NCBI GenBank assembly: GCA_016208165.1
Contig: JACQYL010000098.1
Coordinates: 1 to 64,000, forward strand
Source: Deltaproteobacteria bacterium
Lineage (GTDB): Bacteria; Desulfobacterota; Desulfarculia; JACQYL01
Direction: 5' to 3'
DNA length: 64,000 bases
Every line of letters begins with the position of its first letter. The first letter of the stretch is position 1. The notes beneath the pieces are model-generated. The model was given only the letters and a program-made list of their open reading frames with translations. It had not been told where the DNA came from and ran no database searches. Positions 1-64,000 of the stretch are shown here, in pieces. The translations under genes were made by a program, and so were the position numbers.

Positions 1-379
1 TGTAGGGAAACCGAAATACGGAAGCAGATTCCTTCCCATCGGGATTGTATCTTTTGTTGTAAATATCTACACATTCGAAACGAAAATTCGGGAACTTCGA
101 AGCGATATGTTGAGTGCACCATTCCACGCCTTCTTTGTAGATGTCGCAGCCCCGGTAGGCGCCTTCTGCATTCAGGTATCGAGTCAATGGTATGGCCATT
201 CGGCCGCAGCCGCATCCTAAATCCAGTATGGCTTCATGAGGCTTAAGACCTGCCAAATTCTTTAAGTAGGTGAGAAAGGTCTCTCCGACGACCTTGAAAT
301 CGCCTTCTCCTACGAAATCGATCATTCTTTGAGGTGGAAGCAAATCGAACTCCGCACCCGAGGGTCCATCCCCACTCAT
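1..379 (-). CDS. SAM-dependent methyltransferase, 5' part only (runs off the left edge)
   Basis: The frame is open from an ATG at 379 to the window edge, so only about 126 N-terminal residues are visible and the C-terminus is missing. An in-frame stop lies just upstream of this ATG. The N-terminus has a LLPPQRMIDFVG stretch, followed by the class I methyltransferase motif I, LDLGCGCGRM, near residue 55, and an acidic motif II region (GCDIYKEG). The LPPxRMIDFVG-DF opening is typical of methyltransferases found near sugar and polysaccharide genes. The substrate cannot be told. A second possible start is the internal ATG at 325, but the residues before it fit the family, so 379 is preferred. Confidence 0.85.
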   Translation of the reverse strand, partial: MSGDGPSGAEFDLLPPQRMIDFVGEGDFKVVGETFLTYLKNLAGLKPHEAILDLGCGCGRMAIPLTRYLNAEGAYRGCDIYKEGVEWCTQHIASKFPNFRFECVDIYNKRYNPDGKESASVFRFPY

Positions 380-1270
380 CTATCTACTCCGCGTTACTGG
401 ATCGAGTTAACCGTTCGGGAAAAACGTGGGCTCAAAGGGTTACAGTACGGGCTAACCATAGACCCAATTCCACTTTCCCGAGAAGACTTCAAAGAGTATT
501 CCCGGATTTCCCGCAGACTGTTCGAGCATGAACCGCACCACCTGCGAGGCGTGGTTAAGGTTTCGGGAAGAACATCGTAGTGTTCGCGCATCCTACAGAG
601 AGTGTTTCACCAACGTATGTAGTTCGGTGCAGCTCCGGAAGTCGAGCTTTTCCCAGTCGTACGGTCCTTTGATTCCCTGAAGGTTCATTCGATTTCGGCA
701 CGGCACGCACCTGTTATATCCGGATGCAGGCTACATATCAATGGTGTTTGCCGGAAGGCGGCCCGGGCAATCGGTTGTCCGCGCCGCGAAGGAACCAATG
801 CGCAGACTACGCTCTTTGACTCCCCGGTTTTGTTCGGGTCGTGTAGTTTTCCGGGCGGGCACACCGAATCCAGGAAGATCGATGCGTTTGAATCCACGAG
901 GTTGCATGGTCATGTTGATCTTGGCCTCTGAAAAATGTATTACAGTTAAAAAAAAACATTGCAGATTTAAGCATTTGGGGATAGTATACATTTAGTTTAT
1001 TCAGCGTGTGTGATGCCGGTTATGATGCATGGGGGAGAGGTCCAACATTAGCCTTTGAAACTGCGGATTGCGGGCGTGCTCCCGCTTTATGCCGGCTGAA
1101 ATAGCCGGGAAGGATCGGGGGCTTCTGATTTCCTGGTAGCTCACCAACAATTCCGCCCAACGCTCTCGGCACGTCGCACAGTAAGCAGGCTGTTTACCGC
1201 CGACACGAGTAGAGTCTGCGAGCACCCCTGCGGCGGGTGCTCGATGCCGATTGCCGGTAGAGCGTTTGGT
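380..1270. other. Long stretch without a convincing gene
   Basis: About 890 bases between the left-edge methyltransferase and the PilZ gene. Short open frames exist on both strands, but none has a recognisable domain. One minus-strand frame from 688 to 452 reads plausibly as protein but has an in-frame TAG at 593-595. An AT-rich stretch lies around 935-995. No tRNA, terminator or riboswitch was recognised. Confidence 0.5.
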
Positions 1271-1681
1271 ATGATTTCTCTCCAAGACAATTCAGACAAA
1301 CGAAGATCGCGCCGTTTTCCGCCCGACGCGGACACCCTCGCCATGTGGAGTCCGGGATTCAAGTCCGTAGGAATCGTTAAGGATATCAGCAGGGGAGGGC
1401 TGGGATGTGAGTACTTCCCGCTCAATGACGACATTACCTCCAAGGCCGTCATTAGGGTCGATCTATTCGTAAGTGGTGCGGGGCGCATCGTACGGGAACT
1501 CGAGTGCCTGGTCGTCTATGATATCCCTCTGGCCCCTCTGGCGGACGGCATTATCCTCGAGTCACGAAGGGCTGGGCTCGAGTTTCAGCATCTGACGAGA
1601 GAACAGGAAACCGGAATAGAACGGTTTATCGAGAATCGAACCGCGGCACGCGAGTCGACCTTCCGGATAGACGATGCGTAA
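1271..1681 (+). CDS. PilZ domain protein (putative c-di-GMP receptor)
   Basis: A protein of about 136 residues that looks like a single PilZ domain. It has the two c-di-GMP-binding signatures: the basic motif KRRSRRF near residue 10 and DISRGGLG near residue 40. The C-terminal RRAGLEFQHLTREQ stretch matches the last strands and helix of PilZ domains. There is no second domain and no membrane segment, so it is probably a cytoplasmic adaptor that responds to cyclic di-GMP. The start at 1271 is chosen because the domain begins right after it; an in-frame ATG at 1244 would add nine residues. The gene stands alone and its partner is unknown. Confidence 0.8.
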   Translation: MISLQDNSDKRRSRRFPPDADTLAMWSPGFKSVGIVKDISRGGLGCEYFPLNDDITSKAVIRVDLFVSGAGRIVRELECLVVYDIPLAPLADGIILESRRAGLEFQHLTREQETGIERFIENRTAARESTFRIDDA

Positions 1682-1689
1682 CATGCTTG

Positions 1690-1713
1690 TGGCCCTCAGA
1701 AAACAGAGGGCCA
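1690..1713 (+). terminator. Hairpin downstream of the PilZ gene
   Basis: A perfect 8-bp stem, TGGCCCTC/GAGGGCCA with an 8-nt loop, begins 9 nt after the PilZ stop codon. The bases after it (TTCC) are not a strong U-tract, so it may be a weak terminator or a 3'-end stabilising hairpin. Confidence 0.45.
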
Positions 1714-1910
1714 TTCCACTTTCGACCTGACCAAAGGTCCGCGCTGCACTGTGGATCGTTGTAGTATGTTTCACTCCCTCCCATACCCCTCGTTCAAGCC
1801 TCAACGCAGAAATAAGCACCCAGAGAGCCAACTCCCGGCGACCCTTTTCATGACGGTGATTGTTAAACCATTTTAGTCCGATCCGGGATGTGATAAAGAA
1901 ATAGGAAACC

Positions 1911-3650
1911 TTGAATCCTCAGGAAAGGTCAAAAGCCTGCATCATGAAAGACAGCCTAAACCACTCAGAGAGCCTTCTCGTTCATTTCAGGCGCATGGAG
2001 AGTTTGAAAGCAGAGGCAGTGCGGTACCCCTCGATCCATCTAAACAAGCGACAGTTGTGCAACCTGGAACTGTTGCTCAATCGCGCCTTTTATCCCCTGA
2101 CGGGCTACTTGACACAGGAGGATTATGAACGGGTATTGGATTTCCAGAGGCTGAGTGACGACACCGTCTGGCCGGTACCCATCTGTTTGGATATCTCCGA
2201 GAAAAGCGCGCAATCGCTTTCCCAGAACGAGAGGATCGCCCTGCGTGATGAAGAAGGGTTCATTCTTGCCGTCTTGAAGGTGAAGAGCCTGTGGAAGCCT
2301 GACTTGAGAAAGGAAGCTCTGCGTATCTGGGGAACCGAGGACCCTGAGAAACACCCCGGAGTCAGATCCTTCTTCGATGAAACCGGTTCATGGTATGTGG
2401 GCGGTTCCCTGGAAGGCATCCAGCTCCCGTTTCACTATGATTTCAACGAAATCAGGCTCACACCGCCGGAAGTGCATCGCCGGTTTTCGCGAAACGGATG
2501 GCGAAATGTGCTCGGATTTCATGCCGAAGACTTTCTGCATCGCTCTCACGTGGAAGCCATACTCTCTGCCGCGCGAGAAGCCAACAGCAGTATCCTGATT
2601 CATCCCAGCATTGGGCTCGGCGATCCGGGAGAGCCCAGGTATTACGCGCTCGTTCGAAGTTACTTCGAAATCCTAAGGAATTTCCCCAAGAATCTTATCA
2701 TGTTGGCGCTTCTGCCCTCGTTTTCGATTCAAGCCGGGCCGAGGGAAGCCTTGTTGCAGGCCATTGTCAGGAAGAATTTTGGCTGCAGCCATTTTCTCGT
2801 TGCTCGAGATCACGCCGATCCCTTTGCCGGGCAGTCGGGGACCGAACGATTTTATCCTCCCCATTCCGCCCGGAAGTTGGTCGAGGAGTACGAATCCGAG
2901 ACAGGGATCAAAATGGTCCCCTTCGAACCGTTTGTTTACGTGAAGGAAAAAGCGGAGTTCGTCTCCCCGGAGGAACTGGGCGCCGAGATGCAGCCGAGCG
3001 AGCTGTCTCCGTCGGAGCTGCTGAGGAGAATGGAAAATGATCTGAAGCTTCCGGAGTGGTTTACCTACCCTGAAGTGGTGGCGGAACTCAAGCTCGCATT
3101 TCCTCCCAAGTCCGCCCAAGGATTCACGATTTTCCTCACGGGACTCTCCGGATCCGGCAAGTCGACTCTGGCCAAAGTACTCCTGGTTAAACTCATGGAA
3201 ATGCGAGACCGACCGGTGACGCTTCTGGATGGCGATATCGTACGGAAGAACTTGTCCAGCGAATTAGATTTCTCCAAAGAACACCGTGACTTGAATATCA
3301 GAAGGATCGGATTCGTGGCAAGCCAGATTACCAAGAACGGCGGAATCGCCATCTGCGCACCCATAGCGCCCTACGAGGAGTCGAGACGACATAATCGGGA
3401 ACTCATCTCGCAATATGGAGGATATATCGAGGTCTACCTTTCCACGCCTTTGGAGACCTGCGAACTCAGGGACGCAAAGGGGGTCTATGCAAAAGCGAGA
3501 GCCGGAAAAATCAAAGGATTCACCGGCATTGATGATCCCTACGTACCGCCCGCCAATCCGGAAATCACCATCGATACTCGGGAATTCAATCCCATCGAGG
3601 CAGCGCAAAAGGTCCTTTTGTTTCTCGAGGAACAGGGATACGTACGATGA
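1911..3650 (+). CDS. ATP-sulfurylase-like domain fused to adenylylsulfate (APS) kinase
   Basis: A 579-residue two-domain protein. The C-terminal half is an intact-looking APS kinase: P-loop GLSGSGKS at 411-418, then LLDGDIVRKNLS and the KGVYAKARAGKIKGFTGIDD region. It should phosphorylate APS to PAPS, the sulfate donor. The N-terminal 390 residues follow the ATP sulfurylase fold, but the catalytic QxRNPxHRxH signature reads HAEDFLHRSH (204-213). The second HxxH is kept while the Gln, Arg and Asn are lost, and the GRDHAG motif reads ARDHAD. The sulfurylase half is therefore probably inactive or repurposed. The start is a TTG with AGGA a few bases upstream; an ATG at 1944 is the alternative. 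PAPS here may serve sulfation of surface glycans rather than assimilation (inference). Confidence 0.88.
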   Translation: MNPQERSKACIMKDSLNHSESLLVHFRRMESLKAEAVRYPSIHLNKRQLCNLELLLNRAFYPLTGYLTQEDYERVLDFQRLSDDTVWPVPICLDISEKSAQSLSQNERIALRDEEGFILAVLKVKSLWKPDLRKEALRIWGTEDPEKHPGVRSFFDETGSWYVGGSLEGIQLPFHYDFNEIRLTPPEVHRRFSRNGWRNVLGFHAEDFLHRSHVEAILSAAREANSSILIHPSIGLGDPGEPRYYALVRSYFEILRNFPKNLIMLALLPSFSIQAGPREALLQAIVRKNFGCSHFLVARDHADPFAGQSGTERFYPPHSARKLVEEYESETGIKMVPFEPFVYVKEKAEFVSPEELGAEMQPSELSPSELLRRMENDLKLPEWFTYPEVVAELKLAFPPKSAQGFTIFLTGLSGSGKSTLAKVLLVKLMEMRDRPVTLLDGDIVRKNLSSELDFSKEHRDLNIRRIGFVASQITKNGGIAICAPIAPYEESRRHNRELISQYGGYIEVYLSTPLETCELRDAKGVYAKARAGKIKGFTGIDDPYVPPANPEITIDTREFNPIEAAQKVLLFLEEQGYVR

Positions 3651-3727
3651 CTTTCTTCGGATAGGACAGACAGACGATAGGGGCCTGCAAGGATCTGCGA
3701 GAACGGCAACGTAAGCACGCAGAGCCG

Positions 3728-4732
3728 TTACATCTTCTGAATCCAGATGCTGGCGCCTTTGTTTTCGAGGCACATGGGAAGGCTTTCCTGAAACCGCTCG
3801 GGGAAAAGTTGTTCCAGGAACGTATTGAACGCCACGATGCGGAAAGCCTCGTTGTACTGCAGAAACGCCCGAAGCACGTAGATTTCGTTCCACGCCACAC
3901 CCTGATACACCGCCTCTTTCGGATATTCGAAAGGATACCAGATATCGTGAAAATGCACGAACACGCCCGAGGCAATGGCCGGAAGAATTTCAAAAAAGAC
4001 GCGGTTTACGTCGCCGAACGTTTTGACGATATGCGTGGAATCTATGAACAGTATGTCATTGGGCTCCAATATTTCGAAAACCTCCAGCGGAACCTCTTGA
4101 AGCTTCCGGGGAATAATGCTTATCCGCTGCCGCTCTTTCTCGTCGATCAGCGATAACAGGAGCTGAGGGTACGGCTCTATGAACGTGCAATCGATGGAAT
4201 CGTCAAAAAAAAGCCGGTTCGTATCGAGTGTAACACAGGACGAATATCCGGAGCCCACTTCGATGATGTGCCTGGGTTTCAAGTGCCGGATCATGCAATA
4301 CAGAAAGATGGCGTCCGAATAGCCATAGCCGGGATTATCGAAATAATAGCGGAATCCCTCCGATGGCTTCCTCGGGAATGGGACTGTTTCGTAAAACTCG
4401 GTAAACGAGGAAAGAAGTTCGAGCTGCTGTTCTTCATTCAAACGAATTCCCGGTATGCGTCTGGGTGGGATTCCAAACACCCGATCTTCTGCTTCTTTTA
4501 TCTCATCGAGGTTCGGAATCGTGGACGCGAAGTGACCGGGAGGAACGAAGCCTTCGTATTTGTTTTTCATCCGCTGGAGTTCGGCCCGCAGGCGATCCAC
4601 TTCCAAAGCCAGTTTTGCCTGGGACTCATGCAGAGCCTCCAGCTCGGTGCGAGCCTCGTCCCGTTCATCCATGAGCGCTCTCACGGGCGGCCATGCGCGA
4701 AGGGTTTTCTCGAAAAAATGTTTCGTCCTCAT
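3728..4732 (-). CDS. Class I SAM-dependent methyltransferase with N-terminal coiled coil
   Basis: 334 residues. Residues from about 20 to 60 are charged and heptad-like (ELEALHESQAKLALEVDRL), predicting a coiled coil. The C-terminal two thirds form a methyltransferase of the Methyltransf_24 type, with motif I IIEVGSGYSS and an acidic FIEPYP strand, then FIDSTH and VHFHDIW. Such proteins are common in polysaccharide and cephalosporin-hydroxylase-like loci, but the substrate is unknown. Its ATG overlaps the stop of the upstream nucleotidyltransferase gene in an ATGA, so the two are translationally coupled and probably act in one pathway. Confidence 0.8.
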   Translation of the reverse strand: MRTKHFFEKTLRAWPPVRALMDERDEARTELEALHESQAKLALEVDRLRAELQRMKNKYEGFVPPGHFASTIPNLDEIKEAEDRVFGIPPRRIPGIRLNEEQQLELLSSFTEFYETVPFPRKPSEGFRYYFDNPGYGYSDAIFLYCMIRHLKPRHIIEVGSGYSSCVTLDTNRLFFDDSIDCTFIEPYPQLLLSLIDEKERQRISIIPRKLQEVPLEVFEILEPNDILFIDSTHIVKTFGDVNRVFFEILPAIASGVFVHFHDIWYPFEYPKEAVYQGVAWNEIYVLRAFLQYNEAFRIVAFNTFLEQLFPERFQESLPMCLENKGASIWIQKM

Positions 4733-5301
4733 GTCTTTCCGATTCGAAGTCGGGAAGGGATATCCCAGGCTTTCATCAGATCGGCCACGCTTTTCGGAAT
4801 CAGCGGCTCCCAGGACCGTCCTTCCAACATCCGTAACCGAAGATTTCTGCCGCTGATCCCTTTCCGCTCAGGCGGAACCTCCCAGAGCACGTGTGTTTTC
4901 AGTCCCAATGACTCGAAGAGTTCTAGCTTTTTCCTTCCCCAATCGTCGTATATCGTAAGAAAGAACACGGCATCCATGGGGACATAGTACTTGTATAGCT
5001 CGGGGAGGTTGATGGGTAAAGGCACTACTGAAAAACGCTCGGGGCTCAGCCTTTTTTCCCTCAACACCGCTTTCACCATCAGATACCGCTCGAAATAGGT
5101 CAGCGGATTGGACAGAAGATCGCTCCGAAGCGGGTCGGCTTTGTCTTCCCTGGTCAGGTATGGGTCCGGATTGGTGATCCCCACGACAAGGTGACGACAC
5201 AGCCGGAACCCCGCCATCAGATATTTCAGGTGATCGTTGTGCAGGACTTGAAACCTGCCGTGAATCACCCCCATTTCGTCTATCTGGGATAATTCGTCCA
5301 T
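4729..5301 (-). CDS. Nicotinamide-nucleotide adenylyltransferase-like nucleotidyltransferase
   Basis: 190 residues with both signatures of the nucleotidylyltransferase alpha/beta-phosphodiesterase superfamily: GRFQVLHNDHLKYL near the N-terminus (the HxGH site as HNDH) and ISGRNLRLRM near residue 148 (the ISxxxxR phosphate-binding motif). Size and motifs resemble archaeal-type NadM, which joins NMN and ATP into NAD. Because it is coupled to a methyltransferase rather than to NAD genes, another nucleotidyl acceptor is possible. First gene of a two-gene minus-strand unit; an internal ATG at 5274 is an alternative start. Confidence 0.7.
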   Translation of the reverse strand: MDELSQIDEMGVIHGRFQVLHNDHLKYLMAGFRLCRHLVVGITNPDPYLTREDKADPLRSDLLSNPLTYFERYLMVKAVLREKRLSPERFSVVPLPINLPELYKYYVPMDAVFFLTIYDDWGRKKLELFESLGLKTHVLWEVPPERKGISGRNLRLRMLEGRSWEPLIPKSVADLMKAWDIPSRLRIGKT

Positions 5302-5475
5302 GGTGCCGATTGGAGATCCTTTCGTGGTCTGTCCACCCTGTTATGGCGCTGTCAGGATGTAGCATTCTATACAATGGATTTTATGGAAAGTGAATGTGTA
5401 TTCGTTTTTCCGATCCAAGCCTCACGAGCGTATGGAAAAAATCAATTTGCATTTTGATCCCGTACTACCCATTAT

Positions 5476-6138
5476 ATGTGCATGCGATTCGACCTGCACG
5501 TACATACCGTCATATCTCCCTGCAGCAGGCTTAAGTTCAGCGAGATTCTGGGTCATGCCAGAAGCATGGGACTGGAAGGCGTCTGTATCACGGATCATGG
5601 TACGATGGAAGTGTGCAGACATCTCAAAGAAGGAGTTCAGGAAGACGGTTTGTGCGTCATTTTCGGCATGGAATACGAAACGCCGGAAGGCCATTTTCTG
5701 CTCTTCGGCCCCTTCGAGGGCCTTCCGGCAGGGCTTTCAGCTCCTGCACTTTTGAGGTTGGTGGGAGACTGTGGCGGGGCGGCGGTGGCCGCTCATCCGT
5801 GCAGGCAGGTTGCGCCCACCAGAGAGTACCTCGTACGTAAGGGGCTGTGCCGGGCTATCGAGGTTTTCAACGGTCGCAATCTGGATGCGGAAAACCGACA
5901 AACAAGTCGCTGGTGCGAATCCTATTCTTTGCATGAGTGCGCCGGCAGCGACGCCCATAGCCTGGATGAGCTGGGTCGAATGGTCACCCACTTTTCCGAG
6001 CCCGTACGCTGCCGGGAAGATCTTATTTTCGCACTGAACCACGGCCTTTGCGCCCCTGAATGCCGGACCCAAGCGGGTTCCGTTTTCGGAACCGGAAACG
6101 CAGAGCGTATTCCGCAAGCGATAGCGGACTTCGGCTAA
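5476..6138 (+). CDS. PHP-domain metal-dependent phosphoesterase
   Basis: 220 residues carrying the PHP metal-binding motifs in order: DLHVHT at the start, ITDHGTME near residue 40, AAHPCR near 110, and GSDAH near 158. These residues bind the metal cluster of the PHP hydrolase family, which includes histidinol phosphatases, polymerase PHP domains and nucleotide phosphatases such as YciV. No other domain is present, so a small-molecule phosphoesterase is likely, with unknown substrate. It is transcribed away from the nucleotidyltransferase pair across a 174-bp gap. The ATG at 5482 is an equally likely start. Confidence 0.82.
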   Translation: MCMRFDLHVHTVISPCSRLKFSEILGHARSMGLEGVCITDHGTMEVCRHLKEGVQEDGLCVIFGMEYETPEGHFLLFGPFEGLPAGLSAPALLRLVGDCGGAAVAAHPCRQVAPTREYLVRKGLCRAIEVFNGRNLDAENRQTSRWCESYSLHECAGSDAHSLDELGRMVTHFSEPVRCREDLIFALNHGLCAPECRTQAGSVFGTGNAERIPQAIADFG

Positions 6139-6185
6139 CCGCAGCCATCCGCCATGGGCATGCAATGCCCTCGGCCAACCGCCTC

Positions 6186-6227
6186 CCTGCACCTTCAAAA
6201 GGTACAAACCGGTTGCAGGCTTTTTTT
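6186..6227 (+). terminator. Rho-independent terminator after the PHP gene
   Basis: The arms CCTGCACC and GGTTGCAGG pair with one bulged T and are followed by seven T residues at 6221-6227. A small nested hairpin (ACCTT/AAGGT) sits in the loop. It lies about 50 nt after the PHP stop codon. Confidence 0.62.
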
Positions 6228-6374
6228 CACCACCGCCGAGACTTCGACCCCAGCATTCTTTCGAGCGGCTCCCTTCCGGGCACAGACAAAAGTACACATC
6301 GGCGATACACAGCAGTAGACCTCAACATAGGACAGTCAAGGTACCCCGTTCAGCGCTTGACCTTCCCGCGTCTG

Positions 6375-8723
6375 CTATCTCCAGAGGCCATCTGATGATT
6401 TCCAGCGACCGTTCGCATACGTGAATTTCGCCTCCTTTAACCGCTGAACCGCTCCGCTCTCAGCCGGGTTAAGATAGGCGGCCATCACGCTCAACAAAAG
6501 AGCTTTCTCCTTGAATCCATTCCGGTCGCACCATTCCGCCAGCGTCGCGTAAGCATCCGGTCGCTTCAGAGTCAACTGCTTCAAGTCTTCATTATACCGG
6601 CGCATCATATTTGCAGTGCTCGTGAGCTCCAAATCCTTGATCTGATCCGGACCCAGATAGTAACGATCGCCTCTCAGGCTCGTCAGGGCGATTTGGCCGC
6701 TGGGCGACCGGCGCACCGTGCCGGTCAAGCTGGAGCCGTCTTTTAGATTCACCTTTTGGGGTTCTTCCTCGGAAGCGAAAGGAGCCATGCTCTGAAAGCG
6801 CTTGAGTTCGATACGGATGATCTCCTGCTCCGCCTCCTTACGGTGAACGCCGGTGGGATTGGTCGCCCAGTAATTTTCCAGAACTTTAAGGCCATCGTTG
6901 GGACTACTTGCGCTCACTGCCGTGGCCAGGGTTTTTGCCCACTCGTCCTCAGCGCGTGCGGTCCGAGCCTTCCCCTCCACGTTTGCCACCCGGTTTCGGG
7001 CCTCCTGGACGTATTTGCCACTTGGAAACAAACGCAGGTAATCGCTCAGCGCCTGGCTATATGCCGCGGGGTCGCCCGATGCAGCCTCCGCCCGAGCCAA
7101 CGACTCACTCCAGGTCCGTTCCTCGAATTCAGCCACGAGCTTCTGTCTTTCCTGCTTTGCCTTTTCTGTCTCCTCGTGGCCAGGGTACCTACGGATGAAC
7201 GAATTATAGGCATTGATCTCGGCCAGAGCGTCGCCGCCGGCCCTTTGGGGAATCAGCAAACGCTCAAACCGTACGATGGCGTTTTTGAAATAGGGAGTAT
7301 CCTGGTGATCCGGGTACGTTTTCATGAATTCACGGCAGAGTGCGATGGCTTCCTCCAACCTCCCCCGTTCCTCGAGGTCGGCCAGTTCCGCCTTCTTCTC
7401 CTGAGCGTACTCGATGGGATATCGGTCAATCAGTGTTTGGGCCTCAGCAACATGCTTCCCCTCAGGATGGGTTTTCAGATATCCCCGTAAGGCTTCCATT
7501 TTGGCATCGAGACTCCCCCATTCCGTATCCATAATCGTACGAAAATCCCTGTCGTCGATGAGATCGGGAATTTTTGTCAGACGTTCTTGCACCTCCGCGT
7601 AATTCGCTCCATACATGTGCCTTCCAAGATAGGCACTATAGAGCGGAGCCATTTCTTCGTATCGATCCCCAAGCTGCTCGATTTCTTCGTTCAGCTTTTT
7701 GAATTCCTGCTGCTCGTAACGACTCGGAAGTTCTTCCAGCAACGCTTTGGCATCCTGTTCGAAGCCTCTTTTGGGATAGTTGGTGAGGTATTCCCATACC
7801 AGGTTCTCCGCTTTTTTCAGGTCCTGTATAGGAAGTTCCAATTGACCCTTTAGCCTGAAAAATTCTCTTTTGGCTATCTTTGCCGGGATTTCTTTTAGCA
7901 GCTCACGGACCTGTTTCATATGTTTTCCACTGGGGTGAAGGGACAAGAAGTCCTTTAACGTCTTTTCCTGCTCTTCGTAATCTTCCCCCAGTTCCTCGGT
8001 CTTCTTCACGGCCTTTTCGAATTCCCGGTTTTCGATGCGATCCGGTAGTGCCTTCAATGCCTGCCCGATTTCCTCGGTATGACGGCTGTTCGGATGTTTG
8101 GAGACATAGTCTTGGTACTTGCCCTCCACAACCCTCAGATTTTCTTGATACCGGGTGGCCGCCATCATTTCCCGGTAATCCTTTTCCGCCTGGGAGCCCT
8201 TTATCCAGAGCCAACTCAGAAAGATCAGACAGATTGCAGGAAGAACGATCAGGGCCCATTTCAGATTCCGGACCAGCTTTTTGGTGTCGGGTTCCTTCTT
8301 GGCTCCTTGGGAGCCGGCTTTCGAGCTGCCCTGGGCCGACCCGCGGAGCGACTCCGCTTTCTCCAAAGCGGCCTCTTTCAGATTGGCAAATGAAGCAAGT
8401 AGGGAATCCTTCCATCCGGAGTTAACCTTGGCGGCTTCCTCCGGTTCCGAAGGCGAGGATTCAGCCTGACCAGAGGAGTCGTATGCCGATTCAGCATGTT
8501 CGGCGTCCGTCTCCGGCGTCGGCCTCTTCTTCCCGGAACGCACGTCCTGGGACGGCCGAGATGTTTTGGCATCCGCGGCCATGGATTCGGAATCATCAGA
8601 GACAACGCTCATAGGCACCTGAACCGGATTTCCGCAAGCGGGGCACTTCCCCCTTCGGCCGGCGAACCTTGCGGGAAGATTATACGACTTGCCGCATGAA
8701 CACGTTACTTGGATCGTATCCAC
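6375..8723 (-). CDS. Membrane protein with N-terminal zinc ribbon and long extracytoplasmic repeat array
   Basis: 782 residues. Residues 8-30 hold a CSC...CPAC zinc-ribbon-like motif. A low-complexity polar linker follows, then one transmembrane segment (ALIVLPAICLIFLSWLWI, about 157-174). After it come seven or more degenerate repeats of roughly 60-75 residues, with a YL-x-x-x-PxGKHxxEA pattern typical of helical TPR/YbgF/BamD-like hairpins (for example FLSLHPSGKHMKQ, YLKTHPEGKHVAE, YLRLFPSGKYVQE). The last 120 residues differ (VNLKDGSSLTGTV). Topology is inferred as zinc ribbon inside and repeats outside. The start is GTG with TAGGAG eight bases upstream. I do not recognise a named family; it may be a scaffold for an envelope complex. 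Confidence 0.8.
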   Translation of the reverse strand: MDTIQVTCSCGKSYNLPARFAGRRGKCPACGNPVQVPMSVVSDDSESMAADAKTSRPSQDVRSGKKRPTPETDAEHAESAYDSSGQAESSPSEPEEAAKVNSGWKDSLLASFANLKEAALEKAESLRGSAQGSSKAGSQGAKKEPDTKKLVRNLKWALIVLPAICLIFLSWLWIKGSQAEKDYREMMAATRYQENLRVVEGKYQDYVSKHPNSRHTEEIGQALKALPDRIENREFEKAVKKTEELGEDYEEQEKTLKDFLSLHPSGKHMKQVRELLKEIPAKIAKREFFRLKGQLELPIQDLKKAENLVWEYLTNYPKRGFEQDAKALLEELPSRYEQQEFKKLNEEIEQLGDRYEEMAPLYSAYLGRHMYGANYAEVQERLTKIPDLIDDRDFRTIMDTEWGSLDAKMEALRGYLKTHPEGKHVAEAQTLIDRYPIEYAQEKKAELADLEERGRLEEAIALCREFMKTYPDHQDTPYFKNAIVRFERLLIPQRAGGDALAEINAYNSFIRRYPGHEETEKAKQERQKLVAEFEERTWSESLARAEAASGDPAAYSQALSDYLRLFPSGKYVQEARNRVANVEGKARTARAEDEWAKTLATAVSASSPNDGLKVLENYWATNPTGVHRKEAEQEIIRIELKRFQSMAPFASEEEPQKVNLKDGSSLTGTVRRSPSGQIALTSLRGDRYYLGPDQIKDLELTSTANMMRRYNEDLKQLTLKRPDAYATLAEWCDRNGFKEKALLLSVMAAYLNPAESGAVQRLKEAKFTYANGRWKSSDGLWR

Positions 8724-8881
8724 GAGCTGACTCCTAACTCGGAAAAAACGTTAATGCCGCTGTTGGATTCGGCAGATCCCGGGTCACTTCACACAGACTG
8801 GGCGAAGCTTTCGTATTGCATTGTATAATATGGGACAACCCAAGGCAAGAACCCACTTCAATCGAGGCCGTGTTTGGCGAG

Positions 8882-8908
8882 AAAAGCGGCCGTGCGCCGG
8901 CACGCCGC
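8882..8908 (-). terminator. Hairpin with T-run after the HAMP-protein gene
   Basis: On the minus strand GCGG-CGTGC, loop CGGC, then GCACG-(G)-CCGC forms a 9-bp stem with one bulge, followed by TTTTCTC. It lies about 70 nt beyond the stop of the gene ending at 8980 and before the next minus-strand gene. Confidence 0.5.
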
Positions 8909-8979
8909 CTGAAGCTCCCTCTTTTCGCGTCAATCCCAAGCCGCAAGCCCGATCCCGACGCCCGGGCGCGATTGGTGCT

Positions 8980-9366
8980 CTAAACTCTCCGCTTTTCCGC
9001 CAGCAACTCGTTCAGGTACAATGCCATTATTCCCAATTCATCCTTGTTCGGAATTTCGATTCGAACGGGATTTCCTTTCTCCAAATAGGATTTCAGCGCC
9101 GCGTTGATCGCCAGTATCGGCGAGACCACCTGCCTGACAAGAAAGAAACACACCAGGCATCCCAAGATGGCCCCCAATACTCCCACGGCCATCGACGTCG
9201 TCTGCAGTCTTTCGACTAGCGCCGTCAAATCCGCATCCGCATTCGGCACTCTGGCCATAATCTGATTCGTTCCCTGAAAGAAAACCGCCGAACCGTATCC
9301 CGCACATAGTCCAATCACCACCAGGAACCCCAAAATCATTTTGTTTGCCAATTTTATTCTATGCAT
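8980..9366 (-). CDS. Small two-helix membrane protein with a lone HAMP domain
   Basis: 128 residues: a transmembrane helix (about 9-30), a short periplasmic loop, a second helix (about 57-77), then a HAMP-type region (VSPILAINAALKSYLEKG...DELGIMALYLNELL). It ends there, with no kinase, cyclase or methyl-accepting domain. It looks like the sensory half of a chemoreceptor or kinase without an output domain. It follows the CNNM-family gene by 44 nt on the same strand and has a strong AGGAGG ribosome site, so it is probably co-expressed with it. It could modulate a partner through HAMP coiled-coil pairing (inference). Confidence 0.7.
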   Translation of the reverse strand: MHRIKLANKMILGFLVVIGLCAGYGSAVFFQGTNQIMARVPNADADLTALVERLQTTSMAVGVLGAILGCLVCFFLVRQVVSPILAINAALKSYLEKGNPVRIEIPNKDELGIMALYLNELLAEKRRV

Positions 9367-9410
9367 CCGCCAACCTCCTTAGACATTCCGATGTATGTGA
9401 GCGTTCTCTT

Positions 9411-10463
9411 TCATGTTTTCGAATGATCTTTCTTCCTTGCAAATGCTTTCACTCGGCTGCGCGCCTGCTCTTGAAGATCCACCACTCTGTCCGTTTCGTC
9501 CACGATTTCTTCTCCAATGATGGTCTCTATGAGATCTTCCAAGGTAAGCAGCCCAGCTATGCCGCCGTATTCATCAACCACCATGGCCAACGGTTCTCGA
9601 CGCCTCAGAAACTGGTTGAGCAGGGCCAGGCAGTTGGCGCTTTCCGGAACAAACGAAACCTTCTTTACGATGGATTTGATCGATTCCTCAGGGTGTTCCC
9701 ACGCGCGTCTACCGGAAAGCTCGTTCGTGAGAACGTATCCCTGTATGTTCTCCACCGTTCCCGAATAAACGGGTATCCTGTTAAAACCCTTATCATGGGC
9801 CATTTCGTACGCCTTCGCCACGGATAGGGAAATATCCAGTGTAAACATCACCGTTCTAGGTGTCATTATGTCCCTGGCGCTTTTGTTTTCAAGGCCGATA
9901 ATATTTTCCACCATCCGACCTTCCATGTCGCTGATTTCACCGTGTCGGGCGCCCAATCTCACCATGGCAAGGATTTCCTCCTCTGTCACAACGGCGCCCT
10001 TCTGCTTGCCGGTGAACCAGCGTGTGAACGACAGGCTCAACCAAACCAGGGGGAAAAGCAGCATATTCATGGCCTGCAGCGGCGTGACGATATAGGGCCA
10101 TAGCCTCCGCCAGTGCACGGCTCCCACGGTCTTCGGTAGGATCTCAGAAAGTACGAGTATGCCCAAGGTCAGACACACGGAGAAGGACACAACCCAATGA
10201 GGTCCTAAAACACCGGCCGCCAGGGATCCGGCCAAGGTGGCTCCGGCCGTGTTGGCCACAGTGTTCAGAATGAGTATCGAGGCCAGAGGGCCCGCTATCG
10301 TCTGTTTCATCTTAATCAGGGTTTTCGCCTGTCGAGGATGTTTGTCACTCTTGACGGCCGCCTCCAGTTCGGTTCTTCTGGTCGAATACAACACCGCTTC
10401 ATAAAGTGAACATTGCATGGAAACAAGTATGGTGCATGCTACCACTAACACTAAAGCCGTCAT
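9411..10463 (-). CDS. CNNM/CorC-family transporter with CBS pair
   Basis: 350 residues. The N-terminal half is a DUF21/CNNM membrane domain of three to four helices with the conserved LSEILPKTVG signature near residue 105. A tandem CBS pair follows (ARDIMTPRTVMFTL..., then AMVVDEYGGIAGLLTLEDLIETIIGEE). The CorC-type C-terminal domain seen in longer homologues is absent. The family is linked to magnesium/sodium or cobalt transport. The start is an ATG with AAGGAG upstream. A terminator-like hairpin lies about 110 nt before the start, so transcription may be attenuated there. Confidence 0.85.
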   Translation of the reverse strand: MTALVLVVACTILVSMQCSLYEAVLYSTRRTELEAAVKSDKHPRQAKTLIKMKQTIAGPLASILILNTVANTAGATLAGSLAAGVLGPHWVVSFSVCLTLGILVLSEILPKTVGAVHWRRLWPYIVTPLQAMNMLLFPLVWLSLSFTRWFTGKQKGAVVTEEEILAMVRLGARHGEISDMEGRMVENIIGLENKSARDIMTPRTVMFTLDISLSVAKAYEMAHDKGFNRIPVYSGTVENIQGYVLTNELSGRRAWEHPEESIKSIVKKVSFVPESANCLALLNQFLRRREPLAMVVDEYGGIAGLLTLEDLIETIIGEEIVDETDRVVDLQEQARSRVKAFARKKDHSKT

Positions 10464-11217
10464 CCCGGGCTCCTTGTTTAAGCTTCAAGAACGCAGGAGA
10501 CCCTTCGCGCTTGATTCCATAGAAGGGTTCCAACACGAAGAGCCATGTTTTCCGTCGTCATCAATAAGCAAAAAGGCGCCGCGCTACTCCCTCAGACGGC
10601 GCCTAATTCACGCAAATAGGAATTCTTGGTCGCTTGTGCTCAAAACAGGCGAAAAATACGTCTCTCGCCTTGAATCGGAATGCAGAAGTCTATGTTACAA
10701 CCTGCCGTGGACACTCTATAGCATGTATATCAAGAACGAAATCCGGTTTAAAGGCCAAAAACCATTGGCCTAAATGCCGCCGGTCTCGAACTGCATACAG
10801 GAAAGGCTCGATTCCGCGCCACCTTGGGAGGCTTCGACTTCCGGACTAAGACGCACCCTGGATCTGAAGGGGCCGAGCGCGCCTCACGGCGCGTTGTGAA
10901 GATTGGAAAAGGCCATCTAAAAGCGAATGAAATTTACACAAGGGCTTTGATCCGTTAAACTGATTGTAGTACATCTAAACAGGGTATGGGTGCGATTGAA
11001 CTGTGAGCGGTCGAGTTCGGCCGACAGTGGTTGGATGTGACCGCCTGCGGGACCCGGATGAAAGAGCATACCCTGAAACCGCCCTTACTGGAACGCCTTT
11101 TAATGGTTTTCGATCTGGTATTGTTTTTGCATCCATTACGAAAGCGGCGAAGTAGGATCATGGCCTGATTCTTAGTCCCTTACGTTCAACCATCATTATT
11201 GGAATATTAGGCGAGCG
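10464..11217. other. Divergent intergenic region with several hairpins
   Basis: About 750 bases between two divergent genes with no convincing coding frame. It holds a GC-rich inverted repeat with a T-run on the minus strand (10570-10604), a 7-bp palindromic hairpin at 10752-10771 (AGGCCAA/TTGGCCT) and an 8-bp hairpin at 10876-10895 (core CGCGCC/GGCGCG). It could carry a 5' leader for the CNNM gene or a small RNA. No Rfam-type consensus was recognised with certainty. Confidence 0.4.
10570..10604 (-). terminator. Terminator-like hairpin in the leader of the CNNM-family gene
   Basis: On the minus strand AGGCGCCG and CGGCGCCT form a perfect 8-bp stem around a 15-nt purine-rich loop (TCTGAGGGAGTAGCG), immediately followed by TTTTGCTT. 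No gene lies upstream on this strand for over 600 bases, so it would end a leader or a small RNA about 110 nt before the CNNM start. Confidence 0.5.
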
Positions 11218-13446
11218 ATGCATCTTACAAAAAGACATCTTTTGCACGCCGTCATCGCGCTTTTCCTGTGTTTGGGCATCGGACAGAGCGTTTTCGGCGA
11301 TTTGAGCGACAGCGACATTGGTCGGAGAACCTGGAGCTGGGTTAATCCCTGGCCCCAAGGAAATACCTTGTTCGGCGTTGGGGGTACGTCCTCATCCTCT
11401 TTATTCCTGGTTGGAGAGAAGGGGACGATTCTGCAGTATGCGGACGGCGAGTGGAACTCATGGAATTCACGAGTTTCGAACACGCTATCGGCGGTTTGGG
11501 AAGTGCGTCCGGATTCCGTTTATGCTGTGGGGGAGCAAGGCCTGGTTCTTCACTATGACGGCGAGACATGGTCCCGAATGACGACCGTGGCCTTCAATTT
11601 CGATCTGACCGGAGTTTGGGGATCTTCGGATGAAAATCTCTTCGTTGTCGGTCGATCTCGATCCCAAGATTCATTGGAAGGCGTCATATTGAGGTATGAT
11701 GGGTCCAACTGGCTGAAGATGGCGACCGGACTGAAAGACTTCGAACTGCGCGCCATTTGGGGAACCGGCCCCTCCGATGTTTGGGCCGTTGGGCTGCAGT
11801 ACGGCAATCAAGCTCTCCACGGCGTCATTCTTCACTATGACGGGCGGGAATGGAGTGTATCGAGCACCGGTACATATAGTCCCCTTTTCGACGTACGAGG
11901 CGACGAGAACGGCAATGGGTACGCCGTTGGATCCGACGGAACGGTTTTGAACTACGACGGAGCCGCCTGGAGTTTCGTCAAGTACGACCCCAGCTTGAGC
12001 GACATCACATGGAGTGAATTCAGAAAGGTATCGGTAGGGCCGGATGGTTCCCTGGCCGTATTGGACGTTTGGCAAAATCGAGTCCTGTCTTTTCACGAAG
12101 GAACGTGGTCATGGATCGACATTCCCCCGGATTTCACGCCGAACGCAATTCATGGAACACCGGCGTCGGGTCTTCTGACCGTGGGCAGCCAGGGTCATAT
12201 GTATCGTTATGACCAGGGTTCCTGGTCCCCTCTCACCAACGTGATTACCACATCCGACTTGAATGCAATTCGCGGCAGCAGCCCGGAAAATGTGTTCGCC
12301 GTTGGCAAGGGGGGGGTCATTCTTCATTATGACGGAGGCGCCTGGGCGCCTATGCAGTCCGGAGTCAACCTCGAGTTGCGCGGGGTCTGGGCGTCACCTT
12401 GGGAATACGCCCTCGCCGTAGGGGCCGAAGGAACCATACTCATCAATCAAGACAATGGCTGGGCGCCAATGGAATCCGGCGTAACGTCGGATTTGAACGC
12501 GGTCTACGGCCCGCCGATTACGGATTATTACGCCATCTATGCGGTGGGGAAAAACGGCGTTGTACTCTATTACGACGGTTTTGAATGGTATCATCCGGAC
12601 ATGGGCATAGACGTCGACCTGAACGACGTCTGGGTATCCGAACGTGGTCAGGTATTTGTAGTCGGCCAAGGCGGATTGATTCTTCAGTTTGACGGCCGCT
12701 CATGGGAACAGGTACCCTCTGGTACCTCAGAGGACCTGAACGCGATTACCGGGATCCGAGTCTCCGCGCTTTCTCAATATGTTGTTGCCGTAGGCGATTC
12801 GGGAACCATTCTGGTGTTTGACGGCAAGACATGGTCGCCGTTTCCTTCGAATCTCTCGATCGACCTGATCGGAGTAGGTGTTACGGGGCTCAGGAGTCTA
12901 TTTGTCCTGGGCAGGGATGGGAGCGGACACCTTCATGACGGTGCGCTCTGGCAACCCAGCATCCTTCCGGCCTCAGTTGCCGTAAGAAGCGTATGGGCCG
13001 ATAGCCGCCAGGACCTGTTCGCGGTGGGTGATTCGGGAACGATCCTGCGTTACGCGGAGCAAAATCTGCCAAGCCCGGGGGTGACTTTACTTTCGGATCG
13101 CAGCTTCTACTTGTCTTCGGATACGATTCACATCACGGCTTGGGTCGAAAACAAGGGACCATCGATTCAGGTAGCCTTCTATTTGTATCTTTTCACTCCT
13201 CCGCCGCTGAGCGAAGTGTACTATCTGACCGGCTCGGGATGGCATCCTGCTTCCGCTCCCATGCTTGCGTCGGTCAACATCCCTGCAGGGTTCACGTTTG
13301 CAGGCGAGTTACTCACCATCCTGCCGTCCACTTCGGAGCCCCCTTTTGACGCTCCCGGCATGTATCGGATAGAAGCAGGGTTCTTCGACGTTGACGTGCA
13401 TAATTCCGTTGGGAACTTATCCACCCTGGAATTTTACATCGAATGA
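11218..13446 (+). CDS. Secreted protein with 14 tandem beta-propeller-type repeats
   Basis: 742 residues. A signal peptide (residues 1-27, ending QSVFG) is followed by 14 repeats of about 40-50 residues with the pattern L-x-x-V-W-G...V-x-A-V-G-x-x-G-x-I-L-x-Y-D-G-x-x-W, spanning about 50-620. Fourteen is twice seven, which suggests two seven-bladed propellers, although repeats 5, 6 and 13 are degenerate. The last 120 residues (from SPGVTLLSDRSFY) look like a CARDB-type beta-sandwich. It is probably exported to the periplasm or surface. The family has no firm function; binding or adhesion is a guess. It is monocistronic by position. Confidence 0.82.
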   Translation: MHLTKRHLLHAVIALFLCLGIGQSVFGDLSDSDIGRRTWSWVNPWPQGNTLFGVGGTSSSSLFLVGEKGTILQYADGEWNSWNSRVSNTLSAVWEVRPDSVYAVGEQGLVLHYDGETWSRMTTVAFNFDLTGVWGSSDENLFVVGRSRSQDSLEGVILRYDGSNWLKMATGLKDFELRAIWGTGPSDVWAVGLQYGNQALHGVILHYDGREWSVSSTGTYSPLFDVRGDENGNGYAVGSDGTVLNYDGAAWSFVKYDPSLSDITWSEFRKVSVGPDGSLAVLDVWQNRVLSFHEGTWSWIDIPPDFTPNAIHGTPASGLLTVGSQGHMYRYDQGSWSPLTNVITTSDLNAIRGSSPENVFAVGKGGVILHYDGGAWAPMQSGVNLELRGVWASPWEYALAVGAEGTILINQDNGWAPMESGVTSDLNAVYGPPITDYYAIYAVGKNGVVLYYDGFEWYHPDMGIDVDLNDVWVSERGQVFVVGQGGLILQFDGRSWEQVPSGTSEDLNAITGIRVSALSQYVVAVGDSGTILVFDGKTWSPFPSNLSIDLIGVGVTGLRSLFVLGRDGSGHLHDGALWQPSILPASVAVRSVWADSRQDLFAVGDSGTILRYAEQNLPSPGVTLLSDRSFYLSSDTIHITAWVENKGPSIQVAFYLYLFTPPPLSEVYYLTGSGWHPASAPMLASVNIPAGFTFAGELLTILPSTSEPPFDAPGMYRIEAGFFDVDVHNSVGNLSTLEFYIE

Positions 13447-13629
13447 TCGGGTTCCCTCATTCTCTGCCATCCGCCCGGTTAATTTCCAAAGACCCGCAAT
13501 CGGCGCGAAGAGAGAGCCGGTTACCCGAAGTGGTTAGTTTCGCCCGCCAGTGGTCGAATCGGACCGTTCAGACACAATCCTGGCCGCGCATAAGTGCCAG
13601 AGATCCGGGGAGTTACCTGAAACGCTAAG

Positions 13630-13645
13630 TGGCACGCTTATTGGT
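13630..13645 (+). promoter_or_regulatory. Candidate sigma-54 promoter
   Basis: TGGCACG-CTTA-TTGGT matches the sigma-54 consensus TGGCACG-N4-TTGCW at all specified bases except the C of the -12 GC. The two GG dinucleotides start at 13631 and 13643, which is the required 12-base spacing. The predicted start is near 13656. One such match is expected by chance about once in 100-200 kb, so this is suggestive only. Confidence 0.4.
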
Positions 13646-13655
13646 TTTTAGAATA

Positions 13656-13761
13656 TCGAACGTGCTCACCGCCCTAAATAATCCGAACAGGGCGGGCATT
13701 AATCTTATCCTTCCTCTCAAAAGTGGGGGCGCATAAGCGCTGAACCCACTTTTGTTTTTTT
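13656..13761 (+). ncRNA. Candidate small RNA between a sigma-54-like promoter and a terminator
   Basis: A transcript from the predicted start near 13656 would be about 105 nt long. It would contain a hairpin (GCCCT/AGGGC, 13671-13693), an unpaired pyrimidine stretch (CTTATCCTTCCTCTC) complementary to Shine-Dalgarno sequences, and a terminal hairpin with a T-run. This is the usual layout of a base-pairing small RNA. There is no expression evidence, and the same DNA could be an untranslated leader. Confidence 0.35.
13718..13761 (+). terminator. Strong Rho-independent terminator
   Basis: A perfect 10-bp stem, CAAAAGTGGG/CCCACTTTTG (13718-13727 and 13745-13754), with a nested GCGC hairpin in the loop, is followed by seven T residues. 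It sits 270 nt after the propeller gene and 200 nt before the next gene. Confidence 0.8.
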
Positions 13762-13967
13762 GGGTCACCGCAGTACGACGTAAGAAGATTGATAAGTGAC
13801 TGCAGCAATACTAATATGAACAGGGTCTGGATTGCCGCTCCTCCGCAAACTCTGCCCGGGAACATCATGCCGGGGGATCCCCTTGGGATCAAGGAGTCCG
13901 AGGTCATAGGCAAACATCTTCCGCCCTGACGAGTGAACCTCCTGTGACGTGCCCGAACCGCAGAAAT

Positions 13968-14861
13968 ATGCGATGTCTTGCCCTGAAGTGGGCATTGACA
14001 CTCATTTTTCTGTTGGTGATCGTTTCGCTCTCCTTTGCCGGTGAAGACGACATCCGCACAGCCGTTCTCCTTTCGGAATCGATTCGGCCCTACGTTGAGG
14101 CTGCACAAGGTTTTTCCGAGTTCATGCCCGGCGAGGTAATCGAGTTAACGATCCAGCGTTCCAAACGAGTCGTTCCCGACGATCTGCTCGAATCAAAATG
14201 GGATCTTATTCTAGCCGTCGGTCCTCACGCCTTGAGTCTACTGCCCATTATTCCAGGCGATACACCCCGCCTCTACACCATGGTCCTCAATCCTCAAGAC
14301 GCTATTCCCAAAGACGCCGGTATACCCGGCGTGTCTCTGAATATCCCAGCGCGATTTCAGGCGAAAGTCATCAGAAACGCTTTGCCGGACGTGCGTCGAG
14401 TGGGCGTTTTCTACGACCCCAAGTTCAGCTCGACAGTGATTGATGAATTCCAGAAAGCCGGTCGGGAACACGATCTGGTTTTGGTCCCCATGCAGGTGCT
14501 ATCCCAAAAGGACATCAGGGACGCGCTGAATGAACGTCTCGAATCCGTAGACGCCCTTCTGATGATACCGGACCCCACGGTAGTTTCAGAGTCCATCGTG
14601 GCGTTTCTCATCAAGGAGGCTTTAAAAAAGGGAGTACCCGTCATTGGATACAACCGCTTCTTTGCAGAAAAAGGGGCCTTGCTCTCTTTCATCATTGATT
14701 ATAAGGGAGTAGGACGCAGAACCGCGCGGCTGGCAAAAGAGATCCTCAGTGGCAAGGAATCCAAACCTCTTCCTCCACCGGTTACCGTAGAAGTCAACAG
14801 AAAGCTAGCTGACAAGTTTGGTTTCCATCTCGGCCGAATCATAGAATCCGACGAGGAGTAG
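13968..14861 (+). CDS. Periplasmic substrate-binding protein of the ABC_sub_bind (TrpX-like) family
   Basis: About 297 residues. A signal peptide (RCLALKWALTLIFLLVIVSLSFAG) precedes a two-lobed binding-protein fold: the strands LILAVGPHALSLL, TMVLNPQD, RRVGVFYDPKFS, DALLMIPDPTVV and GVPVIGYNRFFAEKGAL match the PF04392 family. No ABC permease or ATPase follows. The next genes are a histidine kinase, an NtrC-type regulator and a TonB-dependent receptor, so it probably serves as a signal-binding protein for the kinase. The stop is only 6 nt before the kinase start. An in-frame start at 13944 is possible, but the signal peptide fits the ATG at 13968 better. Confidence 0.8.
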   Translation: MRCLALKWALTLIFLLVIVSLSFAGEDDIRTAVLLSESIRPYVEAAQGFSEFMPGEVIELTIQRSKRVVPDDLLESKWDLILAVGPHALSLLPIIPGDTPRLYTMVLNPQDAIPKDAGIPGVSLNIPARFQAKVIRNALPDVRRVGVFYDPKFSSTVIDEFQKAGREHDLVLVPMQVLSQKDIRDALNERLESVDALLMIPDPTVVSESIVAFLIKEALKKGVPVIGYNRFFAEKGALLSFIIDYKGVGRRTARLAKEILSGKESKPLPPPVTVEVNRKLADKFGFHLGRIIESDEE

Positions 14862-14867
14862 CGTATT

Positions 14868-16340
14868 TTGAGCATCAAAGGTATCAACAGGGGTTCACGG
14901 CGTCCGACATCGTTGCTGACGCGGGTGCTGTCTTTCGTTCTACTGCTCATAGCCTCGACAGGGCTGCTATTGGGATATACGGGAGTTCGGATCATAGAAA
15001 AATTTGCACGGGAACGCTTCGAGGGGCGCATGCAATTCCTGGCCAGGCACCTCGCCCTCAACTCCGAATTGGGTCTGCTCATTGACGAACGAAGCATGCT
15101 GGAACGCCTGACGAGTAATGCCCTGACGGAAAAAGGCGTCGTAAAAGTGACCATCGAGAACAGCAATGGAGTCATCATAGCCGAATCGATGAAGAAGAAT
15201 CACTCCGCCCCGAACCAAGTGAGCCACGTGGTAGCCAGCGCCGGCATGGACGAGGAGAACGTCATTTTTGGCGTCGGTTCCCCTCTGGAAGGCCTGCAGA
15301 ACGAAAAAATCCTCGGCAAGGTCACCATATTTTACACGGATGAAGACCTCAAAGGCCTGGTGAGGTCCCTGAACGCGCAATTCACCCTTATTGCCGTCGG
15401 CGTGTGCCTTCTGGGCGCATTTCTCATGCTGCTCATCGCCCGCTCGATTCTGGCGCCTCTGAGAAATCTAGTCGTGGCCACGCAACGTGTAGCCAATGGA
15501 GAACTCAATCTGGCTGTCGAAGGAGGTCATTTAAAGGAGACCGTGCACCTGTCCCAGTCCTTCAATTCAATGGTGAAAGCGATCCGGGAAAGCAGGACAG
15601 CCCTTCGGGAAACCTATGAGGAGTTGGCTAAACAGAAGAACATGGCAGAGGTGGGTAAATTCAGTATGGTACTGACCCACGAGTTCAAGAATCCGCTGAG
15701 CATTATTAAGGGTTCCTTGGATATCCTGAAAAAACCGGGAATTCCTCCCGAGACGAGTGCGCTCATGATGCGGTATGTAGAGGAAGAAATCCAGCGTATC
15801 AACAGGCTGATTGAGGAGTTTCTCCTTTTCTCCAAGCCCAAGAGACCGGATCTGAAACCCTGTTGCGGATACAGAGTGCTGGAACAAGTGGCTGAGAAAT
15901 TCCGGGTGGGCATCGCGAACGCCGGCCCGCGCATAACGTGTACGGCATCCGACGAGTCGTCAGCGGTTTTGCTGGATGAAACCCTGTTTACCAGGGCCGT
16001 CGAAAATATCTTAAAGAACGCTGTGGAAGTATCAAAGGACGATGGTGTAGTCTCCTTGAGTTCTTACAGCAAAGATGCATACTGGATTGTAGAGATTACG
16101 GACGGGGGGCCGGGAGTGCTTCCTCAAATTGCAGACCTTATTTTTGAACCTTTTTATACAACAAAAGCTACGGGCACCGGTTTGGGGTTGGCCATCGCAT
16201 CAAACGCGATAGCCGCCCACGGTGGAAAAATCGAGGTTGCCGCGGAGCCGGAAGAGGGTACCACTTTTATCATTTCCCTCCCCTTGGCTCAGCAACCCCC
16301 GGAGAATGGAGGACTGAGTGGCTCAGATTTTGGTGGTTGA
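14868..16340 (+). CDS. Membrane histidine kinase with HAMP domain
   Basis: 490 residues: a transmembrane helix (about 18-40), a periplasmic sensor region, a second helix (about 170-190), HAMP, then a HisKA dimerisation helix with THEFKNPL (phospho-acceptor His) and an HATPase with N box ENILKNAVE, G1 DGGPG and FEPFYTTKATGTGLGLA. The start is TTG with GAGGAG ten bases upstream; no ATG fits. The 3' end overlaps the regulator gene by 23 nt. It should phosphorylate the following NtrC-type regulator. The cue is probably delivered by the upstream binding protein (inference). Confidence 0.9.
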   Translation: MSIKGINRGSRRPTSLLTRVLSFVLLLIASTGLLLGYTGVRIIEKFARERFEGRMQFLARHLALNSELGLLIDERSMLERLTSNALTEKGVVKVTIENSNGVIIAESMKKNHSAPNQVSHVVASAGMDEENVIFGVGSPLEGLQNEKILGKVTIFYTDEDLKGLVRSLNAQFTLIAVGVCLLGAFLMLLIARSILAPLRNLVVATQRVANGELNLAVEGGHLKETVHLSQSFNSMVKAIRESRTALRETYEELAKQKNMAEVGKFSMVLTHEFKNPLSIIKGSLDILKKPGIPPETSALMMRYVEEEIQRINRLIEEFLLFSKPKRPDLKPCCGYRVLEQVAEKFRVGIANAGPRITCTASDESSAVLLDETLFTRAVENILKNAVEVSKDDGVVSLSSYSKDAYWIVEITDGGPGVLPQIADLIFEPFYTTKATGTGLGLAIASNAIAAHGGKIEVAAEPEEGTTFIISLPLAQQPPENGGLSGSDFGG

Positions 16341-17682
16341 TGACGAAGAAAAGGTACGCCATATTCTGTCCATTATGCTTGAACTCAAGGGGCATGTTGT
16401 TGAGCAGGCCAGGGACGGGGAAGAGGCTTTGTCCATAATCCAAAGCAAGCGGTACGATCTCTTGATCCTTGATCTTAAGATGCCGAAAATGGACGGGATC
16501 ACGCTCCACCGGCACGTCAAGAAGATCGATCCGGCCTATCCGGTCGTTTTTATCACCGCTTTTGGGTCCGTGGATTCGGCTGTCGAGATGATGCGAGAAG
16601 GTGCTATCGACTACATCACGAAACCTTTTGAAGAAGACCGCATCCTCATGACCGTCGAACGTGTCGTGAAAATGTCCCAGCTTATGTCTGAAAATGAAGG
16701 GCTTCGCAAGGAAATCGCGGAACGTGCGGGCCTCAGCGATCTGATCTGTGTGTCGGAAGCCATGAAGAGGACCATGGAGATCGCAATGAAAGTCGCCCGC
16801 AAACCCGAGACCACCGTCCTGTTGACCGGCGAGTCCGGTACAGGTAAAGAACTGGTAGCCCGCTTTATTCATGCGAACAGCCCTCGGTCGAGAAATCGCT
16901 TCGTAGCTTTGAACTGTGCCGCGATTTCTCCCAACCTCGTGGAGTCGGAGCTGTTCGGCCATGAAAAAGGGTCGTTCACCAGCGCCAGCGCCCAAAAAGT
17001 GGGGAAGTTCGAGTATGCTTCAGGTGGAACACTTTTTCTTGACGAAGTCGGAGACCTTCAATTCGAGGCTCAGGCGAAAGTGCTTCGGGCCCTCGAAGAA
17101 AAAACGTTCGAGAGGGTCGGCGGCAACAAGCCCATCGTTGCGGATGTTCGAGTAATCTGCGCGACCAATAAGGACTTGGCGCGGATGGTCGCCGATAAAC
17201 AATTCCGGGAAGACCTTTACTATCGAATCAATGTGTTCCCGATTCATATCCCCCCCTTGCGAGAGCGAACGGAGGCCATCATACCCCTGTCGCAGCACTT
17301 TATCCGAAGGTTTCGCCAAGAGATGCACACACAGCCCGAGCTGACCGAAGGAGCAAAGAGGCTGTTACTGAGGCATTCCTGGCCCGGGAACGTCCGAGAA
17401 CTGGTTAATGCCATGGAACGGGCCGTGATCCTGGCAGGCAGCGATCCGCAAATCACCGAATCCACGTTGTCGTTTTTGGCGCGCGATACGAGCGGTCCAC
17501 CTGCGGACGATTTCGAGCTGCCTACAGGGGGCATTTGTCTTGAAGAGTTGGAGAAAGACTTGGTGCGCCAGGCCCTCGCGACCGCCAACAATAACAAGAC
17601 GCTTGCGGCGAAGCTGTTAGGTATCAGTCGATCGAAGTTTCGAAGGAAACTCAAGAATATTGGCGGAGATGAAGAAGAGTGA
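16318..17682 (+). CDS. NtrC-type response regulator (receiver, AAA+, Fis HTH)
   Basis: 454 residues. The receiver domain has the acidic pair VVDDEE and phospho-acceptor D52 (LLILDLKMPKMDG). The AAA+ domain has Walker A GESGTGKE at 171-178 and Walker B GGTLFLDEVGDL. The C-terminal Fis-type helix-turn-helix includes TLAAKLLGISRSKFRRKLK. The loop that contacts sigma-54, normally GAFTGA, reads GSFTSA (218-223): the essential Thr is kept but Ala and Gly are changed. The start is GTG inside the kinase gene, and its stop overlaps the GTG of the receptor gene. A target upstream of 13.9 kb is plausible given the sigma-54-like site there. Confidence 0.9.
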   Translation: MAQILVVDDEEKVRHILSIMLELKGHVVEQARDGEEALSIIQSKRYDLLILDLKMPKMDGITLHRHVKKIDPAYPVVFITAFGSVDSAVEMMREGAIDYITKPFEEDRILMTVERVVKMSQLMSENEGLRKEIAERAGLSDLICVSEAMKRTMEIAMKVARKPETTVLLTGESGTGKELVARFIHANSPRSRNRFVALNCAAISPNLVESELFGHEKGSFTSASAQKVGKFEYASGGTLFLDEVGDLQFEAQAKVLRALEEKTFERVGGNKPIVADVRVICATNKDLARMVADKQFREDLYYRINVFPIHIPPLRERTEAIIPLSQHFIRRFRQEMHTQPELTEGAKRLLLRHSWPGNVRELVNAMERAVILAGSDPQITESTLSFLARDTSGPPADDFELPTGGICLEELEKDLVRQALATANNNKTLAAKLLGISRSKFRRKLKNIGGDEEE

Positions 17683-19622
17683 TTTCTCGTCCGGGTCTCT
17701 CACATTTTCGAACCCTGCTCATCGGTGTCGCATTCGCGGTGTTCATGGTCGGTGCGTCCAACGGAGATTCCTGGGGGCAGATGGATAGCACCCGGTTGAT
17801 GTTCGTGGGTGAGGACCTTTCGGTGCTTTCCATTGCCTCCAAACGCGAGGAACGTGTCCGGGAGGCTCCGGCCTTGGCATCGGTGATTACACGCTCGGAA
17901 CGTGTACGTTACGGATACGACACCTTGGGAGAAGCCATCTCCACTGTGCCGGGATTCTATGTGGCCCAAGAAGATCGCAGCAGCAGGGCGTATTTGAGGG
18001 GAGTCCGTGACGCCACCTTGTTCCTGTATGACGGCATTCCGTTCAGCAACGATTCTTCGAACCAAAGTCCGCCGCTGGATCATGAGCTTTCCCTTTCATG
18101 GGTCAAGCGCATCGAGATCGTTCGGGGTCCAAGTTCCGTGCTCTGGGGTCCCGACGCATTCTCCGGGGTGGTGAACGTAGTACCCCTCGAGGGCAAAGAC
18201 CTCCAGGGTTTCGAGGTGGGCTCTTCAGGCGGCAATCCGGATCGATATGGAGGTTTCGCCCAATGGGGCGATACCTACGAAGGATGGGACGCGTTCGTCT
18301 CGGTGAACGGCACTCAGAAGGGCGACTTTCGCGATCGGTACCGAACTCGCAGCGATGATCCGGACAACCCGTTTCTCGAAGGCGCGATTGATAAAGACCA
18401 TTACGCAGAGGTGGTTGCGCGCTGCTCCTATGAAGATCTACTCACCATATCCGGACGCTTTTCCGACTTTAAGGACCACTATACGTTGGAGACACAGGCG
18501 GGCCGAGTTGAACCCAGCGAGCGGTCAAGCCCTTTCAGCATGTTCAAGGCAGACCTCAAACACGAAGTGGCTGGAGGCGATTTGAGGTTCCATGGATTTC
18601 TCAACCACTTTGATCTGGACGAAGAGGAAGGCACCGACCAGCTCTCTCAGGAGAACCTTTCATACCATCTCGAACTTCTCTATGACCGCTCCTTTTGGAG
18701 AAACGGATTGATGACCGTGGGCGCATCCCACAGACGCAACGACGCCACGGAGGAGTTTGTTTCCGTGGACCCGTTTCAAGGGCGGAAGTCGGTTGAAATC
18801 GACTACAGCTCTAATCTGAATTCGCTGTTCGGTCAACTTCGCCAACGGTTGGGAGATTTCGATATCTGGTTTGGAGGACGGTTCGATTCTCATAGCGAGT
18901 ACGACGACAACGTCAGCGTCCGGGCGGGATCCACGTGGTTTGCCACGGACATGTTGAGCTTTAAACTACTATTGGGCACGGCCTTCAGAACCCCGGCCAA
19001 TATCCAGGCGACGAGGGCTGCGGATCTTAAGGCTGAAGAAATCAAGAGCGCGGAGTTGGCGGCCTACTGGTCCATTACCGAACAAACGGAGATTCGGGCC
19101 TCCATTTTTCATGATCGGCTTTCAGATCTTATTCAGCAGAATTCCGAAGGCGAGGTCTCGAACAGAGACACGGAAAAAATTAACGGAATCGAGCTGGAAG
19201 TACATTATCGCCCCTTCCCCGCCCTTTCCACGTATGTCAACGCTACCTACCTTGAATCCACCGGAGAACCGGTGAAACTGGAGGGACTTCGGGAGGACCG
19301 CTACGATCTGGGAGCATCGACGATGTTTAATGCCGGCGCCTACTGGAATATCTATGGTCCGTTGAACTCTTCGATCCGGCTTCGGTACCTCGGTGACCGC
19401 GAAGTGGCCCGCATTGTCCAGGGAACGGACGAGCGTCCCAAGGCGGAGGAAGTTCTTCTGGTTCACCTGAACCTGTACGTCAAGGATGTTCTCCTGGAGG
19501 GACTGGTTGCCGGTATCAAGATCGATAACCTGTTGAATGAAGAATACGAGCAGCCCGGGAATTTCGATCTGATTGAGGGAGATCCGCTTACCTGGCGGGT
19601 CTATGCGACCTATCGTTTTTGA
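17679..19622 (+). CDS. TonB-dependent outer-membrane receptor
   Basis: 647 residues. A signal peptide (about 1-33) is followed by a TonB-box/early plug region (EDLSVLSIASKREERVREAP), the plug domain (YDTLGEAISTVPGFYV, VKRIEIVRGPSSVLWGPDA) and a barrel ending in ...TWRVYATYRF, with the terminal aromatic residue expected of outer-membrane barrels. The length fits the cobalamin/siderophore-receptor class. The GTG start overlaps the regulator stop (GTGA), so it is translationally coupled. It is probably the output of this sensory operon, importing the ligand the binding protein recognises. The substrate is unknown and no riboswitch was seen upstream. Confidence 0.9.
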   Translation: MISRPGLSHFRTLLIGVAFAVFMVGASNGDSWGQMDSTRLMFVGEDLSVLSIASKREERVREAPALASVITRSERVRYGYDTLGEAISTVPGFYVAQEDRSSRAYLRGVRDATLFLYDGIPFSNDSSNQSPPLDHELSLSWVKRIEIVRGPSSVLWGPDAFSGVVNVVPLEGKDLQGFEVGSSGGNPDRYGGFAQWGDTYEGWDAFVSVNGTQKGDFRDRYRTRSDDPDNPFLEGAIDKDHYAEVVARCSYEDLLTISGRFSDFKDHYTLETQAGRVEPSERSSPFSMFKADLKHEVAGGDLRFHGFLNHFDLDEEEGTDQLSQENLSYHLELLYDRSFWRNGLMTVGASHRRNDATEEFVSVDPFQGRKSVEIDYSSNLNSLFGQLRQRLGDFDIWFGGRFDSHSEYDDNVSVRAGSTWFATDMLSFKLLLGTAFRTPANIQATRAADLKAEEIKSAELAAYWSITEQTEIRASIFHDRLSDLIQQNSEGEVSNRDTEKINGIELEVHYRPFPALSTYVNATYLESTGEPVKLEGLREDRYDLGASTMFNAGAYWNIYGPLNSSIRLRYLGDREVARIVQGTDERPKAEEVLLVHLNLYVKDVLLEGLVAGIKIDNLLNEEYEQPGNFDLIEGDPLTWRVYATYRF

Positions 19623-19636
19623 TCGGAAGAAGATCC

Positions 19637-19658
19637 GGGCGGACACGCAGGTCCGCCC
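19637..19658. terminator. Hairpin between convergent receptor and leuB genes
   Basis: A perfect 8-bp GC-rich stem GGGCGGAC/GTCCGCCC with a 6-nt loop lies 15 nt after the receptor stop. Neither strand has a clear T-run, so termination may be weak or Rho-assisted. Confidence 0.45.
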
Positions 19659-19768
19659 CTGCCATAAGCATGAACGGAAATTCCCGATTCTACTCCCACG
19701 ACTCGGCAACCATTTCTTGAATGACCGACTGTCGCTGAACTGCTTGAACAGCTCGATACGGGGATCTC

Positions 19769-20836
19769 TTACAGATTCTCCACGTACCCGGCCACGAGAC
19801 TTCCGACCTCACGGGTGCCTATGCCCATCTTTCCGGCGTTCATGCTCCCGAGGTCTTCACTCACGGCCTTCCGAACCGCGCGGGATATTCGATCCGCCCC
19901 TTCGTGCAAAGTCAGGTGCTCGAGCATCATCTGGGCCGCACAGATGGCCGCGATCGGATTGATCTCGTTCTTGCCCGCATACTTCGGAGCGCTACCACCG
20001 ATGGGTTCGAACATGGAGACGCCCTCGGGATTGATGTTTCCCCCGGCCGCCAATCCCATTCCGCCCTGAATGATCGCTCCCAGATCCGTTATGATGTCTC
20101 CGAACATGTTGTCCGTAACGATCACATCAAACCACTCCGGATTCTTCACCATCCACATGCAGATGGCGTCCACATGGGCGTAGTCCGTGCTCAGGTCGGG
20201 ATACTCTGGCGCCATCTCATTGAACGCCCGCTGCCACAAATCGAAAGCATACGTAAGAACATTCGTTTTTCCGCACAGCGTCAACTTCTTTCTATCGTTC
20301 CGGCGGCGGCACGTTTCGAATGCATAGCGAAGGCACCGATCCACCCCTTTTCGAGTGTTTATCGACTCCTGTATCGCCACCTCGTCCTTCGTGCCCTTCC
20401 GTAGAAAGCCCCCGCCTCCGGTGTAAATCCCTTCCGAGTTCTCCCGCACGACCACGAAATCGATATCCTCGGGGCCCTTGTTCTTCAGCGGGGTCTCCAC
20501 GCCGGGAAACAATTTGACCGGACGCAGATTGATGTAAAGGTCCATTTCAAATCGCATCTTGAGAAGTATTTCCTTCTCGAGGATGCCGGGAGTCACCTCC
20601 GGATGACCTATAGCGCCCAAAAGGATGGCATCAAAACTCCTTAGTTCATCTAAGATCCCATTGGACAGCAACTCGCCGGTTCTCAGGTAGCGCTCTCCGC
20701 CAAGATCGAATATTTGAAAACGAAAGGATGCATTCGTCACACGGCTTACGGCTTCCAGTACTTTAACGGCTTCCGCAACCACCTCGGGACCTGTAGCGTC
20801 CCCCGGAACCAACGCGATGTCGTATTCGTTCTTCAT
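19769..20836 (-). CDS. leuB: 3-isopropylmalate dehydrogenase
   Basis: About 355 residues of the isocitrate/isopropylmalate dehydrogenase family. Visible motifs are the N-terminal [11 protein letters not shown], the substrate-binding LRPVKLFPG and [13 protein letters not shown], the metal-binding [12 protein letters not shown], and the NAD-loop [14 protein letters not shown]. It oxidatively decarboxylates 3-isopropylmalate for leucine and should also process 3-methylmalate in the citramalate route to isoleucine. It is the last gene of the minus-strand branched-chain operon, separated from ilvC by 340 bases that hold two perfect hairpins. An in-frame ATG at 20854 would add six residues; 20836 (MKNEYD) fits the family. 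Confidence 0.9.
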
Positions 20837-20854
20837 GATTTCATTCCTGCGCAA

Positions 20855-21177
20855 GTGTTTCCATTCCCGTTGCCGGATTCCTATTCAGTCGTCGCCGTTG
20901 TTTTGCCTGAAAGCCCGGCATACGACCAGCGGCTTCGATTCCGAAAGCCCGAACACAGTAGCCACCTCATTCCGAGTCGGTCAAGCTCCGGAACGACATT
21001 CCCCGCCGTAACTTCCCGAGCGCCAGTGAGGGGCGCAATCGCCCCTGCTGAACACAATGGGTCCGCCAACATACCCACGTCACCGAAAACGGCGTTTAAA
21101 GAGTGTTCTTTAAACGGAATCCGTTTCCGGTGAGGAGTAGGCACAGAGAAAAGAATCGGAAAGGAGGTTTCTGTGGG
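20855..21177. other. ilvC-leuB spacer with two perfect hairpins
   Basis: About 320 bases with no coding frame inside an otherwise compact operon. Two inverted repeats are present: AGGGGCG-caat-CGCCCCT (21029-21046) and GTTTAAAG-agtgtt-CTTTAAAC (21094-21115). Neither has a T-run on the minus strand. They may stabilise the upstream mRNA or mark a processing site. A separate leuB promoter cannot be excluded. Confidence 0.5.
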
Positions 21178-22170
21178 TCAGGACTGTTTCAGCCATCCCA
21201 TCATGGAGCGCAACTTCCGCCCGATCGTTTCGATAGGATGTTCTTTCGCCTGCTTGCGCCAGGCATTCATCACGGGCCTGTTTGCCTGGTTCTCAAGGAT
21301 CCATTCCCTTGCGAATTCGCCGGACTGAATCTCGTCGAGAATCAGCTCCATCTCTTCGCGGACTTCGGGGCCGATGATACGGTTACCTCGGGTCAGGTCA
21401 CCGTATTCCGCCGTGTCGCTGATGCTGTACCTCATGTGGCTGATGCCGCCTTCGTACATAAGGTCGACGATGAGTTTCATTTCGTGCAGGCATTCGAAGT
21501 AGGCGATCTCCGGGGCGTAGCCCGCTTCCACTAGAGTCTCGAAACCGGCGCAAATCAGGCTGGAAACCCCTCCGCACAGCACCGCTTGTTCACCAAAGAG
21601 GTCTGTTTCCGTCTCATCCCGGAAGCTGGTCTCTATGACGCCGGCTCGAGTCGCGCCGATACCTTTGGCGTAGGCCAACGCCTTCTGCAACGCCTTGCCG
21701 GTAAAATCCTGATGAACGGCTACCAGTGAAGGAACCCCCGCGCCTCTTTCGTATTCCCTTCGGACCAGGTGCCCCGGACCTTTCGGCGCCACCATGGCGA
21801 CATCCACAAACTCAGGCGGATCGATCTGCCCAAAGTGTATATTGAAGCCATGGGAAAACATCAGCATCTTCCCTTCGGTCAAGCCCGGCAGAATTTCATT
21901 TCTGTACAGAGCAGCCTGCCGCTCGTCCGGCACCAGGATCTGGATGACTTTGGACATGGCTACCGCCTCAGTAACGGGTAACACGTCAAAGCCAAGCTTC
22001 TTGGCTCGATCGAAACCGGGCCCGGGCTGCTTCTGTCCCACGACCACGTCTACCCCGCTGTCCCGGAGGTTCTGTGCCTGCGCATGTCCCTGGCTGCCGA
22101 AGCCAAGGACCGCCACTTTGATTCCCTTCAACAATGAGAGATCCGCGTTGTCTTCATAAAAGATGTTCAT
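21178..22170 (-). CDS. ilvC: Ketol-acid reductoisomerase
   Basis: 330 residues, the class I length. The Rossmann motif [13 protein letters not shown], the metal-site region [22 protein letters not shown] and the C-terminal KARI domain ([13 protein letters not shown]) are intact. It isomerises and reduces acetolactate and acetohydroxybutyrate for valine/leucine and isoleucine. The cofactor loop reads [12 protein letters not shown] where NADPH enzymes usually have an Arg and Ser (as in VGLRKGSxSW), so cofactor preference may differ. The ATG overlaps the ilvN stop (ATGA) and has an AAGGGG ribosome site. Confidence 0.95.
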
Positions 22171-22670
22171 TTTTTTGTCCCCTTTTTGCTTCGCGCCATA
22201 GCAATAACTCCCGTCCGAGCGATTTCAAGACTCCCCACCGGTCTCAGCAGGTCTATAAGCGCTTCTATTTTTCCCCTGTTTCCAGTCACTTCAATCGTAT
22301 AATCGTTTGGCGAGACGTCCACGACCTTGCACCTGAAGATATCCGCGATTCTCAGCACTTCCGCGCGGTGCTCGGCATCGGACTGCACCTTGACAAGCGC
22401 CATTTCCCGCTCGACACAGTCGCTGTCCGAAAAATCAGTGACCTTAACGACATTTACCAACTTACGCAACTGTTTGTTGATCTGTTCCTGAATCTGAGCC
22501 ACCCCGTACGAGACCAAAGTGATCCGGGATAGCTCGGATTCCAGTGTCTCCGCCACATTCAGGCTGGCTATATTGAACCCGCGGCCACTGAAAAGGCCCG
22601 CCACCCGGCTCAGCACCCCCGGCTCGTTATCCACCAAAATCGAGATCGTATGCCGTTCCTCCTGATTCAT
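22167..22670 (-). CDS. ilvN: Acetolactate synthase small (regulatory) subunit
   Basis: About 167 residues. It has an N-terminal ACT domain ([30 protein letters not shown]) and the ALS-small C-terminal domain ([18 protein letters not shown]). It binds valine for feedback inhibition and activates the IlvB catalytic subunit. The open frame extends far upstream, but the extra part is an out-of-frame reading of ilvB. The ATG at 22670 starts the ACT domain exactly and lies 29 nt after the ilvB stop. Its TGA overlaps the ilvC ATG, which couples their translation. Confidence 0.94.
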
Positions 22671-22699
22671 TCCCTTCTTCCTTTCGCTTTCCGTCGCGC

Positions 22700-24460
22700 T
22701 CACACGAGAAGCATGTCCTTTATGGCCGCGCCCGCCGGTACCATGGGATAAACACATTCTTCGCGTTCGACCACAAAGTCCATAATGACCGGCGCGTCGA
22801 GTTCCAGAGCCTTTCTTATCACCGGTTCCACTTCTTCCGGCGTGGTGGCTCGCATTCCCACCGCGCCATAGGCTTCGGCCAGTTTGACAAAGTCGGGCGC
22901 GTGGCTCATGTCCGTGGCCACGTATCGCCGGTCCTTGAACAGTTGCTGCCACTGCCTCACCATCCCCAGGTAGCCGTTGTTCAGGATGGCCACCTTTACC
23001 GGCAGCTTGTTTTCAACGGCCGTGGCCAGTTCCTGTATATTCATCTGGATGCTTCCGTCTCCGGCGATGTCGACCACTGTACGTCCCGGACAGGCGGTCT
23101 GCGCCCCAATGGCCGCAGGCAAGCCAAATCCCATGCACCCCAAGCCCCCGGAGGTAACGAAGCTGTTGGGCCGATCGAAGTGGTAGTATTGCGCGGCCCA
23201 CATCTGGTTTTGCCCCACCTCCGTGGTAATGATGGCCTCTCCCCGAGTCAGTTCATAAATCTTTTCAACTACGAACTGAGGTTTTATGTTCTTACACTGC
23301 GTGTACGCCAGGGGTGCGGTCTCTTTCCACGCTCGGATTTGATCCAGCCAGGGTCTCCTCTTTTCGGAAACATTGGCCAGATCCTCGTGATCCAGCATTG
23401 CGTTCAACTGCTGGAGCGTGATTTTGCAGTCCCCGACAATCGGTACGTTCACCGGAACGTTCTTCTGGATGGACGTTGGATCGATATCGATATGGATGAT
23501 TTTCGCATGGGGAGCAAAGGAGTCGATTCTGCCGGTCACCCGATCGTCGAAGCGGGCGCCGATACCGATCAACAGGTCACACTCGGTGATGGCCATATTC
23601 GCTCGGAACGTACCATGCATGCCGAGCATGACCAGCCACAGATCGTGTGTTCCGGGAAAGCCTCCCAGACCCATCAGGGTGGTGGTCACCGGAGCGGTGA
23701 TTTTCTCCGCAAGCGTGCGAAGTTCCGCGGACGCTCCGGACAGAATTACTCCGCCACCCCCGAAAATCACCGGCCGTTTGGACTTGGCGATCAGTTGTGC
23801 CGCCTTCTTGACCTGCCCTTTGTGGGGCTCGTACTTGGGGCTGTACCCTTTCATGCAGGCCGCCGGCGGTAAAACGAATTCCACCTCGCCCGCCATGGCG
23901 TCCTTGCAGAGATCCACGACTACGGGGCCCGGACGACCGGAGCGCGCAAGATAGAACGCTTCCCGCACCGTCTCCGCCACACGGGATGCTTCTTTCACCA
24001 GGTAATTGTGTTTTGTGCAGGGTCTGGTGATTCCTACGATGTCCACTTCCTGGAAAGCGTCGTTTCCGATGAGACTGCTGGGTACCTGACCGGTGAAGAC
24101 AACCAGTGGGATGGAGTCCATGTAGGCGGAGGCGATTCCGGTAACCGTGTTGGTCGCCCCAGGTCCACTGGTGACAAGGCACACACCCACCTTGCCGGAC
24201 GTCCTGGAATAGGCGTCCGCGGCGTGAACCGCCGCCTGTTCGTGCCGTGTCAGCACGTGTCGAATATCGTACTGGGGCATGGTGTCGTAAATGTCGATCA
24301 CCGCGCCCCCGGGATAGCCAAAGATGATCTCGACACCCTCGTCTTTCAACACCTCGAAGAGTATCTTAGCGCCGGTCAGCTTTGTGCCTTTTCTCTTTTT
24401 GCCGGGTGAACCCGGACCATTTCCATTGTGTCGTGACAACGATGACTCCTTTTCGTTCAA
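22700..24460 (-). CDS. ilvB: Acetolactate synthase large (catalytic) subunit
   Basis: A ThDP enzyme of about 586 residues. The catalytic Glu lies in [18 protein letters not shown]. The central domain has [10 protein letters not shown], and the ThDP motif [15 protein letters not shown]...NNGYLGMV is complete. It condenses two pyruvates to acetolactate, or pyruvate with 2-oxobutyrate. The first possible ATG (24547) overlaps the end of ilvD by 65 nt and its residues read like the wrong frame of ilvD, so a TTG at 24460 is preferred with moderate certainty. It sits between ilvD and ilvN in the operon. Confidence 0.93.
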
Positions 24461-24482
24461 TACCGTATGCCTGGCCGTCCCC

Positions 24483-26000
24483 TCAGCGAACGATCGCCCC
24501 GGTGGAGGCCGAGGTGACCAATCGTGCATACCTGTCCAGAACGCCACCGGAAATTTTGGGCTTCGGAGGATTCCATGATTGCTTCCTTCGAGCGATTTCG
24601 TCGGTGTCCACTCGAAGATGGATTCGTTTCGCGGGAACGTCTATTTCTACGGTATCACCCTCTCGAACGAGGGCGACAAGGCCCCCTTCCATAGCTTCCG
24701 GGCTGACGTGGCCGATGGACGCGCCTCGGGTGGCTCCGGAAAATCGTCCGTCCGTGATCAGAGCCACGGAATCATCCAATCCCATGCCGGCGATGGCCGA
24801 CGTTGGAGTCAACATTTCTCGCATACCCGGCCCCCCTTTGGGGCCTTCGTATCGGATGACAATCACATCCCCGGGTTTTATCCTACCGGACAAAATGGCC
24901 TCCGTCGCTTCCTCTTCTCCGTCGAAGACTCTGGCCGGTCCCTTGTGTCGCAGCATGGACTCGACCACCGCGGACTGCTTTACCACGCATCCCTCCGGAG
25001 CCAGGTTGCCGAACAAAACCGCCAGCCCTCCTTGCCGGGACACGGGCTCGTGTCTGCTACGGATGACTTCCCCGTCGGCTTCCCGGACGGCGGACAGGTT
25101 CTCTCCAACGGTTTTCCCGGTGACCGTCATGGCCTCTTCCCGCAGCACCCCCAGCAGAGAAAGCTCCTTCATCACCGAAGGGATTCCTCCGGCCACATGC
25201 AGGTCTTCGATATGGTGTTTTCCCGCGGGACTTAGTGAACAGAGCTTGGGACAGGACTCGCTGATCCTATTGACCTCCTCGAGATCGATACGAATGCCCC
25301 TCTCGTGAGCAATGGCCAACAGGTGGAGGATGGTGTTGGTCGAGCATCCCAAAGCCATATCCACGGACAAGGCGTTGTGAAAAGCTTCCGATGTCATGAT
25401 TCGGCTCGGCGTAATCCCCTGTTCGAGAAGCCTCACCGCCTGAACGCCCGCGTGTTTGGCCAAGCGTAATCGATCCGAGTAGACCGCCGGTATGGTCCCA
25501 TTTCCGGGCAAACCCATGCCCAGACTTTCGGTAAGGCAATTCATGGAATTCGCGGTGAACATGCCCGCGCACGATCCACACGTAGGGCACGCCTGCTCCT
25601 CCAATTCAGCCAGATCCCCCGGCTCCATCCGTCCCGCCTTGACCGCTCCGACCGCTTCAAAGACCTGAACCAGGTCTACCTTCCTTCCCTTGTACAATCC
25701 CGCCAGCATGGGGCCCCCGCTCAAAACCACCATGGGAATATCCAGCCTGGCCGCCGCCATCAGCATCCCTGGAATGATCTTGTCGCAATTCGGGACCATC
25801 ACCATGGCGTCAAACGCATGGGCGCACGCCATGATCTCCACGGAATCGGCAATCAGCTCCCGGCTTACCAGAGAATAGCGCATGCCCTCGTGGTTCATGG
25901 CAATACCGTCGCATACCCCTATGGTTCCGAAGGCGACGGGTGTTCCGCCGGCCATATATATCCCCGCCTTTACCGCTTCGACCACTTTGTCCAGGTGCAT
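24483..26000 (-). CDS. ilvD: Dihydroxy-acid dehydratase (5' end frameshifted)
   Basis: The open frame from ATG 26000 gives 505 residues with the iron-sulfur Cys motifs [14 protein letters not shown] and [16 protein letters not shown], and the C-terminal [15 protein letters not shown]. It dehydrates dihydroxy acids in all branched-chain routes. Family members are about 550 residues. The missing N-terminus is present upstream in the same frame ([28 protein letters not shown]) but has no start codon. A good start, GAGGCGG then ATGATG at 26124-26119, lies one base out of frame. Removing one A of the AAA at 26116-26118 would restore a protein of about 546 residues. Either the DNA carries a true lesion or a sequencing error, or translation shifts here. 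Confidence 0.88.
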
Positions 26001-26186
26001 GTGTCCGGGAATAATATCGTTCGCGGAATTGGCGATGCCGATCAGCGGCCTTCCAAATTCCTCGTCGGTGAACCCCAGCGCCCTGAACTCTCCAGCGCCG
26101 ATCCGGGCTTGCGAGTTTCATCATTCCGCCTCTTATGAACTTCCTTTGATTGATAACCAATATACGCTCACTATCCTGCACGCGGA

Positions 26187-26696
26187 CTACACGACCCGAT
26201 GGGGGCTCAGCTTGCGCTTCCGGATATAGGGAACCAAACCGCCTTCGTCGATGAGATCCAGCATAAACGAAGGAATCGGCGCCGAGCGGAACACGTTCCC
26301 GCTGGTCAGATTCCGAATCTCTCCCTCTTCGATATCCACGAACAGCCGGTCTCCTTGTCGAATCGCGTTGGCGGCTTCGTACGATTCCAGAAGGGGCAAA
26401 CCGATGTTGAACGCGTTTCGGTAAAAAATCCGAGCGAAACTGGACGCTATGATACACGAAATCCCGGCCCCCTTTATGGCCAGGGGTGCGTGTTCTCTGG
26501 ACGACCCGCATCCGAAATTAGCGCCGGCGACGATGATGTCTCCGGCCTTAATGCGATTTGCGAATCCCGGGTAAGCGTCTTCAAAACAGTGCCGGGCCAG
26601 AACCGATTCATCTGTAGTGGTCAGAAACCGCGCGGGAATTATGACATCCGTGTCCACGTTGTCTCCAAACCTGATCGCCGTACCCTCGATGCTCAC
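26187..26696 (-). CDS. leuD: 3-isopropylmalate dehydratase small subunit
   Basis: 169 residues, the normal LeuD length, with FGDNVDTDVIIPARFL at the start and the GANFGCGSSREHAPLAIKG motif. It forms the swivelling domain that, with LeuC, isomerises isopropylmalate and probably converts citramalate to 3-methylmalate. The start is decided by the ribosome site: AGGAGGAG followed five bases later by GTG at 26696. Upstream in-frame ATGs at 26804 and 26711 would add unrelated residues. It ends about 60 nt before the ilvD start. Confidence 0.93.
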   Translation of the reverse strand: MSIEGTAIRFGDNVDTDVIIPARFLTTTDESVLARHCFEDAYPGFANRIKAGDIIVAGANFGCGSSREHAPLAIKGAGISCIIASSFARIFYRNAFNIGLPLLESYEAANAIRQGDRLFVDIEEGEIRNLTSGNVFRSAPIPSFMLDLIDEGGLVPYIRKRKLSPHRVV

Positions 26697-26793
26697 GTAA
26701 CTCCTCCTCATGCGACGCGTTTGATCATGAAATGACAAAAGCGGATTTCGTTTTGTCTCAACTGCAACTAGACGTTTCCCCTGCGGGCCGGGC

Positions 26794-28053
26794 TCAGATC
26801 TCATCCGGAAGGCCGACGCGTCCCAGGACCGCAGACGCCGCCGCTACCGCCGGGTTCGCCAGATATACCTCGCTTTTCGGATGACCCATTCGTCCGACAA
26901 AGTTCCGGTTGCTCGTGGACACGGCTTTTTCTCCGGAGGCCAGAACGCCCATGTGCCCCCCGAGACAGGGACCGCACGTGGGCGGTCCGATCACTGCCCC
27001 GGCGTCCAGAAAGATATCGAACAGGCCTTCGGACAGAGCCTTTCTGTACACGTCCCTGGAACCCGGTATGACGATAAGGCGGACTCCCTCGTGGACTTTC
27101 CTGCCGGTCAGCACCTGGGCCGCAGACCGCAAGTCTTCTATACGGCCGTTGGTGCAGGACCCGACGAACGCCTGATCGATGCGCACATCTCTCACCTCGG
27201 AAACCGGTTTCGTGTTGTCCGGGGAATGCGGACAGGCCACCTGGGGTTCGATGTCTTCCACATGGAAGGTTACCACCCGTTCGTATTCTGCGTCCGGGTC
27301 GCTGCCGTAGAACACTCCTAAACGGCGGGATCTTTCCGCCACATAGGCACGGGTGATTTCGTCAGGAGGGACAATGCCGTTCTTGGCTCCCGCCTCGACG
27401 GCCATGTTCGCCATGGTGAGCCGTCCCTCCATGGACAGGGATTGGATGGCCGGTCCGGAAAACTCCAACGTCCGGTATCGGGCACCTTCCACACCCAAGA
27501 CCCCGATGGTGTATAAAACCAGATCCTTTCCCTGTACCCATTTTCGAAGTTGACCTTGATAGACCACTTTGATGGTTGACGGTACTTTCAGCCATATCTC
27601 GCCTGTGGCCAGGACGCCGGCCAAATCCGTGGAACCGACGCCTGTGGAGAAGGCTCCCAAAGCTCCGTACGTGCAGGTGTGGCTGTCGGCGCCGATGATC
27701 AGATCCCCGGGCAGAACCAGTCCCTTTTCCGGCAGTAAGACATGTTCGATTCCGCTGTCCCCTAGCTCGTAGAAGTGAACGACGCCCTGCTCTCCGGCAA
27801 ATTCCCTCATAACCCGAGCCTGTTCGGCAGACTCGATGTCTTTGTTGGGCACGAAGTGGTCCTGTATAAGGGCCACCTTCGACGGGTCGAACACACGGTC
27901 GGCCCCCATCTCTCTGAACACCTTGATCGCCAGTGGGGCCGTGATGTCGTTGGCCAAGGCTAAATCAACTTTGACTTCCACAATCTCGCCCGGGGTTACG
28001 CACGCTTTTCCGGCGTGATCGGCCAATATCTTCTCGGTAATAGTCATCGGCAT
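26794..28053 (-). CDS. leuC: 3-isopropylmalate dehydratase large subunit
   Basis: 419 residues of the bacterial/archaeal short LeuC type. The aconitase-family motifs are present: GADSHTCTYGALGAFSTGVG, the cluster Cys in AFVGSCTNGRIEDL, and GPPTCGPCLGGHMG. With LeuD it interconverts 2- and 3-isopropylmalate, and is expected to handle citramalate/2-methylmaleate as well. It follows leuA by 15 nt and precedes leuD by roughly 97 nt. The short form is often shared between leucine and citramalate pathways, which suits the cimA gene in the same operon. Confidence 0.94.
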   Translation of the reverse strand: MPMTITEKILADHAGKACVTPGEIVEVKVDLALANDITAPLAIKVFREMGADRVFDPSKVALIQDHFVPNKDIESAEQARVMREFAGEQGVVHFYELGDSGIEHVLLPEKGLVLPGDLIIGADSHTCTYGALGAFSTGVGSTDLAGVLATGEIWLKVPSTIKVVYQGQLRKWVQGKDLVLYTIGVLGVEGARYRTLEFSGPAIQSLSMEGRLTMANMAVEAGAKNGIVPPDEITRAYVAERSRRLGVFYGSDPDAEYERVVTFHVEDIEPQVACPHSPDNTKPVSEVRDVRIDQAFVGSCTNGRIEDLRSAAQVLTGRKVHEGVRLIVIPGSRDVYRKALSEGLFDIFLDAGAVIGPPTCGPCLGGHMGVLASGEKAVSTSNRNFVGRMGHPKSEVYLANPAVAAASAVLGRVGLPDEI

Positions 28054-28068
28054 CTCGGTCTCTCTTTC

Positions 28069-29604
28069 CTATAGTTCCGGCCTGACAACCGGATTCAAAC
28101 TCAAATACCTCAAGCGATTCAGACCGTTCAGAAACGCTTTCGCACTGGCCGTGATGATATCCGGATCCGCGCCTTTGCCCAGGGCAATGGTGCCGTTTTC
28201 CTGCAACCGGACGGTAACCTCCCCCTGAGCGTCCATGCCTCCGGTTATGGCATTCACGGAGAATCGAAGGAGTTTGGCGCTCGTTTTCGTCAATTTGGCG
28301 ATGGCGTTGAACGTTGCGTCTATGGGGCCGACTCCGAATTCAGCTCCCGTGAATTCTTTTCCATCCACCTCCAGCTTCACGGTAGCCGTGGGAACCGCCA
28401 CCGAACCGCTTACCACATTCAGGTAGTTGAGCTTGTAGTGATCCGGCACTCTCAAGAGTTCCTCGGCGACCAGCGCCTCGATGTCTTCATCGAGCATCTC
28501 CTTGCGCTTATCCGCCAGCTCCTTGAAACGAAAGAACAAACGATCCAAGTCCGGCTTCGAGAGATCGTATCCCATGGACTCGAGCCGTTTCTTGAATGCG
28601 TGGCGCCCCGAGTGTTTTCCCAACACGAGCGAACTGCTTTCCAGTCCCACGTCCGCGGGGCGCATAATCTCATAGGTGGTCTCATGCTTTAGCATGCCGT
28701 CCTGATGGATACCTGCCTCGTGTGCAAAAGCGTTTGCGCCCACGATCGCTTTGTTCGGCTGCACGATAATGCCCGTAATCATGCTGACCAACCGGCTTGT
28801 CGGGTAGATCAATTGCGTATTGATACCGGTTTCGAACGTCAACAGATCGTTACGGGTGCGGATGGCCATAACGGTCTCTTCCAACGAAGTGTTGCCCGCA
28901 CGTTCCCCAATGCCGTTCATGGTGACTTCGATTTGCCGTGCTCCGCTCCGGACCCCGGCGAGGGTGTTGGCCGTCGCCATTCCGAGATCGTCGTGACAGT
29001 GAACGCTGATAATGGCTTTGTGTATATTCGGCACGTGGGTGCGGACATACGCCACCGTTTCCGCGAATTCATGCGGCATCGAATATCCAACGGTGTCCGG
29101 AATATTGATGGTGGCGGCTCCCGCTTCTATGGCCGCTTCAAATATTTTGCACAAAAAATCCCTGTCGGAGCGAGTCGCGTCTTCAGCGGAAAACTCGACG
29201 TTCCCGGTAAAAGACTTGGCATATTTGACGGCTTCCACCGCGTCCTTCAACGCCTGTTCTCGGCTGATCTTCAATTTGTATTTCAGGTGGATATCCGACG
29301 TGGCGATGAATGTATGAATCCTGGGGTGGGCCGCACCCTTGATGGCGTTCCAGGCCCGATCCAGATCCGGCTTATTGGCTCGCGCCAAGCCCGCCACCTG
29401 ACAGACGCCGAGTTTTTGCGCGATCTGCTCGACCGCGGCAAAATCTCCATCCGAGGCTGCCGGGAAACCCGCTTCAATGATATCCACGCCCATCCGCTCG
29501 AGCTGGGAAGCCAGTCTCAGCTTTTCCGCGGTATTCATACTGGCGCCGGGTGACTGCTCTCCGTCGCGGAGAGTGGTATCGAAAATGTATACGCGTTCGG
29601 ACAT
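28069..29604 (-). CDS. leuA: 2-isopropylmalate synthase
   Basis: 511 residues. The TIM barrel begins FDTTLRDGEQSPGASMN, with VHCHDDLGMATANTLAG and the metal-site HxH region, followed by GANAFAHEAGIHQDGMLK and a C-terminal regulatory LeuA dimer domain (about 380-511), which normally binds leucine. It condenses 2-oxoisovalerate with acetyl-CoA, the first committed step to leucine. It has a GAAGGAG ribosome site. It is separated from cimA by 158 nt that hold a long inverted repeat. Confidence 0.95.
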   Translation of the reverse strand: MSERVYIFDTTLRDGEQSPGASMNTAEKLRLASQLERMGVDIIEAGFPAASDGDFAAVEQIAQKLGVCQVAGLARANKPDLDRAWNAIKGAAHPRIHTFIATSDIHLKYKLKISREQALKDAVEAVKYAKSFTGNVEFSAEDATRSDRDFLCKIFEAAIEAGAATINIPDTVGYSMPHEFAETVAYVRTHVPNIHKAIISVHCHDDLGMATANTLAGVRSGARQIEVTMNGIGERAGNTSLEETVMAIRTRNDLLTFETGINTQLIYPTSRLVSMITGIIVQPNKAIVGANAFAHEAGIHQDGMLKHETTYEIMRPADVGLESSSLVLGKHSGRHAFKKRLESMGYDLSKPDLDRLFFRFKELADKRKEMLDEDIEALVAEELLRVPDHYKLNYLNVVSGSVAVPTATVKLEVDGKEFTGAEFGVGPIDATFNAIAKLTKTSAKLLRFSVNAITGGMDAQGEVTVRLQENGTIALGKGADPDIITASAKAFLNGLNRLRYLSLNPVVRPEL

Positions 29605-29685
29605 GATGTGCTCCTTCTATCTCGTCAATAAGTATAGTTTCTTGCTGCAAACGAACGAACATCCGAAAGGAACGGCATCAGTGCC

Positions 29686-29721
29686 TGCCGCAGGCTTCTC
29701 GTATCGAGTCGCCCTGCGGCA
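29686..29721 (-). repeat. Inverted repeat in the cimA-leuA spacer
   Basis: TGCCGCAGGC (29686-29695) pairs with GCCCTGCGGCA (29711-29721) with one bulge, and CTCG/CGAG pair inside the loop. There is no T-run. It may be an mRNA stability or processing hairpin that sets cimA:leuA expression (inference). Confidence 0.5.
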
Positions 29722-29762
29722 GTTCTCCTCCTGCGTACAGTTTCTCTGTCCATGTTGTAGCC

Positions 29763-31340
29763 TCATGTCTGGTTATTTTTGGATTTGCTCAACTTGTATT
29801 GGATGCTGTCTACCAGCGCCTGCCAGCTTGCGTCGATGATGTTGCTCGAGACTCCGATCGTGCTCCAGATGTCCTTGGAATCCCGCGATTCGATGAGCAC
29901 CTTGACCCGGGCAGCCGTGCCTTCAGTGCCTTCGATGACCCTTACTTTGTAGTCCACCAGGTACATTTCCTGTAGCTCGGGAAAAAACATGTAGAGGAGT
30001 TTTCTCAATGCATTGTCCAAAGCACTGACCGGCCCGTCGCCTTCCGCGGCGGTGATCTCGTGTTCCTGGCCTACCGAGATTTTAATGGTCGCGTGCGAAG
30101 TAGCTTCCTCGTTTCCGTTCTTTTCAATGGTAACCCTGAAATGTTCGAGGCAAAACGGCTCGATAAACTGGCCGATGGCTTTCTTGACCAGCAACTCGAA
30201 CGAGCCTTCCGCCGCATCGAACTGGTATCCCAGATCCTCGAGCTTCTTAACCTCGCGCACGATTTTGGCGCTGTCCATACCGTTTCCACCCAGAGCGACT
30301 CCCATCTCGTTCGCCTTGTAAGCGACGTTGCTTTTCCCGGACAGGTCCGATATGATTACGCGCCGCCGGTTTCCCACTAGAGATGGGTCCAAGTGCTCGT
30401 AGGCGGAAGGGTTCTTCATGACCGCGCTCACATGAACTCCGCCCTTGTGCGCGAACGCGCTTCGTCCGGCATAAGGCCGCTGATTATTGGGCGGTCGATT
30501 GGCCAGGTCGCTCACGTACCTCGAAAGCTCTGTTATCTGGCTCATGCGCTCGGAGGGAATACACGAGTAGTCCATCTTGAGCTGCAAATTCGGTATCAGG
30601 GTGATCAGATCCGCGTTTCCGCATCGCTCGCCGTATCCATTCAGTGTTCCGTGGACCATCGAGACGCCTTCCCTAACCGCGGCAATACTGTTGGCAACGG
30701 CCAGGCCGCAATCGTTATGGGCGTGGATTCCCAGCGGAGTCTGCATTCCGGACCGGACGTCTCGCACGATTTCGGAGATCTGGTGGGGCAAGCCGCCCCC
30801 GTTCGTATCGCAGAGAACGATCACGTCCGCCCCGGCTTGGACCGCGGCTTCGAGGGTTCTCATGGCATAATCGGGATTTCGTCGGTATCCGTCGAAAAAA
30901 TGCTCCGCATCGTATATGACCTCTCGCCCATGCTCCTTGAAGAAGCTTACCGTATCCGAAATCATGGAACAGTTTTCATTCAGATCGATTTCGAGAACCT
31001 CGAGCACATGCAGGTCCCAACTCTTGCCGAAAATGGCGACCGCGGACGTTTCGGAAGTGATCAGGGATTGAATGTTATCGTCGTCTTCAACCCGAGTGCG
31101 AGGCCTTCTAGTGCTGCCGAAGGCCGTAAGCTTGGCGCGCTCTAAAGGGATGGATTTTGCCATCTGGAAGAATCGATGGTCCTTCGGATTGGACCCCGGC
31201 CATCCGCCTTCAATGTAATGGAATCCCATCTCGTCCAGACGTCGGACGATTCGGACCTTGTCCTCCGCCGAAAAATTGACCATTTCCCCTTGCGTCCCGT
31301 CACGCAACGTCGTGTCGTAGATGGTGATGCTCGTGCTCAT
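29763..31340 (-). CDS. cimA: (R)-citramalate synthase
   Basis: 525 residues of the CimA branch of the LeuA superfamily. It begins IYDTTLRDGTQGEMVNFSAED rather than the LeuA form. GIHAHNDCGLAVANS and GRSAFAHKGGVHVSAVMKN are intact, and a C-terminal regulatory domain follows. It condenses pyruvate and acetyl-CoA to citramalate, giving 2-oxobutyrate without threonine. No threonine dehydratase gene is present here, consistent with isoleucine made from pyruvate as in Geobacter. It is the first structural gene after the attenuator; its GGAGAG ribosome site follows directly on the terminator T-run. Confidence 0.94.
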   Translation of the reverse strand: MSTSITIYDTTLRDGTQGEMVNFSAEDKVRIVRRLDEMGFHYIEGGWPGSNPKDHRFFQMAKSIPLERAKLTAFGSTRRPRTRVEDDDNIQSLITSETSAVAIFGKSWDLHVLEVLEIDLNENCSMISDTVSFFKEHGREVIYDAEHFFDGYRRNPDYAMRTLEAAVQAGADVIVLCDTNGGGLPHQISEIVRDVRSGMQTPLGIHAHNDCGLAVANSIAAVREGVSMVHGTLNGYGERCGNADLITLIPNLQLKMDYSCIPSERMSQITELSRYVSDLANRPPNNQRPYAGRSAFAHKGGVHVSAVMKNPSAYEHLDPSLVGNRRRVIISDLSGKSNVAYKANEMGVALGGNGMDSAKIVREVKKLEDLGYQFDAAEGSFELLVKKAIGQFIEPFCLEHFRVTIEKNGNEEATSHATIKISVGQEHEITAAEGDGPVSALDNALRKLLYMFFPELQEMYLVDYKVRVIEGTEGTAARVKVLIESRDSKDIWSTIGVSSNIIDASWQALVDSIQYKLSKSKNNQT

Positions 31341-31351
31341 GCTTACTCTCC

Positions 31352-31390
31352 AAAAAAAAATCCGTTATCAGGAGCCTGATAACGGATTTT
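31352..31390 (-). terminator. Attenuator terminator before cimA
   Basis: A perfect 16-bp stem (AAAATCCGTTATCAGG and its complement) with only CT between the arms is followed on the minus strand by an uninterrupted T-run reaching 31352. It lies 11 nt before the cimA ATG, so transcription ending here would silence the whole nine-gene operon. Confidence 0.93.
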
Positions 31391-31430
31391 GTTCTTGAGC
31401 TTCTTGAACCAATCTACATTACCAGGCTCC
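31371..31430 (-). promoter_or_regulatory. Antiterminator pairing of the branched-chain attenuator
   Basis: GGAGCCTGGTAA (31430-31419), inside the last codons of the leader peptide, can pair over 12 consecutive positions (one G-U) with TTATCAGGCTCC (31382-31371), the 5' arm and loop of the terminator. The two structures are mutually exclusive. A ribosome stalled at the Ile/Val/Leu codons would leave the first segment free to form the antiterminator. A ribosome reaching the stop codon would cover it and let the terminator form. Confidence 0.85.
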
Positions 31431-31527
31431 TCTGTGTGTTCCGCAGAACAACCAGCAGCAGTAGGCATACTACTACGCCTACTACGGGAATAATGCCGAT
31501 AATGTTGATGTTGGTTCGAGCGTTCAT
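31414..31527 (-). CDS. Branched-chain amino acid operon leader peptide (37 aa)
   Basis: A 37-codon frame from ATG 31527 to TAG 31414. Residues 7-28 run INIIGIIPVVGVVV, then C, then LLLLVVL: five Ile, seven Val and five Leu codons among 22. In the whole peptide 19 of 37 residues are branched-chain. This is the design of ilv leader peptides, whose translation senses charged Ile, Val and Leu tRNAs. The distal codons overlap the antiterminator segment. The hydrophobic run could also be read as a membrane helix, but the position, pairing and downstream terminator make a leader peptide far more likely. The ribosome-binding site is weak. Confidence 0.88.
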   Translation of the reverse strand: MNARTNINIIGIIPVVGVVVCLLLLVVLRNTQRSLVM

Positions 31528-31561
31528 GCTATACTCAATACGTTTCTTAGGAATTTACGCA

Positions 31562-31590
31562 AGGGTAGTTCTTCCCGGACTTGAAGTCAA
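31562..31590 (-). promoter_or_regulatory. Candidate promoter of the branched-chain operon
   Basis: On the minus strand TTGACT (31590-31585) is followed after 17 bases by TACCCT (31567-31562). An A-tract just upstream could act as an UP element. The predicted start near 31555 would leave about 28 nt before the leader peptide. The -10 match is poor, so confidence is modest. Confidence 0.4.
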
Positions 31591-31645
31591 GCTTTTTTTT
31601 CGACCTCTCCGGTACGGGGGCCGATCGTGCTTCAATAAAGGTGCA

Positions 31646-32974
31646 TCAGTTCGCGGTGGTGATCTTCTTTTTCCTGTTCGATCTGCGGCGGCTCCGATGT
31701 CCGCTCCGCCTTTTGGGAGGTCCGACGGCGCTACTTTCCATCTCGTTTCTCAAGTCGAGCAGCGGCTCTTCGCTCAAGCCCAGGGCATGCCGGAGGACCC
31801 ACGCTAGATCAAACGCCTCATCGAGGGCCATGCTCTTGAACAACTTCAACCAGCCCTTCCGAAGCCCCGGCTTCTCCGTCTCCGCAGACAAAACGTATTG
31901 GCCTGCAACAATTCGCTTGACCTGATTCCTGACGGCCTTTGGGATGTTCAGGCGAACCCCGGGAACATTGAGCAAATCATGTACGGCTCCGGAACAATCA
32001 GCCGTTGGAGCGAGATGTTCCAGTTCCTTCCTCAGGGGCCAGTAAAATACGCCGGCCCATAAAACGGCGTCCGTCAGTTCCCTGTTCCGCGCTCCTCTGC
32101 ATACATCCATCGCTCCCAGAGTACGCCAAAAAACATCCGGCAAGCGCCCCTCGCCATCCCGTACCACCGAAAGCTCGGGCAGTATATGGGCCAAAACCCC
32201 GGTTTCATCGAGGTACCTGTAGCCCTTTTCAATGCCGGACTTGCGCATCAGGCGCAACAAATCCTCCTGAATCCGGGAAGCCGGGCACAGGAGAATCTTG
32301 TTCGCATGGGCCTTCATCGCATCCCAAGTGGTTTCCTCGATTTGGAAATCCAGATTTGCACCAAATCGAATTCCTCGCAGGATGCGAATGGGGTCTTCCT
32401 GAAATCGGATATCCGGATTCCCGATGCACCGAATCACCCGCTTGCGAATATCCTCCATCCCGCCGACGTAGTCGATGATCGTAAAATCCGACACGTCATA
32501 GTAAAGAGCGTTGATGGTGAAGTCCCGTCGAAGAGCGTCTGCCTCGGGTGTCCCGAACGTATTGTCCCGGCAGAGCATCATGCTGTCGCCCACGGTCTCT
32601 TTGAACTCGGACTCACGGCGAAATGTGGATACCTCTACCGTCTTGCCCCCCTTGAACACAACGTGGACGATTCGGAACCGTTTTCCCACCAGCCACGAGT
32701 TGGCGAACAGCTTTTTCAACCGTCCGGGGCGGGCGTCCGTGGCTACATCGAAATCTTTGGGTTTGTTTCCCACCATGAGATCCCGTACTCCGCCTCCGCA
32801 GAGATAGGCGAGATGACCCTGTGTCTTAAGGCGATACAGGACCTTAAGTACCTCATTATCCATCATTTTTCTGGATATGGGATGTCTATCCCGGGGAATG
32901 ACAAGGGGAATCGATCCGTGCGACGATTCTCGACAAATCTCAGTTTCCAGTTTTTCCGCTTGCATTTCGCTCAT
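31646..32974 (-). CDS. pcnB: Poly(A) polymerase / tRNA nucleotidyltransferase family protein
   Basis: 442 residues. PcnB-type proteins begin with a DRHPISR motif, seen here at about 29-35. The nucleotidyltransferase core GGGVRDLMVGNKPKDFDVAT, with its catalytic Asp pair, and the ALRRDFTINALYYD and FQEDPIRILRGIRF regions follow. The C-terminal tail is strongly basic (RRSGHRSRRRSNRKKK), as in poly(A) polymerases that act on RNA 3' ends. CCA-adding enzymes share the core but lack this head and tail, so PcnB is favoured. It is monocistronic and divergent from the ArsR gene. Confidence 0.87.
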   Translation of the reverse strand: MSEMQAEKLETEICRESSHGSIPLVIPRDRHPISRKMMDNEVLKVLYRLKTQGHLAYLCGGGVRDLMVGNKPKDFDVATDARPGRLKKLFANSWLVGKRFRIVHVVFKGGKTVEVSTFRRESEFKETVGDSMMLCRDNTFGTPEADALRRDFTINALYYDVSDFTIIDYVGGMEDIRKRVIRCIGNPDIRFQEDPIRILRGIRFGANLDFQIEETTWDAMKAHANKILLCPASRIQEDLLRLMRKSGIEKGYRYLDETGVLAHILPELSVVRDGEGRLPDVFWRTLGAMDVCRGARNRELTDAVLWAGVFYWPLRKELEHLAPTADCSGAVHDLLNVPGVRLNIPKAVRNQVKRIVAGQYVLSAETEKPGLRKGWLKLFKSMALDEAFDLAWVLRHALGLSEEPLLDLRNEMESSAVGPPKRRSGHRSRRRSNRKKKITTAN

Positions 32975-33149
32975 AACCGTTGTTTTTCTGTAGCTAACTT
33001 ACTATTTCTTCAGCACTTTCGTCAAGCCACAAGATCGTGCCGGAGTGGAGTCGGCTTCAGAATCGCTAATTTGGCCTCGGGCAAGGCTCAATATCTTGTA
33101 TTGACAGATTCATTTTAGTAATGTTCAAATTGATTAACTTCATACTTAA

Positions 33150-33638
33150 TTGGATTTATCCGTGAACCTAGTTACATCATTAAAAGCGTTGGCGGACGAT
33201 AAGCGACTGAAGATCTTAAGAATGCTCCTGACCGGCGATCTGTGCGTAGGCGCTTTGGCCAAACATCTGGGAATTTCAAAGCCGGCCGTTTCTCAGCATC
33301 TACGGATATTGCGAAAGACGGGATTGGTCAAAGGGGAAAAACGCGGTTACTGGACCCATTACATAGTGGATAGACAGGCCTTAACCCGGATTGCGGCGGA
33401 ACTGAACGAGATGTCCGCGAGAATCCAACCTTTCCAAACCATTTGCCTGCGGACTAGCGAAACGCCGGCAAAGGAACCGAAAGCGGAAGAGGCCGACCTG
33501 TGTCAAAATTGTTGTCGGGAGCCCCATAACTTCGAGGACCAGCCCAAAAACCGCAGCCCTGAACAGATCGGCGGATGTCACGACGAAACAAAATCGGAAC
33601 CCTGCACACAAATGGATTCCGCTCCTGAACAGGAGTAA
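33150..33638 (+). CDS. ArsR-family regulator with Cys-rich C-terminal tail
   Basis: 162 residues. Residues 10-85 form a winged helix (LKALADDKRLKILRMLL, GALAKHLGISKPAVSQHLRIL, VKGEKRGYWTHYIV). The tail has C118-x2-C121-C122, C143 and C152 in the context LCQNCCREPHNF, SPEQIGGCH, SEPC, likely a metal or metalloid site; C32 sits just before the recognition helices. ArsR proteins are usually repressors released by ligand. The start is TTG 33150; a GTG at 33162 is an alternative. It heads the long plus-strand export locus and probably controls it (inference). The upstream 175 bases are AT-rich and contain TTGACA at 33101 but no good -10. Confidence 0.85.
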   Translation: MDLSVNLVTSLKALADDKRLKILRMLLTGDLCVGALAKHLGISKPAVSQHLRILRKTGLVKGEKRGYWTHYIVDRQALTRIAAELNEMSARIQPFQTICLRTSETPAKEPKAEEADLCQNCCREPHNFEDQPKNRSPEQIGGCHDETKSEPCTQMDSAPEQE

Positions 33639-33882
33639 TCGACAATCGGCATAACGGTCCCGGTGCGACCGAGGAAGGTCATTGGGACTCATGCCGTCGC
33701 TACGCCCATGGGCGCCAATCAGATTCCGGAAATCTTGCTCATGCAGGGACTATTTTGTCGTGACGTTGATTCCGGGCCTCACTCCGGCGTCCAACCCGGC
33801 TGCAGGGTTTATCGCAGGGATGGCAATCGCCCGGCTTCTAAGGCGGCAAAAACTTTCGGTATAGGTTTTGGGGAATTGTTGT

Positions 33883-34875
33883 ATGGAGAAACACCACGAA
33901 ATGACTGAAGCCCTGGTTGTTGAAAATATTGCCAAACGATTCGAAACCGTGGAAGCGGTCGCGGGGATCTCCTTCAGCGTCCAACAGGGCGAACTCTTCG
34001 GCTTTCTCGGCCCCAACGGCGCTGGCAAAACCACGACCATCAGCATACTCACCGGTTTGGCGCGACCGGATTCGGGGAAATTTCGGATTTGCGGCATCGA
34101 CTGCACGTCCAATCCCAGGAAGGCCCAGCACCTCATCGGAGTGGTTCCGGACGAAAGCAACCTCTACCCGGAGCTCACCGGTTTCGACAATCTCTGTTTC
34201 TGCGCGGCGCTTTACGGAATGGGCAAAGCCGAGCGACAAACCCGGGCCCGGGAGCTTCTGGACGCATTCGGTTTGACCAAAGCAGCGGACCGAAAATTCG
34301 GCGGCTATTCCAAGGGCATGAAACGGAAACTCACCATCGCCGCGGGTATCATTCATAAACCCGAAGTTTTGTTTCTGGACGAACCTACCACGGGTATAGA
34401 CGTATCCGGCGCTCGACACCTGCGGCAACTCATCGCCGACCTCCACAAGGCCGGGACCACCATTTTCCTGACCAGCCACTACATCGAAGAGGCGGAGCGG
34501 CTCTGCGACCGCATCGCCTTCATCGTGTCCGGCCGCATCGTGCGAATCGACACGGTCGAGAATCTGCTCCAGCCGTTCCAGGAAAAACATATCGTGCAAA
34601 TCTCATGCGCCAACCGCTCAGGCGGTTTACACATCCGGCTTTCCGAATCATTTCCCGGCCTTGATTTTACGATCACAGAGCATGATGTGATTCGGGTGGA
34701 AGCCGGGCAGCCCATTCGTGTGGGACCATTGATTCGCTTTCTGGAAGATCATGGGGCCGAGGTCTCCGAAGCCCGCAGGATGCGGCCGACCCTCGAGGAC
34801 ATCTTCGTAAGAATCACCGGGATCGAGACGGACGACATGCATAGAGAAAAAGAAAAAGTGGGAGGGGGGCAATGA
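33883..34875 (+). CDS. ABC transporter ATPase (ABC-2 exporter type)
   Basis: About 330 residues. Walker A GPNGAGKTTT, Q-loop region VVPDESNLYPELTG (the usual Gln is Asp), signature GGYSKGMKRKL and Walker B VLFLDEPTTGID are all visible, with a DrrA/NatA-type C-terminal extension (PTLEDIFVRITG). It powers the permease that follows. The ATG at 33883 has GGGG nine bases upstream; the in-frame TTG at 33868 is less likely. The 3' end overlaps the permease start (ATGA) just after a GGAGGGGGG ribosome site. The 244 bases between ArsR and this gene hold no convincing gene. Confidence 0.9.
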   Translation: MEKHHEMTEALVVENIAKRFETVEAVAGISFSVQQGELFGFLGPNGAGKTTTISILTGLARPDSGKFRICGIDCTSNPRKAQHLIGVVPDESNLYPELTGFDNLCFCAALYGMGKAERQTRARELLDAFGLTKAADRKFGGYSKGMKRKLTIAAGIIHKPEVLFLDEPTTGIDVSGARHLRQLIADLHKAGTTIFLTSHYIEEAERLCDRIAFIVSGRIVRIDTVENLLQPFQEKHIVQISCANRSGGLHIRLSESFPGLDFTITEHDVIRVEAGQPIRVGPLIRFLEDHGAEVSEARRMRPTLEDIFVRITGIETDDMHREKEKVGGGQ

Positions 34876-35609
34876 AGCTCTGGATCGCTTTTTGGAATAT
34901 TCTGGTCAAGGACATGCGCACCTATTACCTGAAGCCTCCGAACGTCAGCTGGGGCCTGATCTTCCCGCTGGCATGGACGGGAATGTTTTTTATCAAGTCG
35001 GGAAGCGGCCTGGGGAGTATACCGTCATTGCTTCCTGGAGTGGTGTCGATCTCCATTCTGTTCGGCGCCACATCGATGCTGGCTGTCACGGTGACCTTCG
35101 AGAAAAAGAATCGGTCCTTCGAGCGACTCCTGTTGGCCCCCATTCCACTGGAACTGCTGATGCTGGCCAAGACCGGCGGCGCCATCCTGTTTGGCGTGGC
35201 CAACGCCTTCGTTCCGATCGTCATGGCTGCATTTGTCACCGATTTGTCTCGGCTGGCATGGGGAGCGTTCGTTCCGGCGGTTTTCCTGATCGCTGTATCT
35301 TCGACCTTTCTGGGCCTGTTCATCGCCGTGGCGGTGAGTGAAGTGTTCGAAGCCCAAACCTTCTCCAACTTTTTTCGTTTCCCTATGATTTTTCTTTGCG
35401 GGCTTTTTTTCCCCTTAGAAAAGCTGCCGATATTTTTGAAGCCCATCTCCTATGTGCTTCCCTTGACGTATGGGGCCGACGTGCTCCATGGGGCCGTTCA
35501 TGGCGGACACGCCATGCCCTTTTCCCTCGACCTGGCCATCCTCGCAGCATTCTGCATTGGTCTATTTGGGGTAAGCCTCCGCAATATCAGGGGGCGCTGG
35601 ATTGCCTGA
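34872..35609 (+). CDS. ABC-2 type permease
   Basis: 245 residues with six predicted membrane helices: LIFPLAWTGMFF, VVSISILFGATSMLAV, ILFGVANAFVPIVMAAF, FVPAVFLIAVSSTFLGLF, FPMIFLCGLFFPLEKLP and LDLAILAAFCIGLFG. The ABC2_membrane-type cytosolic loop FEKKNRSFERLLLAPI lies after the second helix. It forms an exporter with the preceding ATPase. The substrate is unknown, although the flanking regulators and RND pump point to toxic-compound or metal export. It overlaps the sigma-factor gene by 8 nt, implying one transcript. Confidence 0.88.
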   Translation: MKLWIAFWNILVKDMRTYYLKPPNVSWGLIFPLAWTGMFFIKSGSGLGSIPSLLPGVVSISILFGATSMLAVTVTFEKKNRSFERLLLAPIPLELLMLAKTGGAILFGVANAFVPIVMAAFVTDLSRLAWGAFVPAVFLIAVSSTFLGLFIAVAVSEVFEAQTFSNFFRFPMIFLCGLFFPLEKLPIFLKPISYVLPLTYGADVLHGAVHGGHAMPFSLDLAILAAFCIGLFGVSLRNIRGRWIA

Positions 35610-36159
35610 TCCCGCGGCCCGTGACGAATTTTTGATGCAGGCCGCGGGAAAAGGCGATCTTGAAGCTTTCGGGGAGATCGTCCAACGGCATCATTCCTGG
35701 GCCTGGAGGATCGCGTATCGCTTCCTCGGGGATGAACCGGAAGCCGCGGACATCGTCCAGGAAGCGTTTCTCCGGCTCCTGGACGCATCGAGGCGTTATC
35801 GACCTACTGCAAAATTCAGAACCTATTTCTATCGGATCATCACCCGTCTTTGCCTGGACCGTACGAAAAAGAAACAGCCATTGTACCTCGAAACGATTCC
35901 TGACGCTCCCGATCCTCGCCCCGACGCGGCGGACGCGATGGTTTTGCAAGAAGCGGCCGTCGCCGTGCGCGCCGCGCTCGACGTCCTGCCTCCCAACCAA
36001 CGTATGGCCATCGTGCTTCGCTATTATGAAGAGCTGAACTACGAAGATATCGCTTCGGCCCTCGAGACGACACCCAAAGCCGTGGAACGCCTTTTGGCGC
36101 ATGGCCGGGAGCGCCTCCGAGCTATTCTCGGCGGCCGGGATGAATTTTTTTGTTCCTGA
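35602..36159 (+). CDS. ECF-type RNA polymerase sigma factor
   Basis: 185 residues with sigma region 2 (DLEAFGEIVQRHHSWAWRIA, DIVQEAFLRLL, the -10 recognition helix) and region 4 (LDVLPPNQRMAIVLRYYEELNYEDIASALETTPKAVERLL). The size and the absence of region 3 mark an extracytoplasmic-function sigma factor. The start is TTG with AGGGGG upstream, inside the permease gene. The next two genes encode a zinc-binding anti-sigma factor and a periplasmic metal-sensor protein, an arrangement like cnrHYX of Cupriavidus. It likely activates the pump genes downstream. Confidence 0.9.
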   Translation: MPDPAARDEFLMQAAGKGDLEAFGEIVQRHHSWAWRIAYRFLGDEPEAADIVQEAFLRLLDASRRYRPTAKFRTYFYRIITRLCLDRTKKKQPLYLETIPDAPDPRPDAADAMVLQEAAVAVRAALDVLPPNQRMAIVLRYYEELNYEDIASALETTPKAVERLLAHGRERLRAILGGRDEFFCS

Positions 36160-36210
36160 GCGGGGGGTTTTCGGCCGTCGTTCGTTTAATCTCCATGAGA
36201 GGTGAATAGA

Positions 36211-36723
36211 ATGCTGTCGTGTTTCGGATACCGAAAACGTCTGGGGGCTTACCTGGATGATGAGCTGAAATCGAGACGGCGCAGGGCGGTGTCGGCTCAT
36301 TTGGCGAAGTGCCCGGCTTGCCGCGCCGCCTTGGCGGAGATGCGCGGATTGGAATCAGCCTTGCTTTCCCTCGACGCTCCCGCGCCGCCTTCCAATCTCA
36401 CATCGAGGATAATGGCCGAAGCGAGCTCACGTTATCGACGCGCCGATGTTCGTCCGGAAATTGATCGTCCCCGATACAAACCATCTCTGCCTTGGACATG
36501 GGCGTTCAGAGCCGCAACGGTTGCGGCGCTCATCGTCGGGCTGGCCACGGGGGCGTTTCTGGGGTGGGATGTCGGGCGAGAGGATCGCGTCTTTTTCGCG
36601 GATCCCTCGAAGGCCCAAACCACTCGGATGCAACGAGACGTCTATGGCCTTGACGCCTTCAGCGGGACACCCGACGGCTCGATCGAGGCCGCGACGCTTG
36701 CCCTGTTACAGGATGCCAAATGA
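36211..36723 (+). CDS. Membrane anti-sigma factor with zinc finger
   Basis: About 170 residues. The N-terminal domain has the ZAS motif H30-x3-C34-x2-C37 (SAHLAKCPACRAAL), followed by a linker and one membrane segment (about 93-114, ATVAALIVGLATGAFLGW). The periplasmic tail is short. It should hold the preceding ECF sigma factor inactive at the membrane. The ATG at 36211 follows GAGAGGTG with normal spacing; a GTG at 36202 is less likely. Its stop overlaps the start of the metal-sensor gene. Confidence 0.85.
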   Translation: MLSCFGYRKRLGAYLDDELKSRRRRAVSAHLAKCPACRAALAEMRGLESALLSLDAPAPPSNLTSRIMAEASSRYRRADVRPEIDRPRYKPSLPWTWAFRAATVAALIVGLATGAFLGWDVGREDRVFFADPSKAQTTRMQRDVYGLDAFSGTPDGSIEAATLALLQDAK

Positions 36724-37280
36724 GGGGAGCCATGTTCAGTAAAATACGTGGAGCGATTCTGGCGCTGTCGATCGGTCTCAATCTCGCTTTTGTCGGTACC
36801 TGGTCGATTCAAGCCTTTCCCGGCTGGATGACGCCGCTGATCGGAGTCCGCGAGCGGATCGAGGGAACGGTCGCGCAATCCTCCCTCCACCGGGAGTTGG
36901 GCGTCACCCCCGAGCAGTGGGAGCACATCGAGCCTCTGATCCTCCAGTTTCGCAAGACGGCGGAAAACCATGGAAAGGAGATCAGGCGCCTTCGAAGAGA
37001 GCTCCTGGATCTTCTGGCGGCGGCGCCCGTGGATGAAAAGGCCATCAGAACGAAACAAGACGAAATCCTCGCCGGGCAAGGCCGCATGCAAAATCTTGTC
37101 GTGGATCATTTACTCAAGGAAAAGGAGATTCTGTCTCCCAATCAATCCATAAAACTGATTCAAGCACTCTGCGAGCAGTGCCGCTACGACGGGGACATGC
37201 TCACCGGGAGTGGTTTGGGGCGAGCGCCGGACAAACAACATGTTCTCGATGGATCGATGGACAAAGAAAAGATGGAATAA
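36720..37280 (+). CDS. Periplasmic heavy-metal sensor of the CnrX/Spy-like family
   Basis: 186 residues: an N-terminal membrane anchor or signal (about 8-28) followed by a helical hairpin domain. It has LTxxQ-type motifs, LGVTPEQWEHIEPL and LSPNQSIKLIQ, and long charged helices. This is the CpxP/Spy/CnrX fold. It also has CEQC near residue 150 and scattered His that could bind metal. Beside a sigma and anti-sigma gene it probably plays the CnrX role, sensing a periplasmic signal. The first ATG overlaps the anti-sigma stop (ATGA); ATG 36732 is an alternative start. Confidence 0.75.
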   Translation: MRGAMFSKIRGAILALSIGLNLAFVGTWSIQAFPGWMTPLIGVRERIEGTVAQSSLHRELGVTPEQWEHIEPLILQFRKTAENHGKEIRRLRRELLDLLAAAPVDEKAIRTKQDEILAGQGRMQNLVVDHLLKEKEILSPNQSIKLIQALCEQCRYDGDMLTGSGLGRAPDKQHVLDGSMDKEKME

Positions 37281-37282
37281 GG

Positions 37283-38671
37283 ATGAAGATACTACCTGCC
37301 TTGATGGTTCTTGCCTTGCTTGCAGGATGCGCCTCGACGCGTCCAACCGATCCGTACGGACCTATTGACTTACGAGGTCGCGCCGCTTCGCCGACCCCGC
37401 CGGCGGCATCGCCGCTCAAGGCGCCGGAAGGACCGATGACCCTGAAGCAGGCTGTCGAGATCGCGCTGGCCAATAACCCCGAAATCGCTGCGCGGGGCTG
37501 GGACACCACAGCGGCCGAGGCACGGCGAGGCCAGGCTGTCGGAGCGCGACTGCCCAGCCTTGGCCTGGCGGGCGGATATACCCATCACCTTGATAGACAA
37601 AGGCTGATCGCCGCCGGCAAGGAGGGGGAGCCTGGGCTCTTCAGCCGGGATATCGTTTCCGGCGATCTCGTCCTTTCCCTGCCGCTTTTCACCGGTGGGC
37701 GGTTGGTTAGCCAAGTAAGCGCCGCCGAACTTCTCCGGGACGCGGCTGATCATCGACTCGCTCGCAGCCGGGAAGAGCTTGTCTTTAATGTGTCCAGTGT
37801 GTTTTTCAGCATTCTAGCTCAACGGCGCGTCATCGAATCTCTGGAGTTTTCAAGGCGCACACTGGCGGAGCATCTGAAACGAATTGATGAGCTGATTGCG
37901 GCGCAAAAGGCCGCCAAGGTCGACCGGATGCGGACAGAGGTCCGGTTGGCGGACGTCGATCAACAACTGGTACGGGAAGCGAATCTCATGGCCATTCAGC
38001 GCCGTGCCCTGGCCAGTCTCTTAGGTATTGGAGGTCACATCGAAGAAATAACTCCGGTGGGGGAATTGGAACCCCAGGAAACCGCTCCGGCCCCCCAATT
38101 GGAGACAGCTCTCGCGACAGCTTGGAGAGGACGCGGAGACTACCTGGCGGCAAGGTCGGCGACAGAGGCCCAGGCCCGCAACGTGGACGTGGCCGAGTCC
38201 GGTCATTGGCCGACCATTTCCCTTCAAGGCGCCTATGGGGGGCGCTGGGCCGCGGGACCGTCAACTGGCTCAGGAGACGAAGGTGATGTGGGCCGTGTCG
38301 GCCTGGTCCTGGATGTGCCGCTTTTCGTGGGCGGCCAGGTGGATGCGAGAATCCACGAACAGCGCGCCAATCTCGCCGCTGCGCAGGAGCGGCTCCACAC
38401 CCTCGATCTCCAAGTGCGGCTCGAGGTCGAAACCGCTCTTCTCAACGTGGAATCTTCCGGTGAACGGGCGGCGGCCATTCGAAAATCAATTGCACAGGCC
38501 CGGGAAAGTCTTCGAATCGAGCGGCAGAAATATGATCTCGGTAAGGGGGCCATTGTGGATGTACTCGACGCCCAGGCCGCTTTGTTGGAGTCAGAGACCA
38601 ACTTCTATCGGGTGCTGGCCGAGCTTCAGATCGCTCAGGCCCAACTTAAACTGGCGATGGGTGAAGAATGA
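37283..38671 (+). CDS. TolC/NodT-type outer-membrane efflux lipoprotein
   Basis: 462 residues. The lipobox LLAGC places the lipidated Cys at residue 16. Two OEP repeats follow, each opening with ALANNPEI-type or ARSATEAQARN-type helices and rich in long coiled coils (RVIESLEFSRRTLAEHLKRI, RKSIAQARESLRIERQKYDL). It forms the outer-membrane exit duct of the tripartite pump. The start at 37283 is chosen for its AAGG ribosome site and signal sequence; the upstream in-frame extension reads through the previous gene. It overlaps the adaptor gene in an ATGA. Confidence 0.9.
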   Translation: MKILPALMVLALLAGCASTRPTDPYGPIDLRGRAASPTPPAASPLKAPEGPMTLKQAVEIALANNPEIAARGWDTTAAEARRGQAVGARLPSLGLAGGYTHHLDRQRLIAAGKEGEPGLFSRDIVSGDLVLSLPLFTGGRLVSQVSAAELLRDAADHRLARSREELVFNVSSVFFSILAQRRVIESLEFSRRTLAEHLKRIDELIAAQKAAKVDRMRTEVRLADVDQQLVREANLMAIQRRALASLLGIGGHIEEITPVGELEPQETAPAPQLETALATAWRGRGDYLAARSATEAQARNVDVAESGHWPTISLQGAYGGRWAAGPSTGSGDEGDVGRVGLVLDVPLFVGGQVDARIHEQRANLAAAQERLHTLDLQVRLEVETALLNVESSGERAAAIRKSIAQARESLRIERQKYDLGKGAIVDVLDAQAALLESETNFYRVLAELQIAQAQLKLAMGEE

Positions 38672-39810
38672 AAAATCGAACTGTCTTGATAACGCTGATC
38701 GTGAGCATGCTTGCCGTGTCCGGGACCTTCCTTGCTCGCGGCGTCACGTCCGACAAGCCGGAAGCCGGCCAACCGTCAAAACAGAAGCAGCCGCCGGTGG
38801 TCGAGGTGGTTTCAGCGTCAAAGGCAACCCTGTCCCTTGGGCTGGCGCTTACCGGCTCGGTGGATCCTTATCGTGTCGCCCGATTGGCTTCGCCCGCCGA
38901 GGGGCCGGTTCTCGGTATTCGTGTCCGTGAAGGCGACCACGTGAAGACCGGCGATGAGTTGCTTTCCGTTGGGCGAAAGAAAGGAATCGATGCGCTGATT
39001 GCCTCGCTGCGGGAGGAGCTCAAGAAGGAAGAGTACAACCTGAGCAGAACCCGCCAACTGGTGGACGGTGAAGCCCTCCCCGGGGAACAGCTCGATCAGG
39101 CCAGAGCCGCCTGCGAAAATGTGCGCGCACAACTGATCCACGCGGAGGAAACGGCCCAGGACCATACCATCACTGCTCCTTGGGAAGGGGTGGTCTCCGG
39201 CTTACTTGTCAAGGAGGGTGAGTTCGTCGCGCCTCGTGCTGCATTGCTGGAAATGTACGATCCGTCCAGCCTCGTGATACGCGCGGCGGTCCCTGAGAAA
39301 TACACGGCCGACATCGCGGCCGACATGCCGGTCGATGTCCGGTTGGACGCATACCCTGATGGCGTTCTCAAAGGGAGAGTCGAGCGGGTTTATCCCTATC
39401 TCGACCCACGGTTGCGCACTCGGACCATGGAAATCGTCCTGGACAAGTCCGTTCATCTTCTCCCGGGAATGTTCGCCCGATTGAGGGTGCTGCTGAAAAC
39501 AGTGAGTGAAGCGGTTGTCGTGCCGTCGGAAGCCCTCGTTTTAACGCCGAAGGGCCGGGTGGTTTTCGTGGTGGAGGACGGGAAGGCCATCGGGCGCCCC
39601 GTCGAAACCGGCATCGAAGAAGGTAACCGCATTCAGATTATCGCCGGAGTCGTTCCCGGGGACAAGGTCGTCGTCGCCGGGAACGAAAAACTCAAAGACG
39701 GCGCCGCGGTGAGTCTTTCGGGAAGCGAGAAGTCGGGCAAGGGGAAGCTCCGAAACATGGCTGAACCGCCCGCCGGTGAAAAGATCAAGGCGGGGGGCGA
39801 CGCGAAATGA
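38668..39810 (+). CDS. RND efflux periplasmic adaptor (membrane fusion protein)
   Basis: 380 residues. An N-terminal anchor (ITLIVSMLAVSGTFLA) is followed by the lipoyl/biotinyl-like half motifs (VLGIRVREGDHVKTGDELL and ITAPWEGVVSGLLVKEGEFV), a helical hairpin between them (about 105-160), then beta-barrel and membrane-proximal domains (VVVPSEALVLTPKG, GVVPGDKVVVAGNEKLKDG). It bridges the inner-membrane pump and the outer-membrane duct. It overlaps both neighbouring genes by ATGA, so the three pump parts are made together. No His-rich metal-binding extension is visible. Confidence 0.92.
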   Translation: MKNRTVLITLIVSMLAVSGTFLARGVTSDKPEAGQPSKQKQPPVVEVVSASKATLSLGLALTGSVDPYRVARLASPAEGPVLGIRVREGDHVKTGDELLSVGRKKGIDALIASLREELKKEEYNLSRTRQLVDGEALPGEQLDQARAACENVRAQLIHAEETAQDHTITAPWEGVVSGLLVKEGEFVAPRAALLEMYDPSSLVIRAAVPEKYTADIAADMPVDVRLDAYPDGVLKGRVERVYPYLDPRLRTRTMEIVLDKSVHLLPGMFARLRVLLKTVSEAVVVPSEALVLTPKGRVVFVVEDGKAIGRPVETGIEEGNRIQIIAGVVPGDKVVVAGNEKLKDGAAVSLSGSEKSGKGKLRNMAEPPAGEKIKAGGDAK

Positions 39811-42800
39811 AGATCACTCGCTACGCCATACATCGCAGGCTGGCCACCAGCGCCATCGTTGTCGCGCTTGTAGTTCTTGGACTCTATGGTCTCTGGCGGC
39901 TTCCGGTGGATTATCTGCCCAATATCACCTACCCGCTGGTCAAGGTTCAAATCAAATGGCAGGGGGCCACACCGGAGGAAATCGACACGGATATCGCCGA
40001 TCCCATCGAACGACTCATGTCCACGGTGGATCGTTTGGATTATCTCGAATCTTCTTCGATCGAGGGGCTGTACGCCCTGAACGTGTACTTCGAGTATGGC
40101 GCGGATGTCGACATCGCATTTCAGGATGTCCTCGCCGCCCTTACTCGCGCCCAACAGCAACTCCCCAGGGACATTGAAGCTCCATATGTATTCAAGGCCG
40201 ATCCGTCCCAGCTTCCGGTGATGCAACTGACGGTCAGCTCCGACCGATGGAGTCCGGTGAAGCTGAGGGATTGGGCCGACAACTGGTTGCAGGATCGCAT
40301 CCTGGCCGTCCGGGGCGTGGCCGGGACGGAAATCGTCGGCGGACTCGAGCGCGAGATTCGGATCCTGCTCGATCCGGCAGCCATGGAAAAGCACAAGCTT
40401 TCTCTGGACGCAGTCATCAAGCGGGTCGCAGCCGAGAATATCGAGCAGACGGGCGGCCGTGTCACGGTCGGTTCCAAGGAAATCATTGCCCGCACCACGG
40501 GCGAGTTCGCAAGTCTCGACGACATTCGAACGGTTGTGGTGGCAAGGGATGGCCACCAAAAAGTCTACCTGCGAGACATTGCGGAAGTCATCGACGGCCA
40601 TGAGGAGGCTCGGGTAATAACCCGCTTCAATGGGCGGGAATGCGTCAAGCTTTCGGTGTTGAAAGAAGCTGAAGCCAACACCGTTCAGGTGGCCGAGGCG
40701 GTGAGACGGCTTTTGGGCGACTTGAAAGCGGGATTGCCCAAGGGGCTCGAGCTTGACTATGTGGAAGATCAAGCCGTTTACGTGAAGCAGGCGCTCACGG
40801 GCGTGCGCAATGCCGCGGTAGCGGCGGCGGCGTTATTGATTGTCGTGGTCTACCTGTTTCTGGGAAGCATAAGACAAGTCGTGGTAATGGTCATCGCCCT
40901 GCCACTGACTTTGGTGCTTAATTTCGGCTTGATGAAGCTCGCCGGTTTCTCTCTCAATATCTTCTCTCTGGGCGGGCTCGTCGTCGCCCTCGGTGTGGTG
41001 TTGGATAATTCCATCGTTGTCGTCGAAAACATTTCGCGCTTGCGGCGCAAGGATCCAGGGAAAGACGCCGACGCGCAAGCCGTGGATGCAACGAGCGAGG
41101 TCGGCTCGGCCCTTGTTGCGGCGACTCTGTCGTTTCTGGCCCTGTTCGTGCCGTTCCTCCTCGTTCCGGGTTTGACGAGCCTGCTCTTTCGCGAACTGAT
41201 CCTCGTCATTGCGGGCATCGTTGTCATCAGCCTCGCGGTGGCCGTGTCGGTGACCCCTATGATCATGGCGACCCTGTTTGGCGGAGGTCGACGGAAACGG
41301 GGATCCGGCTGGTTTGAAGGTCTATTTGCTCGATTCACCGATGGCTACGGCTGGGTGCTGGAACGAATTATTCACCTGCGATGGGTCGCCGCGCCGGTTT
41401 TTCTCCTTGCGGTTTTCGCGGCCTTCGGGTTGTTGGGGCGGCTCGGCGGCGAATTTCTGCCGTCGATCGATGACGGTCGTATCATGGTCAAGGTTAAAAT
41501 GCCGACCGGCGCTTCCGTGAGCGAAACAGACCGGGCGCTTCGGAAAATTGAAGAGCAGATTGCGGGCGATTCGCTGATTCAAAATACCTTCGCGCTCGCG
41601 GGCGGACAAGTGAAGGGACTGACCACTTACGAAATCGCCAATGAAGGAGAGGTTGACATCCAACTCGTTCCTAAGACCGCTCGAAATATCAGCACGGAAG
41701 CATACGTTGCCCAGCTCCGCAAACGCGTAAGCAAGCTTCAGCCCACGGGCGGCAAGGCCATGGTCAAACAGATGCCCATCAAAGGCGTCCACGGCATGGG
41801 TGCGTCGGATATTGTCGTTCAGGTTCAGGGCCAAGATATGGAAGCCCTGGCCGATCTTTCCAACCGAACCGTACGGACGATCAATGAATTGGGGCGGTTT
41901 CAGAACGTGTATGTCTCCATGGACCTGTCAAAACCCGAATACCAGGTCAAGGTGGATCGGGTAAAGGCCGCTGAGCTAGGCGTGTCGGTCTCGGATGTGG
42001 CGACATCCCTGCGCTCACTGATCACCGGAACGGTGGCGACCCGGTACCGTGAAGGCGGGGAGTACTACGACGTAAGGCTTTTGGTTCCGGAGAAGCGCAT
42101 GACCGCTCGCCAAGATGTGGAGAATCTATCGCTTACCTGCGCCCAAGGCGATGCTCTGCGGCTGCGGGACATAGCCGCCGTGGTTCCCGCATCAGGATCG
42201 GTGGAGATCGACCGGGAAGACCAGATCAAGCAAATCACCGTCGAAGCGGATATCTCGGGTCCCGATTTGGCCGGCGCGGTTAAAGAACTGAAGAACGCCT
42301 TGGCCGGGCTGGACCGACCGGCGGGTTATGAATTCGACTTCGGCGGAAGGGCCAAAATGATGGCCGACATGAAAAACACGGTATTCGCGATTCTCGCTTT
42401 CGCGCTGTTCTTTTCCTTCATCGTTCTTACCGTGCAGTTCAATAGTCTCAAGTTGCCGGGATTGATACTGGGCAGCGTGCCGGTCTGTTTGGCCGGTGTG
42501 GTGTTTCTCATGTATTTGACGCATCTGCCGATAGGCGCCACGGTCATCATCGGGGTGCTGGTTGTTGTGGCCGCGACGGTCAACGACGGTGTCTTGCTCC
42601 TGACGTATGCCGGCGACCTTCAGGATCACGAGGGCTTGAAACCGCGCCGGGCCGTTTTGAACGCCGCGAAGATACGCCTGCGCCCCCGGATCATGACAAC
42701 CGTGACGACTATGATAGGATTTCTTCCCCTGGCGCTGAATCTGGAAGAAGGCGGAGACATGCTCCAACCCATGGCCGTCGCAGCCATCGGCGGACTGGGG

Positions 42801-42863
42801 ATGGAAATTTTGGTGGCTCTGTTCTTGATGCCGTGTATGTATGTGATGGTCTCGAAGTCGTGA
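39807..42863 (+). CDS. RND family inner-membrane efflux pump (HAE-1-like)
   Basis: 1018 residues with the AcrB/MdtB-like plan: TM1, a large porter domain, TM2-6, a second porter domain and TM8-12. The TM4 motif reads GGLVVALGVVLDNSIVVVENISR. HME metal pumps typically have a DGAxVMVEN variant, so the DNS form groups it with HAE-1 pumps for organic compounds, although the regulators nearby look metal-responsive. Proton-driven antiport is expected. It overlaps the adaptor stop (ATGA). A 100-nt gap follows before the MacB-like ATPase gene. Confidence 0.93.
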   Translation: MKITRYAIHRRLATSAIVVALVVLGLYGLWRLPVDYLPNITYPLVKVQIKWQGATPEEIDTDIADPIERLMSTVDRLDYLESSSIEGLYALNVYFEYGADVDIAFQDVLAALTRAQQQLPRDIEAPYVFKADPSQLPVMQLTVSSDRWSPVKLRDWADNWLQDRILAVRGVAGTEIVGGLEREIRILLDPAAMEKHKLSLDAVIKRVAAENIEQTGGRVTVGSKEIIARTTGEFASLDDIRTVVVARDGHQKVYLRDIAEVIDGHEEARVITRFNGRECVKLSVLKEAEANTVQVAEAVRRLLGDLKAGLPKGLELDYVEDQAVYVKQALTGVRNAAVAAAALLIVVVYLFLGSIRQVVVMVIALPLTLVLNFGLMKLAGFSLNIFSLGGLVVALGVVLDNSIVVVENISRLRRKDPGKDADAQAVDATSEVGSALVAATLSFLALFVPFLLVPGLTSLLFRELILVIAGIVVISLAVAVSVTPMIMATLFGGGRRKRGSGWFEGLFARFTDGYGWVLERIIHLRWVAAPVFLLAVFAAFGLLGRLGGEFLPSIDDGRIMVKVKMPTGASVSETDRALRKIEEQIAGDSLIQNTFALAGGQVKGLTTYEIANEGEVDIQLVPKTARNISTEAYVAQLRKRVSKLQPTGGKAMVKQMPIKGVHGMGASDIVVQVQGQDMEALADLSNRTVRTINELGRFQNVYVSMDLSKPEYQVKVDRVKAAELGVSVSDVATSLRSLITGTVATRYREGGEYYDVRLLVPEKRMTARQDVENLSLTCAQGDALRLRDIAAVVPASGSVEIDREDQIKQITVEADISGPDLAGAVKELKNALAGLDRPAGYEFDFGGRAKMMADMKNTVFAILAFALFFSFIVLTVQFNSLKLPGLILGSVPVCLAGVVFLMYLTHLPIGATVIIGVLVVVAATVNDGVLLLTYAGDLQDHEGLKPRRAVLNAAKIRLRPRIMTTVTTMIGFLPLALNLEEGGDMLQPMAVAAIGGLGMEILVALFLMPCMYVMVSKS

Positions 42864-42965
42864 GTTCCAGAACCAACGGGAAACTTGGGATACCTTTTTG
42901 AGGCGCTTCTCGATATCCTGCTTGGCGTTCTTTTCAAAACCTTTGGCAAGAGGACACACGGGATA

Positions 42966-43619
42966 ATGCTTGAGTTAAGAAACGTTACCAAGGCGTACCG
43001 GGATCAACGGGTCCTGACCGAGGTCAATTTTGAAGTCCGGGAACGGGAGATGGTCAGCATCATGGGAAAATCCGGGGCCGGTAAGAGCACGTTGCTTGCC
43101 ATCATAGCCGGCCTCGTCCGGCCGGACACCGGGCAGGTCCTGTATGACGCCGGCAATATCAGCGACCTGAACGAAGAAGAATTGGCAGCCTTCCGACTCC
43201 ATCATGTCGGTTTTATATTTCAGGATTTCAAACTCATTCCCTCGCTCTCCGTGCATGATAATATCCTGCTGGGCATTTACCCCCGCCGGGATATCGCCAC
43301 TGCCGAAAAGGAAAAGCGGGTCAGGGAATTTGCCGAACAGGTCGGCTTGGCGGGCAAGCGGAATGAGCCAATCGACAATCTGAGCGGAGGAGAGAAACAA
43401 CGGGTAGCCATCGCCCGAAGCCTGGTTAACCATCCCGGTTTGGTTCTGGCCGATGAACCCACCGGCAACCTGGACTCGGCCACGGCCGCTGAAATCATGA
43501 TCCTTTTCAAAAAGCTGCATGAATCCATGGATACCACCTTTCTAATCATCACCCATGACCGGGACATCGCCGCCCATACCCAAAAAATCTTAACGCTAAA
43601 AGACGGAGCTCTGACGTGA
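42966..43619 (+). CDS. MacB/LolD-type ABC ATPase
   Basis: About 217 residues. Walker [12 protein letters not shown], the Q-loop [17 protein letters not shown], signature [15 protein letters not shown] and Walker [14 protein letters not shown] are of the LolD/MacB/FtsE subclass, which drives FtsX-fold permeases. Two such permeases follow. The start at 42966 ([11 protein letters not shown]) fits the family; a frame from 42885 would add 27 residues with no homologous feel. The TGA overlaps the ATG of the thioredoxin-fold gene. Confidence 0.9.
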
Positions 43620-44038
43620 TGAATCGAATTATGAAGACGCCGGCCGGTCTGCTTGCTCTGATATGCCTCCTTCTTTCTTTTGAGAACGTATCTGCGCGGG
43701 CCGCTGAAATCGAAATGGAGATCTTCTATCTTCCCCACCGGCCGGCCATGACTGTGGTCGGCAAAGTGTTGCAGATTGCAGGAGAATTTGCCGGCGTGAC
43801 CGTGCACAAATACAGCTTCGATGATCCGAACAGTCGTAAAATGGTAGCCAAATATCACCTGACTGAACACGTGCCGGTTGTCGTTTTTATCAACGGGAAG
43901 GACAGCTTCACGGTTGATGGCCGTGCCTTGCGGTTGCGGAATTTTCCGAAAGGAGACTCTTTCGTCCCTATGTTTACCGGAGAGTGGGACTATGCCGACC
44001 TGCGGACGATTCTTGCCGGTCTTGCCGGAGAAAAGTGA
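43619..44038 (+). CDS. Exported thioredoxin-fold-like protein lacking the CxxC site
   Basis: About 139 residues with a signal peptide (to about residue 29). The mature part reads like a thioredoxin fold: strand [12 protein letters not shown], helix, strand [10 protein letters not shown], helix [10 protein letters not shown], then [13 protein letters not shown] with the cis-Pro region. Where thioredoxins carry CxxC there is LPHRPA, so no redox pair is present. It may be a periplasmic chaperone or sensor for the ABC system it is embedded in. The gene overlaps both neighbours by TGATG or TGA/ATG, so the link to the transporter is firm even though the function is inferred. Confidence 0.65.
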
Positions 44039-45105
44039 TGAAACTGCCGGGCATCGTGCTGCGGAACCTGGTTTTCAACCGGAAAAAAACCCTGCCGGTT
44101 GTGTTTCTATGCGGCCTGATCATCCTGATTCCGGCGGCTTCGTATCTCCTGGTCCGCCACATTACCATTCTTGCCGACCGGCCCCTGGCGGCCCTGGACA
44201 CCGAATTGATCATGCAGCGAGACACCGGCGCCAAGGAGTCGGCCTCGGTCAAAACCAGGGGACTGGTTGAACCCTTCAATCTGCACCATTTCAACACGGA
44301 AAGTGCCGGCGGGCGTTTAAAGGAGATCAGCGGCATTTATCAATATTCCACTGCTCTCGTTCTCTGGCAATTCGATCCACAGAACACCTTGACCGTGGTT
44401 GGCCTCGACCCGGCTGACCCCCCGGTGGGACTCAGGAAAATCGAAAGCCTTCTCATGGAAGGCAGCCGCTTTTTCTCAAATAGCAGCGCCGATGAAGTGA
44501 TCCTGGAACGTCATTTCGCCATACTCTTCGGCTATAAACCTGGTGGGCGCTTTCCGTTGGCCGGTCGCAACCTCGCCATTGTCGGCCTGGTTGATTTTAT
44601 GGAGCAGAGCAACCTGAGCAACGCCGCCGTCTTTGTCCCCTACGAGACCGCACTCAATCTCTCCCAACAGAAAGAGCGGGTTGCCAACCAGGTCTTCATC
44701 GCCCTCGGCTCCTCCGCCAATATCGGTGGGATAAGCAATGAACTTAACCGCGTCTTTCCCGGTTTTTCCCTGATCAGCCGCGACAGTCTCTATAAAAACT
44801 TGTCTGCATTCAATCGCCTGATTTATCAGGGAGGCCGCCTGCTTGTGCTGCTGGTCATGCCCCTGGCGCTCCTGCTTCTTCTCTGGTTGTTGAAAATGCA
44901 CCGGCTGGAATTTGCGGGGCAGACCAACATACTCAAAACCCTGGGATGGCCCAAAGGCGATCTGCGTTATTGGCATGCTTTGGACATGGGCTATCTCCTG
45001 GCTGGAGGACTGCTGATCGCCGGAATCTTTTGCGTGATTCTCTATTTTCTCGTTTTGCCCCATTTGCAGATAGCGCCATTGCTTGACCAGGGATTTCAAT
45101 TATGA
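44038..45105 (+). CDS. FtsX/MacB-type ABC permease, first of a pair
   Basis: 355 residues: one N-terminal helix (about 19-37), a periplasmic domain of about 220 residues, and three C-terminal helices ([38 protein letters not shown] and a shorter one). This is the MacB/LolC architecture. The start at 44038 overlaps the previous stop by one base; an in-frame extension upstream reads through the thioredoxin-fold gene and is rejected. Its stop overlaps the second permease gene, and the two probably form a heterodimer on the shared ATPase. Confidence 0.83.
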
Positions 45106-46346
45106 TGACTGAATATTTTCTCGCGTTTTTGCGGGCAAACAAGATCAAGACCATGGCGCTTTGCCTGAGCATCGCTTTTTATTTTGCTCTGGTGGTCATA
45201 GCCGCCACGTTGCACCGCGCCATCCCGGAAATCGCCCGGTTGCCGCTCAAGCAAATCGGCGTGCAGACGATAGTCCAGAAAACCGGTGAAATACCCGGCC
45301 GGATGGTCGGCGCCGTTTTTCCCCATTCCAACGCCCCGGTTTCAAAGGAACAATTCAGCCGGCTCGTCGGCCTGCCTTTTGTGGAAGAAGCGGATCTGGG
45401 CCTTTACTTCTGGTACTTCGATACCGCCTTTTTCAAGGCGGTCCTGGGTGTCGATCAAAAAAATCAACTATTCTTCTCTATCCTTGAGAAAAACATCGAC
45501 CGGGGCGCCCTTCAGCTCGGACAAAAAAGAATAGTCATAACCGCATCCTTCGGCGAGAAGCATGGACTGACCGTCGGGGATACCGTAGCCCTCGGAGATA
45601 AGGCCTACGTGGTCAGCGCTATTCTACGACCGAACATAAGCGGTAATATCATTCCGGCCGACGTTTACATGGACCTAGCCGATGCCCTGGAGGTGGTCAG
45701 AGATTCAGTGGAGATGCAGAACATCTATCGACTCGATGACGGTGATTTCGGCAATGTCGTGCTGCTCAGGGGCAACCCCGACTGGCGGGGCGCCAAGGAA
45801 ACGCTGATCATGGAAGTGGATGACAAGTTCCTCGTATTCAGCGAAAAAACGTTTACTCGGGAAATCAGCGAACAGCTCGGCATCGTTTCGACGGCGGGCC
45901 GACTGCTCTTCATTATTCTGGGGGGTGTACTGGCGGTGGCCTTCGGCTTGTTGACCATCTTCAACGTGAAATCAAGGGAACGGGAAATCGCGATTTTACG
46001 GATGCTCGGTTGGCGTATTCTTGATCTCAAGAAACAGTTCATCGGTGAAAATATGATTCTGCTCTGTGTATCCATTCTTTCAGGCAGCGCACTCAGCCTG
46101 GCAGGGCTCTTCCTGCTTGGTCTCCAGACGGTCAAGATGGAAATTCCTTGGGATATCTCGGCCCGGCCCCATTTCCTGCCCGCGGAAAACAGTATTGAAA
46201 GGGTGGTATCGGCTCCTTTGCCCGTGCATTTCGATATCTTCATCTATATCGCCGCCATCATCGGCTTCCTACTGCTGTTCCTGGCCGTGAGTCTTCTATG
46301 TTTCCGCCGGATAAATAGGATTAAGCCATCGGAATGTTCATCGTGA
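45102..46346 (+). CDS. FtsX/MacB-type ABC permease, second of a pair
   Basis: 414 residues: an N-terminal helix (about 17-37), a MacB_PCD-like periplasmic domain, and three C-terminal helices including LLFIILGGVLAVAFGLLTIF and MILLCVSILSGSALSLAGLFLLG. The cytosolic loop VKSREREIAILRMLGWRILDLKKQF is the hallmark of FtsX-type permeases and contacts the ATPase. The first permease has the matching [14 protein letters not shown]. It is the last gene of the plus-strand export locus, with no strong terminator seen after it. Confidence 0.88.
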   Translation: MMTEYFLAFLRANKIKTMALCLSIAFYFALVVIAATLHRAIPEIARLPLKQIGVQTIVQKTGEIPGRMVGAVFPHSNAPVSKEQFSRLVGLPFVEEADLGLYFWYFDTAFFKAVLGVDQKNQLFFSILEKNIDRGALQLGQKRIVITASFGEKHGLTVGDTVALGDKAYVVSAILRPNISGNIIPADVYMDLADALEVVRDSVEMQNIYRLDDGDFGNVVLLRGNPDWRGAKETLIMEVDDKFLVFSEKTFTREISEQLGIVSTAGRLLFIILGGVLAVAFGLLTIFNVKSREREIAILRMLGWRILDLKKQFIGENMILLCVSILSGSALSLAGLFLLGLQTVKMEIPWDISARPHFLPAENSIERVVSAPLPVHFDIFIYIAAIIGFLLLFLAVSLLCFRRINRIKPSECSS

Positions 46347-46635
46347 CCTGAAGCGTTTCCGGATCCTCGTCGTGGTTTCGTGGTTCGGGTAGCCCATCCG
46401 GAAGCCCTTACAGAACCCATCGAGCCTACACGCCTGCGGGTCAAAGGCTTTTTCCCGGACATCTCGCCCATTGCAGGCCCAACGCCGGCCGCTTGCTTTC
46501 CACCCGGCAATGATATAAAGAAGGGGTTCGGTTCGGACACACGGCGCCTGGTGGCGCTCGGGTTTGTCCAACTCCACAGGCCGAGATGGGAGCCTCATAC
46601 CCCGCTGTCTAAAGCGTAACATCAGGAGCATTGAT

Positions 46636-47841
46636 ATGTTTGTCGCTCGTTTAGAGGAAGCGCTGGAAGATATTAGAAACGGCAAGATGGTAATCCTTGT
46701 GGACGCGCCTAACCCCAAGAACGAGGGCGAACTCGTCATGGCGGCGGAAAAGGTGACGCCGCAGGCGATCAACTTCATGACTCTGCACGGCAGAGGCCTT
46801 GTGACCATGCCTTGTACTTCGGAGCTGCTCGAAAAACTCGGGCTGCCTTTGATGACCGCAAAACGGTCTGACTCGGAGCCCGCCTTCACCGTGTCCATCG
46901 AGGCCCGGAAAGGAGTGACCACGGGGATTTCCGCGGCGGACCGAGCCACGACCATTTTGACGGCGGTTTCTGAACACGCCGGGCCGGATGATCTGGTGAA
47001 ACCGGGGCATGTGTTTCCCATTCGGGCTCGTCGCGGGGGTGTGCTCTTCCGGACAGGTCACACCGAGGGAGCCGTGGATCTGATTCGCGTCGCCGGTCTT
47101 AAACCCGCGGCCGCCATGTGCAGCATCATGAATGACGAAGGAGAAATGGCCCGGTTCGAAGAGCTGGAAAAACTGGCCCGGGAATACGAGATGCGCATCG
47201 TATCCATAGCGGATATTATTCACTATCGCCTGCGCAGGGAATCCTTTGTGTTTCAGGCCGCGCGCACCATTCTCCCGACGCTGTATGGAGAGTTCGAGGC
47301 CATCGCCTATGAAAACCAACTGGACCAGCAGCAACACGTCGCCCTGGTCAAGGGTGAAATCAAGTCGGATCAGGAGACCCTCGTTCGAGTCCATTCAGAA
47401 TGCATCCCCGGAAACGTTTTCAGAAGCTATCGCTGCGATTGCGGAGAGCAACTGGAAGCAGCCATGCGCAAAGTCCAAGAGGAAGGCCGGGGTGTTATCC
47501 TTTACCTCCACAAAGAAGGCCGTTACCAGAACCTGATCTCCAAACTGAAAGCCTATGAGATGGAGGACCAAGGCAAGAATTGGGAAGAGAAACACCAACT
47601 GGAGAGCGAAGCTATTTTCAGAGAGTTCGGGATCGGCGCCCAGATCCTCGTGGATTTGGGTATCCGGAAAATGCGGCTGTTGACGAACAGCACCAAAGAG
47701 ATAGCGGGTCTGGAAGGGTTCGGTCTGTCCATCACGGAGCGGGTTCCGCTGAAAGTCGAACCCTCCCCTGACGATGAGTTTCAGCGGAGAAGCTGCGGTT
47801 ATCTGAGTAAGATGATGGACGCCGTCATGCGGCACCAGTAG
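46636..47841 (+). CDS. RibBA-like protein with degenerate active sites in both domains
   Basis: 401 residues aligned over the whole length of RibBA (DHBP synthase plus GTP cyclohydrolase II). In the RibB half the DDEDRENEGD motif reads DAPNPKNEGE: R37 and E38 (E. coli numbering) become Pro and Lys, and the Glu of CELxND becomes Ser (CSIMNDEG). The His of GHTE is kept. In the GCH II half the zinc cysteines (SECIPGNVFRSYRCDCG) remain, but QEGRGIGL is KEGRYQNL and the catalytic Asp before the Arg is Ile (AIFREFG). It probably is not a working riboflavin enzyme. The start at 46636 has AGGAGC eight bases upstream. No other rib genes or FMN riboswitch are nearby. Confidence 0.82.
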   Translation: MFVARLEEALEDIRNGKMVILVDAPNPKNEGELVMAAEKVTPQAINFMTLHGRGLVTMPCTSELLEKLGLPLMTAKRSDSEPAFTVSIEARKGVTTGISAADRATTILTAVSEHAGPDDLVKPGHVFPIRARRGGVLFRTGHTEGAVDLIRVAGLKPAAAMCSIMNDEGEMARFEELEKLAREYEMRIVSIADIIHYRLRRESFVFQAARTILPTLYGEFEAIAYENQLDQQQHVALVKGEIKSDQETLVRVHSECIPGNVFRSYRCDCGEQLEAAMRKVQEEGRGVILYLHKEGRYQNLISKLKAYEMEDQGKNWEEKHQLESEAIFREFGIGAQILVDLGIRKMRLLTNSTKEIAGLEGFGLSITERVPLKVEPSPDDEFQRRSCGYLSKMMDAVMRHQ

Positions 47842-48005
47842 CATCCGTTGAATAAACGTCCCCACATATGCACACCCGCGGCGTTGCGGTGCATTCCTCT
47901 GCAACCGGAGACCCGTCGGTAACGGAGGGCCGAGACGGAGAGCGGCGCAACCCGATCAAACGACTTGAAAATGGGATGGGGTTGACGGATTACCCATGAT
48001 GAATC

Positions 48006-49651
48006 TCACTCGGACGCCTCTGCGTGGGCGTCACGTCCGCCCTCGTTCGGACCTCCGGCCCGCGCCTCCAGGCGCGCCAACTTAGCAGCGGCTGCCTGCA
48101 GTTTCAACAATGATCGAGTGACGTCTTCTTCAAACTCTGCGATCACGGATTCCAACGCTTTTTCGTATCGATGCCGGACCTGTTCATAGAAATCATCAAT
48201 CCTGGCGTCAAGACAATCCAAGACTCGGCGCGCCAGAATCACCACCAGCAGCGCCTCGATGAGGAACAGGCTGAACATGGCCACCAGGCCTTTGCTTTGG
48301 AAGAAGGCAAAGAGTACGCCTGACACGATCCTGGATGCAATCGCGAACGAGGGATGCTCTCTAAACACGGCCAACAGACTCGGGTCCGCCAGATAAAAGA
48401 GCATTGCCGGCACCGGCAAAGCGAGTATTACTCGATACTTGAACCTGCGGTACCCGGAAACGACGTTGGGAAGCTTTCCTTCCGCAAACCAGGCTCGAAT
48501 CTCCCCGATCCATTCCCTTCTCGTAGCGGAGATTCTATCATGCACCCGAGCAAATTCGGGTTTGGTGCTCCACACGAACTCGGCTTTGGGAAAGCGCGCC
48601 AAGGAAGCGTTCACCCGGTTCGAGAGGGAATCCATCCTATGAACCATGGATTCCACAGCCTCTTTGTCCGCGGGGAGAAGCCGTTCAAAACCATCCTGCC
48701 TCTTCGAGCCGAGGAGATTCTGGACAGCTACGGTCCACCGCAAAAGGCTCAGGACCACCCCGCCGCGTTTCTCTCGCTTGAGCCACAGAGGTCGCATGAC
48801 CATGCGACTGGAGTCGTCCAGGTCGGATCGTATCATTTGGGAGCAAATGGTTCGAGTCTGATCGAATTCCTTCTTGACCTGACTCAGCAGCGCTTCGATT
48901 GTACGCGTCAACCCTTCCAGATCGGGATAATGGCTCATGGCGCTAATCAGCCCGTTCAATTCGTGCTCGATATTGGCTAATTTTATCGACCGAATCTCTT
49001 TTTCCCGTCGCTTTCGATACAATAAATCCCGAAAATTCTGAAAATCCCCGGCGCTGGGGAGGTTCGTTCCGCCCGTCATCGCAGAAAGCGCATATAGCTT
49101 CGGCGACAGGACACCCACCTCACCCAATTTGTGTCGGAAGTCATCCAGGACACCCGTTGTTTTCTCCAAATCGAACCGGCCCTCATAGTCCACATACTGA
49201 TCGATCTTGTTTAAGATGAATATGAAGCTTTCGGGATGCTGAGGGCTGATCCGCAGCATGTCATAAAGAGCCTGGTCCGCATATTTCTCGGGGCTCACCA
49301 CCCAGCACGCCACGTCCAGGCGTTCGAGAAACCGAAGTACGCGCACACGGTTCTCAGGCAGGACACTGTCAAAGTCGGGAAGATCGTAGATCACCAGGTC
49401 ACGGATCGCCTCGTTTTGATGAGTCTGATGGGGTTGGATCACCAGCTCCGGAAGCGCTTCCTCTATCGATTGAGCTTTGTGGCGGTAGACCACAATCCGG
49501 TCCGTATGGGGTCGTCGGTCCGAGGCTCGCGAAACCTCTTGGGGCACTTAAATCCGGCAATGCGTTTTCTGGTGTGGAGCAATTCCGCAACGGCGCGAAG
49601 CGCCTGCCGAGTGCTTTCGATTCGCTCCGCCACCACCGAGCGCACGCTCAT
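48006..49651 (-). pseudogene. Dynamin-like GTPase, third of three, lacking its P-loop (deleted and frameshifted)
   Basis: The gene should start at ATG 49651, which overlaps the stop of the upstream GTPase (ATGA). That frame gives about 34 sensible residues (MSVRSVVAERIESTRQAL... to RKRIAGF near 49550) and then becomes nonsense. The rest of the protein continues in another frame from about 49547 (GTG), beginning SRASDRRPHTDRIVVYRH. It includes G3 DLPDFDS, G4 NKID, long helical stalks and hydrophobic segments (VILALPVPAMLFYL, GLVAMFSLFLIEALLVVIL). The GxxxxGKS P-loop expected between the two pieces is absent from all frames. The 513-residue C-terminal frame is otherwise open and well kept, so it may still be made. 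Confidence 0.75.
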
Positions 49652-51384
49652 GATTCGAACTCCATCTCTTCTATCCGGGCTCGAATCCACTCGCCGGCGC
49701 GTTTCAAATCGCTCGAGTCGGAGCCTTTTGGAAATCGATCCATCAAGAAGTCCATCACCCTCTGGCGCTGTTCCGCCAACACTGTCTTATAGGCCCGTTT
49801 GTATCTTTCGTCCAAATCGCGCCCGATCTGCTTGATCTCATCGTATACCACTACCTCCAATACCCCCTTTGGGATCAAGGGCACGATGGCCGTATCCAGA
49901 AGGAGTTCGAGAAGAGTGATCCCTCCGCCAACGACCGTTTCAAGAAGCAGCAGCATACATCCGGAAAGTATGGACGCGGAAACAATACCCGCCTTTTTGG
50001 TCCTTGAGAGTCCATGCCTGACCTGTTCAAAACGCTCCTGAATCCAAACGTCAATAGCGCCGAGTTCGCGGGCGCAGTGCACTTGAAACTCTTCCCTCGA
50101 AAGGAATGTGCCGGCCTCGAACATTTCGGCATACATGGCCGAAGACGGCGCCTCGCGCCGTATCACTGTCGCTATCCCCTGCTGGAAAAACGCCTGGGCG
50201 TCGTGCAGCGGTTCCAGAGGAAGCCGGTGCAGGATCCGTTCAAACGGCTGCTCTTCATCATCCGCATCGCGTCTTTTGAATCCGATGAAGTCGAGTGGAA
50301 AGAGGATGAGGTTTCGGATCCATTTCCTCGGACTGCGCAAGTAATCGTACTTGCGGAGCAACTGCCGTACGTGATTCTTGATCTTGGATTTGGTTTCTTC
50401 GCCAAGCTGGAACTTCAGCGATTTCAGTAAACGCTCCTCCGTCTCGTTCGAGACGGACTCGATACCCCTGAAAAGTCCGGCGGCTATGCTCAGTTCATCG
50501 TCGACCATCGAAACCAGAGCATCCAGCCGCTCCCTTGCCGCTTTCATCAACGAACGTCTTCCGGCTCGAAGTAGTTTCCCCTTGTCAAACGATTCGAGCA
50601 AGGCGGCAAAAGGAGCCAGCTCACGCGTCTGAAAAAGGCTTGCATCGTCTCGCCCAACCCTTGGGAGCGCCACGATTTTTCCTGAAGGATGAAGCCCTTT
50701 CGAACGAAGTTTGGCTTCAAGGTCCTCCAATCCTCCATCCGACTCGAGCTTGTTCAAGATCAAAACATAGGGTTTTCCGGTGCGTTCCGCCTGTTTGATC
50801 CATTCAAAAGGAAGTCTGTCGGCGTATTTCTCCTGGCTGGTGACAAAAACAACCAGGTCAGCCAGACCGTAAAGGTCTTCAGCCATTGTCCTGTTGGTCG
50901 ACACCACGCTGTCTACATCAGGGCTGTCCACCAGAATCATGTCCTGCCACGCGGCGAAATCGTGAAGAATGAAAAGCAAATCCTGGGGTTGCTCATCCTT
51001 GTCCTGAGGCGCCTGCATGAGGTTGCGCCACCTGCACAGCACATCCGGGAACAGGTCCGCTTCTTGAAACACGGTTTCCATTCGCCGCGGCAACAGGATG
51101 ATCGGATTCAATGTCTGGGGGCGTCGGACCCCGGTTCGGCTGACCGGGAAGCCCAACAAAGAATTGAAAATGGTAGATTTGCCGGTGCCCGTACCGCCCT
51201 CGAAAACGGCCACAGGCGCCAAAACATCCTCGTAATCGATCTTGAAAAGAAGCGCTCTGACCTGCGGTATGAATCGATCCCGTTCGCGTACGAATCGAGC
51301 ATGGAGTTGGGAACCCCCGGAAAAGCGCACGCTTGGCAGTAATTCCAGGAGACTACGAATTGGTTCGTTCTCGTCGTTCACCAA
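49648..51384 (-). CDS. Dynamin-like membrane GTPase, second of three
   Basis: 578 residues. The GTPase core has G1 EGGTGTGKST at about 62-71, a G2-like Thr region VRRPQTLNP, G3 LVDSPDVDS and G4 LNKLE. Long helical regions follow, then a hydrophobic pair near the C-terminus (IVSASILSGCMLLLLETVVG and ITLLELLLDTAIVPLIP) that probably inserts into the membrane. This is the plan of bacterial dynamin-like proteins, which bind and reshape membranes. The start is TTG 51384 or GTG 51381, only 13 nt after the first GTPase gene. Its TGA overlaps the ATG of the third. Confidence 0.83.
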   Translation of the reverse strand: MVNDENEPIRSLLELLPSVRFSGGSQLHARFVRERDRFIPQVRALLFKIDYEDVLAPVAVFEGGTGTGKSTIFNSLLGFPVSRTGVRRPQTLNPIILLPRRMETVFQEADLFPDVLCRWRNLMQAPQDKDEQPQDLLFILHDFAAWQDMILVDSPDVDSVVSTNRTMAEDLYGLADLVVFVTSQEKYADRLPFEWIKQAERTGKPYVLILNKLESDGGLEDLEAKLRSKGLHPSGKIVALPRVGRDDASLFQTRELAPFAALLESFDKGKLLRAGRRSLMKAARERLDALVSMVDDELSIAAGLFRGIESVSNETEERLLKSLKFQLGEETKSKIKNHVRQLLRKYDYLRSPRKWIRNLILFPLDFIGFKRRDADDEEQPFERILHRLPLEPLHDAQAFFQQGIATVIRREAPSSAMYAEMFEAGTFLSREEFQVHCARELGAIDVWIQERFEQVRHGLSRTKKAGIVSASILSGCMLLLLETVVGGGITLLELLLDTAIVPLIPKGVLEVVVYDEIKQIGRDLDERYKRAYKTVLAEQRQRVMDFLMDRFPKGSDSSDLKRAGEWIRARIEEMEFES

Positions 51385-51397
51385 AGTCAGACCCGTA

Positions 51398-53635
51398 TCA
51401 GACCGTACTCAGGTCATCGATTTGCCGCCGGAAAGACCGCACCTGTTCCAGCAGACGTTCAACCTCAAGCCTTTCCTTGACCCGTTGCTGTTCCTCCGCT
51501 CGCCCTATCCTGCTCATATTGGACAGATCCACCAGATGATCGTTGACATATCCTTCAAGTTCGGAAAAGAGGCGATCTGAAATCATCTGGTTTATTTTGA
51601 GAAAATAGGTGTACTTAAGATTCTCCCGATAATCCATGATCTGTTCAATCAGCTCGTCGGATATGCATTTCCGGATGACGCTCTGACTTTCGAGCGTCGT
51701 TTTTGCATGTTCTTGAGCTGCAGATGATTCTTCTTTCCCCATCAAACGCTGAGCCACCTTCTTCACTCCCTCGACCGTCTTGCCCAAGCCCATTTTCAAA
51801 AGCACCAAGGCCTTGGCGCGCACGTGGTAGTGAAAGGAAGGGCTGAACAACTTCGGCTTCCACTTGACCGCGGAATTCGGAGACAGCGCTTGAACCGTTC
51901 GCCTGGGCGCGGCCGGGATCAAGTCCTGCATGCTCTTTTCGTAGTTCTCGAATAACTGCTGAAGCAGTTGCACATAAGAGTCGACCTGCCGGACATAATA
52001 ATTTCGCAGTTCCTTTTCTTTACGATTGGTGAATTCTATAATTCTTAGATTGAATTCCTCCTGGATACGACGCAGGAGCCCTTCACTCAGGCTGTGGTAG
52101 AAACGCGCCAGTTCCGTCAACGATCCGCCGGCGGCCTCGGAAGCATCGGACGCTCTTCCGAAGTCCTCCACGAAAGACAGCGTACTCGAGACGGATTTCC
52201 CGATCCTTGGATCGAAGAAACGATCCACCTCGAGCTTCAATTCGCCGTCAAGCTTGATTCGCACGCCGTCGAGCGCGTTACGCACCACCTTGAGAGTGTC
52301 ACCGATGGTCTTCTGCTTCTCCTCGAGATCCGATGTGGCTTGATTGATTTCGTCTCTGTTTTTTGAAGCGATCGCGCTGCGGAATTCGAGAAACTCCTCG
52401 ATCCTGTCGGACAGTCGCGACATGACGGAGATCCCCCTCTGCACCTTGAGACCATACCGTTCTCTTTCCAGAACCCTCCTGAAGTCTTGCTCGAAGCGGT
52501 CTCTCTCTTCCTCCGAAAATCGAGTCAGCTCCTCGTCCTGCTCCCACAGCGCCAGTCTGAGTTGATCTTTCTTGTCGAGCGCATCATCCCCCACGCGCAC
52601 CAGAAGGTGATATAAAGTCGAAAAGGTGTATAATTTAGGTTCCACCCCCAACTGCCGCATCTCGGACTTGGTTCGTTCCACCTGTTCGAGTACGGATGAC
52701 TTTCCATCATGTTCACCGAGATCCAGGTTGAACACGATGAACATCTGATCCAACATCCTGAGGGTCTTCAGGACCTGAATCAGGTGAACGTCCGCTTCCC
52801 GGATTCCCGTTCGCGTACTCACGAGATAGATGACAAAATGGCTTTCCATCAAATATTCCAGGACGGCAGCCATGTGCGCGGGGTTGGGAGAGTCGCTGCC
52901 CTGGCAGTCTCCGATCTCGAGACCGGCCGGCAGGCTTCGGGCGGGAACCGTCAACAGGGCTTGCTTCAAATATACGGCCTTTGACTCACGCCCCACGTAT
53001 TCCCGATGTGCGGCCGCTTCGTCTTCCAACAGATAGATGGAACTCTCTTCCGGCTTCAGGTATTGAGCAATATCTTCATATCCGTCAAGATACGCTTTGA
53101 GTAGATTGGTCTGTTTTACAAAGTCCTCCGAAGCGTCCGCCTCCCGATTCAGGCTAGTCAGAAATCGATCGAGCAGACGTCGGTCTTCTGAGTTGTCGAT
53201 TCGAAATTTTCCGGGTGAGACCGTTTCGCCGGCCGGGGCCAGGAACTCGAGTGCATCCCTGATTTCCGTTTGGATTTCATTCAATCCTTTCAGGGTTAGA
53301 TCCGCCCGAAGGCTGTTGCCGAACCGAACTCTGGTCACAATAGCGGTTATTATCCCCGCGCCTCGCTTGAGAAGGTCTTCTCCAAGAAGGTAATTGCCGA
53401 AGGTGCTCTTCCCCGACTTCACCGGTCCCACGATGGATATCCGCGTGTCTCTCTCCTCGAGTTCCCTGGCGGCGCCCGACAAGGATTCCCGCCATGAGTT
53501 GATCTGCCGATCGTCGGAACCGAACGTCCTCTCTATTTGGCCCGTCAGGTCCAAAAGCTGCTTCTGAAGCTCGGTTATCCGCTCGAAAGACGACTCATCA
53601 CGCGTTACGACCGTGTTTGTTTTGGAAGCTTGCAA
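51398..53635 (-). CDS. Dynamin-like GTPase, first of three
   Basis: 745 residues, the largest of the trio. G1 is GPVKSGKST (70-78). Conserved Thr residues lie in GIITAIVTRV, G3 is in LEIGDCQGSDS, and the G4 position reads VFNLDLGE rather than NKxD. Residues from about 400 to 745 are long charged helices with heptad character, as in dynamin stalks. There is no clear transmembrane helix, so it may be a soluble partner of the other two. The start is TTG 53635 with AAGGG close upstream. A 246-nt gap separates it from the helix-turn-helix membrane protein gene. Confidence 0.82.
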   Translation of the reverse strand: MQASKTNTVVTRDESSFERITELQKQLLDLTGQIERTFGSDDRQINSWRESLSGAARELEERDTRISIVGPVKSGKSTFGNYLLGEDLLKRGAGIITAIVTRVRFGNSLRADLTLKGLNEIQTEIRDALEFLAPAGETVSPGKFRIDNSEDRRLLDRFLTSLNREADASEDFVKQTNLLKAYLDGYEDIAQYLKPEESSIYLLEDEAAAHREYVGRESKAVYLKQALLTVPARSLPAGLEIGDCQGSDSPNPAHMAAVLEYLMESHFVIYLVSTRTGIREADVHLIQVLKTLRMLDQMFIVFNLDLGEHDGKSSVLEQVERTKSEMRQLGVEPKLYTFSTLYHLLVRVGDDALDKKDQLRLALWEQDEELTRFSEEERDRFEQDFRRVLERERYGLKVQRGISVMSRLSDRIEEFLEFRSAIASKNRDEINQATSDLEEKQKTIGDTLKVVRNALDGVRIKLDGELKLEVDRFFDPRIGKSVSSTLSFVEDFGRASDASEAAGGSLTELARFYHSLSEGLLRRIQEEFNLRIIEFTNRKEKELRNYYVRQVDSYVQLLQQLFENYEKSMQDLIPAAPRRTVQALSPNSAVKWKPKLFSPSFHYHVRAKALVLLKMGLGKTVEGVKKVAQRLMGKEESSAAQEHAKTTLESQSVIRKCISDELIEQIMDYRENLKYTYFLKINQMISDRLFSELEGYVNDHLVDLSNMSRIGRAEEQQRVKERLEVERLLEQVRSFRRQIDDLSTV

Positions 53636-53881
53636 ACCCTTCTCCCTTTACACATCAGTGCATGCAGACAGACGAACGAGCATTCCGATGGTTTCGTCTG
53701 AAAACCGACCCGCTTGAAATCCAACAAATAAAATTAGCCACAGGAACGCACGGATCCAGTGGCTAGTAGGGGATACCTCTCCCGGCACTCAAAACGCATG
53801 TCGAGCCCGCGCCGTGTGTCGAGGGAAGCGAGATCCATCTCGATGGGCCGGTGTGCGACTTTCTACCGTCGATTTACCGTT

Positions 53882-55192
53882 CTAGTCGGTACCCTCTTTG
53901 CTTTCGGGGCCAACTTTGGTTGCCGCCGGCTCCTCGGTCGGAGGTTGGGCCGGGCTGGTCTTTTGAGCCGTTTCGGCGGAAGCGCCGGGGGAAATCCAGC
54001 CCTCCAACTCGACGGCTCTGGCGGTCGATTCGTTGATCATCTGTTCGATATTGCCCGGTATGGGCACGTTTTGCACTTTCAAATCGGACAAAACCCCTGT
54101 CAAATCTCGATACATAGCCGCAAGCGACTTTTCCATGTGAGAGATGCGCTTTTGCAGAAGCCGGTACTTGAAGGAAAGGCTCCTTCGATTCGGCTCGGCT
54201 CCCGGTTCTCCGCCGTTGGCGAGTTCCTCGGCCAGGCCAAGAAACGGACCGGGGCTCCCGACACCAGAAGCATCGGCCTCTTCCATGGAAAGCTCAGCCT
54301 GATTCATGATGTGACTGAAAAGCGCATTCACCGCTTCCCATTCCCCGTAATACCGGTGATTCAACACGGGGGAAACGTCTATGGATCCTACATCCAGCCT
54401 CTTGAATCCGGACACTTCCATTGTTCCAAAGGGTGCGAACTTACCCTTCCACAGCGTGAGCGTACCGTCAGAAGATTTGAAAAAGTACCCGCTTGCGTTA
54501 TACATGCTGATGGTGATCACAACACCCGCGATAACCGCGATGATCACCAGCAATGTGAAAAATGTCGAGCGCCGTTTGCTACCGCCCAAATCACTGGGAG
54601 GGGATTTAGGAGTTTGCGGTTTGATGGTTTTCTCAGCCAACTTGGGTTCCTCCTTTTTCGGTTCAACTCGAGACTCCATCCGGCGAGTTCCGGATTTCGG
54701 AACTTTGGCGGCATCCATTTCAGGCTTTGTGGCTTCGGGCGCTCGGACTGTGGGTTCCGGAGCCTTCCACCTCGGCGTTTCCTGCATTTTAGGAGCAATG
54801 GTATCCGAATACGGCGACGAGCCGCGCACCTGTTCCCGTTGGGTTACTTCGGCGATCTCAGGGGGTTTCGTCTCTGCTTCAGGACGAGTGGGCTTATCTT
54901 CTTCTAATTCGCCCGCGCCGGTTGTTACCTCTTCGGCCTCGGGTATCGGTGTTTCCTCAGCAGACAACGGTTTCTCGGAATCCCGTTTGTCCTTCAGGCC
55001 CTCCAGACCCTCTTCCTCGTACCTGGATAGCCAGTTGTAATACGTCGACCTCGAAAGACCCAGTTCGCGCAAAATCTGCGCCACCGGTTTTTCAGATTGG
55101 GAAACGGTGTCCAAAATGGCCTTTTTCTCATGTTCATCCAGGCTTACGTTCTTTCTTCCTTTTCCTCTTCCTGAGCCTGACTGTTCAGCCAT
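53882..55192 (-). CDS. Membrane-anchored helix-turn-helix protein
   Basis: 436 residues. Residues 20-68 are a transposase-type helix-turn-helix (ILRELGLSRSTYYNWLSRYE, then EGLEGLKDKR). A Pro/Glu/Lys-rich linker spans about 72-207. One transmembrane helix follows (about 210-230, FFTLLVIIAVIAGVVITISM). The remaining 200 residues are probably periplasmic, with a helical segment (FKYRLLQKRISHMEKSLAAM). DNA binding on the inside and sensing or anchoring outside is inferred. No catalytic domain is present, so it is not a transposase. It lies upstream of the three dynamin-like genes on the same strand and may be part of the same system. Confidence 0.78.
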   Translation of the reverse strand: MAEQSGSGRGKGRKNVSLDEHEKKAILDTVSQSEKPVAQILRELGLSRSTYYNWLSRYEEEGLEGLKDKRDSEKPLSAEETPIPEAEEVTTGAGELEEDKPTRPEAETKPPEIAEVTQREQVRGSSPYSDTIAPKMQETPRWKAPEPTVRAPEATKPEMDAAKVPKSGTRRMESRVEPKKEEPKLAEKTIKPQTPKSPPSDLGGSKRRSTFFTLLVIIAVIAGVVITISMYNASGYFFKSSDGTLTLWKGKFAPFGTMEVSGFKRLDVGSIDVSPVLNHRYYGEWEAVNALFSHIMNQAELSMEEADASGVGSPGPFLGLAEELANGGEPGAEPNRRSLSFKYRLLQKRISHMEKSLAAMYRDLTGVLSDLKVQNVPIPGNIEQMINESTARAVELEGWISPGASAETAQKTSPAQPPTEEPAATKVGPESKEGTD

Positions 55193-55316
55193 GAGTCCGT
55201 CCTCGTTGTCTTATGGTGATTGAAATACGTATACCCGAGATGCAGGATTGTGTAAAGAACAATATGGACTGAGCCGTTTTCGCTCCCATGGCATGTGCTC
55301 GGCCGTCTCCCGCGAC

Positions 55317-55970
55317 TCAGATCTCCGGTTTCGCAACTCTACAGTGTATAAGTGCGAACCGCGCACATGTCGGCCAACTCCGAAAAGGTGTCGCTCCAAC
55401 AGGATGAATCTCCATATCCACTACTCTCAAGAACGAGATATCACTCAGAAATGAGCATAGTCGCCTTGCGCTTCCGAGAAACCTGCCCTGTTCCAAAAAG
55501 CTGTAAAAATGGACGACAGGTTTGTCGGTCGGCTCTGGAAGTAGAGGCTCCAGAATGATCACATCTGTTCCGTCTTTCGAAAGGCTCTGGGAGGCGGCAA
55601 GTAAAGAAAGGCAAGTGGCGGCGTCGTTGTGATGGAGTACTCCACAATAGAGAATGTAGTCAAAGACCGCGCCGGACTTCGCAAACAGCTCCACGGCTTC
55701 GCATATAAATCGAATGTTCGATCGTCGGCCGTATCTTCTATTTGCCACGAATATGGCCCCGCAATCGATGTCGATACCCGTATAGGAAACGGACGGATCG
55801 GAAAAGAAGGCTTTAGCCACGTTCCCCGTAGCACAACCGATTTCAAGGACGTGTCTATGTTGCGTTGTCCATTTTCTCTTGGCCAGCTTCCGTTTGTCCA
55901 CTGTTCCACCCATCCAGAACTGGAATATGTCCCATAATCGGGGAAAGCGGCTTTCGGAAAAGAAAGGCAT
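55317..55970 (-). CDS. Class I SAM-dependent methyltransferase
   Basis: About 217 residues with motif I VLEIGCATGNVAKAF, motif II YTGIDIDCGAI and the post-motif YILYCGVLHHND, typical of the Methyltransf_11/25 group. The tail includes VIILEPLLPEP and Ser/Arg-rich segments. The ATG at 55970 overlaps the stop of the preceding methyltransferase gene in a TAATG, so the two are translationally coupled. An in-frame ATG at 56012 would lie inside the previous gene. The pair probably modifies a sugar or lipid carrier in the glycan cluster; the exact substrate cannot be told. Confidence 0.8.
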   Translation of the reverse strand: MPFFSESRFPRLWDIFQFWMGGTVDKRKLAKRKWTTQHRHVLEIGCATGNVAKAFFSDPSVSYTGIDIDCGAIFVANRRYGRRSNIRFICEAVELFAKSGAVFDYILYCGVLHHNDAATCLSLLAASQSLSKDGTDVIILEPLLPEPTDKPVVHFYSFLEQGRFLGSARRLCSFLSDISFLRVVDMEIHPVGATPFRSWPTCARFALIHCRVAKPEI

Positions 55971-56689
55971 TATCTTCTCCGGCGGACTTTGAATACAAAT
56001 TGCGCGCAACACATCTTCCGCAAACCAGGTGTTCGTTCCAGGAAGGGCTCCAGCTTTTTCAGAAACCGTGCGACGGGCTCAGGACAGAAGACCGGCACCA
56101 GGCCGCAATATAACGACGATTCCAATAGGCCGTTGTGTCTCTCAAACAGACGTACAAGAAATCGGGGTGAAAAAGACCTCTCCTCGTGTTGCCGGTGATA
56201 AGGAGATACCTTTTCCAAAATCTTGAGAATTGGGCTGTACCCGTTCGGTTCCACCACAACCACCTCGTTCGCGATGCTCATGATCTCCCCAACCGCCCGC
56301 TCCACGTCGTATAGGTGGTGCAGTACGCCACGGACAACGGCGACATCAAAACACGCACCCAGGCTCGAGAGCTCGTAGATACTAAGAACCTGGAACGAAA
56401 TCTTGCCTCGGCCCTCGGACTTTTCAGAAGCCGACCGGATCGCGTTTTGCGCTGCGTCCACTCCGACCACCTCGGCCGGTGATTCAGCCAATAACTCCAA
56501 GCTGTATTTGCCATCCCCACAGCCGACGTCGATGAGCCGCTTTCCTTTGATATCCGTCAAGGCCAGCACAGCCCTGGACATTCTCTGGTTGGCCGTTAAC
56601 GCCGAGAATTTGTCGTTTCGAGTGTAGAGGTATCCCCCGCTCGTGGCGACATCTCGGTTGAACCTATCGATATTGGCTTCTTTAGGCAT
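55970..56689 (-). CDS. Class I SAM-dependent methyltransferase
   Basis: About 239 residues from MPKEANIDRFNRD. Motif I is LIDVGCGDGKYSLEL, motif II VVGVDAAQNAI and the later motif VAVVRGVLHHLYDVERAV. The C-terminal stretch VVVVEPNGYSPILKILEKVSPYHRQHEERSF resembles UbiE/Coq5-related and polysaccharide-locus methyltransferases. In-frame ATGs at 56710 and 56800 are possible, but their residues are less family-like. It follows the epimerase-glycosyltransferase fusion by about 107 nt on the same strand and is coupled to the next methyltransferase. Confidence 0.8.
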   Translation of the reverse strand: MPKEANIDRFNRDVATSGGYLYTRNDKFSALTANQRMSRAVLALTDIKGKRLIDVGCGDGKYSLELLAESPAEVVGVDAAQNAIRSASEKSEGRGKISFQVLSIYELSSLGACFDVAVVRGVLHHLYDVERAVGEIMSIANEVVVVEPNGYSPILKILEKVSPYHRQHEERSFSPRFLVRLFERHNGLLESSLYCGLVPVFCPEPVARFLKKLEPFLERTPGLRKMCCAQFVFKVRRRR

Positions 56690-56796
56690 CTGTATTTGTT
56701 TTTTGAACATCCGTTGTTTGCAGCCTGTTCCCGGCCCGCTTCTTCGAGAATGCAGTCCGAAGTGGAACATTGACAAGCACGCTCCGTACCTAATGT

Positions 56797-58839
56797 TCAC
56801 GAATGCGCCCGGACGCTTCCGGAGCCGGCGGCCTCTTCGCCCCTATCCGATTTTCTGCGAAGCGCTTCAACGGAGTCATACTCATTTCCGCCGAAGACTA
56901 CCTTCCTCCGGATGTACCGTGGCCTATTCTTTACCTCTTCCGTGATTTTCCCTATGTAATCACCCAGTACGCTAAGCGAGATAAGCTGAACGCTCCCCAG
57001 GCCTAACACCAGCAAAACCACCGTGGTTACGCCCTTTACGCTCGGCGGATCAATGAAATACGCTGTCAGATAGAACAGCGAGAGTCCGACCGATACGAAA
57101 AACATCGCCAGACCCAGACCCTGAATGAGATGAAGAGGCTTCATACTGAAAGAAAAGATTCCCTTTTTGGCCCACCAGATGTTTTTCAGAAACCTGTTTG
57201 TACTTCTCCCGAAGAGGCGTTCCGGACGTACATATGGAATCCCGACTTGACGGAATCCCACCCATGCGCGCAATCCGCGGATAAAGGCATCCTTCTCGGG
57301 AAATTTCAGCATCTGATCGACCGCTTTTCTGTCCATCAAAGAAAAGTCGCCGGCGTCCACAGGAACGGGGATATCGGACAGAAGCTTGAAGGCGCGATAA
57401 AAGAGCTTGTAGAAAACGCGCATATGCAAAGGAGCCACACGGTTGGTTCTTTGTCCGTAGATGATGTTGTATCCCGCTTCCCATTTCTTAATGAAATCCG
57501 GGATGACCTCCGGCGGATCCTGCAGGTCTCCGTCGAGAAGCACCACGGCGTCTCCGGAGGCGACTTCCATGCCGCTTAAAAAGGCGGATTGAGAGCCGAA
57601 ATTCCGGGAGTGCGATATTCCGATGGTATGTCTGTCTTTGGCAGTGATATCCTTGATTGCCGTTTCGTCGCCGAAGGGGCTGCCGTCATTCACGAATATA
57701 ATTTCGTAGTCGTAATCCGATGACTCGAACACATCCGTCAGCCGTTGATGCATGACCGGGATGGCCTGCTCGTCTTTATAACAGGCGATGACGGCCGAAA
57801 TCTTCTTCCTCTTGTTTGGGCCCTCATCGAAACGGAGCCGGTCCGAAGCCCCCTGCTCCCACCTGGCGCATAGGTGCAGGCCTTCGCGAAAGCCGATCTT
57901 GCTTTGCCACCCCATCTTCTCGAGAGCCAGCCTTGGATTACCGTACCAGTCCGGGAGGTCCCATTTTCGGACAGGCATGGAATCGAATTGCGGCTCCGAA
58001 GGAAGTGCAAAGACTTCTTTTGCCGTTTCAGCCACTTCCTCCAAGGTGGTTTTGATTCCGGACGCTATGTTGACGGATAGGCCCGGGTCCGTTTTGCATA
58101 TGGTGACCGCCGCCTTGGTGAATGCCCTCGTGCAGTCATCCACATACACAAAGTCGCGCGAAATGTTTCGTTCGGCGAGGGGAGGCCACTGTCCCTTCAA
58201 AGCAGAGGAAACCAGCGTCGGCACCAGCCGGTTCCTTTCTTCCCACGGTCCGTACACGGAGTAGAGCCGAAGATGTACGCACGGCAGTTCGAGAACCTGT
58301 CCGTAGTATTTGATAAGGAACGAGCAGGAAACCTTGGACACCGCGTAGTCGCTATTGGGAATCAATTCGCTCGACTCATCCGGACGCATACAGTTGAGAC
58401 CGTATTCCGAAGAAGACCCCGCATGAACCATGGCCGTGCAGCCGATATCACGGAGGGTCTGAAGGACATTGAACAAACCTATGTAGTTGGTCTCGTGGAT
58501 GGAACGCGCATCGGCCTGCCAGGAATAGGCGCCGTACGCGGACAGATGGAACAGCGTCTCCGGACGAATTCTTCGTAACGCCTGATCCACCGAGCCGCTA
58601 TCGGTCACATCCACGCATACCAGATCTTCGTCACGGGCATAGCGAAGCCGCCGGCTCGTTCCCGGATTCCTCGAGGACGCGAAAACATCCTCTCTAATTC
58701 GGCGCAGGCTATGAAAAAGATTGGCGCCTACAAAGCCGGAAGCGCCGATTATGAGAATGGGCCCCGCCAGCTGTTCCGCATCCCTGACATCATTATCATC
58801 CCAGGTGTCCATCAGCAGTTTCGAATTCAACATGACCAA
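56797..58839 (-). CDS. Fusion of NAD-dependent sugar epimerase/dehydratase and GT2 glycosyltransferase
   Basis: 680 residues. The first half (to about 335) is an extended SDR enzyme with ILIIGASGFVGANLF, a serine region HAGSSSEYG and the catalytic YAVSK. The second half (from about 347) is a family 2 glycosyltransferase of the ArnC/DPM1 type: SAVIACYKDEQAIPVM, VNDGSPFGDE, VVLLDGDLQDPPEVI. Two C-terminal membrane helices follow (GLGLAMFFVSVGLSLFYLTA and VTTVVLLVLGLGSVQLISLS). It probably modifies a nucleotide sugar and transfers a sugar to a polyprenyl lipid. The linker is short with no frame disturbance, so the fusion looks genuine. It follows the transketolase gene by only a few bases. Confidence 0.85.
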   Translation of the reverse strand: MVMLNSKLLMDTWDDNDVRDAEQLAGPILIIGASGFVGANLFHSLRRIREDVFASSRNPGTSRRLRYARDEDLVCVDVTDSGSVDQALRRIRPETLFHLSAYGAYSWQADARSIHETNYIGLFNVLQTLRDIGCTAMVHAGSSSEYGLNCMRPDESSELIPNSDYAVSKVSCSFLIKYYGQVLELPCVHLRLYSVYGPWEERNRLVPTLVSSALKGQWPPLAERNISRDFVYVDDCTRAFTKAAVTICKTDPGLSVNIASGIKTTLEEVAETAKEVFALPSEPQFDSMPVRKWDLPDWYGNPRLALEKMGWQSKIGFREGLHLCARWEQGASDRLRFDEGPNKRKKISAVIACYKDEQAIPVMHQRLTDVFESSDYDYEIIFVNDGSPFGDETAIKDITAKDRHTIGISHSRNFGSQSAFLSGMEVASGDAVVLLDGDLQDPPEVIPDFIKKWEAGYNIIYGQRTNRVAPLHMRVFYKLFYRAFKLLSDIPVPVDAGDFSLMDRKAVDQMLKFPEKDAFIRGLRAWVGFRQVGIPYVRPERLFGRSTNRFLKNIWWAKKGIFSFSMKPLHLIQGLGLAMFFVSVGLSLFYLTAYFIDPPSVKGVTTVVLLVLGLGSVQLISLSVLGDYIGKITEEVKNRPRYIRRKVVFGGNEYDSVEALRRKSDRGEEAAGSGSVRAHS

Positions 58840-58843
58840 GCGC

Positions 58844-59800
58844 TCAGGTTTTGGTTTCTGAAGAAACCTTCTTGCCTTTCTTGCGACCCAACTCGCTCAA
58901 TACGACGTCCTTGAGAACATCAGCGGATATCCCGTTCAGCTTCTCCATAAAACGTTTGCCGCCCGTTAATCCGGGCGGTATTTTTCCGGCCCCGCACCGG
59001 ACAATCCTACACGGAATCGATTCCTCGGCAACGATTTCGGACACCAGCGAACCCGCCCCGCCCACCACGCTATGCGCCTCGATAACGACTCCAAGATTGA
59101 ATTGAGAAAGCGTCTCGATGATCCGCTCTTTCGGAGGCGGGGATATGCATGAAAGGAGCATAACGGCCGCCTGGACATGTTCCTGCGTCAACATCTCGGC
59201 AGCCTTCAGTCCCTCGAGCACGGACGGGCCCATGCCGATGAAGATGACATCACAGCCTGGTCTGACGACCTGGGCATCCCCCAACATAAAGCGTCCGTCC
59301 AATCCGGGGACGACCGTGGTGTCATCCTTGCTCAGCCTGTAATACGTCGGACCCTCAAGATTCCAGGTCGTTTCCAGGGAGGACACGGCCTGGGCGTGGT
59401 CACCGGGCGTCACTATCCTGATGCCCGGCAGAGTCCGCAAGATTCCCACATCCTCGAGCCCGTAGTGAGTCACCCCGGCGCTCCCGTATTCGAAGCCTCC
59501 TCCAACGCCTATCATCCGAACCGGAAGGCCGTGAAGAACAGGGCCATTTCGGATGAATTCAAAAGCGCGCATCGTCAGGAAGGTTGCCATGGAGTAAACG
59601 AACGGGATGAACCCGGCTTCCGCCATTCCGGTCGCAATACCCACCATGTTCTGCTCGGCAACGCCCACGTTAAAAAAACGGTCGGGATGGCGCTCCGCAA
59701 ACGTCTCGAGCACGGTATAGCCGACATCCGCGGAGAGAAGAACAAGTCTACGGTCCTTTTCCGCCAGAGACACCAGGAGTTGTACGAAAGGCCGTCTCAT
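58844..59800 (-). CDS. Transketolase-like C-terminal subunit
   Basis: 318 residues covering the transketolase pyrimidine-binding domain (SADVGYTVLETFAERHPDRF, GVAEQNMVGIATGMAEAG with the ThDP-activating Glu) and the C-terminal domain (GMGPSVLEGLKAAEMLTQ). The partner subunit is encoded immediately upstream with an ATGA overlap, together making one split transketolase. Such split enzymes are common in archaea and also occur in glycan clusters, where they may make unusual sugars. Here the position beside an epimerase-glycosyltransferase supports the second role (inference). Confidence 0.88.
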   Translation of the reverse strand: MRRPFVQLLVSLAEKDRRLVLLSADVGYTVLETFAERHPDRFFNVGVAEQNMVGIATGMAEAGFIPFVYSMATFLTMRAFEFIRNGPVLHGLPVRMIGVGGGFEYGSAGVTHYGLEDVGILRTLPGIRIVTPGDHAQAVSSLETTWNLEGPTYYRLSKDDTTVVPGLDGRFMLGDAQVVRPGCDVIFIGMGPSVLEGLKAAEMLTQEHVQAAVMLLSCISPPPKERIIETLSQFNLGVVIEAHSVVGGAGSLVSEIVAEESIPCRIVRCGAGKIPPGLTGGKRFMEKLNGISADVLKDVVLSELGRKKGKKVSSETKT

Positions 59801-60600
59801 TCAAAGAACGCCAGTTCTTTCTTGGCGATATCGAATTCATTGTCGGACATGGGCCAATAGTGCCACTTTATCAGCCCTTCCATGTACGAAACCCCCTTGC
59901 CGGAGATCGTATGCGCTATAATGATCTTGGGTCTGTCTTGAATCTCCTCGATGCGCTCAAAACAATGAATCAATTCCTCGGTGCTGTGACCGTCGACTTC
60001 CTCGACGCGCCACCCAAATGCTCTCCATTTGTCGCATATCGGCATTAAGGACAGCACCTCGTCCGTATAACCGAAAGCCTGCTGACCGTTATAGTCAACG
60101 ATGGTTATCAAATTCGAAAGCTTATGGTGCGCAGCAAACAGCGCTGCTTCCCATACCGATCCTTCGTTGCATTCGGCGTCACTGATAAGAACAAAAGCGC
60201 GGCGCGACGACCCTTGCAGCCTGGCGGCCAAGGCGGATCCTACACCATAGCTCAAGCCGTGCCCCAGGGATCCGGTTGAAAAGTCGATCGATTCCAGTAC
60301 ATGGTCCGGGTGAACGCCAAGCATGCTTTCGTCGCTGCAGTATCTTCTCAACTCATCTATCGAAATAGACCCTATCATATAGAGAATAGCATACAATGTT
60401 ATGGCCGCATGACCTTTAGAAAGAATGAACCGATCTCGATCGTTGTCTGCAAACGATTTGATCCGCAATATGTGGCTATAGAGGACACTCATAATTTCTA
60501 CAACCGACAATGCAGACCCTATGTGCCCAACATTAGATAGCTTGCATTGTTCAACAATCAATTCCCGTAAATGGCGAGGCTCTAAGTATTTTGCATTCAT
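59797..60600 (-). CDS. Transketolase-like N-terminal subunit
   Basis: 267 residues forming the ThDP pyrophosphate-binding domain. RFILSKGHAAITLYAIL and STGSLGHGLSYGVGSALAARL are present, and the metal/diphosphate motif reads ISDAECNEGSVWEAALFA (family GDGExxEG). It ends with GKGVSYMEGLIKWHYWP. It pairs with the downstream subunit by gene overlap. The region has a visibly lower G+C content than the core operons, which suggests the glycan genes were acquired separately. A housekeeping role in the pentose phosphate pathway is less likely given the context. Confidence 0.88.
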   Translation of the reverse strand: MNAKYLEPRHLRELIVEQCKLSNVGHIGSALSVVEIMSVLYSHILRIKSFADNDRDRFILSKGHAAITLYAILYMIGSISIDELRRYCSDESMLGVHPDHVLESIDFSTGSLGHGLSYGVGSALAARLQGSSRRAFVLISDAECNEGSVWEAALFAAHHKLSNLITIVDYNGQQAFGYTDEVLSLMPICDKWRAFGWRVEEVDGHSTEELIHCFERIEEIQDRPKIIIAHTISGKGVSYMEGLIKWHYWPMSDNEFDIAKKELAFFE

Positions 60601-60706
60601 ATCAAATGCCGCCCGAATATGGTCTGCAACGTATCAAAATCTGTCCAGAACATGGATAGAACATACAGGTAACAACAAACTGAAGTAGACTTCTTCGTTC
60701 GGTTCG

Positions 60707-61999
60707 TTAGTCCTTCTTTGCCTCTAACTTGGCATTTTTGTGCCTTAATATAACCGGAAGGAAATGATCCAAATTAAATTCACTATTATCTAAACGTAGA
60801 TCTTCCGATCTGTTGCTGCTCAAAGAGGTTACCACCGATTCCAGAGGATAAGCGATGGCGTACGCTCGCAATTGCACGATCGAGTAGCAGAAAGCGACGA
60901 GTGTGGCAACAACTACAAAGATCCCCGTCTGCTTCGTAATCCGCTCCAGATAGGAAGGGAGAAAGGCCAACAAGGAAAGAATGAAAGGAATCACCAGGTG
61001 CACAAGGTATCCCATCGACATCAGACCACTCATAAAAAAATACTTCCAGTTGCCGATTCCTGAAACGAGAAACCTCCTCTTGTCAAACAGCAGTCCAAAG
61101 TGGTCGCCGACATATTTCGTGGAGCCGTCAAGCCCGGTTCGGAAAAGCCAACCACTACCTACCAACTCAACTTCCGGATAGGTCAGCTTTACATAGTACA
61201 GTTGTCCCAAATACAGAAGTATACCCGCCAATCCGGGTATAATGATCGTAAGTATATGCCTCTGACCCTTTATTACCGACGGGTGCATAACGATAGCGAT
61301 CAAATAATAGGTTACCAGAAAAAAGAAAGCCGTAAAAGGTTCCGTATAAAACATTCCAAAGACGATCACGACACGGAGTACGTGGTGAAAACCGGACGGG
61401 GTCTCTTGACGCAGGGACCTCTCCACCAAAATTAGATAACCGATAGCAAATATGCATATCACTGCTGATGGGTATATTTCCCAATAATACCTTAAATTGT
61501 AAGGAAACGTCTGGTATACCGATTGGCAGGAAACGCCTAAAAGCAAGGCGCTAACAAGGCGACCATCATATTGAAGGACCATCGTGAAAGCCAAGAAACC
61601 GAGCAGCGCCGAACTGATCCAGACTATAGCCTGATTGTGAAAACACATTAAACGCTGACTGAATCCACCATTCCATGCATAGGATATCCTCTCGAGCAGG
61701 TGTGCAGCTTGTAGGAATCCCATGGAAGAGGAACGCCATATCTTCTGCCGTTGATTCTCGTCCACGGGCCGGCAGAAGGCCAAACCCCCGTGCTTAAAGT
61801 AGCCATGTTCAATCCATACTTTTATCGTATCATTGTATTTCTGGCGAAATTCTAATTTGCCGACATCCCTGTTGTGGACGGATAAGAATAGAAAGACATA
61901 AATCACCATTCCAAACAGCAAAAAAAACAGGAAACACGCAAAACGTCCGCGAAGGAGTGCGCGGGGAATCCATGGGACGGCCGTTGGTTTCATAGGCAC
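60707..61999 (-). CDS. Polytopic membrane protein of the glycan cluster
   Basis: 430 residues with about nine to ten hydrophobic segments, for example CFLFFLLFGMVIYVFLFLS, IWISSALLGFLAFTMVL, YPSAVICIFAIGYLILVE and FIVVVATLVAFCYSIVQL-like stretches. A large loop after the first helix (about 45-115) could be periplasmic, as in GT-C-fold glycosyltransferases, but I see no DD or DE motif that would settle this. Codon use is AT-richer than in neighbouring core genes. I do not recognise the family. Its position upstream of the transketolase and glycosyltransferase genes suggests a part in surface-polymer assembly or lipid-linked sugar transfer. Confidence 0.65.
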   Translation of the reverse strand: MPMKPTAVPWIPRALLRGRFACFLFFLLFGMVIYVFLFLSVHNRDVGKLEFRQKYNDTIKVWIEHGYFKHGGLAFCRPVDENQRQKIWRSSSMGFLQAAHLLERISYAWNGGFSQRLMCFHNQAIVWISSALLGFLAFTMVLQYDGRLVSALLLGVSCQSVYQTFPYNLRYYWEIYPSAVICIFAIGYLILVERSLRQETPSGFHHVLRVVIVFGMFYTEPFTAFFFLVTYYLIAIVMHPSVIKGQRHILTIIIPGLAGILLYLGQLYYVKLTYPEVELVGSGWLFRTGLDGSTKYVGDHFGLLFDKRRFLVSGIGNWKYFFMSGLMSMGYLVHLVIPFILSLLAFLPSYLERITKQTGIFVVVATLVAFCYSIVQLRAYAIAYPLESVVTSLSSNRSEDLRLDNSEFNLDHFLPVILRHKNAKLEAKKD

Positions 62000-62531
62000 T
62001 GCACGAATCCCTCAATATCATTTCGCATTGAATGCTCCAAAGAAACCGACCGCCGGCAGATCGGTCAGGAAAGATCAGACCGCGTGGGTATCACACGACT
62101 GTTCCCGGATCGGTCATGGGCGCCGCAATTTTGTTCAACATAGCATCTTCCCCGGAAATATTAAAGCCTTCTCATGACCCTGACGCAGCCCTCCGATGCA
62201 TCCTCTCACGGTTGAAAATACCGTTCACCGATGCTGGGAAGTCCGTACTTTCAGTCATTGTACGCTTCTATCGGTTTCCAAAGGACGGAGGCCGGCGACC
62301 GTCCAAACACTGTTTGGCTCCGACCCGCGGTTCGACTATCCTGCCACCGCCTCATCGATGTCCCCCGGTAGGGCGCTGGGAGAGGCGGCTAGCGCCGGAC
62401 GGCAAAATTAGGCTTGGAGGCATACGATCTTGAAAAAAACGCCGATCCATCGTAGTCTTGATTTGCTCGGATAAGGCCGCTCTCGGCAACATTGCTCACT
62501 CGGATGACTGAGTCAGGAGATCCCAAAAACT
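62000..62531. other. Intergenic region upstream of selB
   Basis: About 530 bases between the divergent membrane-protein and selB genes. No protein frame with a recognisable domain is seen. A short CCAAAC/GTTTGG hairpin lies near 62307. A selC tRNA, which often neighbours selB, was looked for and not found. Confidence 0.45.
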
Positions 62532-64000
62532 ATGAAACACATTATTCTCGGCACCGCCGGGCACATCGACCACGGTAAGACCGCTCTGATCAAAGAGCTT
62601 ACCGGCACGGACACCGACCGGCTCAAGGAGGAGAAACTTCGAGGCATTACCATCGAACTCGGTTTTGCCAGCCTTACTCTTCCCTCCGGCCAGAGCCTCG
62701 GCATCATAGATGTTCCCGGGCACGAGCGATTCGTAAAAAACATGGTCGCGGGAGCCTCGACCATAGACATTGTCGCTCTGGTCATAGCCGCCGATGAAGG
62801 GGTTATGCCTCAAACCAGAGAACATCTGGAAATATGCCAACTGCTTCAAGTAAAAATGGGTCTGGTCGTACTCACCAAGATCGACATGGTGGACAAGGAC
62901 TGGCTGGAACTGGTGACGGAAGACGTGAGGGACTTTCTTCAGGGAACGTTTCTGGAAGACGCCCCCATCATGCCGGTCTCGTCCATAACACGAGAAGGGT
63001 ACGACCGACTCGTCGATGAATTGGACAGGCTCTCCGCAGCCACGAAGGAAAAAACCCGCGTCGGCGTGTATCGACTTCCCATCGACCGCGTGTTCACCAT
63101 GAAGGGATTCGGCACTGTGGTGACCGGCACCTCCGTCAGCGGCACCATCAGTCTGGGCGACCCGATTACCATCTATCCCGAAGGCGTCGAAACGAAGATC
63201 AGAGGCCTTCAGGTGCATAGCCAGGAAGTGGAGCAAGCCAGTGCGGGGCTGCGCACCGCAATTAACCTGCAGGGTGTTGAGAAGGAAGCCATTTTCCGGG
63301 GCGATGTTTTGGCTTCAGCGGATTCACTGGTGGTGACGAAACGCGTGGATGTCTATCTCAGCCTGCTAAAAAGCATGCCCCGCCCGCTGAAAAACCGAAC
63401 CCGAATGCGGTTTCACACGGGCACTGCCGAAATCCTGGCGGAAGTGACGTTGTTGGATCGCGACGAAGCGCGACCCGGAGATACCATCTACGCCCAACTG
63501 CACCTGGAAAGTCCCACGGCCATCCTGCCTCACGACAGGTATGTGGTTCGATCCTATTCCCCCGTGCATACCATCGGTGGGGGGGAGATCCTCGCTGTTT
63601 CACCACCGAAACACAAACGGGGCCGTCAGGATGTTCTGGCACGGCTTGAAATCTTCAAACAGGGGGCGCCGGCCGAGTTCGTCTCGGCGCTGATCGAACA
63701 GGGCGGCATCGCAGGGCTTTCACGGAGCGATCTGGCTCGAATGACGCCGTTTACAAGGAATGTCCTGGACGCATCTCTCCAGCAGCTTCAGTCCGACCGG
63801 ACGGTGCTGCAATTCACGAAAGAGCCTCCCAGCTATGTCCACGCGAAAGTCTTCAACGAAATGAGGACGAAGGTCGTTGAATTGCTGGAACAATATCACC
63901 AGCGTTATCCCCTGCGGGTCGGCATGAACAAAGAGGAACTCCGTTCCCAATTACCTTACGCCGACGTCAAGCTTTTCAATTTCTTGCTGGCGGCGCTGAC
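62532..64000 (+). CDS. selB: Selenocysteine-specific elongation factor SelB (3' end beyond window)
   Basis: 489 residues are visible and the frame is open at the window edge. The EF-Tu-like GTPase domain begins [19 protein letters not shown], with [21 protein letters not shown] and LTKIDMVD. Domains 2 and 3 follow ([45 protein letters not shown]), then the first winged-helix repeats of the C-terminal SECIS-binding arm. It delivers selenocysteinyl-tRNA to UGA codons, so the organism makes selenoproteins. About 150 residues are likely missing. AGGAG lies about 12 bases before the ATG. Confidence 0.95.

Follow-up and report, generated by a model that had tools for sequence, protein, structure and literature searches.

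Organization of the locus

The window, that is, the whole stretch of 64,000 nucleotides analysed here, carries on its minus strand an operon for branched-chain amino acid biosynthesis, preceded by a short leader ORF and an intrinsic terminator. The nine-gene operon proposed in an earlier note on this DNA was recovered in full by NCBIfam matches, in the order cimA, leuA, leuC, leuD, ilvD, ilvB, ilvN, ilvC and leuB. Coordinates of the operon genes are mechanical ORF bounds, and the features of the locus are as follows.

31646-32974, minus strand: pcnB, upstream neighbour on the same strand
31585-31590, minus strand: predicted -35 element TTGACT (from the sequence; TTGAC also lies upstream of the leader in relatives)
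31562-31567, minus strand: likely -10 element TACCCT (17-nt spacer; a weak match, not called by the consensus scan)
31414-31527, minus strand: leader ORF of 37 codons, MNARTNINIIGIIPVVGVVVCLLLLVVLRNTQRSLVM* (from the sequence; equivalent frames in about 70 loci)
31444-31509, minus strand: control-codon run, leader codons 7-28, with 5 Ile, 7 Val and 5 Leu
31495-31505, minus strand: segment 1, anti-antiterminator strand, ACATTATCGGC, in Ile codons (leader codons 8-11; from the predicted MFE fold and family-wide synonymous shuffles)
31417-31430, minus strand: segment 2, antiterminator strand, GGAGCCTGGTAATG, within the last leader codons (from the 2:3 duplex and covariation)
31371-31384, minus strand: segment 3, CGTTATCAGGCTCC, partner of segment 2 (antiterminator) or segment 4 (terminator) (from folding and covariation)
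31352-31390, minus strand: intrinsic terminator (segments 3:4), 15-bp stem, 4-nt loop and T-run (from the sequence and covariation over 58 sequences)
29763-31340, minus strand: cimA, citramalate synthase, first structural gene (TIGR00977, 766 bits, cutoff 450)
19769-29604, minus strand: rest of the controlled operon, leuA to leuB (NCBIfam matches)
28069-29604, minus strand: leuA (NCBIfam match)
26794-28053, minus strand: leuC (NCBIfam match)
26187-26804, minus strand: leuD (NCBIfam match; true start may differ)
24483-26000, minus strand: ilvD (NCBIfam match; true start may differ)
22700-24547, minus strand: ilvB (NCBIfam match; true start may differ)
22167-22952, minus strand: ilvN (NCBIfam match; true start may differ)
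21178-22170, minus strand: ilvC (NCBIfam match)
19769-20854, minus strand: leuB (NCBIfam match)

The 323-nt gap between ilvC and leuB (20855-21177) holds no recognised terminator, and in relatives leuB is the final gene of the same operon; we infer that leuB belongs to the operon transcript. An inverted repeat without a T-run lies in this gap, near GTTTAAAGA/TCTTTAAAC. The nine-gene order is identical in locus L185 and nearly identical in L170, L184, L189, L197 and L202. IlvC of the window is 33-39% identical to IlvC of the relatives' operons, against mostly 55-72% for the other genes, and ilvC may differ in origin from its neighbours.

Leader ORF, terminator and antiterminator

The leader ORF runs from an ATG at 31527-31525 to a TAG at 31416-31414; it is a short frame, predicted to be translated, just upstream of the operon. 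Its ribosome binding site is weak, a GAG about 10 nt upstream of the ATG. Codons 7-28 hold 17 Ile, Val or Leu codons and five others, and the length, coordinates and codon counts first read from the sequence (37 codons; five Ile, seven Val and five Leu in 22) were correct. When the intergenic region was shuffled 5000 times with its dinucleotides preserved, no short ORF reached 17 Ile, Leu or Val in a 22-codon run; the maximum was 15.

The terminator had been described as a perfect 16-bp stem. Its arms are indeed complementary over 16 nt, but the formable stem has 15 bp with a 4-nt loop, because 16 bp would leave a loop of 2 nt. Between the end of the T-run at 31352 and the cimA ATG at 31340 lie 11 nt, as had been said, and none of 1500 dinucleotide shuffles reached a 15-bp stem with a T-run (maximum 8). 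The proposed 12-position pairing of GGAGCCTGGTAA (31430-31419) with TTATCAGGCTCC (31382-31371) was likewise found, with one G-U pair, and grows by two bases on each side to 14 bp. As duplexes, the 2:3 antiterminator and the 3:4 terminator are nearly equal (-22.5 and -22.7 kcal/mol), and the two are predicted to be mutually exclusive. The predicted fold of the whole leader combines 1:2 with 3:4 and lies 6.7 SD below its own shuffles.

Both helices covary in an alignment of 58 sequences, which was fitted to the 3:4 structure and not to 2:3. For 2:3, 92.9% of the cells are paired and 28 are changed on both sides (shuffle mean 9.8; 0/500 as high); for 3:4, 97.5% are paired, with seven pairs and 51 cells changed on both sides (shuffle mean 15.1 and 0/500 as high for the cells; 0-2/500 overall). 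Slid controls drop the pairing to 21-53%. These controls and the codon tests weigh more than the covariation counts, since related sequences inflate the latter.

Ribosome position and segment 1

Stalling was simulated by folding only the RNA downstream of the ribosome, either to the end of segment 3 or over the full transcript. In the transcript ending at segment 3, the 2:3 pairing had a probability of about 1.0 with A-site codons 6-29, a range that includes all control codons, and of 0 once the A site lay at codon 32 or any later codon up to the stop. Over the full transcript, the terminator is the winning fold for A-site positions 30 and beyond, the stop included, which places the boundary between the two structures just beyond the last control codon (28). 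The footprint folding suggested in the earlier note thus gave the antiterminator for stalls on control codons, in the transcript ending at segment 3, and the terminator for a ribosome at the stop codon; in the model, stall position decides the RNA fold. When the full transcript is taken to equilibrium, a ribosome stalled at codon 13 or at codons 16-19 (some of the Ile and Val positions) favours the terminator; for the switch to work, 2:3 would therefore have to form before segment 4 is made, which is assumed here. Other attenuators likewise rely on this order of events.

Among the 58 members, 749 of the 801 control codons fall in the antiterminator zone in simulated stalling, and the stop codon lies in the terminator zone, with 2:3 blocked, in 57. 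Three loci (L219, L220 and L221) gave no antiterminator in the simulation, and the leader of L171 stops ahead of segment 2.

It had been held that only three RNA segments are needed, so that translation of the leader alone would gate segment 2, with no functional 1:2 pairing. Segment 2 lies wholly inside the leader frame, and a ribosome at the stop codon would cover it. Moreover, the 1:2 duplex of the window (-11.5 kcal/mol) is not clearly above shuffles when taken by itself: its z against synonymous shuffles was 0.1 in an earlier test and -1.4 in a larger one. The family gives a different picture. The 1:2 pairing was tested by synonymous-codon shuffles because the MAFFT alignment of segment 1 is unreliable; leader peptides were kept fixed and codons were redrawn by the usage of the downstream genes. 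The real pairing was stronger than this null in 51/58 members (mean z -1.45, Wilcoxon P 2e-9) and in 38/43 of a non-redundant set (P 1e-9), while the earlier test, with 28 members and codon usage from one flanking gene, was weaker (mean z -1.0). The test shows selection for the predicted 1:2 pairing across the family, which is why a four-segment attenuator, with segment 1 as the fourth, is favoured and the three-segment version is considered unlikely.

Proposed mechanism

We propose that the element is, with high probability, a ribosome-mediated transcription attenuator that ties the nine genes to charged tRNA-Ile, tRNA-Val and tRNA-Leu. When all three tRNAs are charged, the ribosome would reach the leader stop codon and cover segment 2, leaving segment 3 to pair with segment 4, so that transcription would end ahead of cimA. 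A shortage of even one of them would stall the ribosome at a control codon, before it reaches segment 2. Segment 1 would then be unable to hold segment 2, which would capture segment 3 once this is transcribed, so that the terminator is blocked and the operon read. If the leader goes untranslated, 1:2 pairing should tip the balance towards the terminator. Of all steps in the proposal this one is the weakest, and such super-attenuation is uncertain because ribosome-free RNA cut at segment 3 prefers 2:3 to 1:2 in folding. Anatomy, exclusivity, covariation, stall geometry and the codon-to-operon match given below were all established in silico; actual termination, read-through and the starvation response we infer from them.

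Distribution across the phylum

Searching with CimA brought up 80 named loci, with the top ones in Deltaproteobacteria, Desulfobacterales and Syntrophaceae MAGs. The same element stands immediately before cimA in 12 other loci, with leaders that align; in Desulfobacterales it precedes ilvD or ilvB, with cimA further down the operon, and one genome (G060) has a second copy before leuA. A covariance model spanning segment 2 to the terminator (R1) matched 25 of the 39 genomes chosen from the CimA search and 44 of 395 genomes evenly sampled from the phylum, the latter in 36 of 246 genera. Operons beginning with cimA, ilvD, ilvB or leuA follow at 49 of the 51 places fetched from the 395-genome search. 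The exceptions are L217, described below, and L234, a weak match that was rejected as an ordinary terminator without a leader. Within the genome of the window, the only hits were the element itself and its palindromic terminator on the other strand, an artefact and not a second copy.

Absence of the leader frame or of the alternative pairing from relatives had been named as the finding that would count against attenuation; both, together with the control codons, are kept in about 70 loci. The earlier description, an operon led by cimA and serving all three amino acids, holds for the window but does not extend to the family, in which operons led by ilvD, ilvB or leuA or having cimA only share the element, with re-tuned codons.

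Control codons and operon content

The control codons match the amino acids made by the operon. The Leu share is 0.40 in operons with leuA and 0.16 in those without; the Ile share is 0.83 in cimA operons without leuA and ilv genes (cimA alone or cimA-leuCDB) against 0.38; and the Val count is 4.1 with ilv genes against 0.8 without (permutation P about 5e-5 for each, uncorrected for kinship). Operons with leuA alone have 10-11 Leu codons in the leader. The match also holds between copies in one genome, a comparison that removes kinship as the cause of the shift: in seven genomes with two elements on different branched-chain operons (G060, G074, G133, G277, G302, G344 and G472) the codons shift in the predicted direction. 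In G060 the cimA-leuC leader has I7 L2 V0 and the leuA leader I3 L11 V0; in G133 the cimA-leuA leader has I7 L7 V0 and the ilvBNC leader I2 L1 V6; and in G277 the cimA leader has I10 L1 V1 and the ilvB-ilvC-ilvD leader I3 L3 V4. Because even copies that share a genome show the match, the family can serve as a natural experiment on how an RNA sensor is re-tuned.

These results bear on two other explanations. In the first, the terminator merely ends the pcnB transcript and the short ORF encodes a small hydrophobic membrane protein, with no regulation. The run of Ile, Val and Leu is hydrophobic, and pcnB, on the same strand, does lie upstream, with 294 nt between it and the end of the terminator. 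However, a -35-like box stands between pcnB and the leader, and 56 of the 58 members (55 of the 57 others) have TTGAC, a likely -35, ahead of the leader start, mostly at 50-90 nt. Across the phylum the terminator stays with the leader and the branched-chain genes; the leader sequence diverges except for its Ile/Leu/Val make-up, which follows operon content, and its codons preserve more RNA pairing than synonymous choice would predict. We consider this explanation very improbable.

In the second, a metabolite or ppGpp riboswitch, a T-box or a protein-binding leader controls the terminator and the ORF is incidental. T-boxes control branched-chain amino acid genes elsewhere. The same is true of ppGpp riboswitches (PMC10272879). 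Nevertheless, Rfam 15 (4227 families) gave no match in the window at the gathering or a relaxed threshold, and in ten relatives only tRNAs at the gathering threshold; T-boxes, riboswitches and known leader families were rejected on these grounds. The leader, segment 2 and the terminator hold the conserved structure, and the alignment shows no additional conserved stretch resembling an aptamer; a riboswitch would also leave the codon re-tuning unexplained. Its probability is also very small, and ribosome-mediated attenuation is retained as the preferred reading.

It is a fair question, to which we lean slightly towards no, whether one module has been copied before different branched-chain operons throughout the phylum, mainly with its codons rewritten, so that the leader peptide reports the amino acid served. 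If this were true, the leader codons would indicate use of LeuCDB for isoleucine in L171 and L195 and an undescribed isoleucine-linked route in L217 (G402). More generally, they offer function assignment for leuCDB paralogs and unknown genes in uncultured anaerobes.

The L171 and L195 leaders are Ile-only and stand before cimA-leuC-leuD-leuB operons. They fit, because LeuCDB enzymes can act in the citramalate route, and this suggests that LeuCDB serve that route to isoleucine in both. In L217 (401-480; G402 C70 4923-5002), an Ile-rich copy with leader MNNNYANIIIIIRAIGIALSLLPVIMGIQRKPPDLIM heads an operon of acyl-CoA dehydrogenase, EtfB and EtfA, which may mark an undescribed isoleucine-linked pathway.

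Relation to known attenuators

In the E. coli trp attenuator, segment 2 follows the leader stop codon. The element differs from it in this respect, having segment 2 inside the leader frame, and in the amino acids concerned. Both follow the same logic of 1:2, 2:3 and 3:4 pairings and ribosome position (PMC1183508). Attenuators of trp, his, leu and ilv operons are an established principle (PMC1183508), and those of ilvGMEDA, ilvBN and leu are named among the leader-peptide attenuators (PMC1183508, PMC3766115). The enterobacterial ilvGMEDA, ilvBN and leu systems share with the element an Ile/Val/Leu leader ORF, exclusive pairings and a terminator before the first gene. In contrast to them, the element has no Rfam match, heads a cimA-led operon and has segment 2 fully inside the leader frame. 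Moreover, cimA, leuA, ilvB and ilvD operons all use one RNA module, which has the same terminator core but re-tuned codons.

The ilvBNC attenuator of Corynebacterium (ilvB-II uORF motif) also combines a leader ORF rich in branched-chain codons with a terminator, antiterminator and anti-antiterminator before ilv genes (PMC11857589, PMC10272879), but it has been described in one genus, upstream of ilvB, whereas the element here occurs in many families of another phylum and before several operon types. The ilvB-OMG and Leptospira ilvB motifs have predicted leader ORFs of this kind before ilvB, their function being predicted too (PMC10272879); they are restricted to ilvB and were unmatched in our Rfam scans, which is informative only if both are in Rfam.

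Published work places amino-acid attenuators mainly in the Gammaproteobacteria, reports very few transfers and notes that isoleucine/valine attenuators are missing from Rfam (PMC3766115). The papers searched contained none on such an element in this phylum; a 2010 survey (Lopatovskaya, Seliverstov, Lyubetsky) could hold earlier predictions. The kind of mechanism is long known; what is new is a phylum-wide, codon-retuned module outside Rfam, in a phylum of mostly uncultured bacteria. It provides a phylum-wide set of attenuators outside the Gammaproteobacteria, with a searchable model.

Origin of the operon and other leaders in the class

The element was found in one of 63 genomes of its own class, that of the window, and is absent from the 62 classmates. 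CimA of the window's operon (19769-31340; contig C98 of G000) is much closer to that of other classes of the phylum, with 61-68% identity to the CimA proteins that follow a cimA-proximal attenuator elsewhere and 47-53% to those of classmates; the estimated contamination of the genome is 4.4%. Given the classmates without the element and this affinity of CimA, horizontal acquisition of the operon or misbinning of the contig is possible. Either event leaves the reading of the element unaffected.

One weak match in a classmate (G019 C28) was rejected as the element, being a trp attenuator. At this locus (L223; about 30133-30212, minus strand), in a genome of the window's class, the leader MTIRQGQNLVNGLNWWWWQIHIKEVCSPFDLH has four Trp codons; a strong terminator comes after it, ahead of trpE and the trp operon. 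A different short leader lies 350 nt upstream of cimA in L008, L009 and L012, which belong to a single genus of this class. Its last residues are ...LIRI or IIAIARI, a GC-rich hairpin with a T-run comes next, and the whole is possibly an independent Ile attenuator.
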